Shown piece after piece: positions 1-64,000 of a stretch of 64,000 nucleotides of DNA (position 1 is its first letter; each line of letters starts with the position of its first letter). A program made the position numbers and the translations under genes. Under the pieces are notes generated by a model. The model was not told the DNA's origin, ran no database searches, and saw nothing but the letters and a program-made list of their open reading frames with translations. The DNA comes from Crassaminicella thermophila (GTDB lineage: Bacteria > Bacillota > Clostridia > Peptostreptococcales > Thermotaleaceae), in contig NZ_CP042243.1 of assembly GCF_008152325.1 (NCBI RefSeq), positions 248,001 to 312,000 of the forward strand, in the 5' to 3' direction.

Positions 1-2393
1 TCCCTGAGTATATTGTGAATTTTACTTCTAGAATGGCACAATCTTTTCATGGGAAAATGGACATGTTTTCAAATGAGATAAAGAATTGGAAATTAAGAGG
101 ATATAAAACGATTTTATTATGCGGGACAGAGGAAAGAGCAAAAAGATTAGAAGAAAGTTTAAAAGAAAGAGGGATTGAAACTATTTATTTTAAAGAAGTG
201 AATCACATTATTCAACCAGGTCAAGTTTTTATCCTTCAAGGGAATTTAACAAAAGGATTTGAATATTATAGCAATAAATTCTTGGTTATTACAGAAGATG
301 AAATTTTTGGCACAGCAAAAAAGAAAAGAGTTTCTAAGAAAAGAAAAGATGCTCGTCCAATCAAATCATTTATGGACTTAAAAATAGGGGATTATGTTGT
401 TCATGAAAATCATGGAGTAGGAAAATATGTAGGTGTAGAACAATTAAAAGTACAAGGAGCCAAAAAGGATTATCTAAAATTAAAGTATTCTGGTGAAGAT
501 CTATTATATGTTCCTATTGAACAAATGGATATGGTTCAAAAATATATTGGTGCTGATGGAGCTGTACCGAAATTAAATAAATTAGGTGGTACAGAATGGA
601 AGAAAACAAAGGCAAAAGCTAAAGGCGCTATTATAGATATGGCAAAAGATTTGTTAAAATTAAATGCAATCCGTCAAACAACAAAAGGACATGCTTTTTC
701 ACCAGATACGCCTTGGCAGAAGCAGTTTGAAGATAGTTTTCCCTATCAAGAAACGCCGGATCAGCTTAGATGTATAAAAGAAGTAAAAATGGATATGGAA
801 AAGCGTGTTCCAATGGATCGCCTACTTTGTGGGGATGTTGGATATGGGAAAACAGAAGTGGCAGTAAGAGGTGCTTTTAAATGTGTTATGGATGGAAAGC
901 AGGTAGCATTTTTAGTACCTACAACAATACTTGCACAACAGCATTATAATACATTTGTCCAAAGGTTTAGTCAATTTCCAATTACAATAGAAATGTTAAG
1001 CCGATTTAGAACAGATAAGCAGCAAAGTGAAATCATCAATAAAGTACGTGCAGGGGTTGTGGATATTATTATAGGTACACACCGTATGTTATCGAAAGAT
1101 GTTGTTTTTAAAGACTTGGGATTGTTAATTATTGATGAAGAGCAAAGATTTGGAGTGCAGCATAAAGAAGCATTGAAGAAGCTTAGAAAAAATGTAGATG
1201 TATTAACTCTAACTGCTACACCTATTCCAAGAACTTTGCATATGTCGTTAATCGGGCTTAGAGATATGAGTGTTATTGAAGATCCTCCTGAGGAAAGATA
1301 TCCAGTACAAACTTATGTCTTAGAGTACAATGAGGAGATTATAAGAGATGCAATTTTAAGAGAATTAGGAAGAGGAGGACAGGTTTTCTTTGTATTTAAT
1401 CGAGTAAAAGGAATTCAGCAAATGGCTGCTAAAATAAGAAATTTAGTTCCAGAGGCAAGGGTTGCTGTTGGACATGGACAGATGAGTGAAAGACAATTAG
1501 AAAATATTATGCTTGATTTTATGAATGGAGAATATGATGTTTTAGTTTGTACTACAATTATTGAGACAGGCTTAGATATATCTAATGTAAATACTATAGT
1601 TATTTATGATGCAGATAAAATGGGTCTCTCACAATTATACCAGTTAAGAGGCAGGGTTGGAAGATCTAATAGATTAGCTTATGCTTATCTTACTTATCAA
1701 AAAGATAAGATACTGACGGAAGTTGCAGAAAAAAGATTAAAAGCAATTAAAGAATTTACTGAGTTTGGGTCAGGATTTAAGATAGCTATGAGAGATCTTG
1801 AGATAAGAGGAGCAGGAAATCTGTTAGGAAGTGAACAACATGGGCATATGGCGGCTATTGGATATGACCTATATTGTAAACTATTAGAAGATACAGTGAG
1901 AGAAATGAAGGGAGAACAAATAGAGGAAATAACAGAGGCAAATATAGAAATTAATGTAAATGCATTTATACCTGAAAAATATATTATGAATGAAAGTCAT
2001 AAGCTAGAGATTTATAAAAAAATTGCTTCTATTCGAGATAAACAGGATGCTTATGATTTAGAAGAAGAAATAGAAGATAGATTTGGAAATATACCACAGC
2101 CTGTGATGAACTTAATTTCTATTGCATACATTAAAGCAATGGCACAAAAACTTGGTATTGTGCACATATCAGAAACAGATACCCATGTAAAATTGGAATT
2201 TGATAAAGGAAGTCGAATGAATCCTATGCTCATTAGTGAAATGATAGGACTTTATGGAAATAGAATCCATATAAATGCTAGTGCAAATCCCTATATAAGA
2301 TTTACGTATTATTTTTATAATAATAGATTAAAAGAGATAAAAGATTTCCTAGAAAAAATTAGTGGTTTTAATAAGACTGAATTTCAGATATAA
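1..2393 (+). CDS. mfd: Transcription-repair coupling factor Mfd (5' end outside window)
   Basis: The frame is open from the first bases, so about 350 N-terminal residues (the UvrB-like part) lie upstream; the visible part is about 796 residues of a protein usually near 1,150. A CarD-like RNA-polymerase-interaction domain lies near residues 116-180 of the visible part. It is followed by the superfamily-2 translocase with Walker A LLCGDVGYGKTEVA, the DEEQ box LLIIDEEQRFGV and helicase motif VGRSNR. A TRCF C-terminal domain ends the protein. Mfd displaces RNA polymerase stalled at DNA lesions and recruits UvrA. It opens the conserved mfd-spoVT-ftsH gene block. No lesion is visible. Confidence 0.97.
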   Translation, partial: PEYIVNFTSRMAQSFHGKMDMFSNEIKNWKLRGYKTILLCGTEERAKRLEESLKERGIETIYFKEVNHIIQPGQVFILQGNLTKGFEYYSNKFLVITEDEIFGTAKKKRVSKKRKDARPIKSFMDLKIGDYVVHENHGVGKYVGVEQLKVQGAKKDYLKLKYSGEDLLYVPIEQMDMVQKYIGADGAVPKLNKLGGTEWKKTKAKAKGAIIDMAKDLLKLNAIRQTTKGHAFSPDTPWQKQFEDSFPYQETPDQLRCIKEVKMDMEKRVPMDRLLCGDVGYGKTEVAVRGAFKCVMDGKQVAFLVPTTILAQQHYNTFVQRFSQFPITIEMLSRFRTDKQQSEIINKVRAGVVDIIIGTHRMLSKDVVFKDLGLLIIDEEQRFGVQHKEALKKLRKNVDVLTLTATPIPRTLHMSLIGLRDMSVIEDPPEERYPVQTYVLEYNEEIIRDAILRELGRGGQVFFVFNRVKGIQQMAAKIRNLVPEARVAVGHGQMSERQLENIMLDFMNGEYDVLVCTTIIETGLDISNVNTIVIYDADKMGLSQLYQLRGRVGRSNRLAYAYLTYQKDKILTEVAEKRLKAIKEFTEFGSGFKIAMRDLEIRGAGNLLGSEQHGHMAAIGYDLYCKLLEDTVREMKGEQIEEITEANIEINVNAFIPEKYIMNESHKLEIYKKIASIRDKQDAYDLEEEIEDRFGNIPQPVMNLISIAYIKAMAQKLGIVHISETDTHVKLEFDKGSRMNPMLISEMIGLYGNRIHINASANPYIRFTYYFYNNRLKEIKDFLEKISGFNKTEFQI

Positions 2394-2436
2394 TGAAGTT
2401 TAGGAAGAAATATGTATATACGAGGGAGAGGATCTT

Positions 2437-3390
2437 GTGAATTCTATAAAAACAAAAGCAAAAACCTTTTTTGTGATTATCTTAGCAGTTACAATGCTTT
2501 TTGCGGCAGGGTGTGAAAGTAGTAAGATAAGTAGTAATTCAAATGATGCAGTTGCAAAAATAGGAAATAAAGTAATAAGTAAAGATTTATATAATAAAAA
2601 ATTAACTTTAATTAAAAAAACCATTGAAGATCAATATGGAGATCAAATTTGGAGTTTAGATATGGGTGGTAAAACTTATCTACAAGCGGTTCAAGAAAAA
2701 GTTCTAGATCAAATGATCGATGAAGAAGCTGTTGTAAAATATATGAAAGATCAAAATATAAATATAGATGATAAAGAAATCCAAAAGCAGTATGAAGCAT
2801 ATATGGAAGGAATGAAAAATAAAAAAGAAGCGAAAGAATTTTTGGAACAAAATGGCATAGATGAAGCTTTTATAAAGAATCAAATGAAAATGGATTTGTA
2901 TATGAATAAGTTTCATCAAAAAATTATAGAGGAATTAGCTTTAACAGATAAAAAACTTGAAGAGTATTATGAAAAGCATAAAGAAAAATATACTAAAGAT
3001 CGAGCAAAAGCAAGCCATATCTTGGTAGAGAAAGAAGAAGAGGCAAAGGATATATTGAAAAAAATTAAGGCAGGAGAAGACTTTGAAGAGCTTGCAAAAA
3101 AATATTCAAAGGATCCAGGATCTGCTGCACAAGGTGGGAATTTAGGTGTATTCCCAAAAGGAATGATGGTTCCAGAATTTGAAAAAGTTGCTTTTTCTTT
3201 AAAAGATGGAGAAGTTAGCGAACCTGTAAAGACACAGTTTGGATATCATATTATTAAAGGAATGGCAATAACATTTGAAGATGTGAAAGAAGAAATAAGA
3301 ATGGATATGATTCAAAATGCAATTGTTGACAAATTGAAACAAATAAAAGAAGATTTAAAAATTGAAAGATTTGAAGAAAACATAAAATAA
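2437..3390 (+). CDS. PrsA-like peptidyl-prolyl isomerase lipoprotein (parvulin)
   Basis: The gene starts at GTG 2437, 5 nt after AGGGAGAGG. The N-terminus is a lipoprotein signal (KTK, hydrophobic stretch, lipobox FAAGC with Cys26), so the protein should be anchored outside the membrane. Residues about 40-185 are helical and charged (SurA/PrsA N-domain type). A parvulin PPIC domain spans about 190-285 (ASHILVEKEEEA near its start, FGYHIIKG near its end). It probably helps fold secreted proteins. It follows mfd by 43 bp and ends at its own terminator. This position between mfd and spoVT is familiar in clostridia but not in Bacillus. The exact substrate is unknown. Confidence 0.9.
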   Translation: MNSIKTKAKTFFVIILAVTMLFAAGCESSKISSNSNDAVAKIGNKVISKDLYNKKLTLIKKTIEDQYGDQIWSLDMGGKTYLQAVQEKVLDQMIDEEAVVKYMKDQNINIDDKEIQKQYEAYMEGMKNKKEAKEFLEQNGIDEAFIKNQMKMDLYMNKFHQKIIEELALTDKKLEEYYEKHKEKYTKDRAKASHILVEKEEEAKDILKKIKAGEDFEELAKKYSKDPGSAAQGGNLGVFPKGMMVPEFEKVAFSLKDGEVSEPVKTQFGYHIIKGMAITFEDVKEEIRMDMIQNAIVDKLKQIKEDLKIERFEENIK

Positions 3391-3417
3391 TCTGTGCGCA
3401 GCACAGATTATTTTTTT
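3389..3417 (+). terminator. Rho-independent terminator after the PrsA-like gene
   Basis: A perfect 9-bp stem (AATCTGTGC / GCACAGATT) with a GCA loop is followed by a run of seven T. It overlaps the last bases of the stop codon. Confidence 0.9.
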
Positions 3418-3441
3418 ATATGTTCAGAAATTTTCCATGCA

Positions 3442-3472
3442 TGTATAAAAAAAGAATAATAGTAAAATAATA
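3442..3472 (+). promoter_or_regulatory. Possible sigma-G-type promoter of spoVT
   Basis: TGTATA, an 18-nt gap and AATAATA lie about 60 bp upstream of spoVT. spoVT is a forespore sigma-G gene in Bacillus subtilis, and the elements loosely fit that consensus. The region is AT-rich, so chance matches are likely. Confidence 0.3.
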
Positions 3473-3534
3473 AGTTTACATTAGTAATTTTTCAATAGAA
3501 TTGTTGCAACAAGCAGACTAGGAGGGAATAAAAA

Positions 3535-4086
3535 TTGAAAGCTACAGGAATAGTTAGAAGAATTGATGATTTAGGTAGAGTTGTAATTCCTAAAGAGATA
3601 AGAAGAACATTAAGAATAAGAGAAGGAGATCCATTAGAAATATTTACAGATAGAGATGGAGAAGTAATACTAAAGAAATATTCTCCAATTGGAGAGTTAA
3701 CGGAATTTGCAACTGAGTATGCTGAATCATTAAATGATGCTTTAGGGCAAGTTGCAATTATAGCTGATAGGGATATAATAATAGCTGTAGCAGGAGCCTC
3801 TAAAAAAGAATTTTTAGAAAAAAGAGTAAGCAAGGCTTTTGAAAAAGCAATGGAAGGTAAGAAATCTTTAGTAATTACTGAAAAAGAAAAAGTTTATCCA
3901 TTAACAAGTGATGGGGCAGATGAACAAAAGTATACTTCTCAAGTAATTGCACCGATTGTTTCACAAGGAGATTCAATTGGAGCTGTTGTTATTTTATCCA
4001 AAGAAGAGGATGTTCCATTAGGAGAGTTAGAATTAAAAGTAGCAGAAACAGCTGCAAATTTCTTAGGAAAACAGATGGAACAATAA
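3535..4086 (+). CDS. spoVT: Stage V sporulation protein T (AbrB-family regulator)
   Basis: The TTG start at 3535 follows AGGAGGG by 8 nt, and the product begins MKATGIVRRIDDLGRVVIPK. Residues 1-52 form the AbrB/SpoVT swapped-hairpin DNA-binding domain. Residues about 60-183 are the GAF-like C-terminal domain seen in SpoVT. At 183 aa the length matches the family (about 178). SpoVT is a tetrameric forespore regulator that tunes sigma-G genes and spore properties. It is monocistronic between two terminators, in its conserved place downstream of mfd. Confidence 0.96.
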   Translation: MKATGIVRRIDDLGRVVIPKEIRRTLRIREGDPLEIFTDRDGEVILKKYSPIGELTEFATEYAESLNDALGQVAIIADRDIIIAVAGASKKEFLEKRVSKAFEKAMEGKKSLVITEKEKVYPLTSDGADEQKYTSQVIAPIVSQGDSIGAVVILSKEEDVPLGELELKVAETAANFLGKQMEQ

Positions 4087-4112
4087 AATAGGAATAATAC
4101 ATAGGATATTTT

Positions 4113-4138
4113 GTAGTAGCCAATGGCTACTACTTTTG
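4113..4138 (+). terminator. Rho-independent terminator after spoVT
   Basis: A perfect 9-bp stem (GTAGTAGCC / GGCTACTAC) with an AAT loop is followed by TTTT. Confidence 0.85.
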
Positions 4139-4242
4139 TGTTTTACTAGATATGAAAGAAATAAAACACTACAAATAATACATATTTCTGATATAATAGA
4201 TTTGTTCATCATTCATAAATTATTGGTATTGGAGGAGGGGAA

Positions 4243-5850
4243 ATGAGCAGTAAGTCATTTTTGAAAGGAGCTGCTATTCTTGGAATAGCAGGAATTATTG
4301 TAAAGATAATGGGGGCTTTTTTTAGAATTCCCCTTGGAAATATGATTGGAGAAGAAGGAATGGGATATTATCAGGCATCATATCCTATATATGTTGCATT
4401 ATTAACCATATCAACAGCAGGAATTCCAACAGCTATTTCTAAACTTGTTTCAGAGAAAAATGCAATTGGAGATAGATTTGGTGCCCATAGAGTATTTAAG
4501 ATTTCTTTTATATTATTATTTATTATTGGTATTATTACATCCTCTATTTTATTTTTTGGAGCAAAAACTATTGTAAAGCTTATAGGAAGTGAAGGAGCTT
4601 ATTATTCTATGATGGCAATTGCACCAGCATTACTATTTGTTCCTATTATGGCAGCATATCGTGGATATTTTCAAGGACTTCAGGATATGGTACCTACTGC
4701 TATATCACAAATTATAGAACAATTTGGAAGAACTGTTGTAGGAATACTTTTAGCAATATTTCTTTTAAAAAAAGGAACAAAAATGGCAGCAGCAGGTGCT
4801 TCTTTTGGGGCAGCAGCAGGTGCTATTACAGGTGCTATAATGATAATTATTATCTATTATAAAAGAAGAAAAAAAATTCTGTATGAAATTAAGTCAAGCC
4901 CTATTAAGGAGCAAGAATCAGCTAGTAAGATTATTCAAAGAATTTTTTCTATTGCAATACCTATAACAATTGGTGCTGCAATTTTGCCTATCATGAACAT
5001 GGTTGATGTTGCCATTGTTATGAGAAGGCTTCAAGAAATAGGATTTTCTCCTGATGAAGCAACAGGATTATATGGCCAGTTAACAGGGATGGCTGCACCA
5101 CTTATTAATTTACCTCAAATTATTACGGTGGGATTGGCTGTCAGCTTAGTACCTGCAATCTCTGATGCAACTAAGAGAAGAGATGTATCTTCTGTAAGAA
5201 GTACAATTCAAATGGGAACGAGAGTAGCTCTACTTATAGGACTTCCTGCAGCAATTGGGCTTGTGACATTATCAAAACCTATTATGCTACTACTTTACCC
5301 ATTACAGCAAGAAAGTGCTGTAAGTGCTGCATCTTCTTTGTCTATATTGGGTTTTGGTATTATCTTTTTAACATTAGTTCAAACTTTTACAGGTATTTTG
5401 CAGGGATTAGGAAGACAAACGATTCCTGTAATAAATTTGTTTATTGGAACAATATTTAAAGTATTGGCTACATATTTTTTGACAGGAATACACAGTTTAA
5501 ATGTTAAAGGGGCTGCTATTGGTACTGTTACTGCTTATGCTGTTGCTGCATTACTTAACTTTTTTGCAGTAAAAAGATTAACACATACAAAATTTAGTAT
5601 GGTTAATTTTATAATAAAACCAGTTATTTCTGTTATGGCTATGAGTATATCTGTAATTTTTGTATATGGACGATTGATAGATGTATTAGGAAATAAGCTT
5701 GCAACATTAGCAGCTATAGGTGTTGGTGCTGTTATTTATGGTTTGATGCTATTTGCAACGGGAGGAATTACAAAGACTGATTTTGAAATGATTCCAGGAG
5801 GAAGGAAGTTGGCTAAAATATTGAGTATGATAGGGCTGCTACGGAAATAA
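4243..5850 (+). CDS. SpoVB/YabM-type polysaccharide exporter or flippase (MOP superfamily)
   Basis: This 535-aa polytopic membrane protein has about 14 hydrophobic segments and starts behind GGAGGAGGGG. Sequences such as FFRIPLGNMIGEEGMGYYQ near the N-terminus are typical of the SpoVB/MurJ-like branch of the MOP flippases. By position (between spoVT and the yabN homologue) it matches Bacillus yabM. Family members move lipid-linked sugars across the membrane for peptidoglycan or spore cortex synthesis; the substrate here is not known. It is followed 20 bp later by mazG and is probably co-transcribed with it. Confidence 0.88.
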   Translation: MSSKSFLKGAAILGIAGIIVKIMGAFFRIPLGNMIGEEGMGYYQASYPIYVALLTISTAGIPTAISKLVSEKNAIGDRFGAHRVFKISFILLFIIGIITSSILFFGAKTIVKLIGSEGAYYSMMAIAPALLFVPIMAAYRGYFQGLQDMVPTAISQIIEQFGRTVVGILLAIFLLKKGTKMAAAGASFGAAAGAITGAIMIIIIYYKRRKKILYEIKSSPIKEQESASKIIQRIFSIAIPITIGAAILPIMNMVDVAIVMRRLQEIGFSPDEATGLYGQLTGMAAPLINLPQIITVGLAVSLVPAISDATKRRDVSSVRSTIQMGTRVALLIGLPAAIGLVTLSKPIMLLLYPLQQESAVSAASSLSILGFGIIFLTLVQTFTGILQGLGRQTIPVINLFIGTIFKVLATYFLTGIHSLNVKGAAIGTVTAYAVAALLNFFAVKRLTHTKFSMVNFIIKPVISVMAMSISVIFVYGRLIDVLGNKLATLAAIGVGAVIYGLMLFATGGITKTDFEMIPGGRKLAKILSMIGLLRK

Positions 5851-5870
5851 TACAAAGGGGAGGTGAAAAT

Positions 5871-7337
5871 ATGCTTAATACACTTACTGTTATAGGATTA
5901 GGACCAGGGAGTAAAGAATATTTAACAATTGGCGCTATGGAAAAAATGAAAAAAACGAAAAAGATTTTTCTAAGAACTAAAAAGCATCCCGTAGTTTCAT
6001 ATTTAAAGGAACAAGGAATTTGTTTTGAAAGCTTTGATTATGTTTATGAGGAGAAAGAAAGCTTTGATCAAGTTTATGAAACTATTGTAGATAATCTTGT
6101 TTCTATGTTAAAAGATAAAGAGGTCGTTTATGCTGTACCTGGAAGTCCATTTGTAGCAGAAAGAACTATACAGCTTTTAATTGAAAAATCAGGAAACGAA
6201 GGCTTTTCCTTAGAATTTATTTCATCTGTTAGCTTTATAGAAGCAATGCTTCATACCTTGAAGAAAGATCCAATAAAAGGATTGCAGATAATAGATGGAT
6301 TACAATTAGATCAGCAAGTACCAGATATAAAAACAGACGTAATTGTTACTCAAGTTTATAATAAGTTTGTTGCATCTGAAATGAAATTAAGATTAATGGA
6401 ATATTATCCTGACGAACATACTATTGTGGTTGTAAGAGGGGCTGGTATTCCTGATGAAGAGAAGGTAGAAAATATTAAGTTATATGAATTAGATCATGTA
6501 GAATGGTTAGACTATTTAACAAGTATATATATTCCAAGAATTGACGATAATACAGTAAAATTCTATAATATGAATGATTTGATGGAAATTATGAAAAAAT
6601 TAAGAGGGAAAGATGGATGCCCATGGGATATAAAACAAACCCATAAAAGCTTAAGACCTTATTTAATAGAAGAAGCCTATGAAGTTTTAGAGGCTATTGA
6701 CAACGAAGATATGGATTTATTTGAAGAAGAGCTAGGAGACTTACTTTTGCAAATAGTCTTTCACGCAGTAATTGCTTCTGAAAATGGTCAATTTGACATG
6801 AGAGATGTAATTACAGGAATATGTAAAAAATTAATATACAGGCATCCTCATGTGTTTAAAGAGGAAAAAGTAGATTCAGCATCAAAAGCAGTCATGAGTT
6901 GGGAGAAAATGAAAAGAAAAGAGAAAAAGGAAGATACTTATACAGATGGATTAAGAAGAATTCCAAAACACTTACCTGCTCTTATGAAAAGCTATAAGGT
7001 ACAAGGTAAGGCTGCTGATGTTGGATTTGATTGGGATTGTGTAGAAGATGCAATAGAAAAGATAAAAGAAGAGCTAGATGAGCTGCTAGAGGTATACAAT
7101 ACAAAAGATCAGGATAAAATAACAGAAGAATTAGGAGATTTAATTTTTGCGGTTGTAAATGTAGCAAGGTTTTTAAATGTAGAACCAGAAATAGCATTAA
7201 ATAAGACTGTGGATAAGTTTATTAATAGGTTTGAATTTATAGAAAAAACTGCAAATAAAAATGGAAAGAAATTGGAAAAAATGTCTTTGGAAGAGATGGA
7301 TGCTTTGTGGAATATGGCAAAAATACATAAAAATTAA
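5871..7337 (+). CDS. mazG: YabN-type fusion: tetrapyrrole methylase domain plus MazG nucleotide pyrophosphohydrolase
   Basis: The start follows AAAGGGGAGGTG. Residues 1 to about 220 are a SAM-dependent tetrapyrrole methylase-like domain (VIGLGPGSKEYLT, then YAVPGSPFVAERT). Residues about 235-488 are a double MazG domain with two EExxE...ExxD metal sites (IEEAYEVLEAI and ELGDLLLQIV; then KEELDELLEV and ELGDLIFAVVN). MazG hydrolyses nucleoside triphosphates, probably as house-cleaning; the role of the methylase half in this fusion is unknown. The 488-aa length and the position match Bacillus YabN. Confidence 0.95.
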   Translation: MLNTLTVIGLGPGSKEYLTIGAMEKMKKTKKIFLRTKKHPVVSYLKEQGICFESFDYVYEEKESFDQVYETIVDNLVSMLKDKEVVYAVPGSPFVAERTIQLLIEKSGNEGFSLEFISSVSFIEAMLHTLKKDPIKGLQIIDGLQLDQQVPDIKTDVIVTQVYNKFVASEMKLRLMEYYPDEHTIVVVRGAGIPDEEKVENIKLYELDHVEWLDYLTSIYIPRIDDNTVKFYNMNDLMEIMKKLRGKDGCPWDIKQTHKSLRPYLIEEAYEVLEAIDNEDMDLFEEELGDLLLQIVFHAVIASENGQFDMRDVITGICKKLIYRHPHVFKEEKVDSASKAVMSWEKMKRKEKKEDTYTDGLRRIPKHLPALMKSYKVQGKAADVGFDWDCVEDAIEKIKEELDELLEVYNTKDQDKITEELGDLIFAVVNVARFLNVEPEIALNKTVDKFINRFEFIEKTANKNGKKLEKMSLEEMDALWNMAKIHKN

Positions 7338-7429
7338 AAAAAAGATAAAAAATATCACTAAAAAGAAGGATTTTTCAATAAAAGATAGAATATGCTATAC
7401 GTATTCTAAATATGAAGGAGGTAATCATT

Positions 7430-7708
7430 GTGAATAAAGCTGAATTAGTCGCTAGTATGGCAGAGAAATCAGGACTTACAAAAAAGGATGCTGAAGCAGC
7501 ACTAAATGCATTTATGAAAAGTGTAGAGGAAGCTCTTGTAAGAGAAGATAAAGTTCAGTTAGTTGGATTTGGTACTTTTGATGTAAGAGAAAGAAAAGCA
7601 AGACAAGGTAGAAATCCAAGAAATCCTGAGCAAGTAATTGAAATTCCTGCATCTAAAGCACCAGTATTTAAAGCAGGAAAAGCACTTAAAGATATGGTAA
7701 ATGCTTAA
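7430..7708 (+). CDS. hup: HU-type histone-like DNA-binding protein
   Basis: GTG 7430 is the start, 7 nt after a perfect AAGGAGGT. An ATG 18 bp upstream would place the Shine-Dalgarno inside the gene and is rejected. The 92-aa product begins MNKAELVASMAEKSG and carries the HU arm (GRNPRNPEQVIEIPASKAP). HU dimers bend and compact DNA. Its place between mazG and rqcP is a common clostridial arrangement. It has its own terminator. Confidence 0.97.
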   Translation: MNKAELVASMAEKSGLTKKDAEAALNAFMKSVEEALVREDKVQLVGFGTFDVRERKARQGRNPRNPEQVIEIPASKAPVFKAGKALKDMVNA

Positions 7709-7718
7709 TTAAGAATAA

Positions 7719-7746
7719 AAAAAGCAGCTAGCCTGCTTTTTTCATT
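7719..7746 (+). terminator. Rho-independent terminator after hup
   Basis: The stem AAAAAGCAG / CTGCTTTTT with a CTAGC loop ends in a T-rich tract. Confidence 0.85.
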
Positions 7747-7770
7747 TTTCAGGAGATGATTTATTAGATT

Positions 7771-8013
7771 ATGAGATTAGATAAATTTTTAAAAAATGCT
7801 AGACTCATAAAAAGAAGAACTGTAGCGAAGGAAGCTTGCGATCAAAGCAGGGTCAGTGTAAATGGCAAGATTGCTAAGGCTTCTACGGAGGTAAAAGTAG
7901 GAGATATAGTAGCAATTACATTTGGAACAAGAACAACAAAAGTAGAAATAACGGCATTAGCAGAGCACGTTACAAAGGACTTTGCAAAAGAAATGTATCG
8001 TGTAATAGAATAG
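7771..8013 (+). CDS. rqcP: RqcP/YabO S4-domain RNA-binding protein
   Basis: This 80-aa protein consists almost entirely of an S4 RNA-binding domain (MRLDKFLKNARLIKRRTVAK, VSVNGKIAKAS). Homologues (RqcP, also called YabO or Hsp15-like) stabilise the P-site tRNA on obstructed 50S subunits during ribosome-associated quality control with RqcH. The start ATG follows CAGGAG. The last codons overlap the first copy of a 31-bp direct repeat that also contains the terminator. Confidence 0.93.
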   Translation: MRLDKFLKNARLIKRRTVAKEACDQSRVSVNGKIAKASTEVKVGDIVAITFGTRTTKVEITALAEHVTKDFAKEMYRVIE

Positions 8014-8036
8014 TACCTGATAAGGGTACTATTTTT
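8006..8036 (+). repeat. 31-bp direct repeat, left copy
   Basis: Thirty-one bases, starting TAGAATAGTACCTG, recur exactly at 8274-8304. The copy includes the last two codons and stop of rqcP plus its terminator. The two copies bracket the palindromic element at 8041-8264. Confidence 0.95.
8011..8036 (+). terminator. Terminator after rqcP (first copy)
   Basis: The stem AGTACC / GGTACT (extended by one T-A pair) has a TGATAAG loop and ends in TTTTT. An identical copy lies at 8279-8304. Confidence 0.85.
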
Positions 8037-8040
8037 ATTG

Positions 8041-8264
8041 CAAAATGAATTGAAAAATAACGCTCATAAACAAATCTTTAGAGAAAACTAAGATTCATAA
8101 TTTAAAAAAATCCTAACGCACCCAATCAAGACATCCTGTCTTGTAGGCTGCTGGCTTAGCGTCCATGCTAAGCCTACGGATTTTTCTGAAATTCTTCATC
8201 AAGTTTTCTTTACTAAAGCTTTGCAATTATTCGCTTTTATTTTTCATTCATAAATTTTATTTTG
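8041..8264. repeat. 224-bp imperfect palindromic element (MITE-like or structured RNA)
   Basis: The left arm (8041-8112) and the reverse complement of the right arm (8179-8264) align along most of their length. Shared blocks include CAAAAT, TGAAAAATAA, TCTTTAG or CTTTAG, GAAAACT and AAAAATCC. The centre contains two clean hairpins: CAAGACA-TCC-TGTCTTG at 8127-8143, and GGCTTAGC-GTCCAT-GCTAAGCC at 8153-8174. No ORF of note is present. The first 31 bases of the left arm (8044-8074) recur exactly at 42162-42192. This accounts for most of the 374-bp gap between rqcP and yabP. Confidence 0.8.
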
Positions 8265-8273
8265 CCTATAGTC

Positions 8274-8304
8274 TAGAATAGTACCTGATAAGGGTACTAT
8301 TTTT
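8274..8304 (+). repeat. 31-bp direct repeat, right copy
   Basis: An exact duplicate of 8006-8036, including the terminator hairpin and T-run. The copies start 268 bp apart. Confidence 0.95.
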
Positions 8305-8320
8305 TATTATCAAAAAATAG

Positions 8321-8349
8321 TAATAAAGAAATATATACAAGCATATCTT
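8321..8349 (+). promoter_or_regulatory. Possible sigma-E-type promoter of yabP
   Basis: TAATAAA, a 14-nt gap and CATATCTT resemble the mother-cell sigma-E consensus. They lie about 40 bp upstream of yabP, which is sigma-E dependent in Bacillus. The match is partial. Confidence 0.4.
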
Positions 8350-8387
8350 TAAAGTAAGAATATTACGGAAAAAGAAGGTGAGTATAT

Positions 8388-8678
8388 ATGGAAGAGAGAA
8401 GAACGGTAAAGAGTAGAGCACAAAATATTATACTTGAAAGTAGAGAAAAGCTTAGTGTATCAGGCGTAGAACATGTAACTAGCTTTGATGAAAATACAAT
8501 AGTTTTGGAAACTACTAAAGGTATTTTAACTATAAAAGGGAATTCTTTAGATATAAATAAACTAAATTTAGATGATGGAAATGTTGTTGTAGAAGGAACA
8601 GTAGATGCGATTATATATAGTGATCGGGATAGCATTGGAAATAAGGGAATAGGTTTTTTAGGGAAAATGTTCAAATAA
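8388..8678 (+). CDS. yabP: YabP-family sporulation protein
   Basis: This 96-aa protein starts at ATG behind AGAAGGTGAG. It begins MEERRTVKSRAQNIILE and is typical of the YabP/YqfC family, small mother-cell proteins needed for a late stage of spore morphogenesis. No catalytic motif is known. It is followed by yabQ after a terminator, the same order as in Bacillus. Confidence 0.92.
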   Translation: MEERRTVKSRAQNIILESREKLSVSGVEHVTSFDENTIVLETTKGILTIKGNSLDINKLNLDDGNVVVEGTVDAIIYSDRDSIGNKGIGFLGKMFK

Positions 8679-8699
8679 CCGCAAAGCGGTTATTTTTTT
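8676..8699 (+). terminator. Rho-independent terminator after yabP
   Basis: The stem TAACCGC / GCGGTTA with an AAA loop is followed by seven T. yabQ begins only 34 bp later, so read-through is possible. Confidence 0.85.
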
Positions 8700-8732
8700 A
8701 TGAAATAGACAAGTAGTGAAGGTGGTGATTGT

Positions 8733-9242
8733 ATGATAACTTATGTATCAGAACAAATGTATGTGTTTTTAGCTACCTTATATGGTGGGATTATTATTGG
8801 TTTTATTTATGATTTATATAGAATTTTTAGATGTATATTTAAACCTAAAAAGCTTGCAACAATTATTGAAGATCTAATTTTTTGGATTGTTATTTCTATT
8901 ACAGCTGTAAGTGTATTGTTATTTAGCAATGAAGGACAATTAAGATTTTATACCTTTTTAGGCTTCTTTGCAGGAGTACTTCTTTATAATAGAATATTAA
9001 GCAATTTTATAATAAAAATTATAATTGTATTTCTTCGTGCTTTGAAAAAGGTTTTACTTAAAATATTAAAAGGAGTCATATATCCAATAAAGCTATTAAT
9101 AAATTTTTTATCAGGGCCATGGTATTGGGTGAAGAGGAAACTATCTCCAGTATATTACAGATTCAAGAGAATTTGCTTATTACCAAAGATTTTAATAAAA
9201 GAGATGAAAAAATATATAAAACTTATACAAAAGAAAAAATAG
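8733..9242 (+). CDS. yabQ: YabQ-family spore cortex protein
   Basis: A 169-aa membrane protein behind AAGGTGGTG. Hydrophobic segments lie near residues 10-30, 45-65, 70-90 and 95-115, followed by a basic C-terminal tail. In Bacillus YabQ is a mother-cell membrane protein required for cortex formation. The call rests on size, membrane pattern and its position between yabP and divIC. Confidence 0.88.
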   Translation: MITYVSEQMYVFLATLYGGIIIGFIYDLYRIFRCIFKPKKLATIIEDLIFWIVISITAVSVLLFSNEGQLRFYTFLGFFAGVLLYNRILSNFIIKIIIVFLRALKKVLLKILKGVIYPIKLLINFLSGPWYWVKRKLSPVYYRFKRICLLPKILIKEMKKYIKLIQKKK

Positions 9243-9304
9243 AAGGAATTTATATTTTTATCTAGAACTATGTTAAGGTAAACTTCTGATGAGAGGGATG
9301 ATTG

Positions 9305-9622
9305 ATGAGTAAAAAAAAGAAGGCTTCTAAAAAGAAAAATAAAATTTTTTATATTATAGTACTCCTAATAGGGTTATATGTATCCTGGATTCTTATAAAC
9401 CAGCAAATCGAGCTAAGAGAGTTAAAAAGACAAGAAGAAGCATTAAATATAAAAATATCAGAACTCAAGAAAGAAGAGGCTCATTTAGAAGAAGAAAAAA
9501 AACTAGGAAATGATCCTAAATTTATTGAGAAAGTAGCAAGAGAGCGGTTAAAAATGGTGAAACCAAATGAAATTATTTATATTGATATAAACAAACCAAA
9601 ATATAATCAAGAAAAATGGTAA
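9305..9622 (+). CDS. divIC: DivIC/FtsL-type septum protein
   Basis: ATG 9305 is preferred (7 nt after AGAGGG) over the adjacent TTG 9302, giving 105 aa. The architecture is a lysine-rich cytoplasmic N-terminus, one membrane segment (about residues 15-33), a coiled coil rich in Glu and Lys (about 38-72), and the C-terminal motif KVARERLKMVKPNEIIY typical of the DivIC family. DivIC pairs with FtsL and DivIB in the divisome. The position before yabR is conserved. Confidence 0.92.
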   Translation: MSKKKKASKKKNKIFYIIVLLIGLYVSWILINQQIELRELKRQEEALNIKISELKKEEAHLEEEKKLGNDPKFIEKVARERLKMVKPNEIIYIDINKPKYNQEKW

Positions 9623-9639
9623 AGATAAATAGGAGCATA

Positions 9640-9668
9640 TTGACAGGCTTATAAATATAATTTATAAT
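9640..9668 (+). promoter_or_regulatory. Sigma-A promoter of yabR
   Basis: TTGACA (9640-9645), a 17-nt spacer and TATAAT (9663-9668) are perfect consensus hexamers at ideal spacing. Transcription should start near 9675, upstream of the yabR ribosome binding site. Confidence 0.85.
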
Positions 9669-9714
9669 GAGTGCAAATATATTTGTAATAATTAAAAGGA
9701 GGAAGATTAGATTT

Positions 9715-10140
9715 ATGCCCGTTGAAATAGGAAAAGTTGTAGAGGGCACTATAACTGGAATTACAAATTTTGGTGCTTTTGTTCAACTGCCAGAGGGAAA
9801 AACAGGTTTATGTCACATATCAGAAGTAGCAGATGATTATGTAAAAGACATTAGCACGTATCTTAAGGAACAGCAAAAGGTAAAAGTGAAGGTCATTGCT
9901 ATTGATCCTAAAGGAAAAATCAGTCTTTCTATTAGGAAGGCGCAAACAAAACCTCCTAAAAAGAGTAGTCAGCCTATACAGATTGATTGGGAGAGAAAAA
10001 ATAGGGATGCTAATTTAAATTTTGAAGACAAATTGTCAAAGTTTCTTAAGGATAGTGAAGAAAAACATCAACAGATGAAAAAGAATGCAAGAGCTACTAG
10101 AAGAGGTAATGGATTTAATAGAAAAGGAATTGCTAGATAA
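9715..10140 (+). CDS. yabR: YabR-type S1 RNA-binding domain protein
   Basis: The start is taken at ATG 9715 (MPVEIGKVVEGTITG), after AAAGGAGG 12 nt upstream. A longer in-frame start at 9667 lies within the promoter and is rejected. The 141-aa protein has one S1 domain at residues 1-72 (GITNFGAFVQLPEGKTGLCH), then a basic, low-complexity tail. S1 proteins of this family bind RNA or ribosomes; the exact role is unknown. It lies downstream of divIC as in Bacillus. Confidence 0.93.
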   Translation: MPVEIGKVVEGTITGITNFGAFVQLPEGKTGLCHISEVADDYVKDISTYLKEQQKVKVKVIAIDPKGKISLSIRKAQTKPPKKSSQPIQIDWERKNRDANLNFEDKLSKFLKDSEEKHQQMKKNARATRRGNGFNRKGIAR

Positions 10141-10143
10141 TAC

Positions 10144-10168
10144 AACCGAGACTATGTCTCGGTTTTAT
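10144..10168 (+). terminator. Rho-independent terminator between yabR and ppx
   Basis: A perfect 9-bp stem (AACCGAGAC / GTCTCGGTT) with a TAT loop. The T-tract is short (TTTTATAT counting the stem end). Confidence 0.8.
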
Positions 10169-10188
10169 ATATGTAGGAGGAATGAAAA

Positions 10189-11127
10189 ATGAAAATGGGT
10201 GCTATTGATATAGGTACAAATTCAATGCGTATTTTCATTGCTAAAATAGAAAATGGATGTATTGTTGAAGGGTTTAAAGATTTAAGAACTACAAGAATGG
10301 GTGAAAATGTAGACGAAACAGGCAGATTGTCAATGGATGCAATTAATAGGAATATAGATGCTTTAAAGGAATTTATAAAAATTGCTAAAAAAGAAGGAAT
10401 AAAATATATGCCTATTATTGCTACGAGTGCAGTGAGAGATGCTAAAAACAAGGAAACATTCATAAAAAGAGCTAAAGAAGAAGTAGGGGCAAAGATTGAA
10501 GTGATTACTGGAGAAAGAGAAGCAGCTCTAGGTTTTTTTGGGGTTTTAAGAGGCTTAAAGGAAAAAAATAAAAATATTTTAGTTATTGATATTGGAGGAG
10601 GAAGTACAGAATTTATATTTGGAAATGAATCTGGTATAAAGCATCTTGTTAGTATAAATGTTGGAGCTGTAAGGATGACAGAGAAATTTATAACGACAGA
10701 TCCAATTTGCAAAAAAGATACGGATAATATGATAAAAGCAATTGATAATATGTTAGAAAAAACAATCTATCAGCTTGGAAAATTTAAAATAGATAAAGTA
10801 ATAGGCATTGGAGGGACAGTAACTACTATTGCAGCTGTAGCACAAAAGCTAGAAGTTTATGATAGAGAAAAAATTCATAATTATGAGCTAAGGAAAGATG
10901 AAGTAAAAATGATTCTTAATCAATTTCTATCAAAAAATCTTAAAGAAAGAAAACAAATAGTTGGATTGCAGCCTAAAAGAGCGGATATCATTCCAGCAGG
11001 AACGATTATTTTAGATAGAATATTAACAGGACTCAATATAGATGATATAAAAATTAGTGAGTATGATAATTTAGAAGGGTTAGTTTTTGAGGAACTAGAT
11101 AAGATGAAAGACAGACTTGACAAGTAG
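10189..11127 (+). CDS. ppx: Exopolyphosphatase / pppGpp phosphohydrolase family protein
   Basis: A 312-aa ASKHA-fold protein with the phosphate-1 loop GAIDIGTNSMRIFIA and the phosphate-2 motif VIDIGGGSTEFIFG. Family members release phosphate from polyphosphate or from pppGpp. The sequence alone does not separate these activities, and the length matches the short, single-module type. The start follows AGGAGG. Bacillus does not have this gene at this position; it is an addition in the clostridial version of the block. Confidence 0.9.
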   Translation: MKMGAIDIGTNSMRIFIAKIENGCIVEGFKDLRTTRMGENVDETGRLSMDAINRNIDALKEFIKIAKKEGIKYMPIIATSAVRDAKNKETFIKRAKEEVGAKIEVITGEREAALGFFGVLRGLKEKNKNILVIDIGGGSTEFIFGNESGIKHLVSINVGAVRMTEKFITTDPICKKDTDNMIKAIDNMLEKTIYQLGKFKIDKVIGIGGTVTTIAAVAQKLEVYDREKIHNYELRKDEVKMILNQFLSKNLKERKQIVGLQPKRADIIPAGTIILDRILTGLNIDDIKISEYDNLEGLVFEELDKMKDRLDK

Positions 11128-11165
11128 TAATGCATAGTGTACTATATAACTCATAGAAAATAAAT

Positions 11166-11242
11166 GGCGGCGTAGCTTAGCTGGCTAGAGCGTCCGGTTC
11201 ATACCCGGAAGGTCGGTGGTTCAAGTCCACTCGCCGCTACCA
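11166..11242 (+). tRNA. tRNA-Met (anticodon CAT), elongator-like
   Basis: A 77-nt cloverleaf with CCA encoded. The acceptor stem is GGCGGCG / CGCCGCT with a G-T first pair, the anticodon stem TCCGG / CCGGA holds loop TTCATAC, and the T-arm is GGTGG-TTCAAGT-CCACT. The anticodon stem lacks the three G-C pairs of initiator tRNA, so it is not the initiator. tRNA-Ile with a lysidine-modified CAT cannot be excluded by eye. A tRNA-Met sits at this place before spoIIE in Bacillus too. Confidence 0.95.
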
Positions 11243-11262
11243 TAGAGTAAATAATAAAGCTA

Positions 11263-11296
11263 AGAACTTATTCTAATGAGAATAGGTTCTTTTTTA
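11263..11296 (+). terminator. Rho-independent terminator after tRNA-Met
   Basis: The stem AAGAAC-TTATTCT / AGAATAG-GTTCTT has one mismatch region and an AATG loop, followed by a T-run. Confidence 0.85.
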
Positions 11297-11449
11297 TTCT
11301 ATAGGAAATTATAAATTTTTTGAACTGTTGATAACTTTGGTAACTGAATAATATATTCATTCTATTATATATATGAAAAAAATATGCTAATTTTTTATCG
11401 ATAAACTTTCTGTCTTATCGGCAAAGTTTAACAGCAAAAGGTATAAGTA

Positions 11450-11577
11450 CTTTGACAGATTGATAAAATGGTTGGAGGTTTTTCTGTAAATTGTAAAAAA
11501 TCATCATGCTATGTCTGAAATTTCTTCTGTATTGGGCAGGTAACTTGACAAATCTTTTATTAACTCATTGATATAAT
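11450..11577 (+). promoter_or_regulatory. spoIIE promoter with 21-bp spacer and candidate Spo0A boxes
   Basis: TTGACA (11545-11550) and TATAAT (11572-11577) are separated by 21 bp rather than 17. This is the spacing known for Spo0A-activated sigma-A promoters such as Bacillus spoIIE. Two reverse-strand sequences resemble the 0A box TTTGTCRAA: TCTGTCAAAG at 11450-11459 and TTTGTCAAGT at 11543-11552, the latter over the -35. The 300 bp between tRNA-Met and spoIIE hold nothing else I can name. Confidence 0.75.
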
Positions 11578-11609
11578 TTTTTTAAGAATAATCAATGGGT
11601 GGTGTTAAG

Positions 11610-14009
11610 ATGGTAGATAAAACAGATTTGATGCCTTATAAAAGAGAATATGGTGGACAAGCTAAGAAAGTTTTAAAAGAAAAGAGAATAGGGGATATTT
11701 ATTTATCTAAAAATGGGATAGTACTTATTTTTATATCTATCTTATTAGGAAAAGCAAATATTTTAGGAGGGCTAGCTCCATTTGGAATTGCTTTTTTTAT
11801 ATCTCTTTTAACAAAGGAAAAAAAATATGGATATTTAGGTTTTTTTGTACTATTAGGTGTTTGTACAGGAAATGTAGGTGTAAGCTGGACGAAATATTGT
11901 ATTGCTTTAGCATTATCTTTTATAATATTTAGCTATATAAGAGAAAAAATAAGATTTAAGACTTTTATGATTGCTTTTGTAGGAAGTATGACTATGTTTG
12001 CATCAGGAGTTATATATATTTTAGCTACAAATTTTTATTTATATGATTTATTTATGATAGGATTTGAATCTGTAGTTGTTTTTGTATTTATTTATATACT
12101 ATCTTATGCTATACCGATTCTTGTCCAAAAAACGAATAGAAAAATATTATCAAATGAAGAACTAATATGCGTAGCAATTTTGGTGGCAATTACTATATCA
12201 GGACTTTCTGATATGGCAGTGGCAGGATATTCTATAAAAAATATATTTGGAATTCTTTTGACATTAATATTTGCTTATAATGGAGGAGCGAGTGTAGGGG
12301 CTAGTGTAGGAATAACCATTGGTATTATTACGAGCATGTCAACAATGGGGACACCTATAGTAATAGGGATATATGGATTTTCAGGATTGCTTGCTGGTAT
12401 ATTTAAGGATTTAGGAAAAATAGGATCAGCAATAGGAATAGTTTTAGGTAATGCTATATTAACTTTTTATATTAATGGATCGACAGAAGTTATAATACAA
12501 CTTGAAGAAATTATGATCGCATTTACTACTTTTTTGTTTATACCAAAAGCAATGATGGAATATATGGAGAAATTTGTTAATACCAATTCATTTCAACTAG
12601 ATAAAACATATAGTGAAAGAATGAACAAAATTATATATCATAGGTTAAGAGAATATGCTAAGGCTTTTTCGGAATTGGCTATTACTTATGGAAATATAGC
12701 AGAAAAAAATAAAATTATTGAGCAAGAGGATATAGCCAATATGGTTAATGAGGTAGTAAATAAAGTTTGTCAAAACTGTGGCATGTGTAGAAGTTGTTGG
12801 CAAAATAACTTTTATAGCACATATAATGATGTAGTTGATGTAATTACATATATAGAGGCTTATGGAAGAATAAAATCAAATAAAATTCCTGATGTTTTAA
12901 AAAGAAGATGCATTAGACTAGATTCTTTAATTGAAAGAATAAATGATCGGTTTGAAATTTATAAAATACATTATGAATGGCAAAAAAAATTATTTGAAAG
13001 CAGACAATTAGTAGCAGAACAATTTAAAGGGGTATCAGATATTATTGATGATCTTTCTAAAGAAATAAATATGAAAGTAAATTTTAGAACAGAAGTAGAA
13101 GATGCTTTGTATGTGGCATTTGATAAAGAAGGAATATCCATTGATAAAGTGACTGTATTAGAAAAGGAAAATGGAAAATTTGAAATAGAAATTGAAAAAA
13201 GATCTTGTTTTGATAGAAAACAGTGTGATGAAAAAATTGCACCTATTGTTTCTAAGGTTATTGGAAGAAATGTTGTAAGAAAGAAACAGCATTGTACAAC
13301 AGAAGAAAATAGAGAAAATTGCTCTTTTACATTGGTAGAATCAGAAAAATATAGAGTTACAACAGGTATAGCTAGGATATCAAAAGATGATAGAGGTATT
13401 TGTGGTGATAGCTATTCTTTTATGGATTTACCTGATAATAAGTATATGATGGCTATAAGTGATGGGATGGGATCAGGTGAAAAAGCAGCAAAAGAAAGTC
13501 AAACTACGGTTTCAGTACTAGAGCAGTTAATGGAGGCTGGATTTGAAAAGGATATTGCTATAAAAACTATTAACTCTATACTTGTTTTAAAATCTAGTGA
13601 TGAAACCTTTTCAACAATGGATTTGTCAATGATAGATCTATATACAGGGAAGGTAGAATTTGTGAAAATAGGGGCAGCTTCTAGCTTTATAAAAAGGGTT
13701 AATGGAGATATAGAAGTAATAAAGTCAACATCTCTTCCTATAGGCATACTGAATAATATAGATATAGAAAGTTTTGGACAAAGATTAAATGATGGAGATT
13801 TTGTTATTATGATGTCTGATGGTGTATTAGATGCAGATCAAGATATAGAAGAAAAGGAAAAATGGATTATAGATGCCCTTAAGAAATTAAACAGTAGAAA
13901 TCCTAAAGCCATTGCGGATGAACTTTTGGATATGGCTATAAAAAAATATGGTAATAAGATAGAGGATGATATGACTGTGATGGTTTCAAAGGTATGGGAA
14001 GCGAAATAA
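11610..14009 (+). CDS. spoIIE: Stage II sporulation protein E (PP2C-type phosphatase)
   Basis: ATG 11610 is preferred: GGGTGGTG lies 6 nt upstream, whereas the in-frame ATG 11595 would bury it. The 799-aa product has a short cytoplasmic N-terminus, about ten membrane segments (residues about 40-320), a central oligomerisation region, and a C-terminal PP2C domain (CGDSYSF, AISDGMGSGEKAAKES, MMSDGVLDAD). SpoIIE dephosphorylates SpoIIAA-P to release sigma-F in the forespore and also acts at the polar septum. A CxxCxxC-like cluster (CQNCGMCRSCW) lies in the central region. The length is close to the Bacillus protein (827 aa). Confidence 0.96.
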   Translation: MVDKTDLMPYKREYGGQAKKVLKEKRIGDIYLSKNGIVLIFISILLGKANILGGLAPFGIAFFISLLTKEKKYGYLGFFVLLGVCTGNVGVSWTKYCIALALSFIIFSYIREKIRFKTFMIAFVGSMTMFASGVIYILATNFYLYDLFMIGFESVVVFVFIYILSYAIPILVQKTNRKILSNEELICVAILVAITISGLSDMAVAGYSIKNIFGILLTLIFAYNGGASVGASVGITIGIITSMSTMGTPIVIGIYGFSGLLAGIFKDLGKIGSAIGIVLGNAILTFYINGSTEVIIQLEEIMIAFTTFLFIPKAMMEYMEKFVNTNSFQLDKTYSERMNKIIYHRLREYAKAFSELAITYGNIAEKNKIIEQEDIANMVNEVVNKVCQNCGMCRSCWQNNFYSTYNDVVDVITYIEAYGRIKSNKIPDVLKRRCIRLDSLIERINDRFEIYKIHYEWQKKLFESRQLVAEQFKGVSDIIDDLSKEINMKVNFRTEVEDALYVAFDKEGISIDKVTVLEKENGKFEIEIEKRSCFDRKQCDEKIAPIVSKVIGRNVVRKKQHCTTEENRENCSFTLVESEKYRVTTGIARISKDDRGICGDSYSFMDLPDNKYMMAISDGMGSGEKAAKESQTTVSVLEQLMEAGFEKDIAIKTINSILVLKSSDETFSTMDLSMIDLYTGKVEFVKIGAASSFIKRVNGDIEVIKSTSLPIGILNNIDIESFGQRLNDGDFVIMMSDGVLDADQDIEEKEKWIIDALKKLNSRNPKAIADELLDMAIKKYGNKIEDDMTVMVSKVWEAK

Positions 14010-14029
14010 GAGCCGTAAGGCTCTTTTTT
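14009..14029 (+). terminator. Rho-independent terminator after spoIIE
   Basis: The stem AGAGCC / GGCTCT with a GTAA loop is followed by TTTTT. It begins in the stop codon. Confidence 0.85.
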
Positions 14030-14141
14030 GGTATATTCCATCTGTATGACGTATATAATGTATTGGACAAGATTTAAAAAAGGTATAGGAGTAGTTTTAT
14101 TAGACAATAATCTAGATAAACAAATGGATAGGGGGATAGAT

Positions 14142-14882
14142 ATGAAAGAAATAGAGATAAGACAAATTATTGTGGTTACGGATGGAAAATCAAATATAGG
14201 AGGGAATCCTATAACAGCAGCAAGTGAGGCTTATAAACAAAATATAATTGTAAGTGCTATTGGGATTATGGATGAGAAAGCAAGTGATGACGATTCTCTT
14301 TTTGAAGTAGAGAAAATAGCTAAAGTTGGTGGTGGGGTTTGGGAAAATACAATGATAAAAAACCTAGGATATACAATGCATGTAGTTACCCAAAAAACAA
14401 TGAATAAAACTATTGAAACGGTTGTTGGAAAACAATTAAAAGAGATAATGGGTGCTGAGCTTGATGATATCCCTCCTAAGAAAAGAAGTAAAGTTATAGA
14501 TTATATGGACCAGTTAAGTGAAGAAGTAAGTATTAAGTGTTGTATTGCAATGGATTGTAGCAAAAGTATGAAAAATAAAATGAGTACTGCAAAGCAAAGT
14601 ATTATAGAACTGATGCATTCACTTCAAGGAAGAAGAGGAAAAAGTCAAGTAGCAGTTATTGCATATCCTGGTAAGAATGGAGAGTTTACAGCATTAATCA
14701 GTGATTTTACAGAGGATATTCAAAGGCTTAAAGACAAGATATTTGGGTTAAAGGCTGGAGGGACAACACCTACTGCTGCGGCGATTAATAGAGCAGTAGC
14801 CTTGATCAATGGAGAAAATGAGCAGGAATTAGAAGAAATCATAATAAATAGTGAACCATTGTTAAATGAGGGCATGGTGTAA
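14142..14882 (+). CDS. yabS: YabS-like von Willebrand A domain protein
   Basis: The start is ATG 14142 behind AGGGGGAT, giving 246 aa; an extended in-frame start at 14028 lies in the spoIIE terminator and is rejected. Two vWA-like segments can be seen. The N-terminal one starts IIVVTDGKSNIGGNP, which looks like the second half of a vWA fold. The C-terminal one starts CCIAMDCSKSMKNKMS (DxSxS-type MIDAS) and continues with GKSQVAVIAYPG and GGTTPTAAAINRA. The order suggests a circularly arranged or duplicated vWA fold. It lies between spoIIE and the kinase gene as Bacillus yabS does. Its partner is probably the YabT-like kinase, but no reaction is known. Confidence 0.85.
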   Translation: MKEIEIRQIIVVTDGKSNIGGNPITAASEAYKQNIIVSAIGIMDEKASDDDSLFEVEKIAKVGGGVWENTMIKNLGYTMHVVTQKTMNKTIETVVGKQLKEIMGAELDDIPPKKRSKVIDYMDQLSEEVSIKCCIAMDCSKSMKNKMSTAKQSIIELMHSLQGRRGKSQVAVIAYPGKNGEFTALISDFTEDIQRLKDKIFGLKAGGTTPTAAAINRAVALINGENEQELEEIIINSEPLLNEGMV

Positions 14883-14883
14883 A

Positions 14884-14907
14884 AACGGCTAGGAATAGTC
14901 GTTTTTT
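14884..14907 (+). terminator. Terminator after yabS homologue
   Basis: The stem AACGGCTA / TAGTCGTT (one G-T pair) with a GGAA loop is followed by a T-run. Confidence 0.75.
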
Positions 14908-14940
14908 CATATGGGATAAATATTTTAGGAGGATAAATAA

Positions 14941-15858
14941 ATGGTTCGAATAAATTTATGTTCAGGTTATAGATTGCAGGGGAAGTGGAGCAAAAATAGC
15001 TATAAAATAATGCATCTATTAGGAGAAGGAGGAATAGGAAAGGTTTATAAAGCAGTAGATATAAAAACACATAAAATATGGGCATTAAAAATTAGTAATG
15101 ATTTACAAAGTATTACTAAAGAGTATGAAATGCTAAAGCGATTTCGCCATATTGGTTTAGTGCCTAAGGTAAAAGAGTTAGATGATTTTTATTATAACAA
15201 TTGCAAACTGTACTATATTGTTATGGAATATATAGAGGGTAAGAATATAAAAGAATATATAAAAGATCAGCCTATTAATGAAAAAGCTTCTATTGGTTTA
15301 GCAATTCTTATAGGAAAAATTTTTTGCATACTTCATAAGCATAATTTTGTTTTTGGGGATTTAAAACTTGAAAATCTAATGATTGATCAGAAAAATAATG
15401 TAATAAAAATAATTGATTTAGGAGGAGTTACACCTATTGGCTCTGGAATTAAAGAATTTACCCCTTTATATGATAGAGCAAGCTGGGATATGGGATTAAG
15501 AAGAGCAGATGAAGGGTATGATTTATTCAGTTTGAGCATGTTGACTATCGTGTTACTTCTAAAAGGAGAGTGTATATCTAAAGATATGATTGTTGATAAG
15601 TTACTAAAAAAGCTAAAAGATATACACATGTCTTCAAAATTAATTAACTTAATCCACAAAGGACTTTTGCAAAGATCGATTACTTTTGAAGAATTTTTGA
15701 TGCAGTTGGAGGATATACATAAGAGAGGGTTGTATAAAGAGACTAGAATGTTTAGAGTTGATAAACAAAATATGGTTATTAATATTATATTTACTAGTAG
15801 TATATTATTATTTATAGGAATGATGTATAAGTACGTAGGAAAAAGTAATTGGTTTTAG
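14941..15858 (+). CDS. yabT: YabT-like membrane-anchored Ser/Thr protein kinase
   Basis: A 305-aa Hanks-type kinase. It has a glycine loop (LLGEGGIGKVYKA), VAIK-type lysine (WALKIS), catalytic loop HNFVFGDLKLENLM (Asp retained, HRD changed to FGD) and metal motif DLGG in place of DFG. A single C-terminal membrane segment (about residues 278-298) anchors it with the kinase inside the cell. In Bacillus YabT is a DNA-stimulated sporulation kinase acting on targets such as RecA. The divergent DLG and FGD motifs are shared with that branch and do not imply loss of activity. Confidence 0.9.
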   Translation: MVRINLCSGYRLQGKWSKNSYKIMHLLGEGGIGKVYKAVDIKTHKIWALKISNDLQSITKEYEMLKRFRHIGLVPKVKELDDFYYNNCKLYYIVMEYIEGKNIKEYIKDQPINEKASIGLAILIGKIFCILHKHNFVFGDLKLENLMIDQKNNVIKIIDLGGVTPIGSGIKEFTPLYDRASWDMGLRRADEGYDLFSLSMLTIVLLLKGECISKDMIVDKLLKKLKDIHMSSKLINLIHKGLLQRSITFEEFLMQLEDIHKRGLYKETRMFRVDKQNMVINIIFTSSILLFIGMMYKYVGKSNWF

Positions 15859-15920
15859 CAGGGTTTTATGGGTAAAATATAGAAATATAACTAAGAGACA
15901 AAAAAGATAGGAGTAAAAGA

Positions 15921-17312
15921 ATGCTTGAGAAATTTTTGGAGACTGTAAAAAAACACAATATGATTAAAAAAGGTGAAGGGATTGTAGTAGGTGTATCAGG
16001 AGGACCTGATTCTATTTCTCTTCTACATCTTTTGTGGAGGATAAAAGAGGAATACAATTTAAGTTTATATGCAGTTCATCTGAATCATCAGTTTAGAGGA
16101 AAGGAAGCTGATGAGGATGCAGATTATGTAGAGAAGTTTTGTGAAAATTTAGGGATAAAATCATTTATATTTTCTGAAAATGTAGCAGAATATAGTAAAA
16201 AGAAGGGGGTTACTTTTGAAGAAGCAGGAAGAGAAATTCGATATAGATTATTTGAAAGTGTAATGAAAAAAATGAAAGCACATAAAATTGCAGTTGCACA
16301 GAATATGGATGATCAAGCAGAGACAGTACTTATGAGATTAATAAGAGGTACGGGTATTGAGGGTTTAAGTGCAATTGATTATGTTAGAGACAATAAAATT
16401 ATAAGACCACTGTTGGATATAAAGAGATATGAGATAGAAGATTATTGTGAAAAAAACAATCTAATGCCGAGAATTGATAAGACTAATTTAGAAGCTTTGT
16501 ATACTAGAAATCGTATAAGGCTTGAGTTGATTCCATATATAGAGAAGCATTTTAATGTAAATATTAAACAAACCCTTTCTAGAACAGCAAATATTATAAG
16601 AGAAGATAAGGAGTTTATAAATATTTCTGTACAGAAAGTCTATAAAAAAATTGTAAAAAAAACTGAATCTGAAATAAAAATTTATAAAGAAGAGTTTGAA
16701 AAAAGCCATATTGCTATAAAAAAAAGAATATTACGTGAAGCTATTCGTGAGCTTTCAGGTGATTTAAAAAATATACAAAATAAACATATACAAAACCTTA
16801 TAGATTTGATAAAGGATGGACAGGTTGGAGGAGAAGCTTATTTACCAAAAGGTTTATGTGCCATATTAGATTATGATGTTATTATAATAAGAAAAGGAAA
16901 AAGAGAAATAGAAAAATATGATTTTGAATACAATATAAACATTGGTGAAACATTAAATATTAAAGAATTAGATGCTTGTTTTATATCAAATATAATTAAT
17001 GTAAAAGATTTACAAAAAATAAATAAAGAAAGTTATAAGACTTATTTTGACTTGGACAAACTTAAAAAAGGTATGATTCTTAGAACTAGAAGAGAAGGAG
17101 ATCGATTTACACCTTTTGGAATGAAAGGAAGCAAAAAACTTAAAGATTTTTTTATAGATGCAAAAATACCGAGAGAAGAAAGAGACAAAATCCCTCTTGT
17201 ATGTGATGGGGAGGAAATTATGTGGATTATAGGGCATAGAATAAGTGAAAAATATAAAGTGGATCAGAATACAAAGAATGTTTTAGTATTAACTTATAAG
17301 AAAAATCAATAA
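15921..17312 (+). CDS. tilS: tRNA(Ile)-lysidine synthetase
   Basis: A 463-aa protein with the N-type PP-loop ATPase motif VGVSGGPDSISLLHLL near residues 24-39, followed by the TilS substrate-binding and C-terminal domains (TRREGDRFTPFGMKG, GHRISEKYKV). TilS converts C34 of the CAT-anticodon tRNA-Ile to lysidine so that it reads AUA; it is essential in most bacteria. Position after yabT is conserved, but the expected next gene hpt is missing. Confidence 0.96.
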   Translation: MLEKFLETVKKHNMIKKGEGIVVGVSGGPDSISLLHLLWRIKEEYNLSLYAVHLNHQFRGKEADEDADYVEKFCENLGIKSFIFSENVAEYSKKKGVTFEEAGREIRYRLFESVMKKMKAHKIAVAQNMDDQAETVLMRLIRGTGIEGLSAIDYVRDNKIIRPLLDIKRYEIEDYCEKNNLMPRIDKTNLEALYTRNRIRLELIPYIEKHFNVNIKQTLSRTANIIREDKEFINISVQKVYKKIVKKTESEIKIYKEEFEKSHIAIKKRILREAIRELSGDLKNIQNKHIQNLIDLIKDGQVGGEAYLPKGLCAILDYDVIIIRKGKREIEKYDFEYNINIGETLNIKELDACFISNIINVKDLQKINKESYKTYFDLDKLKKGMILRTRREGDRFTPFGMKGSKKLKDFFIDAKIPREERDKIPLVCDGEEIMWIIGHRISEKYKVDQNTKNVLVLTYKKNQ

Positions 17313-17355
17313 TGATTTTTTCAAATATTTAAGAATTGAAGGTTTGCTGAATTTA

Positions 17356-17384
17356 TTGTTTTATTCAAAAAAATATGGTAAAAT
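17356..17384 (+). promoter_or_regulatory. Sigma-A-like promoter of ftsH
   Basis: TTGTTT, a 17-nt spacer and TAAAAT lie about 50 bp upstream of the ftsH start in the short tilS-ftsH gap. Confidence 0.6.
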
Positions 17385-17433
17385 TAAAAAATGTTAAATT
17401 CAAGCGATAAATGCATTGAGGGGAGGGCTTTTG

Positions 17434-19304
17434 TTGAAGAAATTTTTTAGGGGAGCTAGTTTCTATATACTAATATTCATTATTATTATTTCTATTGTAC
17501 ATTTCTATGGGCAGCCGACCCAAGAAAGAGTACCATTAGGAATATCGGAACTTGTTATTGAGTTGCAAAAGCAAAACGTAGAAGAAATTTACATTGTTGA
17601 AAATACGATAAGAGGTAAATTGAGAAGTAATGGTCAGACCTTTGAAACATATATACCACCTGTTATACGTTCAGAAGTATTAACAGAGAAATATATACTT
17701 CCTCAAATGGAAAGCGGTATTTTAAAAGTTTCAGGAGAACCTCCAGCAAAAACACCTTGGTTCTTTGAAATTCTACCTTCCATATTTATGGTTTTAATAT
17801 TTGTGGTATTTTGGTTTGTATTTATGCAGCAATCACAAGGTGGAGGAAGCCGAGTTATGTCTTTTGGAAAGAGTAAAGCAAAGCTGCATAAGGAAGATGA
17901 AAGGAAAAAAAGGTTACTTTTGATGATGTTGCAGGATTAAAGGAAGAAAAAGAAGAATTACAGGAAGTTGTTGATTTCTTAAAAAATCCGAAGAAATATA
18001 TGGAATTAGGGGCAAGAATACCAAAAGGAATTTTAATGGTTGGACCTCCAGGAACAGGAAAGACTTATTTATCTCGTGCTACAGCAGGAGAAGCTGGAGT
18101 TCCATTTTTTAGCATAAGTGGTTCTGATTTTGTTGAAATGTTCGTTGGTGTAGGGGCATCTAGAGTTCGTGATCTTTTCGAACAAGCAAAGAAAAATTCT
18201 CCATGTATTGTATTTATAGATGAAATTGATGCAGTTGGGAGAAAAAGAGGAGCAGGTCTTGGTGGAGGACATGATGAAAGAGAGCAGACATTAAACCAGT
18301 TGCTTGTTGAAATGGATGGGTTTGGTGTAAATGAGGGAATTATCATAATAGCCGCAACCAATAGACCAGATATACTAGACCCTGCATTACTTCGTCCAGG
18401 TAGATTTGACAGGCAAGTAATGGTTGGTGTTCCAGATATCAAAGGTAGAGAAGAAATATTAAAAGTACATTCAAGAAATAAACCTTTAGCAGAGGATGTA
18501 GATTTAAAAGTTTTAGCAAGAAGAACACCAGGTTTTACACCAGCAGATATTGAAAATCTAATGAATGAAGCAGCACTTTTATCTGCTAGAAGAAACGATA
18601 AAAAAATTAGTATGCATACAATAGAAGAAGCAATTACAAAGGTAATTGCAGGACCAGAAAAGAGAAGTAGAGTTGTTAGCGAGAAAGATAGAAAACTTAC
18701 GGCTTATCACGAAGCAGGTCATGCAGTAGTAGCAAGGATGCTTCCAAATACTGATCCAGTACATCAAGTTAGCATTATTCCTAGAGGTAGAGCTGGTGGA
18801 TTTACTATGATTCTGCCAAAGGAAGAAAAAAATTATGCTACAAAAACAGAAATGGAAGAGCAAATAGTACATCTATTAGGTGGTAGGGTTGCTGAAAAAT
18901 TAGTGCTAAATGATATTAGTACTGGTGCAAGCAATGATTTAGAAAGAGCAACGAACATTGCAAGAGCAATGGTTACAAAATATGGAATGAGTGAAAAATT
19001 AGGTCCAATTAATTATAGCTCTGAAGATGAAGTATTCTTAGGAAGAGATTTTTCAACAAAGAGAAATTATTCTGAAGAAGTTGCTTCTAAGATTGATAAA
19101 GAAATAAGAGATATTGTTGAAAAAGGTTATGAAGAAGCAGAAAGAATTTTAACAAAGAATATGGATAAATTACACCTTGTAGCAAATAAATTACTAGAAG
19201 TTGAAACATTAAGTGCAGATGAGTTTGAAAAACTATTTACGAGTGAAAACAATGGTGTGGACCTAGAAAAGATAGATGACCAAATAGATTTAGACAAAGA
19301 ATAA
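17434..19304 (+). pseudogene. ftsH: Membrane-bound ATP-dependent zinc metalloprotease FtsH, interrupted by a -1 frameshift
   Basis: The TTG start at 17434 follows GGGGAGGG by 6 nt. Two overlapping frames together encode a standard FtsH of 623 aa if one A is added. The first part gives two membrane segments (about residues 5-25 and 105-125) and runs out of frame after KEDERKK, stopping at 17940. The second resumes with [16 protein letters not shown]. The break is an A7 run at 17905-17911, where an A8 run would restore the frame. All catalytic motifs are intact: Walker A GPPGTGKT, Walker [12 protein letters not shown] and zinc site HEAGH. It may be a sequencing error, transcriptional slippage, or a real lesion. 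FtsH degrades damaged membrane and regulatory proteins. Confidence 0.85.
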
Positions 19305-19309
19305 TTAAT

Positions 19310-19340
19310 AACCCCTTTGACTGTTAGCAAAGGGGTTTAT
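19310..19340 (+). terminator. Terminator-like stem-loop after ftsH
   Basis: A perfect 10-bp stem (AACCCCTTTG / CAAAGGGGTT) with an 8-nt loop is followed by only a short T stretch. Confidence 0.7.
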
Positions 19341-19377
19341 GATTATTAATGTAAGAATAAAATAAGGAGGAAATGTT

Positions 19378-19779
19378 ATGGAATTTAAATTAGAAGTAGG
19401 TATGAAAGCAATGGTTCATGAGGTTGTTACAGAAAATGATACAGCAAAAAGCTTTGGGAGTGGAGAGGTATATGTATATGCTACACCTAAGATGATTGGA
19501 ATTATGGAAAATGCAGCATTAAAAGCAGTAGATCCAAAATTACCAGAAGGCTTTGCAACAGTAGGAATTCATTTAGATGTAAAGCATATGGCAGCAACCC
19601 CGGTAGGAATGAAGGTTAGAGCTGAAGCAGAGTTAGTAGAAGTGAAGGGGAAAAAATTAAAGTTTAAAATTGAAGCTTATGATGAAAAAGATAAGATTGG
19701 AGAAGGATTTCATTCTAGATATATTATTAATGTAGAAGATTTTATAAAAGCTGCTGAAGAAAAAGGAAAAAATGAATAG
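19378..19779 (+). CDS. FlK-like hotdog-fold thioesterase
   Basis: This 133-aa protein starts behind AGGAGG. It matches the small thioesterase family typified by fluoroacetyl-CoA thioesterase FlK. Thr in YATPKMIGIMENAAL, the Glu of that segment, and His in VGIHLDVKHMAATPVG correspond to the FlK catalytic triad. It probably hydrolyses a short acyl-CoA; fluoroacetyl-CoA specificity is not implied. It stands between two terminators, next to the carboxylic acid metabolism genes. Confidence 0.8.
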   Translation: MEFKLEVGMKAMVHEVVTENDTAKSFGSGEVYVYATPKMIGIMENAALKAVDPKLPEGFATVGIHLDVKHMAATPVGMKVRAEAELVEVKGKKLKFKIEAYDEKDKIGEGFHSRYIINVEDFIKAAEEKGKNE

Positions 19780-19842
19780 AAAAAAATACATAAAAGGCTG
19801 TAGAAATTTGAAAAATAAAAAATAATTTCCCAGGAAATAAAC

Positions 19843-19869
19843 AAAAAGAACCGAAAAAGGTTCTTTTTT
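19843..19869 (+). terminator. Rho-independent terminator after the thioesterase
   Basis: A 10-bp stem (AAAAAGAACC / GGTTCTTTTT) with a GAAAAA loop, followed by more T. Confidence 0.85.
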
Positions 19870-19906
19870 GTTTAGATAAATATTTTTGTTCAATATAAAT
19901 TTAGGG

Positions 19907-19912
19907 TATAAT
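19907..19912 (+). promoter_or_regulatory. Possible -10 element upstream of fumarase genes
   Basis: A perfect TATAAT lies 58 bp before the fumarase start. The -35 region (TTTTGT at 17-bp spacing) is poor, so this is only a candidate. Confidence 0.35.
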
Positions 19913-19970
19913 GAATAATAAACAAAGATTATAAAAATTTTTAAAAATAAAAAGAAAGAAGTGGGAAATT

Positions 19971-20813
19971 ATGCGAAGGTTGGATGTAAAGAGGGTTGAA
20001 GATGCAGTAAGAGAAATGAGCATAAAAGCTAATTTGTTTTTAGGAGAAGATGTGAAAAAAGCTTTTGAAATAGCAAAAGAAAGAGAAAGCTCTCCTGTTG
20101 GAAAAGAAATTATTAAAAACTTAATAAAAAATGCAGAAATTGCGAGAAATGAAGAAATGCCAATTTGCCAGGATACTGGGATGGCAGTAATTTTTGTTGA
20201 AATAGGACAAGAAGTACAATTCTTTGGAGGAAATATTACAAAAGCTATTAATGAAGGGGTTAGAAGAGGGTACAAAGATGGTTATTTAAGAAAATCAGTA
20301 GTAAAAGATCCTTTAATTAGAGAAAACACAAAAGATAATACTCCTGCTATTATTTATTATGATATTGTAGAAGGAGATAAGGTAAAAATAACCCTTGCAC
20401 CTAAAGGATTTGGAAGTGAAAATATGAGTAAAACAAAGATGCTTAAGCCTTCTGATGGGGTAGAAGGTGTGATAGATTTTGTTCTTCAAACTGTTGAAGA
20501 AGCGGGACCGAATCCATGTCCCCCTATTGTTGTAGGTGTTGGTATAGGAGGAACAATTGATAAAGCAGCTGTCCTTGCTAAAAAGGCATTAACTAGATCA
20601 ATAGGAACATATAATCAGAAAGAACACTTAAGAGAATTAGAGGAAACCCTTCTTAAAAAAATTAACAATTTAGGTATAGGGCCTCAAGGTTTAGGTGGAA
20701 ATACAACAGCTTTAGCTGTGCATGTGGAAGATTTTGCTACCCATATAGCAGGATTGCCTGTAGCAGTAAATATAAACTGTCATGCTGCAAGACATGAAGA
20801 AGTTATTCTATAA
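19971..20813 (+). CDS. Fumarate hydratase class I, alpha subunit
   Basis: A 280-aa N-terminal-type subunit of the two-subunit, oxygen-sensitive [4Fe-4S] fumarase. Three cysteines that can hold the cluster are visible: [22 protein letters not shown] and [11 protein letters not shown]. With the beta subunit it interconverts fumarate and malate. It starts the fumarase-malic enzyme operon; the beta gene follows after 13 bp. L(+)-tartrate dehydratase is a close relative, but the adjacent malic enzyme favours fumarase. Confidence 0.92.
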
Positions 20814-20826
20814 GTGAGGTGAGAAT

Positions 20827-21393
20827 ATGATTATAAAGAAAATATCTACTCCTTTAACAAAGGAAAAGGTAAAAGAGCTAAAAGCAGGAGATACTGTTTA
20901 TATATCAGGAACCATATATACAGGAAGAGATGCTGCTCATCAAAGATTAATAAAAACCCTTCAAAACGGAGAAAAACTTCCTTTCCCTGTAAAGGATGCA
21001 GTTATATACTATGTTGGACCGTCTCCAGCAAAACCTGGAAAACCTATAGGTTCTGCTGGGCCTACTACAAGCTATCGAATGGATGATTTAACAGTTCCTT
21101 TATTAGAACAGGGCTTAACAGGAATGATTGGAAAAGGATTAAGAAGCCAAAAGGTAATAGATGGAATGAAAAAAAATGAAGCTGTATATTTTGCTGCAAT
21201 TGGAGGGGCTGCAGCATTGATTGCTAATGCCATCAAAAAAGCAGAAGTTATTGCTTATGAAGATTTAGGAACAGAGGCCATTAGAAAATTAGAAGTAGAA
21301 GATTTTCCGGCAATTGTTGTAATTGATAGTCAAGGAAACAATCTTTATGAAACAGAGAGAAAAAAATATGAAGTAACAGAGGAGGAAAAGTAA
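20827..21393 (+). CDS. Fumarate hydratase class I, beta subunit
   Basis: A 188-aa C-terminal-type subunit (LKAGDTVYISGTIYTGRDAA near the N-terminus, GPTTSYRMD, FAAIGGAAALIA). It completes the fumarase active site with the product of the gene just upstream. Its stop codon abuts the ATG of the malic enzyme gene, so the three genes form one operon. Confidence 0.92.
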   Translation: MIIKKISTPLTKEKVKELKAGDTVYISGTIYTGRDAAHQRLIKTLQNGEKLPFPVKDAVIYYVGPSPAKPGKPIGSAGPTTSYRMDDLTVPLLEQGLTGMIGKGLRSQKVIDGMKKNEAVYFAAIGGAAALIANAIKKAEVIAYEDLGTEAIRKLEVEDFPAIVVIDSQGNNLYETERKKYEVTEEEK

Positions 21394-22569
21394 ATGCCTG
21401 ATTATAATGAACTAGCTTTAACCTTACATAAGGAAAATAAGGGAAAAATTTCAGTAGAAAGTAAAGTAGCTTTAGAAAATAAGGATGATTTATCTACTGC
21501 GTATACCCCTGGAGTTGCAGAGCCTTGCAGAGTTATTAATAAAAATAGAGAAGCTGTGTATGATTATACTGCAAAAGGAAATATGGTAGCGGTAGTGAGT
21601 GATGGAACAGCAGTATTAGGGCTTGGTGATATTGGAGCTTATGCAGCAATTCCTGTAATGGAAGGAAAAGCTGTACTATTTAAGAGTTTTGCAAATGTGG
21701 ATGCTTTTCCTATATGTTTAAATACAAAAGATACAGAAGAAATTATAAAAACCATAAAATTAATGGAGCCTATGTTTGGGGGAATTAATTTAGAAGATAT
21801 TGCTGCACCTAGATGTTTTGAGATAGAAGAAAGATTGAAAAAAGAATTAGATATTCCTGTATTTCATGATGATCAACATGGAACAGCCATTGTAGTATTA
21901 GCTGGTTTAATTAATGCATTAAAGTTAGCAAACAAAAAAATAGAAGATATTGAAGTGGTAATCAATGGACCAGGGTCAGCAGGTATTGCCATTGCAAAAA
22001 TTTTATTAAGAGTGGGTGTAAAAGACATTGTTCTTTGTAATAAAGAAGGTGCTATTTATGATGGAGCAAAGGGCTTAAATTGGGCTCAAGAAGAAATTGC
22101 AAAAGTAACGAATAAGAAAAAACAAAAGGGAAGTTTAGGGGAAATTATGAAAAATAAAGATGTATTTATAGGGGTATCAGCACCAAACATTGTAACAAAA
22201 GAAATGGTAGCATCTATGAAAGAAAAAGCAATTGTATTTGCCATGGCAAATCCTGTTCCTGAAATAATGCCTGAAGAAGCAAAGGAGGCAGGTGCATTTA
22301 TTGTAGGAACAGGGAGATCAGATTATCCAAATCAAATTAACAATGTATTGGCATTTCCAGGAGTATTTAGAGGTGCACTAGATGTAAGAGCTAGACAGAT
22401 TACAGAAGATATGAAAATTAGTGCTGCTTATGCTATTGCAAATGCTTTAAAAGAAGATACATTAAGTGTAGATAATATTATTCCAAACCCTTTAGATAAA
22501 GAAGTTGCTAAAGCAGTAGCGCAAGCTGTTATGAAAACGGCTAGAGAAAATGGGGTAGCGAGAATTTAA
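21394..22569 (+). CDS. Malic enzyme, NAD(P)-dependent, short form
   Basis: A 391-aa malic enzyme of the compact bacterial type. Motifs are AYTPGVAEPCR, the catalytic and metal segment DDQHGTAIVVLAGL, and the dinucleotide loop NGPGSAGIA. It oxidatively decarboxylates malate to pyruvate. Directly joined to the fumarase genes, it links fumarate and malate to pyruvate. The coenzyme preference cannot be told from the sequence by eye. Confidence 0.93.
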   Translation: MPDYNELALTLHKENKGKISVESKVALENKDDLSTAYTPGVAEPCRVINKNREAVYDYTAKGNMVAVVSDGTAVLGLGDIGAYAAIPVMEGKAVLFKSFANVDAFPICLNTKDTEEIIKTIKLMEPMFGGINLEDIAAPRCFEIEERLKKELDIPVFHDDQHGTAIVVLAGLINALKLANKKIEDIEVVINGPGSAGIAIAKILLRVGVKDIVLCNKEGAIYDGAKGLNWAQEEIAKVTNKKKQKGSLGEIMKNKDVFIGVSAPNIVTKEMVASMKEKAIVFAMANPVPEIMPEEAKEAGAFIVGTGRSDYPNQINNVLAFPGVFRGALDVRARQITEDMKISAAYAIANALKEDTLSVDNIIPNPLDKEVAKAVAQAVMKTARENGVARI

Positions 22570-22586
22570 AATGATGTACATAAATC

Positions 22587-22616
22587 AAAAAAGAACCAAT
22601 GAAGGTTCTTTTTTTT
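22587..22616 (+). terminator. Rho-independent terminator after malic enzyme
   Basis: An 11-bp stem (AAAAAAGAACC / GGTTCTTTTTT) with an AATGAA loop and T-run. Confidence 0.88.
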
Positions 22617-22678
22617 GATGGAAAATTTTTTGAATCTTTTATAAAATAGATATAATAGAAAGTCTAAAGGGGGAGATT

Positions 22679-24856
22679 ATGAAGAGCTTAAAAGTCAAAA
22701 TACCTATATTGATCATTAGCTTAGCAGTGTTTACTGTTTTAAGCAGTACGTATGTAACATATAGGATATTTAGCAAACAAATCATAGAAGATATTATTCA
22801 TAAAAATAATATGATTGCTAATATGCTTTCAGATCAGGTTAATCAATATTTGATAGATGCACAAAATACAGTTGAATATGTAGCCAAAAATGCGGATTTA
22901 GAAGATATGGAAAAAATAAAAAAGGAAATTAATAAGGTTTATACAAGTTATAGATGGCTAGATGTAATGTTTTATATGACACCGAATGGAAGAATTACTT
23001 ATAGCATTCCATATAGTGATATTATTAGAAAGAGAGATTATGTAGAAAGAGAATATTATAAATATATTATAGAAAATAAAAAAACTTATACTAGCAAAGT
23101 TTTTATAAGCAGTATATTAAATCAACCCCATATTATGATTGTTTCGCCTATTTTAGACTATTTTACTGGAGAAGTAAAGGGAATTATAGGAGGGGGCGTC
23201 CCCTTAATGGCTATAAGTAAACTTGTTGATAAAACACAGCAATCTTATGATGGAAAAATATATGTAGTTGATGAGGATGGAAAAATATTAGTCAGTCCAG
23301 ATCATAAGGGAATACTGAAAGAAACTACATTAAAAAGAAATATTCAAATACAAGATAGGGTTATGGGAATAGAAGAAATTTCAAAAAAATATGACAAAGG
23401 AATAGGACAATATGAAGATGGCTTTCGCAGGGTCTATGTGTCTTTTAGTAAAATTGAAAATTATAAAGGAATGATTATTGTTGAAAAAGATGAAGAATAT
23501 ATTGGAAAAGAAATCAAGGAAATACAAAGAGAGTTAATCCCTTTAATTGTGGTCATTATGGCTGTTTCTTTCTTGCTTAGTATTTCTTTAGCTTATACTA
23601 TAACAGATCCTATTGAGAAGTTAGTGACTTATGTAAGAAAACTAACGAATGATATTCATCAAGGAATGAAAGGATTTAGAGTAACAAAAAATAATGAAAT
23701 TGGAGAGTTAGAGCTTGCCTTTTGCAGTATGAGCAAAGAATTGAGTGCAAAAATGAATGATTTAAAAGAACTTCATAAAAAAGAAAGAGATACGAGCAAA
23801 TATTTAAACAATATATTAATAAGTGCTGGAAGTGGAATTATTGTGATTGATGATGAAAATAAGATTGTAATTTTTAATAAAGCGGCAGAAAAAATTACTG
23901 GAATTAAAAGTGAAAAAATAGTTGGAAAGGATTCACATGAATTAATAGAAGTTCTAAATCTACCTAAGAATATTTTTGATGAATATAAAAAAGAAAGAAG
24001 TATGACTGAAAAAGAATATAAGATTCAAAAGAGCAAAGGACCAGCAGTTCCTGTTAGTATGCTTGTCTCTCCTATATATGATGATCAATCAAAAAATATT
24101 GGATTGGTTTGCTTAATGAAAGATTTAACACAGATTAAAATGTTAGAACAACAGCTAAGAAGAGAAGATAGACTAAAAACAATTGGAGAATTATCTTCAT
24201 CTATTATACATGAGATAGGAAATCCTTTGGCTGGTATGACAAATTTGATTGAAGTGTTAAAGGATAATATAGAAGAAGAGGAATTAAGGAATGAATTAAT
24301 TGCTACATTAAGAGAAGAAGTGAATGATTTGAACAATCTTGTAATCAATTTTTTAGAATTTACAAGGATGAATAGAGATAAAAAAGTTTCTGTAAATATA
24401 CTGCATATTATAAATAGTGCATTAAATATTTTAAACCCTGAAGTGAAGTATAAACATATTCGTGTAATTACCCAGTTTCCAAGTGAAATACCATTTATAA
24501 AAGTAAATCCATCTGCTGTTAGACAAGCTTTTGTAAACATTTTAAAGAATAGCGTACAAGCTGTAGATACATTTGGAATTATTAAGATTAACGTTAAAGT
24601 ATGTGAGGAGGATAAAAAATCTATTGTTGTTTCTATAAGAGATAATGGAGAAGGGGTTAAAGAAGAATTTATAGAGAAAATGTTTGATCCATTTTTTACG
24701 ACAAAAGAAGATGGGACAGGATTAGGCTTAGCAATTGTTTATAAGATTATAACAGATAATCAAGGAACCATTTCAGTAAAAAGTGAAATTAATAAATATA
24801 CGGAATTTACATTATGCTTCAAGGGAGAGATAGTAGATGAAAGTACTAATTATTGA
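22679..24856 (+). CDS. Sensor histidine kinase (Cache-HAMP-PAS-HisKA-HATPase)
   Basis: A 725-aa membrane sensor. It has a first membrane segment at about residues 8-30, an extracellular double-Cache-type domain (about 35-275), a second membrane segment (about 282-305), HAMP (about 307-360), PAS (about 375-490), an H-box SSIIHEIGNPLAGM (about 505) and an ATPase domain with DNGEGVKEEF and GTGLGLAIVYKI. It resembles the AtoS/NtrB-type partners of sigma-54 activators. It overlaps the regulator gene by 20 bp, so the two form a two-component pair. The signal is probably a small carboxylate, judged only from the neighbouring genes. Confidence 0.92.
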   Translation: MKSLKVKIPILIISLAVFTVLSSTYVTYRIFSKQIIEDIIHKNNMIANMLSDQVNQYLIDAQNTVEYVAKNADLEDMEKIKKEINKVYTSYRWLDVMFYMTPNGRITYSIPYSDIIRKRDYVEREYYKYIIENKKTYTSKVFISSILNQPHIMIVSPILDYFTGEVKGIIGGGVPLMAISKLVDKTQQSYDGKIYVVDEDGKILVSPDHKGILKETTLKRNIQIQDRVMGIEEISKKYDKGIGQYEDGFRRVYVSFSKIENYKGMIIVEKDEEYIGKEIKEIQRELIPLIVVIMAVSFLLSISLAYTITDPIEKLVTYVRKLTNDIHQGMKGFRVTKNNEIGELELAFCSMSKELSAKMNDLKELHKKERDTSKYLNNILISAGSGIIVIDDENKIVIFNKAAEKITGIKSEKIVGKDSHELIEVLNLPKNIFDEYKKERSMTEKEYKIQKSKGPAVPVSMLVSPIYDDQSKNIGLVCLMKDLTQIKMLEQQLRREDRLKTIGELSSSIIHEIGNPLAGMTNLIEVLKDNIEEEELRNELIATLREEVNDLNNLVINFLEFTRMNRDKKVSVNILHIINSALNILNPEVKYKHIRVITQFPSEIPFIKVNPSAVRQAFVNILKNSVQAVDTFGIIKINVKVCEEDKKSIVVSIRDNGEGVKEEFIEKMFDPFFTTKEDGTGLGLAIVYKIITDNQGTISVKSEINKYTEFTLCFKGEIVDESTNY

Positions 24857-26171
24857 TGATGAAAAAAGTATTCGACTATCATTGCGTGTTGCTTTAGGTA
24901 AGTTAGGAGTAAAAATCTTTGCAGTAGCTTCAGGAGAAGAAGGAATAGAAATTTTTAGAAGGGAAAAACCTGATATTTCAATTATTGATGTAAATTTACC
25001 AGGGATAAACGGAATAGAAGTTTTAAAGGAAATAAGAAAAAAAGATAAAAACTGCATTGTGATTATGATTACCTATATTAGTGAGGTAAGATTAGCTGTT
25101 GAGGCAATGAAATTAGGTGCGAATGATTATTTTACAAAACCTTTTAATATGGAAGAAATGAAAGAAAGCATAGAGGATCATTTAAAATATATAAAAAAAT
25201 CACAAGAGCTGTCTGATCAAGGAGAGGAAAATAAAACAGAGATTATTGGGAAAAGTAAATCTATACAAAATGTAAAGGAGATTGCAAAAAAAGTAGGAAA
25301 TATGCTTTATGATACATTCATATTAATTCAAGGGGAAAGTGGAACAGGTAAAGAAATTATTGCAAAAGCAATACATTTTAATGGGATAAGAAGAAATAAA
25401 CCTTATATTGCTCTAAATTGTGCTGCAATTCCTAAAAATTTACAAGAAAGTGAATTGTTCGGATATGAAAAAGGAGCTTTTTCAGATGCAAAACAGCAAA
25501 AAAAAGGATTAATAGAAGAATCTAATGGAGGGACATTATTTTTAGATGAGATTGGTGATATGGATATAATGCTTCAGGCAAAACTTTTAAGAGTTCTTCA
25601 AGAAAAAAAGTTTCGCCGTATTGGAGGAATAAAGGAGATTGCTTTTCAGGCTAATGTAATTGCTGCAACCAATAAAAGTTTGTTAAAGGAAATAGAAAAT
25701 GGAAATTTTCGAGAAGATTTGTATTATCGATTAAATGTAGTTCCTATATATACAACACCATTGAGAGAAAGAAGAGAGGATATAGAATTATTAATTAACT
25801 ATTTTATTAGTCAATATAATAAAAGTTTAAATAAAAGTGTAAAGGGAATAACAAAGGAAGCTCTTGAAATCTGTGAAAACTATGAATGGAGAGGAAATGT
25901 TAGAGAATTAAAAAATTTTGTAGAAAGAGTTATGATTTTTCAAGAAGATGAATGGATTGATGTAGAGAATCTGCCTCAAAATATTATTAGCTATGAGAGT
26001 ACAAAAGATAGTAATGCCTTTATAGGTAGCAATTTAGAATCAGTAGAAATGGAAATGATTCATAAAACACTGCAAAAAAACAATTGGAATATTTCAAAAA
26101 CGGCACGAGATTTAGGGATTTCACGAGTAACTTTAAGGCGAAAAATTGAAAAGTACAGTATTCATAAGTAA
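24837..26171 (+). CDS. NtrC/AtoC-type sigma-54-dependent response regulator
   Basis: This 444-aa protein has a receiver (IIDDEKS, phospho-Asp in ISIIDVNLPG, Lys in YFTKPF; residues 1-118), an AAA+ domain (Walker A GESGTGKE, Walker B GGTLFLDEIGDM; about 140-370) and a Fis-type helix-turn-helix (NISKTARDLGISRVTLRRKI). The sigma-54 contact loop reads GAFSDA instead of the classical GAFTGA. A good sigma-54 promoter lies 100 bp downstream in front of the permease gene, so it probably activates the permease/CoA-transferase genes. Confidence 0.93.
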   Translation: MKVLIIDDEKSIRLSLRVALGKLGVKIFAVASGEEGIEIFRREKPDISIIDVNLPGINGIEVLKEIRKKDKNCIVIMITYISEVRLAVEAMKLGANDYFTKPFNMEEMKESIEDHLKYIKKSQELSDQGEENKTEIIGKSKSIQNVKEIAKKVGNMLYDTFILIQGESGTGKEIIAKAIHFNGIRRNKPYIALNCAAIPKNLQESELFGYEKGAFSDAKQQKKGLIEESNGGTLFLDEIGDMDIMLQAKLLRVLQEKKFRRIGGIKEIAFQANVIAATNKSLLKEIENGNFREDLYYRLNVVPIYTTPLRERREDIELLINYFISQYNKSLNKSVKGITKEALEICENYEWRGNVRELKNFVERVMIFQEDEWIDVENLPQNIISYESTKDSNAFIGSNLESVEMEMIHKTLQKNNWNISKTARDLGISRVTLRRKIEKYSIHK

Positions 26172-26184
26172 GTGGAAACATTTG

Positions 26185-26222
26185 AAACAAAAGTGGTAAA
26201 TTTTTTACCACTTTTGTTTTTG
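26185..26222 (+). terminator. Strong Rho-independent terminator after the regulator
   Basis: A perfect 16-bp stem (AAACAAAAGTGGTAAA and its complement) with a TTT loop is followed by TTTTG. The dyad lies 70 bp before the sigma-54 promoter and could also be an upstream activator site; that is speculation. Confidence 0.88.
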
Positions 26223-26271
26223 TTTATGCGAGCTTAAGTGAGCGAGGAAAACATTTTCAATATATATATAA

Positions 26272-26287
26272 TTGGAACAGTATTTGC
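26272..26287 (+). promoter_or_regulatory. Sigma-54 (-24/-12) promoter
   Basis: TTGGAAC followed by TTTGC places the invariant GG (26274-26275) and GC (26286-26287) exactly 10 nt apart. There is one mismatch to the -24 consensus TTGGCAC. It lies 93 bp upstream of the permease start, just downstream of a sigma-54 activator gene. Confidence 0.82.
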
Positions 26288-26379
26288 AATATAAAATATA
26301 AGGGGGTGAATTGGGAAAAGAGATAGAAAATTTTTATTTGGGCATTATAAAGTATAAAAGATATTAAAGGAGGAGAAAA

Positions 26380-27756
26380 ATGATGAAATTTGATTTGGTA
26401 GCTTGGATTACAAATCCATTTGTATTGATGTTTATATCTGTATTTACAGGTTTGTTATTTGGTAAAATTAAATTTGGAAAATTTAATTTTGGAGTATCTG
26501 GCACATTGTTTACAGGTCTTGTAATAGGTTGGTGGGTACTTAAGTTTGCAAAGGGGTTCAAAGAAACAGATGCAGGATATAAAGCAGCTCAAAAGTTAAT
26601 TGCTTCAAGCGTTGTTAGTAAAAATTTCTTTATTTTATTTTTAGTTTTATTCGTTGCTGCAGTAGGGTTATTAGCAGCAAAGGATATGGGAATGGTTCTT
26701 AAAAAATATGGAGCGAAATTTGTTGTTTTAGGGTTTATCATTACATTCTTAGGGGCTGCAGCTACCTATGGAATGACGATTATAAGTAGTGATGCGAATC
26801 CATATGAAGTATCAGGGGTATATACTGGTGCACTAACAAGTTCTCCTGGTCTTGCAGCAGCGATTGAAACTGCAAGGGGACATTCTACTGATTGGGTTGA
26901 AAAATATGAATCATTAGATACTAATGAGAAAGAAAGATTTTTAAAACTACTTGATCCTTCAGGAAAACTTACTCCAGAAAATACACCTACATTAACAGAT
27001 GAACAAAAAGCACAGTTTGTAAAAAATGCTGAAGCTGGTATTGGAGTAGGGCATGCTATTGGATATCCATTTGGTGTAATTATTGTAATTATTGCAGTAA
27101 ACTTTTTCCCTAAAATATTTGGAATTGATGCAAAAAAAGAGCTTGAGGATTTAAGAAAAGAAATGAATAAAGTGAGAGCAGAAGCAGCAGTTACTTCAGA
27201 TATAGAAGAAACATCATTTGATTTGATTGCCTTTTCTGTTGCTTGCTTTGTAGGATATACCATAGGTAAAATAAAAATATTCTTAGGACCGTTAGGATAT
27301 TTTAGTCTTGGTTCTACAGGAGGGGTTTTAATAGGAGCTTTAATCCTTGGATATATAGGAAAAATTGGATTTATGAATTTTAGGATGAACAATAAAATTT
27401 TAGGTGTTATAAGACAACTTGCATTGGCTTTTTTCTTAGCAATAGTGGGACTAAGATATGGATTTAAAGTATTTGATGCTCTTTTAGGAACAGGAGGATA
27501 TTTAGCTATTGTATCTCTTGTTGTAGGAGTTGTTGCTATGCTTTTAGGATTCTTCATTGGAAGATATGTATTTAAGATTAACTGGATTATGTTATCTGGA
27601 GCAATATGTGGGGGAATGACTTCAACACCAGGACTAGGAGCTGCTATTGAGGCAGCAGGTTGTGATGACCCGGCAGCAGGATATGGAGCAACTTATCCAT
27701 TTGCATTACTAGGAATGGTAATTTTCACAATACTCCTTCATAATATGCCAATGTAG
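26380..27756 (+). CDS. AAEx/AspT-like duplicated permease
   Basis: A 458-aa membrane protein, start behind AGGAGG. Each half carries the signature of the aspartate-alanine exchanger family (YidE/YbjL/AspT): GALTSSPGLAAAIETA near residue 150 and GGMTSTPGLGAAIEAAG near 415. These are separated by a soluble central loop with a short coiled coil. Known members exchange aspartate and alanine or handle dicarboxylates such as succinate. With a succinate CoA-transferase next door, a dicarboxylate substrate is likely but unproven. It is headed by the sigma-54 promoter. Confidence 0.75.
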   Translation: MMKFDLVAWITNPFVLMFISVFTGLLFGKIKFGKFNFGVSGTLFTGLVIGWWVLKFAKGFKETDAGYKAAQKLIASSVVSKNFFILFLVLFVAAVGLLAAKDMGMVLKKYGAKFVVLGFIITFLGAAATYGMTIISSDANPYEVSGVYTGALTSSPGLAAAIETARGHSTDWVEKYESLDTNEKERFLKLLDPSGKLTPENTPTLTDEQKAQFVKNAEAGIGVGHAIGYPFGVIIVIIAVNFFPKIFGIDAKKELEDLRKEMNKVRAEAAVTSDIEETSFDLIAFSVACFVGYTIGKIKIFLGPLGYFSLGSTGGVLIGALILGYIGKIGFMNFRMNNKILGVIRQLALAFFLAIVGLRYGFKVFDALLGTGGYLAIVSLVVGVVAMLLGFFIGRYVFKINWIMLSGAICGGMTSTPGLGAAIEAAGCDDPAAGYGATYPFALLGMVIFTILLHNMPM

Positions 27757-27802
27757 GGAATGATTAACATAAGTTTTATTATCAATGTAAGGAGGAAATA
27801 AT

Positions 27803-29296
27803 ATGTTAGAAGGAAGACTTAGAAGAGAAGATTTAAAATGCAAAATAATGTCAGCTAAAGAAGCTGCAAATATGATTTTAGATGGAATGATTGTAGCAAC
27901 TAGTGGATTTACTCCTTCAGGATATCCAAAGGCAGTACCTCTAGCTTTGAGTAAAAGGATAGAAAATGGTGAAAATGTAGGAATAACGCTTATAACAGGT
28001 GCTTCTGTTGGGGACGAGTTAGATGGAAGTCTTTCAAGAGCAGGTATAATCAAAAGAAGATTTCCATATCAAACTCACAAAGACATGAGAAATGGAATAA
28101 ATAGTGGAAGTATTATGTATCAGGATATGCATCTTAGTCATCTTCCACAGTATATGAGTTATGGGTTCCTTGGAAAAATAGATGTTGCAATAGTGGAGGC
28201 TGTAGCTATTACAGAAGAAGGAGGAATTATTCCTTCTACTTCTGTAGGGATTTCTCCAACAGCTGTTAAGCTAGCAGATAAAGTGATTGTAGAGATAAAT
28301 ACTAGTCAACCAATGGCTTTAGAAGGAATGCATGATATTTACTTACCTGAAAATCCACCAAATAGAAAACCTATTCCTATTGAACATGCAGCAGATCGTA
28401 TAGGAACTACTTATATACCATGTGATCCTGAAAAAATTGCTGCAATAGTTGTGACGGATATAACGGACAAAGTTAGACCTTTAGGGGCAATAGATGAAAA
28501 TGCTAGAGCAATTTCAGGTTATATTATGGAATTTTTACAGCATGAAGTAAAAATGGGAAGACTTCCTAAGGATTTATTACCATTACAATCTGGAGTAGGC
28601 TCTGTTGCAAATGCTGTATTGGGAGGACTTATTGATTCACCTTTTAGTAATCTAACCTGCTATACAGAGGTTCTTCAGGATTCTATGCTAGATTTAATAG
28701 ATGCTGGAAAAGCTAGTGTGATTTCTACTACAGCTATTACACCTTCAGAAGAGGGATTGGTAAGATTTCATAAAAATATAGATAAATATAAAAAACATAT
28801 TATTTTAAGACCACAAGAAATTAGTAATAGTCCAGAGGTTGCTAGAAGATTAGGTGTAATTGCTATGAATACAGCTATTGAGGTAGATATATATGGGCAT
28901 GTTAATTCAACAAATATTATGGGATCACGCATGATGAATGGTATAGGAGGATCAGGAGACTTTATTAGAAATGCATATTTATCTATATTTACAACTGTTT
29001 CAACAGCTAAAGATGGAGATATCTCTTCCATAGTGCCTATGGTTTCACATGTAGACCATACAGAACATGATGTAATGGTAGTTGTTACAGAACAGGGGTT
29101 AGCAGACTTAAGAGGTACTTCGCCAAGAGAAAGGGCAAGAAAAATCATTCAAAATTGTGCACATCCTGATTATAAAGATAGATTAATGGATTATCTAGAA
29201 AGAGCAGAAAATGGAAAGTTAAAGCATGAACCTCATTTAATCGGAGAAGCTTTATCTTGGCATGAAAAATTTTTAAAAACAGGAACAATGAAATAA
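27803..29296 (+). CDS. Succinate/acetate/propionate CoA-transferase (Cat1/ScpC/AarC family)
   Basis: A 497-aa class I CoA-transferase of the acetyl-CoA hydrolase branch. The active-site segment reads QSGVGSVANAVLGGL, then LTCYTEVLQD, whose Glu matches the catalytic glutamate of AarC. It should move CoA between propionyl- or acetyl-CoA and succinate, making the succinyl-CoA that feeds the mutase. It lies 46 bp after the permease in the sigma-54-headed unit. Which acyl-CoA is preferred cannot be read from the sequence. Confidence 0.88.
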   Translation: MLEGRLRREDLKCKIMSAKEAANMILDGMIVATSGFTPSGYPKAVPLALSKRIENGENVGITLITGASVGDELDGSLSRAGIIKRRFPYQTHKDMRNGINSGSIMYQDMHLSHLPQYMSYGFLGKIDVAIVEAVAITEEGGIIPSTSVGISPTAVKLADKVIVEINTSQPMALEGMHDIYLPENPPNRKPIPIEHAADRIGTTYIPCDPEKIAAIVVTDITDKVRPLGAIDENARAISGYIMEFLQHEVKMGRLPKDLLPLQSGVGSVANAVLGGLIDSPFSNLTCYTEVLQDSMLDLIDAGKASVISTTAITPSEEGLVRFHKNIDKYKKHIILRPQEISNSPEVARRLGVIAMNTAIEVDIYGHVNSTNIMGSRMMNGIGGSGDFIRNAYLSIFTTVSTAKDGDISSIVPMVSHVDHTEHDVMVVVTEQGLADLRGTSPRERARKIIQNCAHPDYKDRLMDYLERAENGKLKHEPHLIGEALSWHEKFLKTGTMK

Positions 29297-29348
29297 GGTT
29301 TTGGTTTAATTTGGATTATATTTATGCACATGCATGTTATATAACAGA

Positions 29349-29366
29349 AAGTATACATTTATACTT
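29349..29366. promoter_or_regulatory. Inverted repeat upstream of the mutase gene (operator-like)
   Basis: AAGTATA-CATT-TATACTT is a perfect 7-bp dyad in the 156-bp gap before the mutase. No T-run follows, so it is not a terminator. A binding site is possible. Confidence 0.35.
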
Positions 29367-29452
29367 ATAAAAACTCAGTACAAAATATTCTAATTTATGG
29401 TATGCTAAAAATATATATAGATATACATTTTCTTTAAAAGAGGAGGAGAAAA

Positions 29453-31129
29453 ATGTTTCAAAAAGAAAAACTAGACAAAATTAAAGAAAGCTTTAAAGCT
29501 TATGATGAAAAGGTAGCAGAAACAATTAAAAAAAGACCTGAAAGAAAAGAAGTATTTGAAAGTGGTTCAGGAGCAGTTGTAAATAGACTTTATACACCTG
29601 CTGATATTGAAGATTTTGATTATGAAACTGATTTAGGTATGCCAGGTAGCTATCCTTATACTAGAGGGGTTCAACCTACTATGTACAGAGGTAGATTTTG
29701 GACAATGCGTATGTATGCAGGATTTGCTACGGCTGAAGAATCCAATAAACGTTATAAGTACTTAATTGAACAAGGATCAATGGGGCTTTCCGTTGCATTT
29801 GATCTTCCAACACAAATAGGTTATGACTCCGATCATCCACTAGCAGAAGGAGAAGTTGGAAAGGTTGGAGTTGCTATTGATTCATTAGCAGATATGGAGA
29901 TTTTATTTGATGGTATTCCACTAGATAAAGTTTCTACTTCTATGACAATTAACGCACCAGCGTCAGTACTTCTTGCTATGTATATTGCAGTGGCAGAAAA
30001 ACAAGGCGTAACACCTGATAAACTAAGAGGTACAATTCAGAATGATATTTTAAAAGAGTATATTGCTCGTGGAACATATATATTCCCTACAGAAGCATCT
30101 ATGCGATTGATTACAAATATATTTGAATACTGCTCAAAAGAAGTTCCTCAATGGAATACAATCAGTATCTCAGGGTACCATATTAGAGAAGCAGGTTCAA
30201 CGGCTGCACAAGAAGTTGGATTTACATTAGCTGATGGTATTGCATATGTTGAAGCAGCAATTAAAGCAGGACTTGATGTGGATACATTTGCACCAAGACT
30301 CTCATTCTTCTTTAATGCACATAATGACATTTTAGAAGAAGTTGCAAAATATAGAGCTGCGAGAAGATTATGGGCAAGAATTATGAAGGAAAGATTTGGA
30401 GCGAAAAAACCTAAGTCAATGGCACTTAAGTTCCATACACAAACAGGTGGTTCAACACTTACTGCACAGCAGCCAGAAAATAATATTGTTCGTGTTGCTA
30501 TCCAAACGCTTGCAGCAGTGCTTGGTGGAACGCAATCTTTACACACAAACTCAAAAGATGAAGCATTAGCACTTCCTACAGAAGATTCTGTTAGAGTAGC
30601 ATTAAGAACGCAACAAATTGTAGCATATGAGAGTGGTGTTGCAGATACAGTGGATCCATTAGCAGGTTCATACTATATTGAAGCAAAAACAAAAGAAATT
30701 GAAGAAGAAGCTATGAAATACATCAAAAAAATTGATGAATTAGGTGGAGCACCAAAAGCTATTGATATGGGATATATCCAACAAGAAATTATGGATGCTG
30801 CATATAATTATCAAAGAGATATTGAGACAGGAAAGAGAATCATTGTTGGTATGAATAAATTCAAAATCGAAGAAGAACCACCTAAGGGATTATTAAAGGT
30901 TGATCCTTCTGTTGGAGAATTACAAAAGAAAAAGATTCAAGAATTAAAAGCAAAAAGAGATAATGAACAAGTAAAAGAAAAACTAGAAGCTTTAAGAGGT
31001 GCTTGCCAAGGAGATGAAAATTTAATGCCATATATCCTAGATGCAGTAAGAGCATATGCTACTTTAGGAGAAATATGCGGTGTAATGAGAGAAGTATTTG
31101 GTGAGTATCAACAAAGTGTACAACTATAA
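29453..31129 (+). CDS. Methylmalonyl-CoA mutase, large catalytic subunit
   Basis: The 558-aa protein is the substrate-binding TIM-barrel part only. Typical blocks are [15 protein letters not shown] (with the active-site Tyr), [35 protein letters not shown] and [15 protein letters not shown]. It converts succinyl-CoA to (R)-methylmalonyl-CoA with adenosylcobalamin. The B12-binding part is a separate gene 50 bp downstream, as in archaea and many clostridia. The sequence fits methylmalonyl-CoA rather than isobutyryl-CoA mutase, which the neighbouring epimerase and decarboxylase support. Confidence 0.94.
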
Positions 31130-31179
31130 TAAAAAAATAAAAAAAGTTTCGGGAAGATTAAATGGAGGAGGAAAAATCA

Positions 31180-31578
31180 ATGGATAGACCTATTAGAGTA
31201 TTAGTTGCAAAGCCAGGCCTTGATGGACATGATAGAGGAGCAAAAGTAATTGCAAGAGCTTTAAGAGATGCAGGGATGGAGGTTATATATACTGGTCTTA
31301 GACAAACACCAGAGCAAATTGTAAGTGCAGCTATTCAAGAAGACGTAGACTGTGTTGCTATGAGTATTTTATCAGGAGCGCACAATACATTGCTTCCAAA
31401 AGTTGTTGAACTTCTTAAAGCTGAAAATGCAGAAGATATTTTGGTAATCGGTGGAGGGGTTATTCCAGATGATGATATTCCTTTCTTGAAAGAAAAAGGG
31501 ATTGCAGAAGTATTTACACCTGGAACGCCGACTTCAGTAACAATAGATTTTATAAAAGCAAATGTTAAGAGAAAATAA
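31180..31578 (+). CDS. Methylmalonyl-CoA mutase, small B12-binding subunit
   Basis: ATG 31180 is chosen because the in-frame ATG 31162 overlaps the GGAGGAGG ribosome site. The 132-aa product is a stand-alone cobalamin-binding domain with the DxHxxG signature [11 protein letters not shown], then [10 protein letters not shown] and VIGGGVIP. The His ligates cobalt from below. It forms the holoenzyme with the large subunit encoded just upstream. Confidence 0.95.
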
Positions 31579-31595
31579 TAAAAATAAACTGTAAG

Positions 31596-31622
31596 CAGAC
31601 CCAGACTTTTGTCTGTGGTCTG
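31596..31622 (+). other. Intercistronic stem-loop between the small mutase gene and meaB
   Basis: CAGACC-CAGAC / GTCTG-T-GGTCTG with a TTTT loop makes an 11-bp stem with one bulge. There is no following T-run, so it looks like an mRNA processing or stability element within the operon. Confidence 0.6.
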
Positions 31623-31644
31623 TAATTAATAGGCGGTGGGGCAA

Positions 31645-32574
31645 ATGAATTTAGCTGAAAGATTATTGAAAGGGGAAAAAAGAGCGGTTGCAAGATTGAT
31701 TTCGATGGTTGAGAACCATGATTCGGAAGCGGTTGAAATACTAAAAAAACTTTATCATAAAACAGGAAATGCGCATGTTATTGGGATTACAGGACCTCCA
31801 GGTGCAGGAAAAAGTACATTGACAGATAAACTTGTAAAAGCTTTAAGAAAAGAAGGAAAAACAGTAGGTATTATTGCTGTTGATCCTACAAGTCCTTTTA
31901 CAGGTGGATCTATTTTAGGTGATCGAGTAAGAATGAGTGAATTAAGCACTGATCCAGGTGTTTTTATAAGAAGCATGGGAACAAGAGGCCATCTAGGAGG
32001 GCTTTCTAAGGCAACGCAAGGAGCTGTAAAGATTTTGGATATATATGGTGTTGACTATATATTTATTGAGACAGTAGGGGTTGGCCAGTCAGAGGTTGAT
32101 ATTGCTAAGAATGCAGATACAACCCTTATGGTAATGGTACCAGGGCTTGGTGATGATATTCAAGCTATAAAAGCAGGGATCATGGAAATTGGAGATGTAT
32201 TTGCAGTAAATAAGGCAGATAGAGATGGAGCTAAAAGAACAGCAACGGAAATTGAAATGATGCTTGACTTTAATCAATCTGATTGGAGACCGCCTGTACA
32301 ACAGGTGATAGCAATTAATAATAAAGGAATAGAGGAATTGCTAGATCATATAAAGAGTCATATGAACTATTTAAAAGAAACAGGAAAGCTTCAAAGGCGA
32401 AGATCAGAAAATAGTAAGCTTGAAATTATTGATTTAACTCAGCAAAAATTAATTAATATGATATTAGACAAATCTAAAAAAGAAGAAATGGTGAATCAAT
32501 TGGCAGAGGAAGTGGCTTCAAGAAAAATGGATCCTTATTCTGCTGCAGAATCTATTCTAAAGAACATTAAGTAG
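31645..32574 (+). CDS. meaB: MeaB/ArgK-type G-protein chaperone of methylmalonyl-CoA mutase
   Basis: ATG 31645 follows GGCGGTGGGG; the product is 309 aa. It is a SIMIBI-class GTPase with P-loop GPPGAGKSTL, switch DPTSPFTGGSILGDR and base-recognition NKAD. MeaB gates loading of adenosylcobalamin and protects the mutase from inactivation. Linkage to the mutase genes settles the function over the older 'ArgK' annotation. Confidence 0.94.
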   Translation: MNLAERLLKGEKRAVARLISMVENHDSEAVEILKKLYHKTGNAHVIGITGPPGAGKSTLTDKLVKALRKEGKTVGIIAVDPTSPFTGGSILGDRVRMSELSTDPGVFIRSMGTRGHLGGLSKATQGAVKILDIYGVDYIFIETVGVGQSEVDIAKNADTTLMVMVPGLGDDIQAIKAGIMEIGDVFAVNKADRDGAKRTATEIEMMLDFNQSDWRPPVQQVIAINNKGIEELLDHIKSHMNYLKETGKLQRRRSENSKLEIIDLTQQKLINMILDKSKKEEMVNQLAEEVASRKMDPYSAAESILKNIK

Positions 32575-32660
32575 CAAATATTTTTAAAAATTCAAACAAA
32601 TGAAATATTGCAAGTATTGTTGCAAAATACAAAATTTTATTGTATCATGGGGTAAGGGTA

Positions 32661-32736
32661 ATTGAGGTATAATTACCCTAATGATGCCCATAAAAAATAA
32701 TGCCCATAAACAATGATGCCCGTAAAATACATAAGG
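32661..32736 (+). repeat. Hairpin and three short tandem repeats upstream of mce
   Basis: The 171-bp gap after meaB contains the dyad AGGGTAATT...AATTACCCT near 32655-32679. It is followed by three imperfect tandem units of about 16 bp (AATGATGCCCATAAA type) from 32680 to 32727. The last unit abuts the ribosome binding site of the epimerase gene. Confidence 0.7.
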
Positions 32737-32745
32737 AGGATAAAA

Positions 32746-33150
32746 ATGAAAGTATTAAAAGTTGACCACATTGGAGTTGCTGTAAAAAATCTTGATGAAA
32801 CATTAAAATTTTACCAAGATATTCTTGGACTAGAATTACAAGGAACTGAAGTTGTGGAAGAACAAAAAGTAAAGGTAGCATTTTTACCTGTAGGAGATAC
32901 TGAAGTTGAACTTTTAGAGTCAACAGACCCAGATGGACCTATTGCTAAGTTTATTGAAAAAAAAGGTGAAGGCATTCAGCACATTGCATTTAGAGTGCCA
33001 AATATTGAAGAAGCAATTCAAGAATTAAAAGAAAAAGGCGTTAGAATGATAGACGAAAAACCAAGATATGGTGCTGGTGGTGCAAAAATAGCTTTTTGTC
33101 ATCCAAAAAGTACAAATGGTGTCCTAGTAGAATTAAGCGAAAGAGAGTAA
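32746..33150 (+). CDS. mce: Methylmalonyl-CoA epimerase
   Basis: ATG 32746 follows AAGGAGGA; an in-frame ATG at 32713 lies in the tandem repeat and is rejected. The 134-aa protein is a VOC-fold metalloenzyme: [31 protein letters not shown] and VLVELSE carry the metal ligands His, His and Glu. It interconverts the R product of the mutase and the S substrate of the decarboxylase, bridging the two flanking enzyme sets. Confidence 0.95.
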
Positions 33151-33201
33151 TTTAAATCTGCAATGTATTTGTAGATCCATAGGTGATAGGAGGTTAGACA
33201 A

Positions 33202-34749
33202 ATGGCAAATAACAAAATAGAAGATTTGCGCAAACGAAAAGAAAAAATCATGCTTGGTGGTGGCCAAAAAAGAATAGAAAAACAACATGCATCAGGAAAA
33301 TTAACAGCAAGAGAAAGAATAAACTTATTATTTGATGAAGGTACTTTTGTCGAATTGGATGCTTTTGTAAAGCATAGATGTACAAATTTTGGAATGGAGA
33401 AGCAAGAATCTCCAGGTGAAGGTGTTGTTACAGGATATGGTATGGTAGATGGAAGATTAGTTTATGCATATGCTCAAGATTTCACAGTAATTGGTGGTTC
33501 TTTAGGAGAAATGCATGCGGCAAAGATTTGTAAAGTATTAGATAATGCTCTAAAGGTGGGAGCGCCTGTTGTTGGAATTAACGATTCAGGTGGAGCAAGA
33601 ATTCAAGAAGGTGTAGATGCACTTTCAGGTTATGGAAAAATATTTTTCAGGAATACGATTGCTTCAGGAGTAATTCCTCAAATATCAGCAATAATGGGAC
33701 CTTCTGCAGGTGGAGCAGTATATTCTCCTGGAATAACAGATTTTATATACATGGTAGATAAAACTAGTAAGATGTTTATTACGGGACCGCAAGTTATTAA
33801 AACTGTTACAGGAGAAGATGTTTCAGCAGAAGCTTTAGGTGGAGCTATGACTCATAATACAACAAGTGGGGTTGCTCATTTTGTTGCTTCAAATGATGAA
33901 GATTGTATAATGCAGATTAGAAGATTATTAAGCTTCTTACCATCAAACAATATGGAGACTGCTCCTGTTTATGAAACACAGGATGATATAAACAGAATTT
34001 CACCAGAATTAGACGATTTATTACCAGATAATCCTAATAAACCATATGATATGTTTGATGTAATCACTAGGATTGTTGATGATGGTGATTATTATGAAGT
34101 GCAGCCATACTTTGCTAAAAATATTATTACTTGCTTTGCTAGAATAAATGGAAGTACTGTTGGAATTATTGCAAACCAACCTAAATTTTTAGCAGGATGT
34201 TTAGATATTAATGCATCTGATAAATCAGCTAGATTTATAAGATTTTGTGACGCTTTTAATATTCCACTATTAAACATTGTAGACGTACCAGGTTTCTTAC
34301 CAGGAACAAATCAAGAGTATGGTGGAATTATAAGACATGGAGCAAAAATGCTTTATGCATATAGTGAAGCAACTGTACCAAAAGTTACTTTAATTACGAG
34401 AAAAGCATACGGTGGATCATATATTGCTATGTGTAATAAAGAATTAGGTGCTGATATAGTGCTTGCATGGCCAAGTGCAGAAGTTGCAGTTATGGGACCA
34501 CAAGGGGCTGCAAATATTATTTTTAGAAATGATATCAAAAACGCAGAAAATCCGGCAGAAGAAAGAGCGAAGAAAATTGAAGAATATACAGCTGAATTTG
34601 CTACGCCTTATAAAGCGGCAGAAAGAGGATATGTGGATGATATTATAGAACCGAGTGCATCAAGACCAAGACTTGTAGATGCATTCAATATGCTTGCATC
34701 AAAGAGAGAAGTAAGACCTGCTAAAAAACATGGAAATATTCCTCTATAA
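33202..34749 (+). CDS. mmdA: Methylmalonyl-CoA decarboxylase alpha subunit (carboxyltransferase)
   Basis: A 515-aa biotin-dependent carboxyltransferase with N and C domains. Conserved segments are [43 protein letters not shown] and [13 protein letters not shown]. It moves the carboxyl group of (S)-methylmalonyl-CoA to biotin on the carrier subunit. Propionyl-CoA carboxylase beta is near-identical in fold. The downstream membrane subunits, and the lack of a biotin carboxylase gene nearby, indicate the Na+-pumping decarboxylase. Confidence 0.93.
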
Positions 34750-34782
34750 TAGCAGTTATACTCCGAAGAGAGAGGTGAAAAT

Positions 34783-35202
34783 ATGGATAATTTATCGCTG
34801 CTAGAAAAATTTGCAAATCCTGATTTAATGCAAAAGCTATCTATTGGAGAAAAAATGTTAGCTTCTTTATATGTAATGGTACTAGGAATGGCAGTAACAT
34901 TCGTAGCACTGTGTATTTTATGGGGATTAATTGTTTTAATGTCAAAAATGATTAACTCAACGAAAAAAGAAGCTACAAAAGTTGTACAAGCTCCAGAGAA
35001 AACTATTGCACCAGCAGTAGAGGTAGAAAAAGAAGAAAAAGAAAATGAAGAAGAACTAGTTGCAGTTATTACTGCAGCTATTGCTGCAAGCTTGCAGACT
35101 TCTACTCATAATATTGTTGTTAGAAATATTACTAGAGTGAAAGATATAACGCCAGCGTGGGGAAGAATGGGTAGAATTGAGCAAATGAATAGTAGATTTT
35201 AA
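34783..35202 (+). CDS. mmdD: OadG-family delta subunit of the Na+-pumping decarboxylase
   Basis: A 139-aa protein with one membrane segment (about residues 28-55), a charged linker rich in Glu and Lys, and a C-terminal soluble domain ending WGRMGRIEQMNSRF. OadG/MmdD-type subunits hold the complex together. Position between the alpha and carrier subunit genes supports this. Confidence 0.88.
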   Translation: MDNLSLLEKFANPDLMQKLSIGEKMLASLYVMVLGMAVTFVALCILWGLIVLMSKMINSTKKEATKVVQAPEKTIAPAVEVEKEEKENEEELVAVITAAIAASLQTSTHNIVVRNITRVKDITPAWGRMGRIEQMNSRF

Positions 35203-35257
35203 AATAGGATATTCTGTAAATTAGGTGAAATTTATAAGATAGAGGAGGATTATAAAA

Positions 35258-35662
35258 ATGAAAAAGTTTAATATAACTGTTAATGGAAATACTTATGAAG
35301 TTGAAGTAGAAGAAATAGGAGGAGTATCACCAGCACCAGTTGCAAGACCAGCAGCACCAGCACCGGCACCAAAAGCAGCACCAGCGCCAGCACCAAAACC
35401 AGCTGCACCAGCACCAGCACCAAAACCAGCTGCACCAGCACCAGCAGGAGGAAATAGTGTTACAGCGCCGATGCCAGGAACAATTTTAGATATTAAAGTG
35501 AATGAAGGAGATACTGTTGAAAGTGGACAAGTATTGTTAATCCTAGAAGCTATGAAGATGGAAAATGAAATCATGGCACCTGCAAGCGGTAAGGTAGTAT
35601 CTATCAATACAACTAAGGGTGCTTCTGTAAATGCAGGAGATGTATTGGTAGTAATCGGATAG
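35258..35662 (+). CDS. mmdC: Biotin carrier (gamma) subunit of the decarboxylase
   Basis: The 134-aa protein has a short N-terminal domain, a flexible Ala-Pro linker (residues about 27-65) and a biotinyl domain with EAMKMENEI, where the Lys is biotinylated. It carries CO2 from the carboxyltransferase to the membrane subunit. The linker is encoded by near-repeats of GCACCAGCACC-type sequence, which could vary in length. BirA, encoded 1.3 kb downstream, would attach the biotin. Confidence 0.93.
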
Positions 35663-35702
35663 TTTCGGCTACCTATAACTTTAATAGAAAGGAGATGTAG
35701 CA

Positions 35703-36842
35703 ATGGTACAAACTATCATAAAATTTTTGAAAAGTACCGGATTTGCAGGATTTGGAGAACATCCTTTAAATATCGTCATGATTGGCGTTTCGTTTGTTCT
35801 TTTATATTTAGCCATTAAAAAAGGCTTTGAGCCATTATTACTTGTACCAATTGCATTTGGTATGTTCTTAACAAATTTACCATATGCAAATATGATGTTA
35901 CCACATGGGGGTCATGGAGAACCAGGTGGGCTTTTATGGTATTTCTTTCAAGGAGATGAATTAGGAATTTTCCCACCAATTATTTTCATGGGTGTAGGAG
36001 CAATGACAGATTTTGGTCCATTGATTGCCAACCCAAGAGCACTTTTATTAGGTGCAGCAGCTCAGTTCGGGATTTTTACAACTTTTATAGGAGCAATTTT
36101 TTTAGGATTTACAGGGCAACAAGCAGCTTCTATCGGAATTATTGGAGGAGCAGATGGTCCTACTGCAATTTTCTTAGCTTCTAGATTGGCACCTGAATTA
36201 TTAGGAGCAATTGCTGTTGCTGCTTATTCATACATGGCTTTAGTTCCAATTATTCAGCCTCCAATTATGAAAGCTTTAACAACAAAAGAAGAGCGTATGA
36301 TTAAAATGGATCAGTTAAGACCTGTTTCTAAAACAGAAAAAATATTATTCCCAATTATGGTTACTTTGATTGTTTCTTTAATGTTACCACCGGCAGCTAC
36401 TTTAATCGGAATGCTCATGCTTGGAAACTTATTTAAAGAAAGTGGTCTTACAGGAAGACTTGCAGATACTGCACAAAATGCGTTAATTAATATCGTAACA
36501 ATATTATTGGGTCTTTCAGTAGGTGCTACTGCAACAGCAGAAGCATTTTTGACATCACAAACATTAAAGATTATTTTCTTAGGAGTATTAGCTTTTGGAG
36601 TAGGTACAGCAGCAGGTGTACTTCTTGCAAAAGTTATGAATAAGATTTCAGGTGGTAGAATTAATCCACTTATTGGTTCGGCAGGAGTTTCTGCAGTTCC
36701 AATGGCGGCGAGAGTTTCTCAAGTTGTTGGACAAAAAGAAAATCCTTCAAATTTCTTACTTATGCATGCTATGGGTCCAAATGTTGCAGGGGTTATTGGT
36801 TCAGCCGTTGCAGCAGGGGTTATGCTTTCATTGTTTGGTTAA
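35703..36842 (+). CDS. mmdB: Na+-pumping beta subunit of methylmalonyl-CoA decarboxylase
   Basis: A 379-aa integral membrane protein (about nine hydrophobic segments) of the OadB/GcdB/MmdB family. Conserved segments are [16 protein letters not shown] and [14 protein letters not shown]. It decarboxylates carboxybiotin and exports Na+. It ends the decarboxylase operon and is followed by a terminator. Confidence 0.94.
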
Positions 36843-36848
36843 AATATA

Positions 36849-36881
36849 AAACAGGCGGCCAAGGGGTTGCCTGTTTTTTTT
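36849..36881 (+). terminator. Rho-independent terminator after mmdB
   Basis: The stem AAACAGGC / GCCTGTTT has a 12-nt loop, and the T-run continues. Confidence 0.85.
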
Positions 36882-36932
36882 GCAAAGGTGTGTCTGTTAC
36901 AAACATGATAAGGATTAATGGGGTGTTGATTG

Positions 36933-37922
36933 ATGAAAAGAAAGGTTTTAGAGGCACTTAAGAAAAATAAAGATATTTTTATCTCTGGAGAGGAATTAAG
37001 TCGCAAAATTGGTGTAACAAGAACGGCTGTGTGGAAACATATAAAACAGTTAAAAGAAGAAGGATATGAGATAGAATCTATTTCAAGGAAAGGATATCGT
37101 CTTTTGAAAGAACCTGATACATTAGACCCAAATGCTCTGATAATAGAGATCGGAAGTAATTTTATTGGAAAGCATATATATCACTTTGATTCTGTTGATT
37201 CTACCAATACGATAGCGAAAAAGATGGCAGCAGAGGGTGCTTTTGATGGGACAGTGATTATTGCTGAAGAACAGATAGGAGGAAGAGGGAGACTAGGAAG
37301 AAGTTGGATATCTCCTAAGGGTACAGGGATTTGGATGTCTATTGTATTAAGACCTAATATTGAGCCAACAGAAGCTGCTAAAATTACTCAGATTACAGCA
37401 GCTGCTGTTGCTAATGCTATTAGAAAAGCGACTGGGTGTGAAGTGGGGATAAAATGGCCAAATGATATTATTATTCACAACAAAAAAGTATGTGGCATAC
37501 TTACAGAAATGGGTGCCGAATTAAATTCAGTAAATTACATTATTGTAGGAATCGGAATTAATGTAAATGTAGATATAAAAGAATTTCCAGAAGAAGTAAA
37601 AAAGATTGCAACATCTATTAGAGCTTGTGTTGGGAAAGAGATTTCAAGAAAGGATATTGTTAAGGAAATACTTCTTGAATTTCAAAAACTATATTTAGAC
37701 TTTATAGAAAATAAAAATATTAAAAAAAGCATTGATATTTGTAAAAAATATTCTGTGACTTTAGGAAAACAGGTAAAAATTAAAAACAGAGATAAAGAAA
37801 TAATTGCTGAGGCTATAGATTTAACAGAAGATGGACAATTACTAATAAAAAATGAATCTGGAGAGATGCAAACAGTAATATCTGGAGAGGTATCTGTCAG
37901 AGGGATTACAGATTATGTATAA
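36933..37922 (+). CDS. birA: Bifunctional biotin-protein ligase / biotin repressor
   Basis: ATG 36933 is preferred over the adjacent TTG 36930; the product is 329 aa. An N-terminal winged helix ([20 protein letters not shown]) precedes the ligase domain with the biotinyl-AMP loop [10 protein letters not shown] and the core GIKWPNDI, and a small C-terminal domain. It makes biotinyl-AMP, modifies the decarboxylase carrier, and may repress biotin genes. Its placement after mmdB fits that role. Confidence 0.95.
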
Positions 37923-37987
37923 TAGTGCCTTTACTTTTGTATTGCAAAATAAATAAGCAAATGATAACATATAGAAGGAAAATCACT

Positions 37988-38779
37988 ATGGAAAGGTTGA
38001 GCGAAGAAATGTTATTAGCATTTGATGTCGGGAATACAAATATTGTTTTAGGAGCATATGAAGGGGAAGAGTTATTAACTTATTGGAGATTTGCAACAGA
38101 TAAAGCTAAAAGTTCAGACGAATATGGTATGTTGATTAATCAATTGTTCCAGTATGAAGGGTTAAGTCTTAATGATGTAGATGATGTTATTATTTCATCT
38201 GTTGTGCCACCGATTATGTATACACTTCAGCATACAGCGTTAAAATATTGTAATAAAGAAGCTATTGTAATAGGTCCTGGCATCAAAACAGGAATGAATA
38301 TAAAATATGATAATCCAAAACAAGTGGGAGCAGATAGAATTGTAAATGCAGTTGCAGGGTATGAAAAGTATGGGGGACCATTGATAATTGTTGATTTTGG
38401 AACAGCAACAACTTTTTGTGCCATTTCAGAAAAAGGAGATTATTTAGGGGGTACAATTTCACCAGGAATTAAAATATCTAGTGAAGCACTTTTTCAACAC
38501 GCTGCGAAGCTACCAAGAGTAGAACTTGTAAAGCCTGGAAAGGTTATATGTAAAAATACAATAAGCAGTATGCAATCTGGTATGGTTTATGGGTATGTAG
38601 GGCTTGTAGATTATATTGTGCGTAGAATGAAAAAAGAATTAAAAGATCCCAATACAAAGGTAATTGCTACAGGTGGGCTTGCAAGTCTTATTACAAGTGA
38701 ATCTGAAACAATAGATGAGATTGATAAATTACTTACTCTTGAGGGATTAAGAATAATATATGAAAGAAATAGAAAGTAA
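37988..38779 (+). CDS. coaX: Type III pantothenate kinase
   Basis: ATG 37988, 9 nt after AGAAGG, gives 263 aa. Another start at 38009 ([11 protein letters not shown]) would match the usual family N-terminus but lacks a ribosome site. It is an ASKHA-fold kinase with [12 protein letters not shown], the motif [10 protein letters not shown] and [12 protein letters not shown]. It phosphorylates pantothenate in CoA synthesis. Order birA-coaX-dusB is common in clostridia. Confidence 0.94.
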
Positions 38780-38800
38780 TATTATGATAATTTATTTTTG

Positions 38801-38846
38801 TTTTAGGGTCATTTTTTAGAATAGTATCTAAAAATGGCCCTAAAAC
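38801..38846. other. Long stem-loop between coaX and dusB
   Basis: TTTTAGGGTCATTTTTTAGA pairs with TCTAAAAATGGCCCTAAAA around a 6-nt loop with two mismatches. It lacks a good T-run on this strand. It may work as a terminator or as an mRNA stability element. Confidence 0.6.
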
Positions 38847-38878
38847 TATTATAGAGAAATTAGGTAGGTGGTGAAGAT

Positions 38879-39841
38879 ATGATAATCGGAAATGTAAATT
38901 TAGAGAATAATGTGTTTTTAGGGCCAATGGCAGGAGTGACGGATTTAACATTTCGTCTTTTGTGTAAAGAGCAAGGAGTAGGCTTAGTTTATACAGAAAT
39001 GGTTAGTGCAAAAGGATTATACTATAACGATAAAAAAACAGAATTATTACTTCAGATAGATGAAAGAGAGAAACCAGTAGCCTTACAAATATTTGGTTCT
39101 GAACCTGATGTTATGGCAAGGGCTGCTGAAAAACTAAATAATCATGAAAATGCAATACTGGATATAAATATGGGGTGTCCTACGCCTAAAATTGTTAAAA
39201 ATGGAGATGGCTCAGCCCTTATGAAAGATCCAGAATTAGCAGGTAAAATTGTAAAAGCAGTGGTAAATGCAACTGATAAGCCAGTGACAGTAAAAATCAG
39301 AAAAGGATGGGATGATGACCATATTAATGCAGTAGAAATGGCAAAAATTTTAGAAGAAAATGGTGCACAAGCTATTGCAGTACATGGTAGAACGAGAGAA
39401 CAATTCTATACAGGTAAAGCTGATTGGAATATTATTAAAGAGGTTAAGAAGGCTGTAGGTATTCCTGTTATTGGAAATGGTGATATTTTTACTGTAGAAG
39501 ATGCAATAAAGATGAAAGAATTAACCAATTGTGATGCTGTTATGATTGCAAGGGGGGCTCAAGGAAATCCTTGGATATTTAAAAAAGTATCTCATTATAT
39601 GAAAACTGGAGAAGTACTTGCGGATCCTACGGTAGAAGAAAAAATACAAATGGCTTTAAGACATTTATGTATATTAATTGAAAAAAAAGGAGAATATATT
39701 GCGATTCGAGAGATTAGAAAACATATGGGTTGGTATTTAAAGGGGATTAGAAATTCAGCAGCAATTCGAGGCAAAATGAATACTATAGAAAGTAAAGAGG
39801 AAATGGAAAAAATGTTATATGATTTTCTAAGGAATTTATAA
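38879..39841 (+). CDS. dusB: tRNA-dihydrouridine synthase
   Basis: A 320-aa flavoenzyme with the FMN barrel signature [13 protein letters not shown], the catalytic cysteine in [16 protein letters not shown], and [16 protein letters not shown]. It reduces specific uridines in tRNA. The start follows AGGTGG. Confidence 0.95.
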
Positions 39842-39874
39842 AGAAAAAGTAATAGGAAATATTGGGTTGATTGC

Positions 39875-39903
39875 TTGACAATAGATACTATGTAGATTAT
39901 AAT
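39875..39903 (+). promoter_or_regulatory. Sigma-A promoter of greA-lysS
   Basis: TTGACA, a 17-nt spacer and TATAAT are both perfect hexamers. The predicted start near 39910 leaves an approximately 180-nt untranslated leader before greA. Confidence 0.85.
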
Positions 39904-39963
39904 ATTTCGCATACAGTAATGAATAAAATAAAAAATTTTGAAAATTTCCTATGTGTTACCAAA

Positions 39964-39985
39964 AAGCACTGTTATAACAGTGCTT
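39964..39985. other. 22-bp perfect palindrome in the greA leader
   Basis: AAGCACTGTTA is followed directly by its reverse complement. It lies inside the predicted transcript of greA. No T-run follows, so it is an operator or an RNA hairpin rather than a terminator. Confidence 0.7.
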
Positions 39986-40093
39986 ATTGTAGTACAATAG
40001 AAATGTTTTCCAGTGTTTTTTTAGAATAAATTTATTCATGGGACATATAATTATTAACAAATCTTTTAAATTACGGAAAAGGAGAGGAAATAA

Positions 40094-40570
40094 ATGAGCG
40101 AGAAGGAGATTATATTAACTCGTGAAGGGTTAAACAAAATAGAAAATGAATTAGAGTATTTAAAAACTGTTAGAAGAAAGGAAGTAGCTGAGAGAATAAA
40201 AGAAGCAATTGCTTTTGGAGATATAAGCGAAAATTCAGAATATGATGAAGCAAAAAATGAACAAGCTCAAGTAGAAGAAAGAATCGCAAAGCTTGAGATG
40301 ACATTAAGAAAAGCAAAAGTAATTGATGAAACTGAAATATCATTAGATGTTGTGAGTATTGGAACAACTGTAAAAGTAAAAGATTTAGACTTTGATGAAA
40401 TTGTAGAATATACCATTGTAGGTTCTGCAGAAGCAGATCCTTATGAATTAAAAATATCTAATGAATCTCCTGTAGGAAGAAGTTTATTAGGAGGAAAAGT
40501 TGGAGATATTGTAGATGTGCAAGTACCAGATGGAATAGCAAAATTAGAAATTTTAGAAATAAAAAGATAA
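40094..40570 (+). CDS. greA: Transcription elongation factor GreA
   Basis: The 158-aa protein has a long N-terminal coiled coil (residues 1-75) with the acidic tip segment [16 protein letters not shown], then the FKBP-like C-terminal domain ([14 protein letters not shown]). GreA inserts into RNA polymerase and stimulates cleavage of backtracked RNA. It precedes lysS by 18 bp, a common clostridial pair. Confidence 0.97.
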
Positions 40571-40588
40571 CTTGGGGGTGTACAAAAG

Positions 40589-42064
40589 ATGAGTGAAGAA
40601 ATGAATCTTAGTGAAGTATTGCAGGTGAGAAGAGACAAGCTTAAAAAACTTAGAGAAATGGGCAGAGATCCATATAAGATAGAAAAATATGACCAAACCC
40701 ATTTTAGTCAAGATATAAAAGATACTTTTGAAACAATGGAAGGAAATGAAGTATCTATTGCTGGTAGAATAATGGCAAAACGTACAATGGGAAAAGCTGC
40801 TTTTATCGATATACAAGACAAGCAAGGAAGAATTCAATCTTATGTTCGCAAAGATGCTATTGGTGAAGAAGAATATGATGTATTTGTTACATATGATATA
40901 GGAGATATTGTAGGGGTTAAAGGAACCGTCTTTAAAACAAAGCAAGGAGAAATATCTGTAAGAGCAACAGATGTAAAATTACTTTCAAAATCACTAAAGC
41001 CACTACCTGAAAAATGGCATGGATTAAAGGATAAAGAATTAAGATATAGACAAAGATATGTAGACTTAATTGTGAATCCAGATGTAAAGAAAACTTTTAT
41101 AGCTAGAACAAAGGCTATCAAAGCATTAAGAAAATATTTAGATGATCGTGATTTTCTAGAAGTAGAAACGCCAATCCTTGATTCAGTAGCATCCGGTGCT
41201 AATGCAAGACCATTTATTACGCACCATAATACATTAGATATTGATATGTATATGAGAATTGCTACAGAACTACATTTAAAAAGATTGGTTGTAGGTGGTC
41301 TTGATCGTGTATATGAAATTGGAAGATTGTTTAGAAATGAAGGAATGTCTCCAAAGCACAATCCAGAATTTACTACAATCGAATGGTATATGGCTTATGC
41401 AGATTATGAAGTGATGATGAAAATGTGTGAAGAAGTAGTTGCAGAAATGGCAATGGCAGCAGCAGGAACGACAAAAATTACATTCCAAGGAAAAGAAATT
41501 GATTTTACACCTCCATGGAGACGTGTAAGAATGGTAGATATGGTTACTGAAGAAACAGGCATTAATTTTGAAGAAGTAGAAACAGATGAAGAAGCAAGAA
41601 AAATTGCAAAAGAAAAAGGAATCGAAGTAACAAAGGAAACAAGCAAAGGAGAGATTATAAGTTTATTCTTTGAGGAATTCTGTGAAGAAAAATTAATACA
41701 ACCTACATTTGTTACGCATCATCCAGTTGAAATTTCACCATTTGCTAAGAGAGATCCAGAAAATCCAGCGTATACACATAGATTTGAGGCATTTGCAAAT
41801 ACTTGGGAAATTGCAAATGCATTCTCTGAATTAAACGATCCACTAGATCAAAGAGAAAGATTTGAAGATCAATTAAGAAAGAAAGAATTAGGAGATGATG
41901 AAACTGCTATGATGGATGAAGATTTCTTAAATGCTCTTGAAGTAGGTCTTCCTCCGACAGGTGGTATTGGAATTGGTATTGATAGACTTGTAATGCTTCT
42001 TACAAATTCTCCAACTATTAGAGACGTAATTTTCTTCCCAACGATGAAACCACTTGATAAATAA
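40589..42064 (+). CDS. lysS: Lysyl-tRNA synthetase, class II
   Basis: A 491-aa class II synthetase with an N-terminal OB-fold anticodon-binding domain ([18 protein letters not shown]), motif 2 ([20 protein letters not shown]) and motif 3 ([14 protein letters not shown]). It charges tRNA-Lys. The length is standard and it is co-transcribed with greA. Confidence 0.97.
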
Positions 42065-42094
42065 AAGCATAGGATTTCCTATGCTTTTATTTTT
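42063..42094 (+). terminator. Rho-independent terminator after lysS
   Basis: A perfect 12-bp stem (AAAAGCATAGGA / TCCTATGCTTTT) with a TT core, followed by a T-rich tract. Confidence 0.88.
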
Positions 42095-42161
42095 AGAGAT
42101 AAGAAATTTTAAGAAGAAAAATAAAAAGAATGTTGAGTTTGCTGGCAAAGTTATATTTATC

Positions 42162-42192
42162 AATGAATTGAAAAATAACGCTCATAAACAAA
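42162..42192 (+). repeat. Solo 31-bp copy of the palindromic element's left end
   Basis: Thirty-one bases are identical to 8044-8074, but the match stops after ATAAACAAA. It lies in the 559-bp gap between lysS and 16S, which otherwise holds the lysS terminator and the rRNA promoters. Confidence 0.9.
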
Positions 42193-42319
42193 AGTCTGAA
42201 AAAAATGTTTTTGTTTAGAAAATTATAACATGAGAATTTTTTTTACAAAAAAACAAAAGAAAATATGAATATTTTCTAAGAAAGTACATATAATGGTTAA
42301 TGTGAGTTTTAAAACATAC

Positions 42320-42348
42320 TTGAATTATAAAACGATTTATGTTATAGT
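42320..42348 (+). promoter_or_regulatory. rrn promoter P1 (sigma-A)
   Basis: TTGAAT, a 17-nt spacer and TATAGT lie about 300 bp upstream of 16S. Confidence 0.7.
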
Positions 42349-42427
42349 AAGTAACGTTGTTGGTCATGTATGTATATTAGAAAATTTATTAATACAACAA
42401 CTGGAAAAACATACCTAAAACAACCAG

Positions 42428-42456
42428 TTGACATGAACTTTTAAATATGATATATT
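42428..42456 (+). promoter_or_regulatory. rrn promoter P2 (sigma-A)
   Basis: TTGACA, a 17-nt spacer and TATATT lie about 165 bp upstream of 16S. Tandem promoters are usual for Firmicute rrn operons. Confidence 0.8.
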
Positions 42457-42489
42457 ATTATATGTCACTTGTTGAAAATAATTTTGATC

Positions 42490-42522
42490 TTTGAAAACTA
42501 CACAGTGTAAGAAATTAAGCCA
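42490..42522 (+). other. 16S processing stem, 5' arm
   Basis: The segment TTTGAAAACTACACAGTGTA and the bases after it pair with 44170-44198 on the far side of 16S, forming the long duplex expected as the RNase III or Mini-III type substrate. Confidence 0.7.
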
Positions 42523-42623
42523 GCAATAATTTTTAACCTCGAAGATTTTAAGCAACGGAAATTGTGAACAATGGTGAGCAATTTCGTTGGCGTCATGAGT
42601 TATTGCGAAGCAATAAACGAATT

Positions 42624-47263
<4,640 letters not shown>

Positions 47264-47353
47264 AATATGCATTGTTCAGTTTTGAGGGTATATAATTACT
47301 TTTAGTAGAAACTCCTAAAAGAAATATAGTTTTAATAATGGTGAGAAAAATTA

Positions 47354-47470
47354 TCTAGTGACAATAGCGAAGGAGTTACACCTGTTCCCATACCGAACAC
47401 AGAAGTTAAGCCCTTCAGCGCTGATGGTACTGAGGCGGAGACGCCTTGGGAGAGTAGGTCGTCGCTAGAT
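47354..47470 (+). rRNA. rrf: 5S ribosomal RNA
   Basis: About 117 nt with the conserved core CCCATACCGAACACAGAAGTTAAG and GAGAGTAGGTCG. The terminal stem extends outward (AATTATCTAG / CTAGATAATT) into a T-run at 47473-47479, so the 5S end stem doubles as the operon terminator. Confidence 0.96.
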
Positions 47471-47688
47471 AATTTTTTTGTTTTAAAAAATATTATGGCA
47501 ATTAAGAAATTTGCTGCAAGTATAAAGTTATATAATATATCATATATTATAAATGGAACATGAAATTTAGTTTTTTCAAAAGTTATCTTGAATGAACGTT
47601 CTTTTGATGTTGGTTATTATATTTATTAAAAGATTATTTTCATAGAATAGATGGATATTGTTTGTGAATGAAAATAAGGGGGAATTTG

Positions 47689-48195
47689 ATGAATATTCAA
47701 GCGCTTTTTAAAAAAGGACTTTCTTTTATGGATTTTGTAAATAAAGATAAAGATACTTATAAAGAAAAAACACTAGAGGTATACAATAATATTGTGGTGG
47801 ATGAAGCTTTAGAAAAAGAGATTAAGAAAGTCAACCAATTAACAAATGTTCTTGTATTTGCAGAAATATGGTGCCCGGATTGTATGATCAATGTACCAGC
47901 ACTTCAAAAGATAGCAGATATAAATCCTAATTTTATAATTTCTATTGTTTCCAGAGAAGGTAATGAAATTTTTATGGATAACTATAAGGTGAATGGGAAA
48001 CCTAAAATACCAACATTTGTGATTATGGATAAGGACTTTTATACATTAGGCGCTTTTATAGAACAACCCCAAGTTTTAAAAGAGATTGAAGCGAAAGGAA
48101 AACAAGTAGAGATTATCGTAGCAAAAAGAAAATATAGAAAAGGTGAGTATGCGATAGAAACAATAAAAGAAGTGTTGAATATAGTAAAAAAATAG
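47689..48195 (+). CDS. Thioredoxin-like protein with WCPDC motif
   Basis: ATG 47689 behind AAGGGGG gives 168 aa; an in-frame ATG at 47668 would place that site inside the gene. A thioredoxin fold is indicated by VLVFAEIWCPDCMINVP (about residues 56-72) and the cis-Pro segment KPKIPTFVIMD. It lacks a signal peptide, so it is cytoplasmic. The thiol pair suggests redox or disulfide reductase activity. The neighbouring ribonucleotide reductase needs thiol reduction, so a link is possible but not shown. The 218 bp between 5S and this gene are AT-rich and show nothing else. Confidence 0.75.
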   Translation: MNIQALFKKGLSFMDFVNKDKDTYKEKTLEVYNNIVVDEALEKEIKKVNQLTNVLVFAEIWCPDCMINVPALQKIADINPNFIISIVSREGNEIFMDNYKVNGKPKIPTFVIMDKDFYTLGAFIEQPQVLKEIEAKGKQVEIIVAKRKYRKGEYAIETIKEVLNIVKK

Positions 48196-48220
48196 ATGGC
48201 AAAGTGCCATCTATTTTTTT
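48191..48220 (+). terminator. Rho-independent terminator after the thioredoxin-like gene
   Basis: An 11-bp stem (AATAGATGGCA / TGCCATCTATT) with an AAG loop, followed by T5. Confidence 0.88.
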
Positions 48221-48247
48221 GACAATGAAACTTTCAGATGCTACAAT
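48219..48247 (+). promoter_or_regulatory. Sigma-A promoter of nrdJ
   Basis: TTGACA, a 17-nt spacer and TACAAT begin in the T-run of the preceding terminator. A second -10-like TGTTATAAT lies nearer the gene at about 48284. Confidence 0.7.
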
Positions 48248-48349
48248 ATATAGTGCATGACCCTATAAGAATATACTAAATAATGTTATAATAGGATAGA
48301 TTATACAATCATTAAATAAAGCATTGAAGAAAGTTGAAAGGGGAATTTT

Positions 48350-50539
48350 ATGATTGAAGTAAGGAAACGAAATGAAAAAACTGTAGATTTTGATGATATG
48401 AAAATAAAGAAAGATTTAGCAAAAGCGTATATAATCTATAGAAACGAGCAAAACAAAAAAAGAAAAATGCTAAAAAGGGTTGAGAATAGATTGTTATCAG
48501 ATGAATTTATTAGTAAATATAAGCATAAGCCTTCTCCTATGAAACAATTAGGGAATTTTGTTTATTATAGAACTTATTCTAGATGGCTTCCTGAAGAAAA
48601 AAGAAGAGAGTATTGGTGGGAGACAGTAAGACGTGCAGTGGAATATAATTGTAGTTTGGTTCCTACAACGAGAGAAGAAGCTGAAAAGTTGTATGATAAT
48701 ATTTACAATTTAAGACAATTTTTATCAGGAAGAACATTCTGGGTAGGAAATACTCCTGTAGCGAAACACTATCCCATGTCAAATTATAATTGTGCATTTT
48801 TAATTATCAATAGTTTTGAAAGCTTTAAAGATTTATTTTACTTATTGATGGTTGGCTCAGGGGTAGGATTAAGAATATTAAAAGATGATATTTCAAGCTT
48901 ACCGAAAGTGAGAACTGATTACGAAATCATACATAAAGATTATACGCCTATACAGAAGAACGAAAGAGAAGATTGTACAAGTTTAGAATTCTTCTATAAT
49001 AATACAGTGAAAATAACAGTCGGAGATAGCAAGGAAGGTTGGACACAAGGATTAGATTTCTTCTTTAAATTGATCTATAGCAATGAATATAGAAATGTAA
49101 AAACAATCATTGTAGACTATGATAATGTAAGACCAAAGGGAGAAAAACTAAAAACTTTTGGAGGTACAGCGAGTGGACATTCAAGTTTAAAAACCATGTT
49201 TGTAAAGATTGATAAAGTCATTAAAAGAAATGCAACAATAGATAATGCAAAGAGAGTAAAATTAAAACCAATTGATTGCTTGGATATAGCAAATATTATT
49301 GGGGAGAATGTTGTTGTAGGAGGAGTAAGACGTACTGCAGAGATGGTATTGCTTGACCCAGAGGATAAAGAATCTATTGAAGCAAAATCAAACCTTTATA
49401 AGCAAATTGATGGGCAATGGATTGTAGATAAGGATATTCTTCATAGGCAAATGAGTAATAACTCAATTTATTATACAAAGAAACCAAGCAGAGAGAAACT
49501 TCATTGGCAAATAGAAAGAATGAGATATTCAGGAGAGCCGGGATGGATAAATGCTGAAGCTGCTTTAAAACGAAGACCAAATATGAATGGTGTAAACCCA
49601 TGTGGAGAAATTTTACTTGATTCAAAAGGACTTTGCAATTTAACAACAGTGAATGTATATGCATTTGTAAAAGAAGATAATACCCTTGATTTAGAAGGAT
49701 TGATAGAAGCACAACGATTATCTGTAAGAGCAGGTTATAGAATGACATGTGTTGAGCTAGAACTGCCATTATGGGATATAGTACAGCAAAGAGATAAATT
49801 GGTAGGATGCTCTTTAACAGGATGGCAAGATATGGTTAATGCTACAGGCATGACAAGAGAAGAACAAGCAAAACTTTTAAGAGTATTGAGAGAAGTGGCT
49901 CATGAAGAAGCAAAAAACTATGCATCTGAAATTGGTGAAAATGAACCATTGCTTGTAACAACTGTAAAACCTGAAGGAACACTAAGTCAATTGCCTACTG
50001 TATCTAGTGGGGTGCATTATTCTCATTCTCCTTATTATATAAGAAGAATTCGCATAAGCTCTGATGACCCACTAGTAAAGGTATGTGAAGAGTTAGAATA
50101 TCCTGTATTCCCAGAGGTAGGGCAAGAATGGGAGACTTGCGTGACAAAAGTAGTAGAATTTCCTGTAAAAGCTCCAAATGGGAAAACAAAATATGATGTT
50201 TCTGCAATAGAGCAGCTTGAAAATTATAAAATGTTTATGAAAAATTATGTAGACCACAATTGTTCTATTACTGTTCATGTAAGAGAGCATGAATGGGAAG
50301 AAGTAGAACAGTGGGTTTGGGATAATTGGGATGATGTAGTTGCTTTATCATTCTTAGCATTAGATGACAATTTTTATAAATTGCTTCCCTATGAAGCAAT
50401 AACAGAAGAAGAATACAATAAACGAGTTGAGGAAATGAAACCTTTTATGGCTTCTTTAATTGGAAAATATGAAAAGGAAGAAGTTGATTTAGATATAGGA
50501 AATGATAGCTGTGAAAATGGAATATGTCCAATAAGATAG
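48350..50539 (+). CDS. nrdJ: Adenosylcobalamin-dependent ribonucleoside-triphosphate reductase (class II, monomeric type)
   Basis: The 729-aa protein matches the Lactobacillus-type monomeric RTPR in length and motifs: NYNCAFLIINSFESFKDLFY, VGSGVGLRI, active-site NPCGEILLDSKGLCNLTTVN, and the C-terminal swinging pair CENGIC (Cys-X4-Cys) that receives electrons from thioredoxin. It makes dNTPs with B12 and needs no oxygen. It depends on the same cofactor as the mutase at 29453. No cobalamin riboswitch is visible upstream. Confidence 0.95.
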   Translation: MIEVRKRNEKTVDFDDMKIKKDLAKAYIIYRNEQNKKRKMLKRVENRLLSDEFISKYKHKPSPMKQLGNFVYYRTYSRWLPEEKRREYWWETVRRAVEYNCSLVPTTREEAEKLYDNIYNLRQFLSGRTFWVGNTPVAKHYPMSNYNCAFLIINSFESFKDLFYLLMVGSGVGLRILKDDISSLPKVRTDYEIIHKDYTPIQKNEREDCTSLEFFYNNTVKITVGDSKEGWTQGLDFFFKLIYSNEYRNVKTIIVDYDNVRPKGEKLKTFGGTASGHSSLKTMFVKIDKVIKRNATIDNAKRVKLKPIDCLDIANIIGENVVVGGVRRTAEMVLLDPEDKESIEAKSNLYKQIDGQWIVDKDILHRQMSNNSIYYTKKPSREKLHWQIERMRYSGEPGWINAEAALKRRPNMNGVNPCGEILLDSKGLCNLTTVNVYAFVKEDNTLDLEGLIEAQRLSVRAGYRMTCVELELPLWDIVQQRDKLVGCSLTGWQDMVNATGMTREEQAKLLRVLREVAHEEAKNYASEIGENEPLLVTTVKPEGTLSQLPTVSSGVHYSHSPYYIRRIRISSDDPLVKVCEELEYPVFPEVGQEWETCVTKVVEFPVKAPNGKTKYDVSAIEQLENYKMFMKNYVDHNCSITVHVREHEWEEVEQWVWDNWDDVVALSFLALDDNFYKLLPYEAITEEEYNKRVEEMKPFMASLIGKYEKEEVDLDIGNDSCENGICPIR

Positions 50540-50540
50540 G

Positions 50541-50567
50541 AGTGTTTTTATTAAACACTTCTTTTTG
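50541..50567 (+). terminator. Terminator after nrdJ
   Basis: A dyad AGTGTTT...AAACACT with a short loop is followed by CTTTTTG. Confidence 0.7.
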
Positions 50568-50662
50568 TTTACTGATACTTTTGAAAAATGATATAATTTA
50601 TTTATAGCTTAATAGTAGGACTTTATAAAAATCATATATATAATGAAAAAGGGGAGAACAAA

Positions 50663-51469
50663 ATGAGTTTTCAATTATCAACATATGAACATTTAACAGG
50701 AGCAACAAAACAAACACCAGCTTATTCATGTGTAGCACAAGGAAATGGATTTTTCTTTGCTAAAAAGGGAGCAATGGTTGCAGATCAAGGAAATTTTAAA
50801 TATGAAAAAATACTATTAGATCCTAATGCAGGTGCTGGATTGGCTAGAGGAATTATGAATAGTGTTACTAGAAGGCTTACAGGTGAAAATATGGAAATTA
50901 TGAAGGTAACAGGTAGTGGTATGTGTATATTAGCTTTTGCAGGAAAGAATGTAACTATTATACCATTACAACCTGGTGAGCAGGTAGGGGTAGAATCAGA
51001 AAATATATTGGCTTTTACAGGGAATTTAAAATATGGTGTTAGATTTATAGGAGCAGGCGTATTATCTCAAAAAGGTTTATTTACTACAAATTTTCAAAAC
51101 AATTCAGGAGAAGTAGGCTACATAGCAGTAATTACAGATGGAAATGCTATTGTACTGCAAACACCTTGTAGAGTAGATCCTGATGCTATAATATGCTGGA
51201 CGGGTCCAGATCCAACATTAAAAGCAGATGTAAATTGGAAAACATTTATTGGACAAACCTCAGGAGAATCTTATATGTTTGAATTTAAACAATCAGGCCA
51301 GACGGTTGTACTTCAGCCTTCGGAGAGAAAAGCAGGGCTTGATATAGGGATTGATAGAGGAGAGGCAGTAGGGACTCAATCAAGTGCTTTTGGAAATTCT
51401 ATGGATAATGTAGAAGATACGATAGGGCAAGTAACAAATACATTAGGAAGATTTTTTAATAACCGATAA
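50663..51469 (+). CDS. AIM24-family protein
   Basis: This 268-aa protein begins MSFQLSTYEHLTGATKQ and is mostly beta-rich, the double-layered TRAP-like fold of the AIM24 family, with a polar C-terminal tail (about residues 225-268). There is no signal peptide or membrane segment. The biochemical function of bacterial AIM24 proteins is unknown; they are often encoded beside TerD-type stress genes, as here (13 bp gap). A TATAAT at 50592 may be its -10 element. Confidence 0.85.
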   Translation: MSFQLSTYEHLTGATKQTPAYSCVAQGNGFFFAKKGAMVADQGNFKYEKILLDPNAGAGLARGIMNSVTRRLTGENMEIMKVTGSGMCILAFAGKNVTIIPLQPGEQVGVESENILAFTGNLKYGVRFIGAGVLSQKGLFTTNFQNNSGEVGYIAVITDGNAIVLQTPCRVDPDAIICWTGPDPTLKADVNWKTFIGQTSGESYMFEFKQSGQTVVLQPSERKAGLDIGIDRGEAVGTQSSAFGNSMDNVEDTIGQVTNTLGRFFNNR

Positions 51470-51481
51470 GGAGGGTTACAA

Positions 51482-52186
51482 ATGGGACTTAGTGGTCTTG
51501 GTGGATTAGGTGGTAATAATGTACAAAATCAACAACAAGCAGGTGGAATTGATAGCTTAGGTGGTCTTGGTGCAAATATGAATAAAAAAATTGTATCCTT
51601 GAAAAAGGGCCAAAAGGTATCATTGAAAAAAGCAGCAGCGGATATTGGATTAGATATAAACACATTATCAAAAATTCATGTAGGACTTGGATGGGATGTA
51701 AATAAATTTGATGGAAAAGATTTTGATTTAGATGTATTCACTTTTGCTGTAAAAGCCGATGGAAAAGTAAGAAATGAAAAAGATTTTGTATTCTTTGGAA
51801 ATAAAAATCCTGCTGGATTAGGTATAGAATTAAGTGGCGATAATCGAACAGGGCAAGGATCAGGTGATGATGAGATAGTATTTATTGACTTAAATCTTGT
51901 ACCTGATGATATTCAAAAGATTATATTTGCTATTACAATTTATGAAGGAAAAGAAAGAGGTCAAAACTTTGGGATGGTAGAAAATGCTTTTGTACGATTA
52001 ATAGATCAAAATACTAATAGAGAATTTTTAAGATATGACCTCTCAGAAGATTATAGTATGGAGACAGCTGTAGTTGTTGGAGAACTTTACAGATACAATG
52101 GAGAATGGAAGTTTAATGCCATTGGCTCAGGATTTAATGATGGACTTCCTGCTCTTTGTGCATGTTATGGAGTAGATGCAGAATAA
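51482..52186 (+). CDS. TerD-family calcium-binding stress protein
   Basis: 234 aa. A Gly/Gln-rich N-terminal extension (about residues 1-30, GLSGLGGLGGNN-like) precedes one TerD domain with the family signature GLGWDVNK, DLDVFTFAV, GDNRTGQGSGDDE and the Ca-binding acidic loops. TerD proteins belong to chemical-stress and tellurite-resistance modules of unclear mechanism. It forms an operon with the AIM24 gene. Confidence 0.9.
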   Translation: MGLSGLGGLGGNNVQNQQQAGGIDSLGGLGANMNKKIVSLKKGQKVSLKKAAADIGLDINTLSKIHVGLGWDVNKFDGKDFDLDVFTFAVKADGKVRNEKDFVFFGNKNPAGLGIELSGDNRTGQGSGDDEIVFIDLNLVPDDIQKIIFAITIYEGKERGQNFGMVENAFVRLIDQNTNREFLRYDLSEDYSMETAVVVGELYRYNGEWKFNAIGSGFNDGLPALCACYGVDAE

Positions 52187-52194
52187 TGATGTAA

Positions 52195-52227
52195 ATGAAA
52201 GGAGCGTTTTTAGAACGCTCCTTTCAT
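52195..52227 (+). terminator. Terminator after the TerD gene
   Basis: A 14-bp perfect stem (ATGAAAGGAGCGTT and complement) with a TTTAG loop. The T-tract is part of the stem. Confidence 0.8.
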
Positions 52228-52336
52228 TTATATAAAAAGAAAAGCATACAAATGAACAGATGAAAAAGAAGGAAAATGGAATAAGTTGTCGAATTTATTT
52301 AAATTATAGAAAAAATAAATAGAAGGAGGCCATGAA

Positions 52337-54307
52337 GTGAAAAGTCTAAAATACAAAATCACAATCCCTGTACTAATATTTTTAATTATAGGAATTTTAG
52401 CTTTATCAGGAGCTACATTTTTACAAGCAAAGAAAATAATAATAAATGATGTGGAACAGCTTGCGCAAAGTAAGACAGATAAATTAGTAGCGCTAGCGGA
52501 TGATAAGATTCATGAGTGGAGGAGTATGATTACATTACTTTCTTTAACGGATGTAGTAAAAAATATGGATTTAAATGCACTTAAAAAATTTGTTTCTGAT
52601 AATAAAGAAGCATTTAAGGATTTTGAAACCATAATTATTTCAGATAAATATGGAAAATATTTAAGTAGTAATGGACAAGGAGGAAATATTATTGATAGGG
52701 CATACTTTCCTAAGGTTATGGCTGGACAGACAGTCATATCAAAGCCAATAATATCAAAAAGCACAGGAAACCCTATTGTAGTAGTTGCAGCGCCTATAAA
52801 AAATGATTCTGGAAATGTTATAGGTCTTATTGGAGGAACAGTAAATTTATCTGTTATAACTGACATTGTTAATGCTGAAAAATTAGGGGATACTGGGTAT
52901 GCATACATGATTGATCAGGAAGGAATAGTAATGGCTCACCCTAAAAAGGAAATGATTCTTAAGTATAATGCTTTGCAAAAGGGAAGTACCTCTCAAAAAG
53001 AACTTACGAAAAAAATGATAAAATCAAAAACAGGTGTAGAATACTATGAATTTGAAGGAAAGAGAAAAATAGCAGTTTATGCACCACTACATTCTGTTGG
53101 ATGGTCTATTGCTATGACTACATATGAAAGTGAAATAACAAATAGTGTAGGAAAGCTTAGAAACATTATTGTTATAATTGGACTTATTATGATTACTGTA
53201 ATTGGAATATTAATATATTTTCTGATTGGTAGATCTATTAAACCAATATTACAAATGGCTAATATAACAAAGGATGTAGCTTCAGGAAATCTTCAGGTGA
53301 GAGTAGATGTAAAAAGTAATGATGAGATTGGTGTACTTGCAGATAACTTTAACCATATGATTGAAAATATGAGAGGGTTATTAAAAGAAATGAACGATAT
53401 GGGAATGACAGTAGCTGCTACATCACAGCAAATGATGGCTTCAACAAGTGAGGCTAGTAAAGTGGCAGAGCAAGTATCAGAAACTATATCAGAATTAGCA
53501 AGAGGAGCTATGGAGCAGGCAGATTCTACTCAAAGAGGAAGCAATATGGTAAATCAACTGATAATAGGTATTAAGCAAATAGCAGAGTCATCTAATCGTG
53601 CAGAAAAAGTTACTGTTATAGCTAAGGAAACCATTGATGCAGGAATGCAAATTATAGATTACCAAAAGAGCAAAATGGAAGAAAACAAACAGGCAACAAA
53701 AAAGGTTGGAGAAGAAATTTCTGCATTATCAGATAAATCACAAGAAATAGGACAAATTGTAGAGGTAATAGGCAGTATTGCAGAACAGACAAATTTATTA
53801 GCATTAAATGCAGCTATTGAAGCAGCTAGAGCAGGAGAAGCTGGAAGGGGATTTGCAGTTGTTGCTGAAGAGGTAAGAAAGCTTGCAGAAGAATCAAGTA
53901 AAGCAACACAAAGTATAAGTGACATTATAAACGAAATACAAATAGGGGTAGAGAGTGCTGTAAAAGAGATGGATCAAACAAGAGTAGTAGTAAATGATCA
54001 AGAAAATGCTGTAGAACAAACAGTCAATGTCTTTAATGATACGCTAAAAGCAGTTTCAGATATTACTAATGCTGTCAAATTAGCTACTCAAGAATGTGAA
54101 AAATTAAATGAACATTCAAAAGTAGTAGGAGAAAATATTGAAAATATTGCAAGTATTACACAGCAGAATGCTGCTGGAACGGAAGAGGTAGCAGCTTCTA
54201 CAGAAGAACAAACGGCTGCTTTAGAACAGCTATCAGCTTCAGCAGAGCAATTAGCAACAATTTCTAATAAGCTTCAAGAATCTATACAGAAGTTTAAAAT
54301 AGAATAA
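52337..54307 (+). CDS. Methyl-accepting chemotaxis protein
   Basis: GTG 52337 follows AGAAGGAGG by 7 nt. The 656-aa chemoreceptor has membrane segments at about residues 8-30 and 275-298, a double-Cache ligand domain between them, HAMP (about 298-350) and a signalling hairpin whose tip reads [19 protein letters not shown]. It should control CheA at the cell pole. The ligand is unknown. It ends at a bidirectional terminator facing the next gene. Confidence 0.94.
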
Positions 54308-54312
54308 ATAAT

Positions 54313-54348
54313 AAAAAATTGTATAGTAAAATTACTATACAATTTTTT
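54313..54348. terminator. Bidirectional terminator between convergent genes
   Basis: A perfect 17-bp stem (AAAAAATTGTATAGTAA and complement) with a 2-nt core has T-runs on both strands. The minus-strand gene's stop codon lies within the stem. Confidence 0.88.
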
Positions 54349-55561
54349 TGTAAGTATTATTTGAGTTTTCATGAATCTCCATACCGAGGATACATATGTC
54401 ATCTTCAAGATTTTTAATTTCTTTAATACGAATTACTTCTTCGTATAGCTTATTAATACACTCTTTTATTGGTTTATGAGAATGCTTCATTATAATATGA
54501 TAAAAGCTTTGATTATCATCTAAAGAGTCTGTAAGACCATCTGTATAAAAGATTAACTTGTCTCCTTCTTGAAGAGAAATGGTTTTGCTTTCAAAATTTA
54601 TGTTTTCAAAAACACCTAAAATGGTACTTCCTCCTTCTTTAATTTCTATATATTCTTCATTTCGAATCAATATGGGATAAGGATGACCGCATCTCATATA
54701 GGTAAGTTTCTTTGTTTTTCGATTATATAGTCCATAGAATGCAGTTAGATACATATCTTCTGATATATTTATTAATTTTCTATTCAAATAACTTATAAAA
54801 GCAGCTGGATGCTTAAAAAGATGTTTACTTGTTTCCATAATGGCTTTTACCATAGTTGTAATCATAGCAGCAGGAACACCATGTCCAGAAATATCACTTA
54901 AAAAAATTCCAAAAGTATCTTCATCTAATTTAATAAAATCATATAAGTCTCCGCCAACTTCTTCTAGAGGTTTATAAATGGCAGATAATGATATTCCTTC
55001 TATATGAGGAAGATTTCTGGGGATAAGATTTTGTTGAACATTTTTAGCAAGAGCTAATTCATCACGAATTCTACGATTATACTTTTCGATTATTTCATTT
55101 CTCTTCTTTAATTCTAATTTACTTTTTTCAATTTCTGTAATATCATCTAAAATAATTAAAGCCATATCTTCATTATTATAGTTTAGGTACTTTGTGGTAA
55201 ATTGAAAATATTTTTCTATAGATTTTCCATTTATATAGAAATTTCTATTTATGGTTTCTTTAAAAGTAGGTTGTTTTTCATTAAATGCTTTTAAGACAGC
55301 TTTCCTAATTATACATGTTTCACAATTGCTTGTACGTCCACAAAGTTTATCTTCTTCTACAGTATACTTACATTCAATAACATTTCCGCAAAGCTTTCCA
55401 ATAATTTGATCTTCTTCTTTATTAAATAGGACTTTAAAGGGTTCATTAAATTGTTGTATTTTCATGTTTCTATTTATCAAAAAAACTGCTGATGTTATAT
55501 TTTCAAATATAATATTTAAAAAGCGATTAGAATCCTTTAATTGTTTTAAAGATAGCTGCAT
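54335..55561 (-). CDS. PAS domain-containing SpoIIE-type PP2C phosphatase
   Basis: 408 aa. A PAS domain (about residues 10-145) carries five cysteines (58, 64, 74, 80, 83; segment LCGRTSNCETCIIRKAV). A helical linker (about 150-185) joins it to an RsbU/SpoIIE-type phosphatase domain (GGDLYDF, LSDISGHGVPAAM, FYTDGLTDS, DDICILGMEI). Such proteins dephosphorylate anti-anti-sigma factors or similar targets in response to a signal. It stands alone on the minus strand, and no partner switch genes are nearby. The cysteines could hold a metal or Fe-S cofactor. Confidence 0.88.
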   Translation of the reverse strand: MQLSLKQLKDSNRFLNIIFENITSAVFLINRNMKIQQFNEPFKVLFNKEEDQIIGKLCGNVIECKYTVEEDKLCGRTSNCETCIIRKAVLKAFNEKQPTFKETINRNFYINGKSIEKYFQFTTKYLNYNNEDMALIILDDITEIEKSKLELKKRNEIIEKYNRRIRDELALAKNVQQNLIPRNLPHIEGISLSAIYKPLEEVGGDLYDFIKLDEDTFGIFLSDISGHGVPAAMITTMVKAIMETSKHLFKHPAAFISYLNRKLINISEDMYLTAFYGLYNRKTKKLTYMRCGHPYPILIRNEEYIEIKEGGSTILGVFENINFESKTISLQEGDKLIFYTDGLTDSLDDNQSFYHIIMKHSHKPIKECINKLYEEVIRIKEIKNLEDDICILGMEIHENSNNTYKKIV

Positions 55562-55714
55562 GAAATCACCTCTAAAAAGTGGATTTAACTAATTTTAACA
55601 TATAATTAAAAAAGAATGTTAAATTTTTATATGGTGAGTAAGACAAAAATAGATAAAAAAGGAATATTTTTTTAATATATCTAAAATTTTAGGGTAAAAT
55701 AATGGGGAAAAGCT

Positions 55715-55743
55715 TTGACATATTATTTTCTAAATATTATAAT
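55715..55743 (+). promoter_or_regulatory. Sigma-A promoter of the asnS T-box transcript
   Basis: TTGACA, a 17-nt spacer and TATAAT are both perfect. Transcription should start near 55750. The stretch between this and the minus-strand gene start (55562-55714) shows nothing else. Confidence 0.88.
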
Positions 55744-55764
55744 ATCAATGATACAAGTAAATAA

Positions 55765-56003
55765 ATAAAGAACGAAGACGAGAAGAGTAAATATAGGAGG
55801 TAGTTAAAAGCGAGTCGATGATGGTGGGAGATCGATACGAAGCCTATATTGAAGAACATCTCTGAGTTTCTAACCGAAATCATATGAGAGTAGGCTTAGA
55901 CGGCTAAGACCGTTATCCTTTAGAGATGGCCATATTATGGCAAGCAGGGTGGCACCGCGGAATAAAAGCCTTTCGTCCCTTTTAAGAGACGGAAGGCTTT
56001 TTT
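55765..56003 (+). promoter_or_regulatory. T-box riboswitch (tRNA-Asn specific) with terminator
   Basis: Stem I contains the AGTA motif near 55786-55789 and the upper stem AATATAGG / CCTATATT. The specifier codon AAC at 55855-55857 (Asn) is followed by a purine. The T-box sequence AGGGTGGCACCGCG lies at 55946-55959; its TGGC bulge can pair with the GCCA end of tRNA-Asn (G discriminator). A terminator stem (AAAAGCCTTTCGTC / GACGGAAGGCTTTT plus T-run) follows at 55964-56003. Uncharged tRNA-Asn would favour read-through into asnS. Confidence 0.95.
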
Positions 56004-56021
56004 GATTAAGGAGGAGGTAAA

Positions 56022-57416
56022 ATGATGAAAACAATATTAATTAAAGATCTTTATAGAAATAAAGAAAAATATGCAGATCAAACGGTTACTATTGCAGGTT
56101 GGGTTAGAACGCTTAGAGCTTCTAAATCTTTTGGTTTTATTGAAGTAAATGATGGAAGCTTTTTTAAAAATCTTCAAGTGGTTTTTGAAGAAAACTTAGA
56201 GAATTTTCAAGAAATCTCAAAGCTTACTATAAGTTCATCGATTATAGTAGAAGGAAAATTAGTATTAACACCAGAAGCAAAGCAACCATTTGAAATTAAA
56301 GCTACAAAGGTTAATATTGAGGGTACTTCTGATAGAGATTATCCACTTCAGAAGAAAAGACATACGTTTGAATTTTTAAGAACTATTGCACACTTAAGGC
56401 CAAGAAGTAATACTTTTTCAGCAGTATTTAGAGTTCGTTCCATTGCAGCTTATGCAATCCATAAATTTTTCCAAGAAAGAGGATTTGTATATGCTCATAC
56501 GCCAATTATAACAGGGAGCGACTGTGAAGGTGCTGGAGAGATGTTTAGAGTATCTACACTAGATTTTAACAATATTCCAAAGACAGAAGATGGAAAAATA
56601 AATTTCAAAGAAGATTTCTTTGGAAAAGAAACAAATCTAACAGTAAGTGGGCAGCTTGAAGCTGAATGTTTTGCATTAGCTTTTAGAAATGTATATACCT
56701 TTGGACCTACGTTTAGGGCAGAAAACTCAAATACAGCAAGACATGCTGCAGAGTTTTGGATGATTGAACCTGAAATTGCTTTTGCAGATCTTGAGGATGA
56801 TATGGAATTGGCTGAAGATATGATTAAATATGTGATTCAGTATGTACTTGAGCATGCACCAGAAGAAATGGAATTTTTCAATAAATTTATTGATAAAGGG
56901 TTATTAGAAAGATTAGATAATATTGTTAACTCTGATTTTGGAAGAGTTACTTATACAGATGCAATTGAAATATTAAAAAAATCTGGTGAAGCATTTGAAT
57001 ATCCAGTAGAGTGGGGATGTGACTTACAAACAGAACATGAAAGATACTTAACAGAAAAAGTATTTAAAAAACCTGTATTTGTAACAGATTATCCAAAAGA
57101 TATTAAAGCATTTTATATGAGATTAAATGATGATGGAAAAACAGTTGCAGCAACAGATCTTTTGGTACCAGGTGTAGGAGAAATTATTGGAGGAAGCCAA
57201 AGAGAAGAAAGATTGGATATATTAGAAAAGAGAATTGAAGAAATGGGTCTTAACAAAGAAGACTATTGGTGGTATTTAGAACTTAGAAAATATGGTGGAA
57301 CTAAGCATGCTGGATTTGGATTAGGATTTGAAAGATTAATTATGTATATGACAGGTATGTCGAATATAAGAGATGTAATTGCTTTTCCAAGAACAGCAAA
57401 GTCAGCAGAATTCTAA
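56022..57416 (+). CDS. asnS: Asparaginyl-tRNA synthetase
   Basis: 464 aa, behind GGAGGAGG (start at 56022 or the adjacent ATG 56025). An N-terminal OB-fold domain ([20 protein letters not shown]) precedes the class IIb catalytic core with motif 2 near [20 protein letters not shown] and motif 3 [13 protein letters not shown]. The T-box specifier AAC confirms Asn specificity over Asp. Confidence 0.97.
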
Positions 57417-57444
57417 AAACATAAATAAAAAAGGGGAGGAAAGT

Positions 57445-57870
57445 ATGATGCTGGATTCTATAAAAAAGGGGTTTAAAAATGGAATAGCAACTACTTGGAT
57501 GCTTGGAAAAGTGATTATTCCTGTATATGTTTTTGTAACTTTCTTAAAGTATACTCCTGTACTTGATTGGATTGCTTATGCATTTAAACCTCTTATGGGA
57601 GTGTTTAATCTTCCTGGAGAAGCAGCTATTGTATTAGTTTTAGGAAATGCCCTTAATTTATATGCAGCAATTGGGGCAATCAAAGCCATAACACTTACAC
57701 CTATGCAAATAACTACATTAGGCATTATGCTTTCCTTTTCCCATTCTTTGTTTGTTGAAACGGCAGTAATAAAGAAATTAAATGTAAGCATTGGAAAATT
57801 CATAGCCCTTAGGGTTGGATTAGCATTGGTTGTAGGTGCTATTGTAGGACAGGTAGGTGCATTGCTATGA
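57445..57870 (+). CDS. Small GATE-domain (nucleoside recognition) membrane protein, first of a pair
   Basis: ATG 57445 behind AAGGGGAGG gives 141 aa. A longer frame reaching back into asnS lacks a start site and is rejected. Four or so hydrophobic segments carry the GATE-type pattern, including a GNALNLYAAIGAIKA-like conserved Asn segment. It overlaps the next gene by 4 bp (ATGA). The pair resembles the YjiG/YjiH and SpmA/SpmB two-gene arrangements. Transport or spore maturation roles are possible; the substrate is unknown. Confidence 0.75.
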   Translation: MMLDSIKKGFKNGIATTWMLGKVIIPVYVFVTFLKYTPVLDWIAYAFKPLMGVFNLPGEAAIVLVLGNALNLYAAIGAIKAITLTPMQITTLGIMLSFSHSLFVETAVIKKLNVSIGKFIALRVGLALVVGAIVGQVGALL

Positions 57871-58337
57871 TAGAAATTTTAAAAGAAGGATTCGTAGGAA
57901 GTTTAAAGTCTGTGTATTCAATAGCAATGATTGTGATTCCACTGATGATTATTTTGCAAGTGGCAAAGGATTATAATGTTTTAAGCAAAATAGCGGAATA
58001 TTTTAAATTTTTCACAAGACTATTTAGTATCTCTAAAGAATCTATTTTTCCATTATTAGTAGGGATTATATTTGGAATATCTTATGGAGCTGGAGTAATC
58101 ATTCAAAGTTCTAAGGAAGGAAATTTAACAAAGAAAGATTTACTTTTATTAGTAGCTTTTTTAGTTACGTGTCATGCAGTTTTTGAAGATACCTTGATAT
58201 TTGTTGTTGTTGGTGCTAATGGTTATATTTTATTAGGATTAAGATTTATGATGGCTATAGGTATAACCTATTATCTATCAAAAAGAATCAATTTAAAAGA
58301 TTTATCTGTATTAGGGAATGGAAATATAAAAGAATAA
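57867..58337 (+). CDS. Small GATE-domain (nucleoside recognition) membrane protein, second of a pair
   Basis: 156 aa, translationally coupled to the gene before it through an ATGA overlap. Hydrophobic segments carry LVGIIFGISYGAGVIIQ and LVTCHAVFEDTLIF, typical of the second GATE-domain partner. The two small proteins probably form one membrane complex. They follow asnS by 28 bp and may be co-transcribed under the T-box. Confidence 0.75.
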   Translation: MIEILKEGFVGSLKSVYSIAMIVIPLMIILQVAKDYNVLSKIAEYFKFFTRLFSISKESIFPLLVGIIFGISYGAGVIIQSSKEGNLTKKDLLLLVAFLVTCHAVFEDTLIFVVVGANGYILLGLRFMMAIGITYYLSKRINLKDLSVLGNGNIKE

Positions 58338-58354
58338 GAATTTGAAACGCATAT

Positions 58355-58402
58355 AAAAAACAAAGGAAATTCTTTTTATGAAAGAGTTTCCTTTGTTTTT
58401 TA
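58355..58402 (+). terminator. Terminator after the GATE-domain pair
   Basis: A 14-15-bp stem (AAAAACAAAGGAAA and complement) with a 17-nt loop and T-run. Confidence 0.85.
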
Positions 58403-58427
58403 TATAAAGAAAGATTGAATTGATAGA

Positions 58428-58464
58428 ATTTCTTATAATAAGAAAAATTCTTATTATAAGAAAT
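58428..58464. repeat. 17-bp perfect inverted repeat in the gap before the IS element
   Basis: ATTTCTTATAATAAGAA, an AAA loop, then the exact complement. The rest of the 424-bp gap (58338-58761) is AT-rich and shows only the preceding terminator and, at its end, the presumed right end of the IS110 element. Confidence 0.8.
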
Positions 58465-58761
58465 AAAAGAAACTCATCTATAAACAATCAATTATCAAAA
58501 TGATAAAAATATTTGATATTTTAAAATGATAATGCTCATTTCGTGTATTTTACTAAGAAAATAAATCAAATTTATTGGAATAGTTCTTGCTAATTATAAA
58601 ACGAAAACAATTAACAGAATTTTCAAATAAAAATAGAAAGACCAACTATAAAAAGTCAATAGTAAAAAAGAAAAAATTTTAATTAAATTGGTGAATAAAA
58701 ATGCATGACAAAAAGACCTGCGTGAGGCAAGTATAAGTAAAAATATGGGAAATAATATCAA

Positions 58762-59969
58762 TTACTCGTTATTAGGTAGTCTCACCTCATAAGGACAATT
58801 ATTTTTTAAAATAGCATGAATTGTGTAGCAAAGTTTACGAGCGACAGCTCCAATAGCCGTTAGGTGATGTTTTCCTTCTGAACGTTTCTTCTGGTAAAAA
58901 GCTTTAAAAACAGGGTCACAGTTAGAGGTAACTAAAGCAGCACTAAAGAGAGCCTTTCTAAGATAGGGCGATCCACGTTTACTCATTTTGTTATTTGTAC
59001 TTTGATATTCACCAGATTGTGAAACAGAAGCATCAATTCCAGCATAAGCAACAAGCTTTGAAGGGTTTGAAAATCTTGAGATATCACCTATTTCGCCAAG
59101 TATAGTTGCAGCTGTTACGTTGCCAATACCAGGTATTGTAGTAATAGGAGAATTGATTTTATCAAGTAAAGTGTTTATTTGCTTTTCTATATCTTTGACC
59201 TGACTTTCAATAAAGTTAATCTGCTCAATTAATAGTTTTAATTGAAGAGCAAAGCTATCTAAACAAAAGCTTATACCAAAAGAATTTTTAGCTACACGAG
59301 AAAGTTGTTTGATTTTATTAGTAGCAAATTTTTTCATAGTGATTTCAGATAAAACTTTGTCTAACTTTTCAGATGAAATATTTTCGAAATCACTTGGAGA
59401 GCTGAAATGAAGCAAAATTTCCTTTGATGTTTGTCCAAAAAAATATCAGAAAAAGATAGATTGATATTCAGGAAAAACTTGGTCTAAGACACAAATGGTT
59501 TTTACGTTTAAGGTCACCTATAGAACTGATGAGATAGTTTCTAAAGCGAGAAAGGTTGCGAAGTGATATGGTATTTTCATCGGCTAAGGAAGTTTCCAGA
59601 AAAATCACCATAACGAATAAGATCTGCAATTAAAACAGAATCAATGATATCTGTTTTACGCTTTCTGATTTCAATACCTTTACGCCAACCATCAGTTTGG
59701 ATAGGGTTTACAACATGAATGACAAAACCTTTTTCCACAAGAAATGAGTAAATGGATAACCAATAGTGACCAGTAGCTTCCATACCTATTTCAACATCAT
59801 TAACAGATCTAATGAAATTGTTTAACTTAGTAATTAAGCTTTCACCACCATTTGTAGTATTTGAAAAGGAAAAAGCCTTAAAAATAATTTTTCCTTTTTC
59901 ATTTATTAGCGAAGCTACATGATTGTTTTTTCCAATATCAATACCTAAATAAAACATTTCCATCACCAC
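58762..59969 (-). pseudogene. IS110-family transposase/recombinase, frameshifted
   Basis: The N-terminal part (59577-59969) holds the RuvC-like DEDD residues: YLGIDIGKNNH, GMEATGHYW and KTDIIDSVLIADLIR. The C-terminal part (58762-59415) holds the Tnp domain: TTIPGIGNVTAATILGEIGD, and the catalytic-Ser region SQSGEYQSTNNKMSKRGSPY. The 161-bp join is disrupted. After YGDFS an extra base leads to a stop. Dropping it gives ETSLADENTISLRN; then a second extra base in an A5 run and a TGA codon break it again. The rebuilt protein would be about 400 aa, normal for the family. Both catalytic halves look intact, so decay is recent or the errors are technical. Confidence 0.88.
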
Positions 59970-59984
59970 TATAAATTTATTTTA

Positions 59985-60150
59985 GATAGTTCCTCTAATC
60001 TGATAAACGTTACCGCCTTGTTGCATATTCGAAGTACTAAACTTATTAGTCAACATCCAACTTATTCGTAATCTGTTTATCAGACAGAGGTGTCAGTCTT
60101 TCAAGTACGAGGTCTTACCTCAAGGAGACTACGACATCACTCTATCTAAT
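59985..60150 (-). ncRNA. Candidate IS110 bridge RNA
   Basis: The leader upstream of the transposase folds into two long stem-loops on the minus strand. The first pairs 60126-60142 with 60087-60099 (GAGTGATGTCGTAGTCT with AGACTGACACCTC) and encloses an inner hairpin GAGGT-AAG-ACCTC. The second is a perfect 10-bp stem, TCTGATAAAC / GTTTATCAGA (60075-60084 with 59999-60008), enclosing about 66 nt. A minus-strand promoter (CTGAAA, 17 nt, TATAAT; 60185 to 60157) would start RNA near 60149. This is the layout of the bridge RNA known from IS621-type elements. The loops are not tested against target and donor DNA. Confidence 0.6.
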
Positions 60151-60327
60151 ATTTTGATTATACTCTTTTTTGTATAATCTTTCAGCTAATAAAGGATTAT
60201 AGGTTGCCTTTATTAACCTAAATATAGTATACAAGGAGATGATGGTGTGATTTTTTTAAAAGTAGGACTTTTATAGTAAGTTCTAAGCATGAAATGTTGT
60301 ATAAAGTTATGTGAAAGGATGATGTGA

Positions 60328-61764
60328 ATGGCACCAGTCGAAATGGAATTAAAATCAGAAAAGAAAAAATTAAAGAAGAAAAGATTTAAAATGCCAACGA
60401 CGGCATCATTATTAATGTTGATGATTTTATTTTCATCAATACTAACTTATATTGTACCAGCAGGCGAGTTTGAGAGAGTATTTGATGAAGCAACAAAAAG
60501 GACATTAGTTGTAGCAGGAACATTTACACAGGTAGATCAATCACCTATAGGATTTTGGAAAATTCTTTCATCTATATTTGAAGGAATTGTGCATGCATCA
60601 GAGATTATTGCTTTTGTTTTTGTTGTAGGCGGTGTCTTTGGTGTTGTTATTAAAAGTGGTGCTATTAATGCAGCATTAGGAAAGTTAATTAAAAAATTAT
60701 CTGGAAGAGAAAACATTTTAATTATTCTTGTCATGTCAGCTTTTGCAGCGGGCGGAGCAAGCTTTGGTATGGCAGAGGAAACATTGCCTTTTGTAGCACT
60801 TTTAGTTGCTACATGTTTAGCACTAGGATATGACAGAATTGTTGCTGTTTCTTTAGTTTGTATAGGTGTTTATGCAGGATATTCAGCAGGTCCTATTAAT
60901 CCATTTAATGTGGGGATAGCACATGGCATTTCGGAGCTGCCTTTATTCTCAGGAATTGGATTAAGAACAGTTCTTATGTTTGGAGGACTGATTATTGCCA
61001 TACATCATACTTTAAGGTATGCCAAAAAAGTAAAAGATAATCCACAAAAAAGTCTTGTTGCTAATATAAAATATGATAAAGTTAGAGAGGAATTTAATGT
61101 AGACTATGAACTTACTAGAAAACATAAAGTGATTTTAATAGTGATTTTACTTACTTTAATAGGATTAGTTTTTGGCGTACTTAAATATGGATGGTATTTA
61201 TCAGAAATATCTGCTTTGTTTATGTTAATGGGAATTGTAGTGGGATTGATTCATTTTGATGCTGATTTTAATGAATTTACAGAAGAATTTTTAAAGGGTG
61301 CAAGGGAAATGACAACAGCAGCTTTATTAATTGGTTTTTCTAGAGCTATTTTGGTAGTTTTAGAAAATGGAAAAATAATGGATACGATTGTATATGCCCT
61401 TTCATTACCTCTACAAAGCTTAAATAGTATTTTAGCAGCTTGGGGAATGTATTTTACACAGGGGATTATTAATTTTATTTTACCTTCTTCAACAGGGCAG
61501 GCAGTTGTTGTAATGCCTATAATGGCATCATTAAGTGATATTATTGGTGTTACACGACAAGTAGCAGTGCAGGCTTATCAAGCAGGAGATGGCTATTGGA
61601 ATATGATTACTCCAACCCATCCTGTTTTAATGGCTTCATTAGGAATAGCAGGCATTCCGTTTAGTAAATGGTTTAAATTTGCAGTTCCATTGGTATTAAA
61701 GTGGACTATATGGGTTATGGTTATTTTGGCTATAGGGGTTATAACAAACTGGGGACCTTTTTAA
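60328..61764 (+). CDS. YfcC/DcuC-like carboxylate or amino-acid permease
   Basis: The 478-aa protein has a basic N-terminal tail and about 12 membrane segments. Typical family features are TYIVPAGEFERV near the N-terminus, SFGMAEETLPFVAL, YSAGPINPFNVGIAH, and near the C-terminus LPSSTGQAVVVMPIM with MITPTHPVLMASLG. The YfcC family includes C4-dicarboxylate and basic-amino-acid carriers; the substrate is not decided by sequence. It is followed after 37 bp by an opine-dehydrogenase-family gene, so the pair may import and oxidise one compound. Between the IS leader and this gene (about 60200-60327) I see no clear promoter. Confidence 0.85.
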   Translation: MAPVEMELKSEKKKLKKKRFKMPTTASLLMLMILFSSILTYIVPAGEFERVFDEATKRTLVVAGTFTQVDQSPIGFWKILSSIFEGIVHASEIIAFVFVVGGVFGVVIKSGAINAALGKLIKKLSGRENILIILVMSAFAAGGASFGMAEETLPFVALLVATCLALGYDRIVAVSLVCIGVYAGYSAGPINPFNVGIAHGISELPLFSGIGLRTVLMFGGLIIAIHHTLRYAKKVKDNPQKSLVANIKYDKVREEFNVDYELTRKHKVILIVILLTLIGLVFGVLKYGWYLSEISALFMLMGIVVGLIHFDADFNEFTEEFLKGAREMTTAALLIGFSRAILVVLENGKIMDTIVYALSLPLQSLNSILAAWGMYFTQGIINFILPSSTGQAVVVMPIMASLSDIIGVTRQVAVQAYQAGDGYWNMITPTHPVLMASLGIAGIPFSKWFKFAVPLVLKWTIWVMVILAIGVITNWGPF

Positions 61765-61807
61765 TAGATTTTTAAATCTTTTATACTATCAAAAGGGGGA
61801 AATGTCT

Positions 61808-62920
61808 GTGAATAACAAAAACTTAAAATGGACTATTATTGGAGGAGGAAATGGAGGACAATCAGTTGCTGGTCATTTAGGCCTTATGGGGTTTTCTGTA
61901 AAACTATATGATATTATCCCAGAAACAGTCGAAAAAATTAATGAACAGGGAGGAATTTTTTTAGAAGGAATTGTTAATGGGTTTGGAAAAGTAGAACTTG
62001 CAACCAATAATATAGAAGAAGCTCTTAAAGATACGGATATTATTATGATTATTGTTCCATCTTTAGCACACAAGGAGATAGCAAAGATGTGTGCACCACA
62101 TTTAGTAGATGGACAAATCGTTTTTCTTCATCCAGGGGCAACTTTTGGAGCATTAGCTTTTCACAAAATTATTGAAGATGAAGATTGCAATGCAAATGTA
62201 ATTATTGCTGAAAGCAATACGCTTATTTATGCATGTAGATTGATTGAACCAGGAAGGGCAAGGATTTTAGGGGTGAAAGATAGAATATTGGTTGCTGCCT
62301 TACCAGCAAATGAAACGGATAGAGTTGTAAAAATATTAAATGCAGCTTATAAAGAAGTAGAAGCAGCTGAAAATGTCATGGTGACAAGTTTTGACAATAC
62401 GAACCCGATTGTGCATCCCACAACAACACTGCTATGTACGGGATTGGTAGAATCTAATAGAGACTGGTTATTTTACTGGGATGGATTTACACCATCAATA
62501 GGAAGCTTTTTAGAAGAGTTAGATCAAGAAAGAATAGCTGTTGGAAATGCACTAGGCCTTAATTTAATTACTTGTAAAAAACAGTACGAACTCGAGTATG
62601 GTGTATGTGAAGATACTTTAGAACAAGCAGTAAAAAATACACAGGCATATGCAGAAATTAAGGGGCAACATAGTCTTAATACCCGTTATATTTTAGAGGA
62701 TATTCCTATGGGATTGCTTCCTTTAGCTTCTATGGGTAAATTATTAGGAGTACCAGTAGAGAGAATGGAAACGGTGATAAGATTTTGTGAATATTTCCTT
62801 CATAAAGATTTTTCATCTAATGGACGAACGGTTGAAAATCTCGGATTAGAAAATATGACTGCCGATGAAATTATGGAATTTGTGAAAACGGGAAAAAAGT
62901 TAAAGTGTAACAATCAATAA
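61808..62920 (+). CDS. Opine dehydrogenase family (octopine/nopaline dehydrogenase-like) oxidoreductase
   Basis: GTG 61808, 7 nt after AAGGGGGA, is preferred; the in-frame ATG 61802 would leave only one base of spacing. The roughly 370-aa protein has an N-terminal NAD(P) fold (WTIIGGGNGGQSVAGHLGLMG) and the C-terminal opine-dehydrogenase domain (DNTNPIVHPTTTLL with the catalytic His and Asn-type signature, YGVCEDTLEQAV). Family members reductively join, or oxidatively split, an amino acid and a 2-oxo acid. Which one is unknown; ketopantoate reductase is a distant relative. It is co-transcribed with the permease. Confidence 0.85.
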   Translation: MNNKNLKWTIIGGGNGGQSVAGHLGLMGFSVKLYDIIPETVEKINEQGGIFLEGIVNGFGKVELATNNIEEALKDTDIIMIIVPSLAHKEIAKMCAPHLVDGQIVFLHPGATFGALAFHKIIEDEDCNANVIIAESNTLIYACRLIEPGRARILGVKDRILVAALPANETDRVVKILNAAYKEVEAAENVMVTSFDNTNPIVHPTTTLLCTGLVESNRDWLFYWDGFTPSIGSFLEELDQERIAVGNALGLNLITCKKQYELEYGVCEDTLEQAVKNTQAYAEIKGQHSLNTRYILEDIPMGLLPLASMGKLLGVPVERMETVIRFCEYFLHKDFSSNGRTVENLGLENMTADEIMEFVKTGKKLKCNNQ

Positions 62921-62943
62921 AATGATAAGGATGCAAAAAGAAG

Positions 62944-62983
62944 AACACACTTTATAGCATTTTTAATAAAGTGTGTTTTTCTT
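62944..62983 (+). terminator. Terminator after the opine-dehydrogenase gene
   Basis: A 12-bp stem (AACACACTTTAT / ATAAAGTGTGTT) with a 10-nt loop, followed by a T-run. Confidence 0.88.
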
Positions 62984-63166
62984 TACTCTTTATCCTAAAA
63001 GGACATATATTTGAAAGGAAGATGAATCGATTTTTAAATTGAATAAAATTTCTAACAAATCATTTATTTTTTGTAGGAAAGTGACTATAATGGAAGAAAA
63101 TATTTTTCATCATTTTAAAAAACATCATAATGAGAAAAGAATTAAAATCTTATGGAGGGAATATAA

Positions 63167-64000
63167 ATGCTTAGGTTAGCCGACATTGAAGAGACAGTAA
63201 AGAAAATTTCAGATGTAATAGCTAGTGTGATGAATATGGAAATCATTATATGTGATAATCATCTTAGAAAAATTGGAGATAGCAATAAAAATTGGGAGTC
63301 GGAATGTCTGAATATTACAAAACATTCCATATTGACAAAAATAATAAATGCAGGAAAACATTTAGTTATAAAGACAAGAAATGAAAATAAAGGATGTATG
63401 ATATGTCTACATAAGAATAAATGCAATCTTAAAGCATTGATAGGGACTCCTATTCAGTATAATGATACTATTTTAGGAAGTATTGGGATTCTTGCTGATA
63501 CAGAGGAGAATAAAAAAATATTATTAGAAAAAGAAAAATATATTCTTGATTTTATCAATAAAATGGCAGATTTAATTATTAGCAAATTACTAGAAAAAGA
63601 AGCGACAGATAAATTAAAAATTATGAAGAAGCGGTTATTATCTATAATGGATTCTATTGATGATGGCATTATTGCTTTAGATGAAAAGGGATATATTATC
63701 TATATGAATTCACATATTAAAGAATTTATTGACTTATTTTCTATGGATCTTAGAAAGCAAAACATTATGGATTTAATTCCTAAAGTATATATAAAAGAAA
63801 TGATTCAAGATGGGAGATCCTTTAGAAACAGAGAATTGAATATACGTAAAGAAGAGATGGATTTGCAAATGATTGTTTCTGGAAAAATTATAAAACATAA
63901 AGATAGAAGCATTGGTTCTATTTTAACATTTAAAAAAATGTCTGATATATATAATGTTGTGATGATGTATCGTTAAATAGTTCTTATACAACTTTTGATG
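63167..64000 (+). pseudogene. PAS-containing sigma-54 activator-type regulator, N-terminal part, apparent frameshift; runs off the window
   Basis: ATG 63167 behind ATGGAGGGA. Residues 1 to about 145 form a GAF-like sensor with a CMICLHKNKCNL cysteine segment. Residues about 155-260 form a PAS domain (LLSIMDSIDDGIIALDEKGYI). The frame stops at 63976 after NVVMMYR. In the +2 frame the last bases read VSLNSSYTTFD, just like the linker that leads into the AAA+ domain of sigma-54 activators. A one-base deletion near 63960 would explain this. The gene probably regulates the permease and dehydrogenase genes before it. Two-thirds of the protein would lie outside the window. Confidence 0.65.

Follow-up and report, generated by a model that had tools for sequence, protein, structure and literature searches.

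In the 64,000-nucleotide stretch of the Crassaminicella thermophila genome analyzed here (the window), the feature following rqcP is very probably a copy of a MITE with IS1182-type ends (TCAGACTGTAGACAAA) in the rqcP terminator, a kind of element that usually sits between two complete copies of a stem-loop, the length of which varies. A sequence-only reading of this region had reported exact 31-bp direct repeats, the first including the rqcP stop codon and terminator, around a long imperfect palindrome with two clean central hairpins. Both observations were reproduced. A repeat search of the window located identical 31-bp repeats at 8006-8036 and 8274-8304, the first of which overlaps the stop codon of rqcP (ORF 7771-8013) and its terminator, and folding of the intervening sequence gave a long imperfect hairpin (MFE of -76.7 kcal/mol on the minus strand) with two internal hairpins at 8127-8143 and 8153-8174. 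Inspection of the letters placed a 25-bp hairpin, AATAGTACC-TGATAAG-GGTACTATT, inside each repeat (8009-8033 and 8277-8301). The ORF list of the window contains no ORF of at least 50 amino acids inside the element. The features are as follows.

8009 to 8033, plus strand: left copy of the duplicated rqcP terminator hairpin, holding the rqcP stop codon (stem of 9 bp, loop of 7; from the direct repeat)
8034 to 8276, plus strand: MITE, window copy, with about 16 bp of its left end gone (from 24 near-full genome copies and alignments)
8262 to 8276, plus strand: right terminal inverted repeat, degenerate in the window copy, consensus TTTTGTCTACAGTCTGA (same ends as IS1182-family elements)
8277 to 8301, plus strand: right copy of the hairpin, followed by the terminator T-run (from the direct repeat; letters checked)
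8055 to 8226, minus strand: match to Rfam RF01731, TwoAYGGAY (45.8 bits versus a gathering score of 43)
8153 to 8174, minus strand: predicted RNA hairpin 1, loop AUGGAC (letters checked; alignments of copies and across genomes)
8127 to 8143, minus strand: predicted RNA hairpin 2, loop AGGAU (letters checked; alignments of copies and across genomes)
42132 to 42199, plus strand: internally deleted MITE derivative of about 68 bp, its left part joined to the right end AGTCTGA (31-bp match, read by eye)

The true duplicated unit at rqcP is most likely the 25-bp complete terminator hairpin and not the 31-bp repeat. We read the outer 3 bp on each side as chance identity with element bases: the left terminus of the window copy is short by about 16 bp, so element-internal T's adjoin the hairpin and produce the 3-bp matches. 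Because the left end is lost, the boundary of this copy is itself incompletely readable. The gap behind rqcP was then compared with that of a relative, as the sequence-only reading had proposed, and in Anaerosolibacter carboniphilus a single terminator hairpin directly follows rqcP and the element is absent. The rqcP product of this species has 68% protein identity to that of the window, the highest similarity among the named genomes found; the relatives searched by DNA were all from outside the window's own genus.

The MITE family and its IS1182-type ends

The genome of the host (3.08 Mb, two contigs) was searched with the window copy. This search resulted in 24 near-full copies including that of the window, the other 23 at 90-95% identity to it, and, among the 50 matches listed, in shorter remnants at another 16 places. 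The other genomic copies, whose absence the sequence-only reading had named among the signs against it, are numerous, and together with the hairpin repeats flanking them they support its proposal of a non-autonomous, hairpin-forming element inserted with an unusually long target duplication. Pairwise identity among the copies is 84-95% (median 91%). Alignments that included the flanks gave a full length of approximately 260 bp, TGAGCTTGTTGACAAAG...CAGTCTGA, with a common element of TGAGCTTGTTGACAAAGTTATATTTAT...TTTTGTCTACAGTCTGA, and at up to 2 mismatches the genome contains 25 occurrences of the right-end motif, versus one of a reversed control pattern.

Both ends are kept in 14 of the 24 copies. 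Abutting direct repeats of at least 10 bp were found at 10 of these 14, or at 11 if a slip of 1-2 bp was allowed, and under neither rule did any of 182 mismatched flank pairs give a repeat. Counting the first base of the element as flank raised the number to 12 of 14, and a rule that counted this base as flank and allowed no slip gave 2 of 182 for the mismatched pairs. Many copies have one hairpin repeated on both sides, and each site has a hairpin of its own. Within the repeats, the six outer positions self-pair at a mean of 0.68 versus 0.40 after shuffling (maximum of 500 shuffles, 0.60), and 18 of the 19 copies keeping the right end have a stem of at least 6 pairs that starts no more than 2 bp from it (shuffled mean 8.0, maximum 13). 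A repeat of at least 10 bp is missing in 4 of the 14 copies with both ends under the stricter count, and many of the repeats are imperfect, as expected for old copies that share 84-95% pairwise identity. The family is thus short, multi-copy, dispersed and without its own transposase, and it has terminal inverted repeats and a target duplication, the window copy itself being without the left end. As far as the literature could be searched, this MITE family has seemingly not been described before. One copy (L022, 1050-1305) is found where an rRNA operon ends, some 190 bp away from the 3' terminus of a 5S rRNA gene (1495-1611, minus strand), and the derivative at 42132-42199 of the window precedes the 16S rRNA gene of an rRNA operon by about 425 bp.

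Profile searches of the host genome for an IS1182 transposase with PF13751, PF01609, and NF033551 all returned zero matches, and the MITE is apparently orphaned there. The link to IS1182 consequently rests on the ends and on target behavior. A transposase-bearing element was also sought at the five right-end matches outside the 24 copies, and at none of them was a matching left end with a transposase between identified; one of the five is the displaced right end of copy L025, one (L048) is an internally deleted derivative, and the rest were judged by eye. The displaced end (L052, 3312-3328; G000:C1:2867811-2867827) is separated from its copy by about 100 bp of other sequence, perhaps through a nested insertion.

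Loci of relatives that encode DDE_Tnp_1_6 (PF13751) have the same terminal sequence as the MITE. The end type shared by the MITE and the transposase-bearing elements is TCAGACTGT(A/T)GACAAA, and the left end of the IS1182 element in a genome from the window's taxonomic family (G007) is TCAGACTGTTGACAAAG, versus TGAGCTTGTTGACAAAG in the MITE. Two of the transposases (L234 and L205) score 449 and 464 bits against NCBIfam NF033551, "IS1182 family transposase" (cut-off 270), and two transposase pieces at a third locus (L194) match the same model at 204 and 221 bits, under the cut-off. The terminal sequence of the MITE is therefore that of IS1182 elements, and no match to NF033551 was found in the element or the genome. 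As no transposase gene was found in either, we refer to the element as a MITE with IS1182-type ends and not as a member of IS1182. DNA matches to the MITE in relatives were mostly short. Three were informative (L054, L057, and L067), two of them from a single genome (G031): a partial MITE-like copy that retains the right end (L054) and a derivative consisting of the ends only (L067). A further match (L055) covers one arm only. Readings of the feature as a group II intron, an integron cassette, or an IS200/605 element were set aside on general knowledge.

Duplication of whole hairpins by transposase-bearing elements

IS1182 insertion sequences with TCAGACTG-type ends resemble the MITE in having terminal inverted repeats, terminator-like hairpin targets, and whole-hairpin duplication, and the window element differs from them in having a structured RNA-like core in place of a transposase gene. 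The duplication was examined at 100 loci, after 10 that had been refetched as longer stretches were dropped, with elements defined by their ends alone. This sorting resulted in 38 elements from 16 genomes, 56 loci without such an end pair (distant families, fragments, or other ends), and 6 that reach a contig end; given the 56, the hairpin rule was tested for this IS1182 subgroup only. The 38 elements are not all independent, as 23 are from three genomes (G291, G143, and G007), and many were chosen because the genome held several copies. Several have their transposase in pieces, and intactness is not general among them.

Abutting direct repeats of at least 10 bp flank 32 of the 38 elements, with lengths of 13-34 bp. 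In 30 of these 32 the repeat is exactly as long as the best hairpin that begins at the right end of the element (r = 0.96), and in 31 of 32 a stem of at least 4 pairs begins at the outermost base (shuffled mean 0.7, maximum 4). Mismatched flanks of the same elements gave 2 repeats in 1406 pairs. In elements with these ends, the target duplication is usually the whole stem-loop, irrespective of its length. The remaining 6 of the 38 elements are without repeats, and at least four of them (L218, L227, L237, and L250) have unlike hairpins next to their two ends. A set of seven named elements, picked among 60 listed hits (of 1935 records) and including no Enterococcus or Listeria record, was examined in the same way. 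Five have exact hairpin repeats of 18-33 bp (L273, L274, L276, L278, and L279), and two (L275 and L277) have different hairpins at their two ends. The unlike hairpins at these six elements look as if recombination between copies had exchanged the flanks. Two neighboring insertions (L256 and L257) have one hairpin sequence in common.

For one of the named elements, the corresponding empty site could be identified. The element of a Lactococcus plasmid (L274) is flanked on both sides by the 18-bp hairpin AAGAACCTCTTGGTTCTT, and the DNA of its left flank is present in 36 Lactococcus plasmid records. Four other Lactococcus plasmids lack the IS, and in them the two flanks are joined directly, with a single hairpin at the join. 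The one-copy join is identical in these four at 122, 121, 120, and 120 of 122 bases, and two of them have one base changed in the hairpin. The insertion itself makes the duplication, as shown at this one site. Searches for empty sites with the flanks of L276 and L278 returned the source records only.

These data also bear on how else the repeats could have arisen. An element that prefers sites between existing tandem hairpins would be found between repeats that predate it. This account is refuted for the Lactococcus site by the four IS-free plasmids, which carry one hairpin each, and the single terminator hairpin after rqcP in Anaerosolibacter argues against it as well; no support for it was found, and we consider it barely credible. 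A transposase of another kind might have moved the MITE, such as an IS1202-like enzyme with long duplications of fixed length, and the long target duplications made by IS1202 count in favor of such a mover. In elements with the same ends, however, the length of the duplication follows the hairpin over a range of 13-34 bp, and the two transposases above the cut-off are IS1182 by NF033551, so that an IS1202-like mover is most improbable.

The feature might otherwise be a stand-alone TwoAYGGAY-type RNA gene, with its terminator duplicated by recombination and without transposition. The body does exceed the gathering score of RF01731, and cores in five genomes (G010, G003, G012, G014, and G045) are without IS1182 ends at up to 4 mismatches on both sides within approximately 320 bp. 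The copies of the host, however, have IS1182-type ends and hairpin duplications that differ by site, and derivatives exist that have the ends but no core (L067 and that at 42132 of the window). We therefore regard a stand-alone gene as very unlikely. The sequence-only reading had offered a structured RNA gene with a copied terminator as its alternative; the structured RNA is partly borne out, in that the body matches Rfam TwoAYGGAY, and the rest is not, as the terminator was copied by insertion and not within an RNA gene.

The TwoAYGGAY core of the MITE

The match of the window copy to RF01731 was missed by a fast Rfam search at the gathering threshold and was found by a slower, sensitive search. 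Its score is borderline, and the outer stem of the alignment contains many non-pairs. Twenty of the 23 other copies were scanned, of which 12 match RF01731 at E<=0.1; two of these exceed 43 bits (L015 at 43.7 and L025 at 43.2), and the 18 under that score consist of 10 lower matches and 8 without a match at E<=0.1. Loop 1 is AYGGAY in 22 of the 24 MITE copies and loop 2 is the shorter AGGAY, also in 22 of 24, with variation in the loops falling mainly at the pyrimidine positions.

A custom model of the core (R1) gave 13 matches outside the host genome, in 6 of the 297 genomes examined, one of which (L294, G010) coincides with a locus that had supplied a row of the model. An alignment of 12 cores was then assembled from the window, 10 of the 13 R1 matches, and L286. 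In this alignment 88.3% of pair cells are paired versus 70.1% after shuffling, and there are 62 double changes, as compared with 20.8 on average after shuffling and no more than 18 when the partner is slid, numbers to be read with the leaning of rows recruited by a structure model towards the structure of that model. Further pair types in the 12 cores show no clear excess (31 versus a shuffled mean of 28.8, reached in 131 of 500 shuffles). The two core hairpins are kept in other genera by paired changes. Hairpins with A-Y-G-G-A-Y loops and covariation, the marks of RF01731, are present, and judged from these alignments the two-hairpin core is conserved as a structure across genera. Like TwoAYGGAY, the MITE core has a longer stem that encloses two hairpins, each with GGA in its loop, and it exceeds the gathering score; it differs in its borderline score, its poorly paired outer stem, its IS1182-type ends, and its 24 copies.

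The core and the ends are seldom found together elsewhere. Among 12 RF01731 loci in other genomes, one has IS1182-type ends on both sides at up to 3 mismatches. This locus (L286, 1444-1701), in a genome of another family (G023), is a 258-bp element with ends at 1 and 3 mismatches around a TwoAYGGAY-like core. One of the 13 R1 matches, in the same genome (L298, approximately 1402-1735), has a left end with 2 mismatches to that of the MITE and a right end that fits less well (5 mismatches), and it is flanked on each side by the hairpin GGCTCCGTAAAGGA(T/G)CC. In most relatives the core is without IS1182-type ends. Since so few RF01731 or R1 loci have these ends, TwoAYGGAY is not in general IS1182 cargo. 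The most economical interpretation is the capture of a TwoAYGGAY-type element between IS1182 ends. At two loci of one contig (L281 and L288; G066:C104) TwoAYGGAY matches 307 bp apart share long identical stretches, indicating a tandem duplication. At three other loci (L296, L297, and L305) TwoAYGGAY-like cores are enclosed by long inverted repeats whose ends resemble ATTTGTAAAAA...TTTTTACAAAT; these loci possibly represent a different family of small mobile elements.

TwoAYGGAY appears in a table of PMC2864571 as probably RNA, and in PMC4333381 CsrA binding is proposed for it on the basis of motif matches. The host genome encodes one csrA (L292, 80 bits). It is plausible that the MITE is a mobile candidate CsrA-binding RNA, and if the TwoAYGGAY core truly binds CsrA, transposition would be tied to the spread of a regulatory RNA. 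We consider it rather unlikely that all parts of a fuller account hold together, in which IS1182-type transposases cut at a four-way junction with the stem-loop as the duplication, and the MITE, by this gentle way of landing in which a terminator survives, has spread a TwoAYGGAY-type putative CsrA-binding RNA to about two dozen gene ends as a mobile CsrA sponge or decoy in a relative of Clostridium.

The gene to the left of the MITE reads towards the element in 21 of 24 copies, with read-through giving the strand opposite TwoAYGGAY, and co-directional neighbors are biased 17 to 1; transposase-bearing IS1182 elements show no orientation bias (6 to 9). The same tendency is seen among 25 TwoAYGGAY loci elsewhere, some of them neighbors in one contig and with genes taken from our own ORF calls: of the 24 that have a downstream gene, 19 have it on the opposite strand. 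This bias could reflect selection against co-transcription of the putative CsrA-binding strand, or it could reflect a functional RNA on the other strand from TwoAYGGAY. The balance of G-U versus A-C pairs on the TwoAYGGAY strand gives a mixed signal, 13 to 4 in favor of that strand in the alignment of MITE copies and 4 to 11 against it across genomes.

Proposed joining at hairpins and probable effect on host genes

The two points at which a DDE transposase joins are normally separated by a set distance, and target duplications usually have a constant length dictated by the enzyme. In the present elements, duplication length (13-34 bp) tracks how the target folds, an indication that DNA structure is recognized. 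Strand transfer likely takes place at the two 5' feet of an extruded cruciform, which would adjoin at the four-way junction for any hairpin length. As the feet would be adjacent whatever the length of the hairpin, gap repair would copy the whole hairpin to both sides.

The closest comparison is with IS1272 and TnSha1 of staphylococci, members of the IS1182 family that, like the MITE, target stem-loops, several of them terminators, with no primary sequence preference in the accounts of PMC4923244 and PMC5678879. In those accounts IS1272 deletes or replaces the stem-loop without duplication, whereas here the stem-loop is kept and copied; it is present twice at the insertion, and no replacement of the IS1272 type is seen. 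PMC4923244 describes a blunt deletion and no target duplication for IS1272 and TnSha1, and PMC5678879 argues that IS1272 joins at the 3' feet, with loss of the stem-loop. Joining at the 5' feet is drawn in the Discussion of the latter, a 2017 model, as a hypothetical "pathway b" for which no example is given there, and this branch, hypothetical in that Discussion, fits many of the natural insertions described here. The family is not uniform, as ISCaa15, a member of IS1182, is listed with 4-bp repeats in PMC3196728. A printed example of whole stem-loop duplication by IS1182 elements was not found in the open-access literature searched. ISfinder lists IS1182 repeats of variable length (0-60 bp) and palindromic targets, and part of the hairpin-duplication rule may thus already be familiar to curators. 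The variable-length duplication offers a natural, testable case of a mechanism met in print only as a hypothetical branch.

Whole-hairpin duplication further suggests a way for an element to occupy terminators while leaving termination intact. The right copy of the hairpin keeps the T-run and the original downstream sequence and would remain a terminator. The left copy is followed by element bases and loses the T-run, by which the element would join the 3' region of the upstream gene. Consistent with such a loss, a T-run of at least 4 ending at the left boundary is lacking in all 38 IS elements and in 13 of 14 MITE copies, the exception being L010. In the window copy, the loss of the left end would have put T's behind the left hairpin again.
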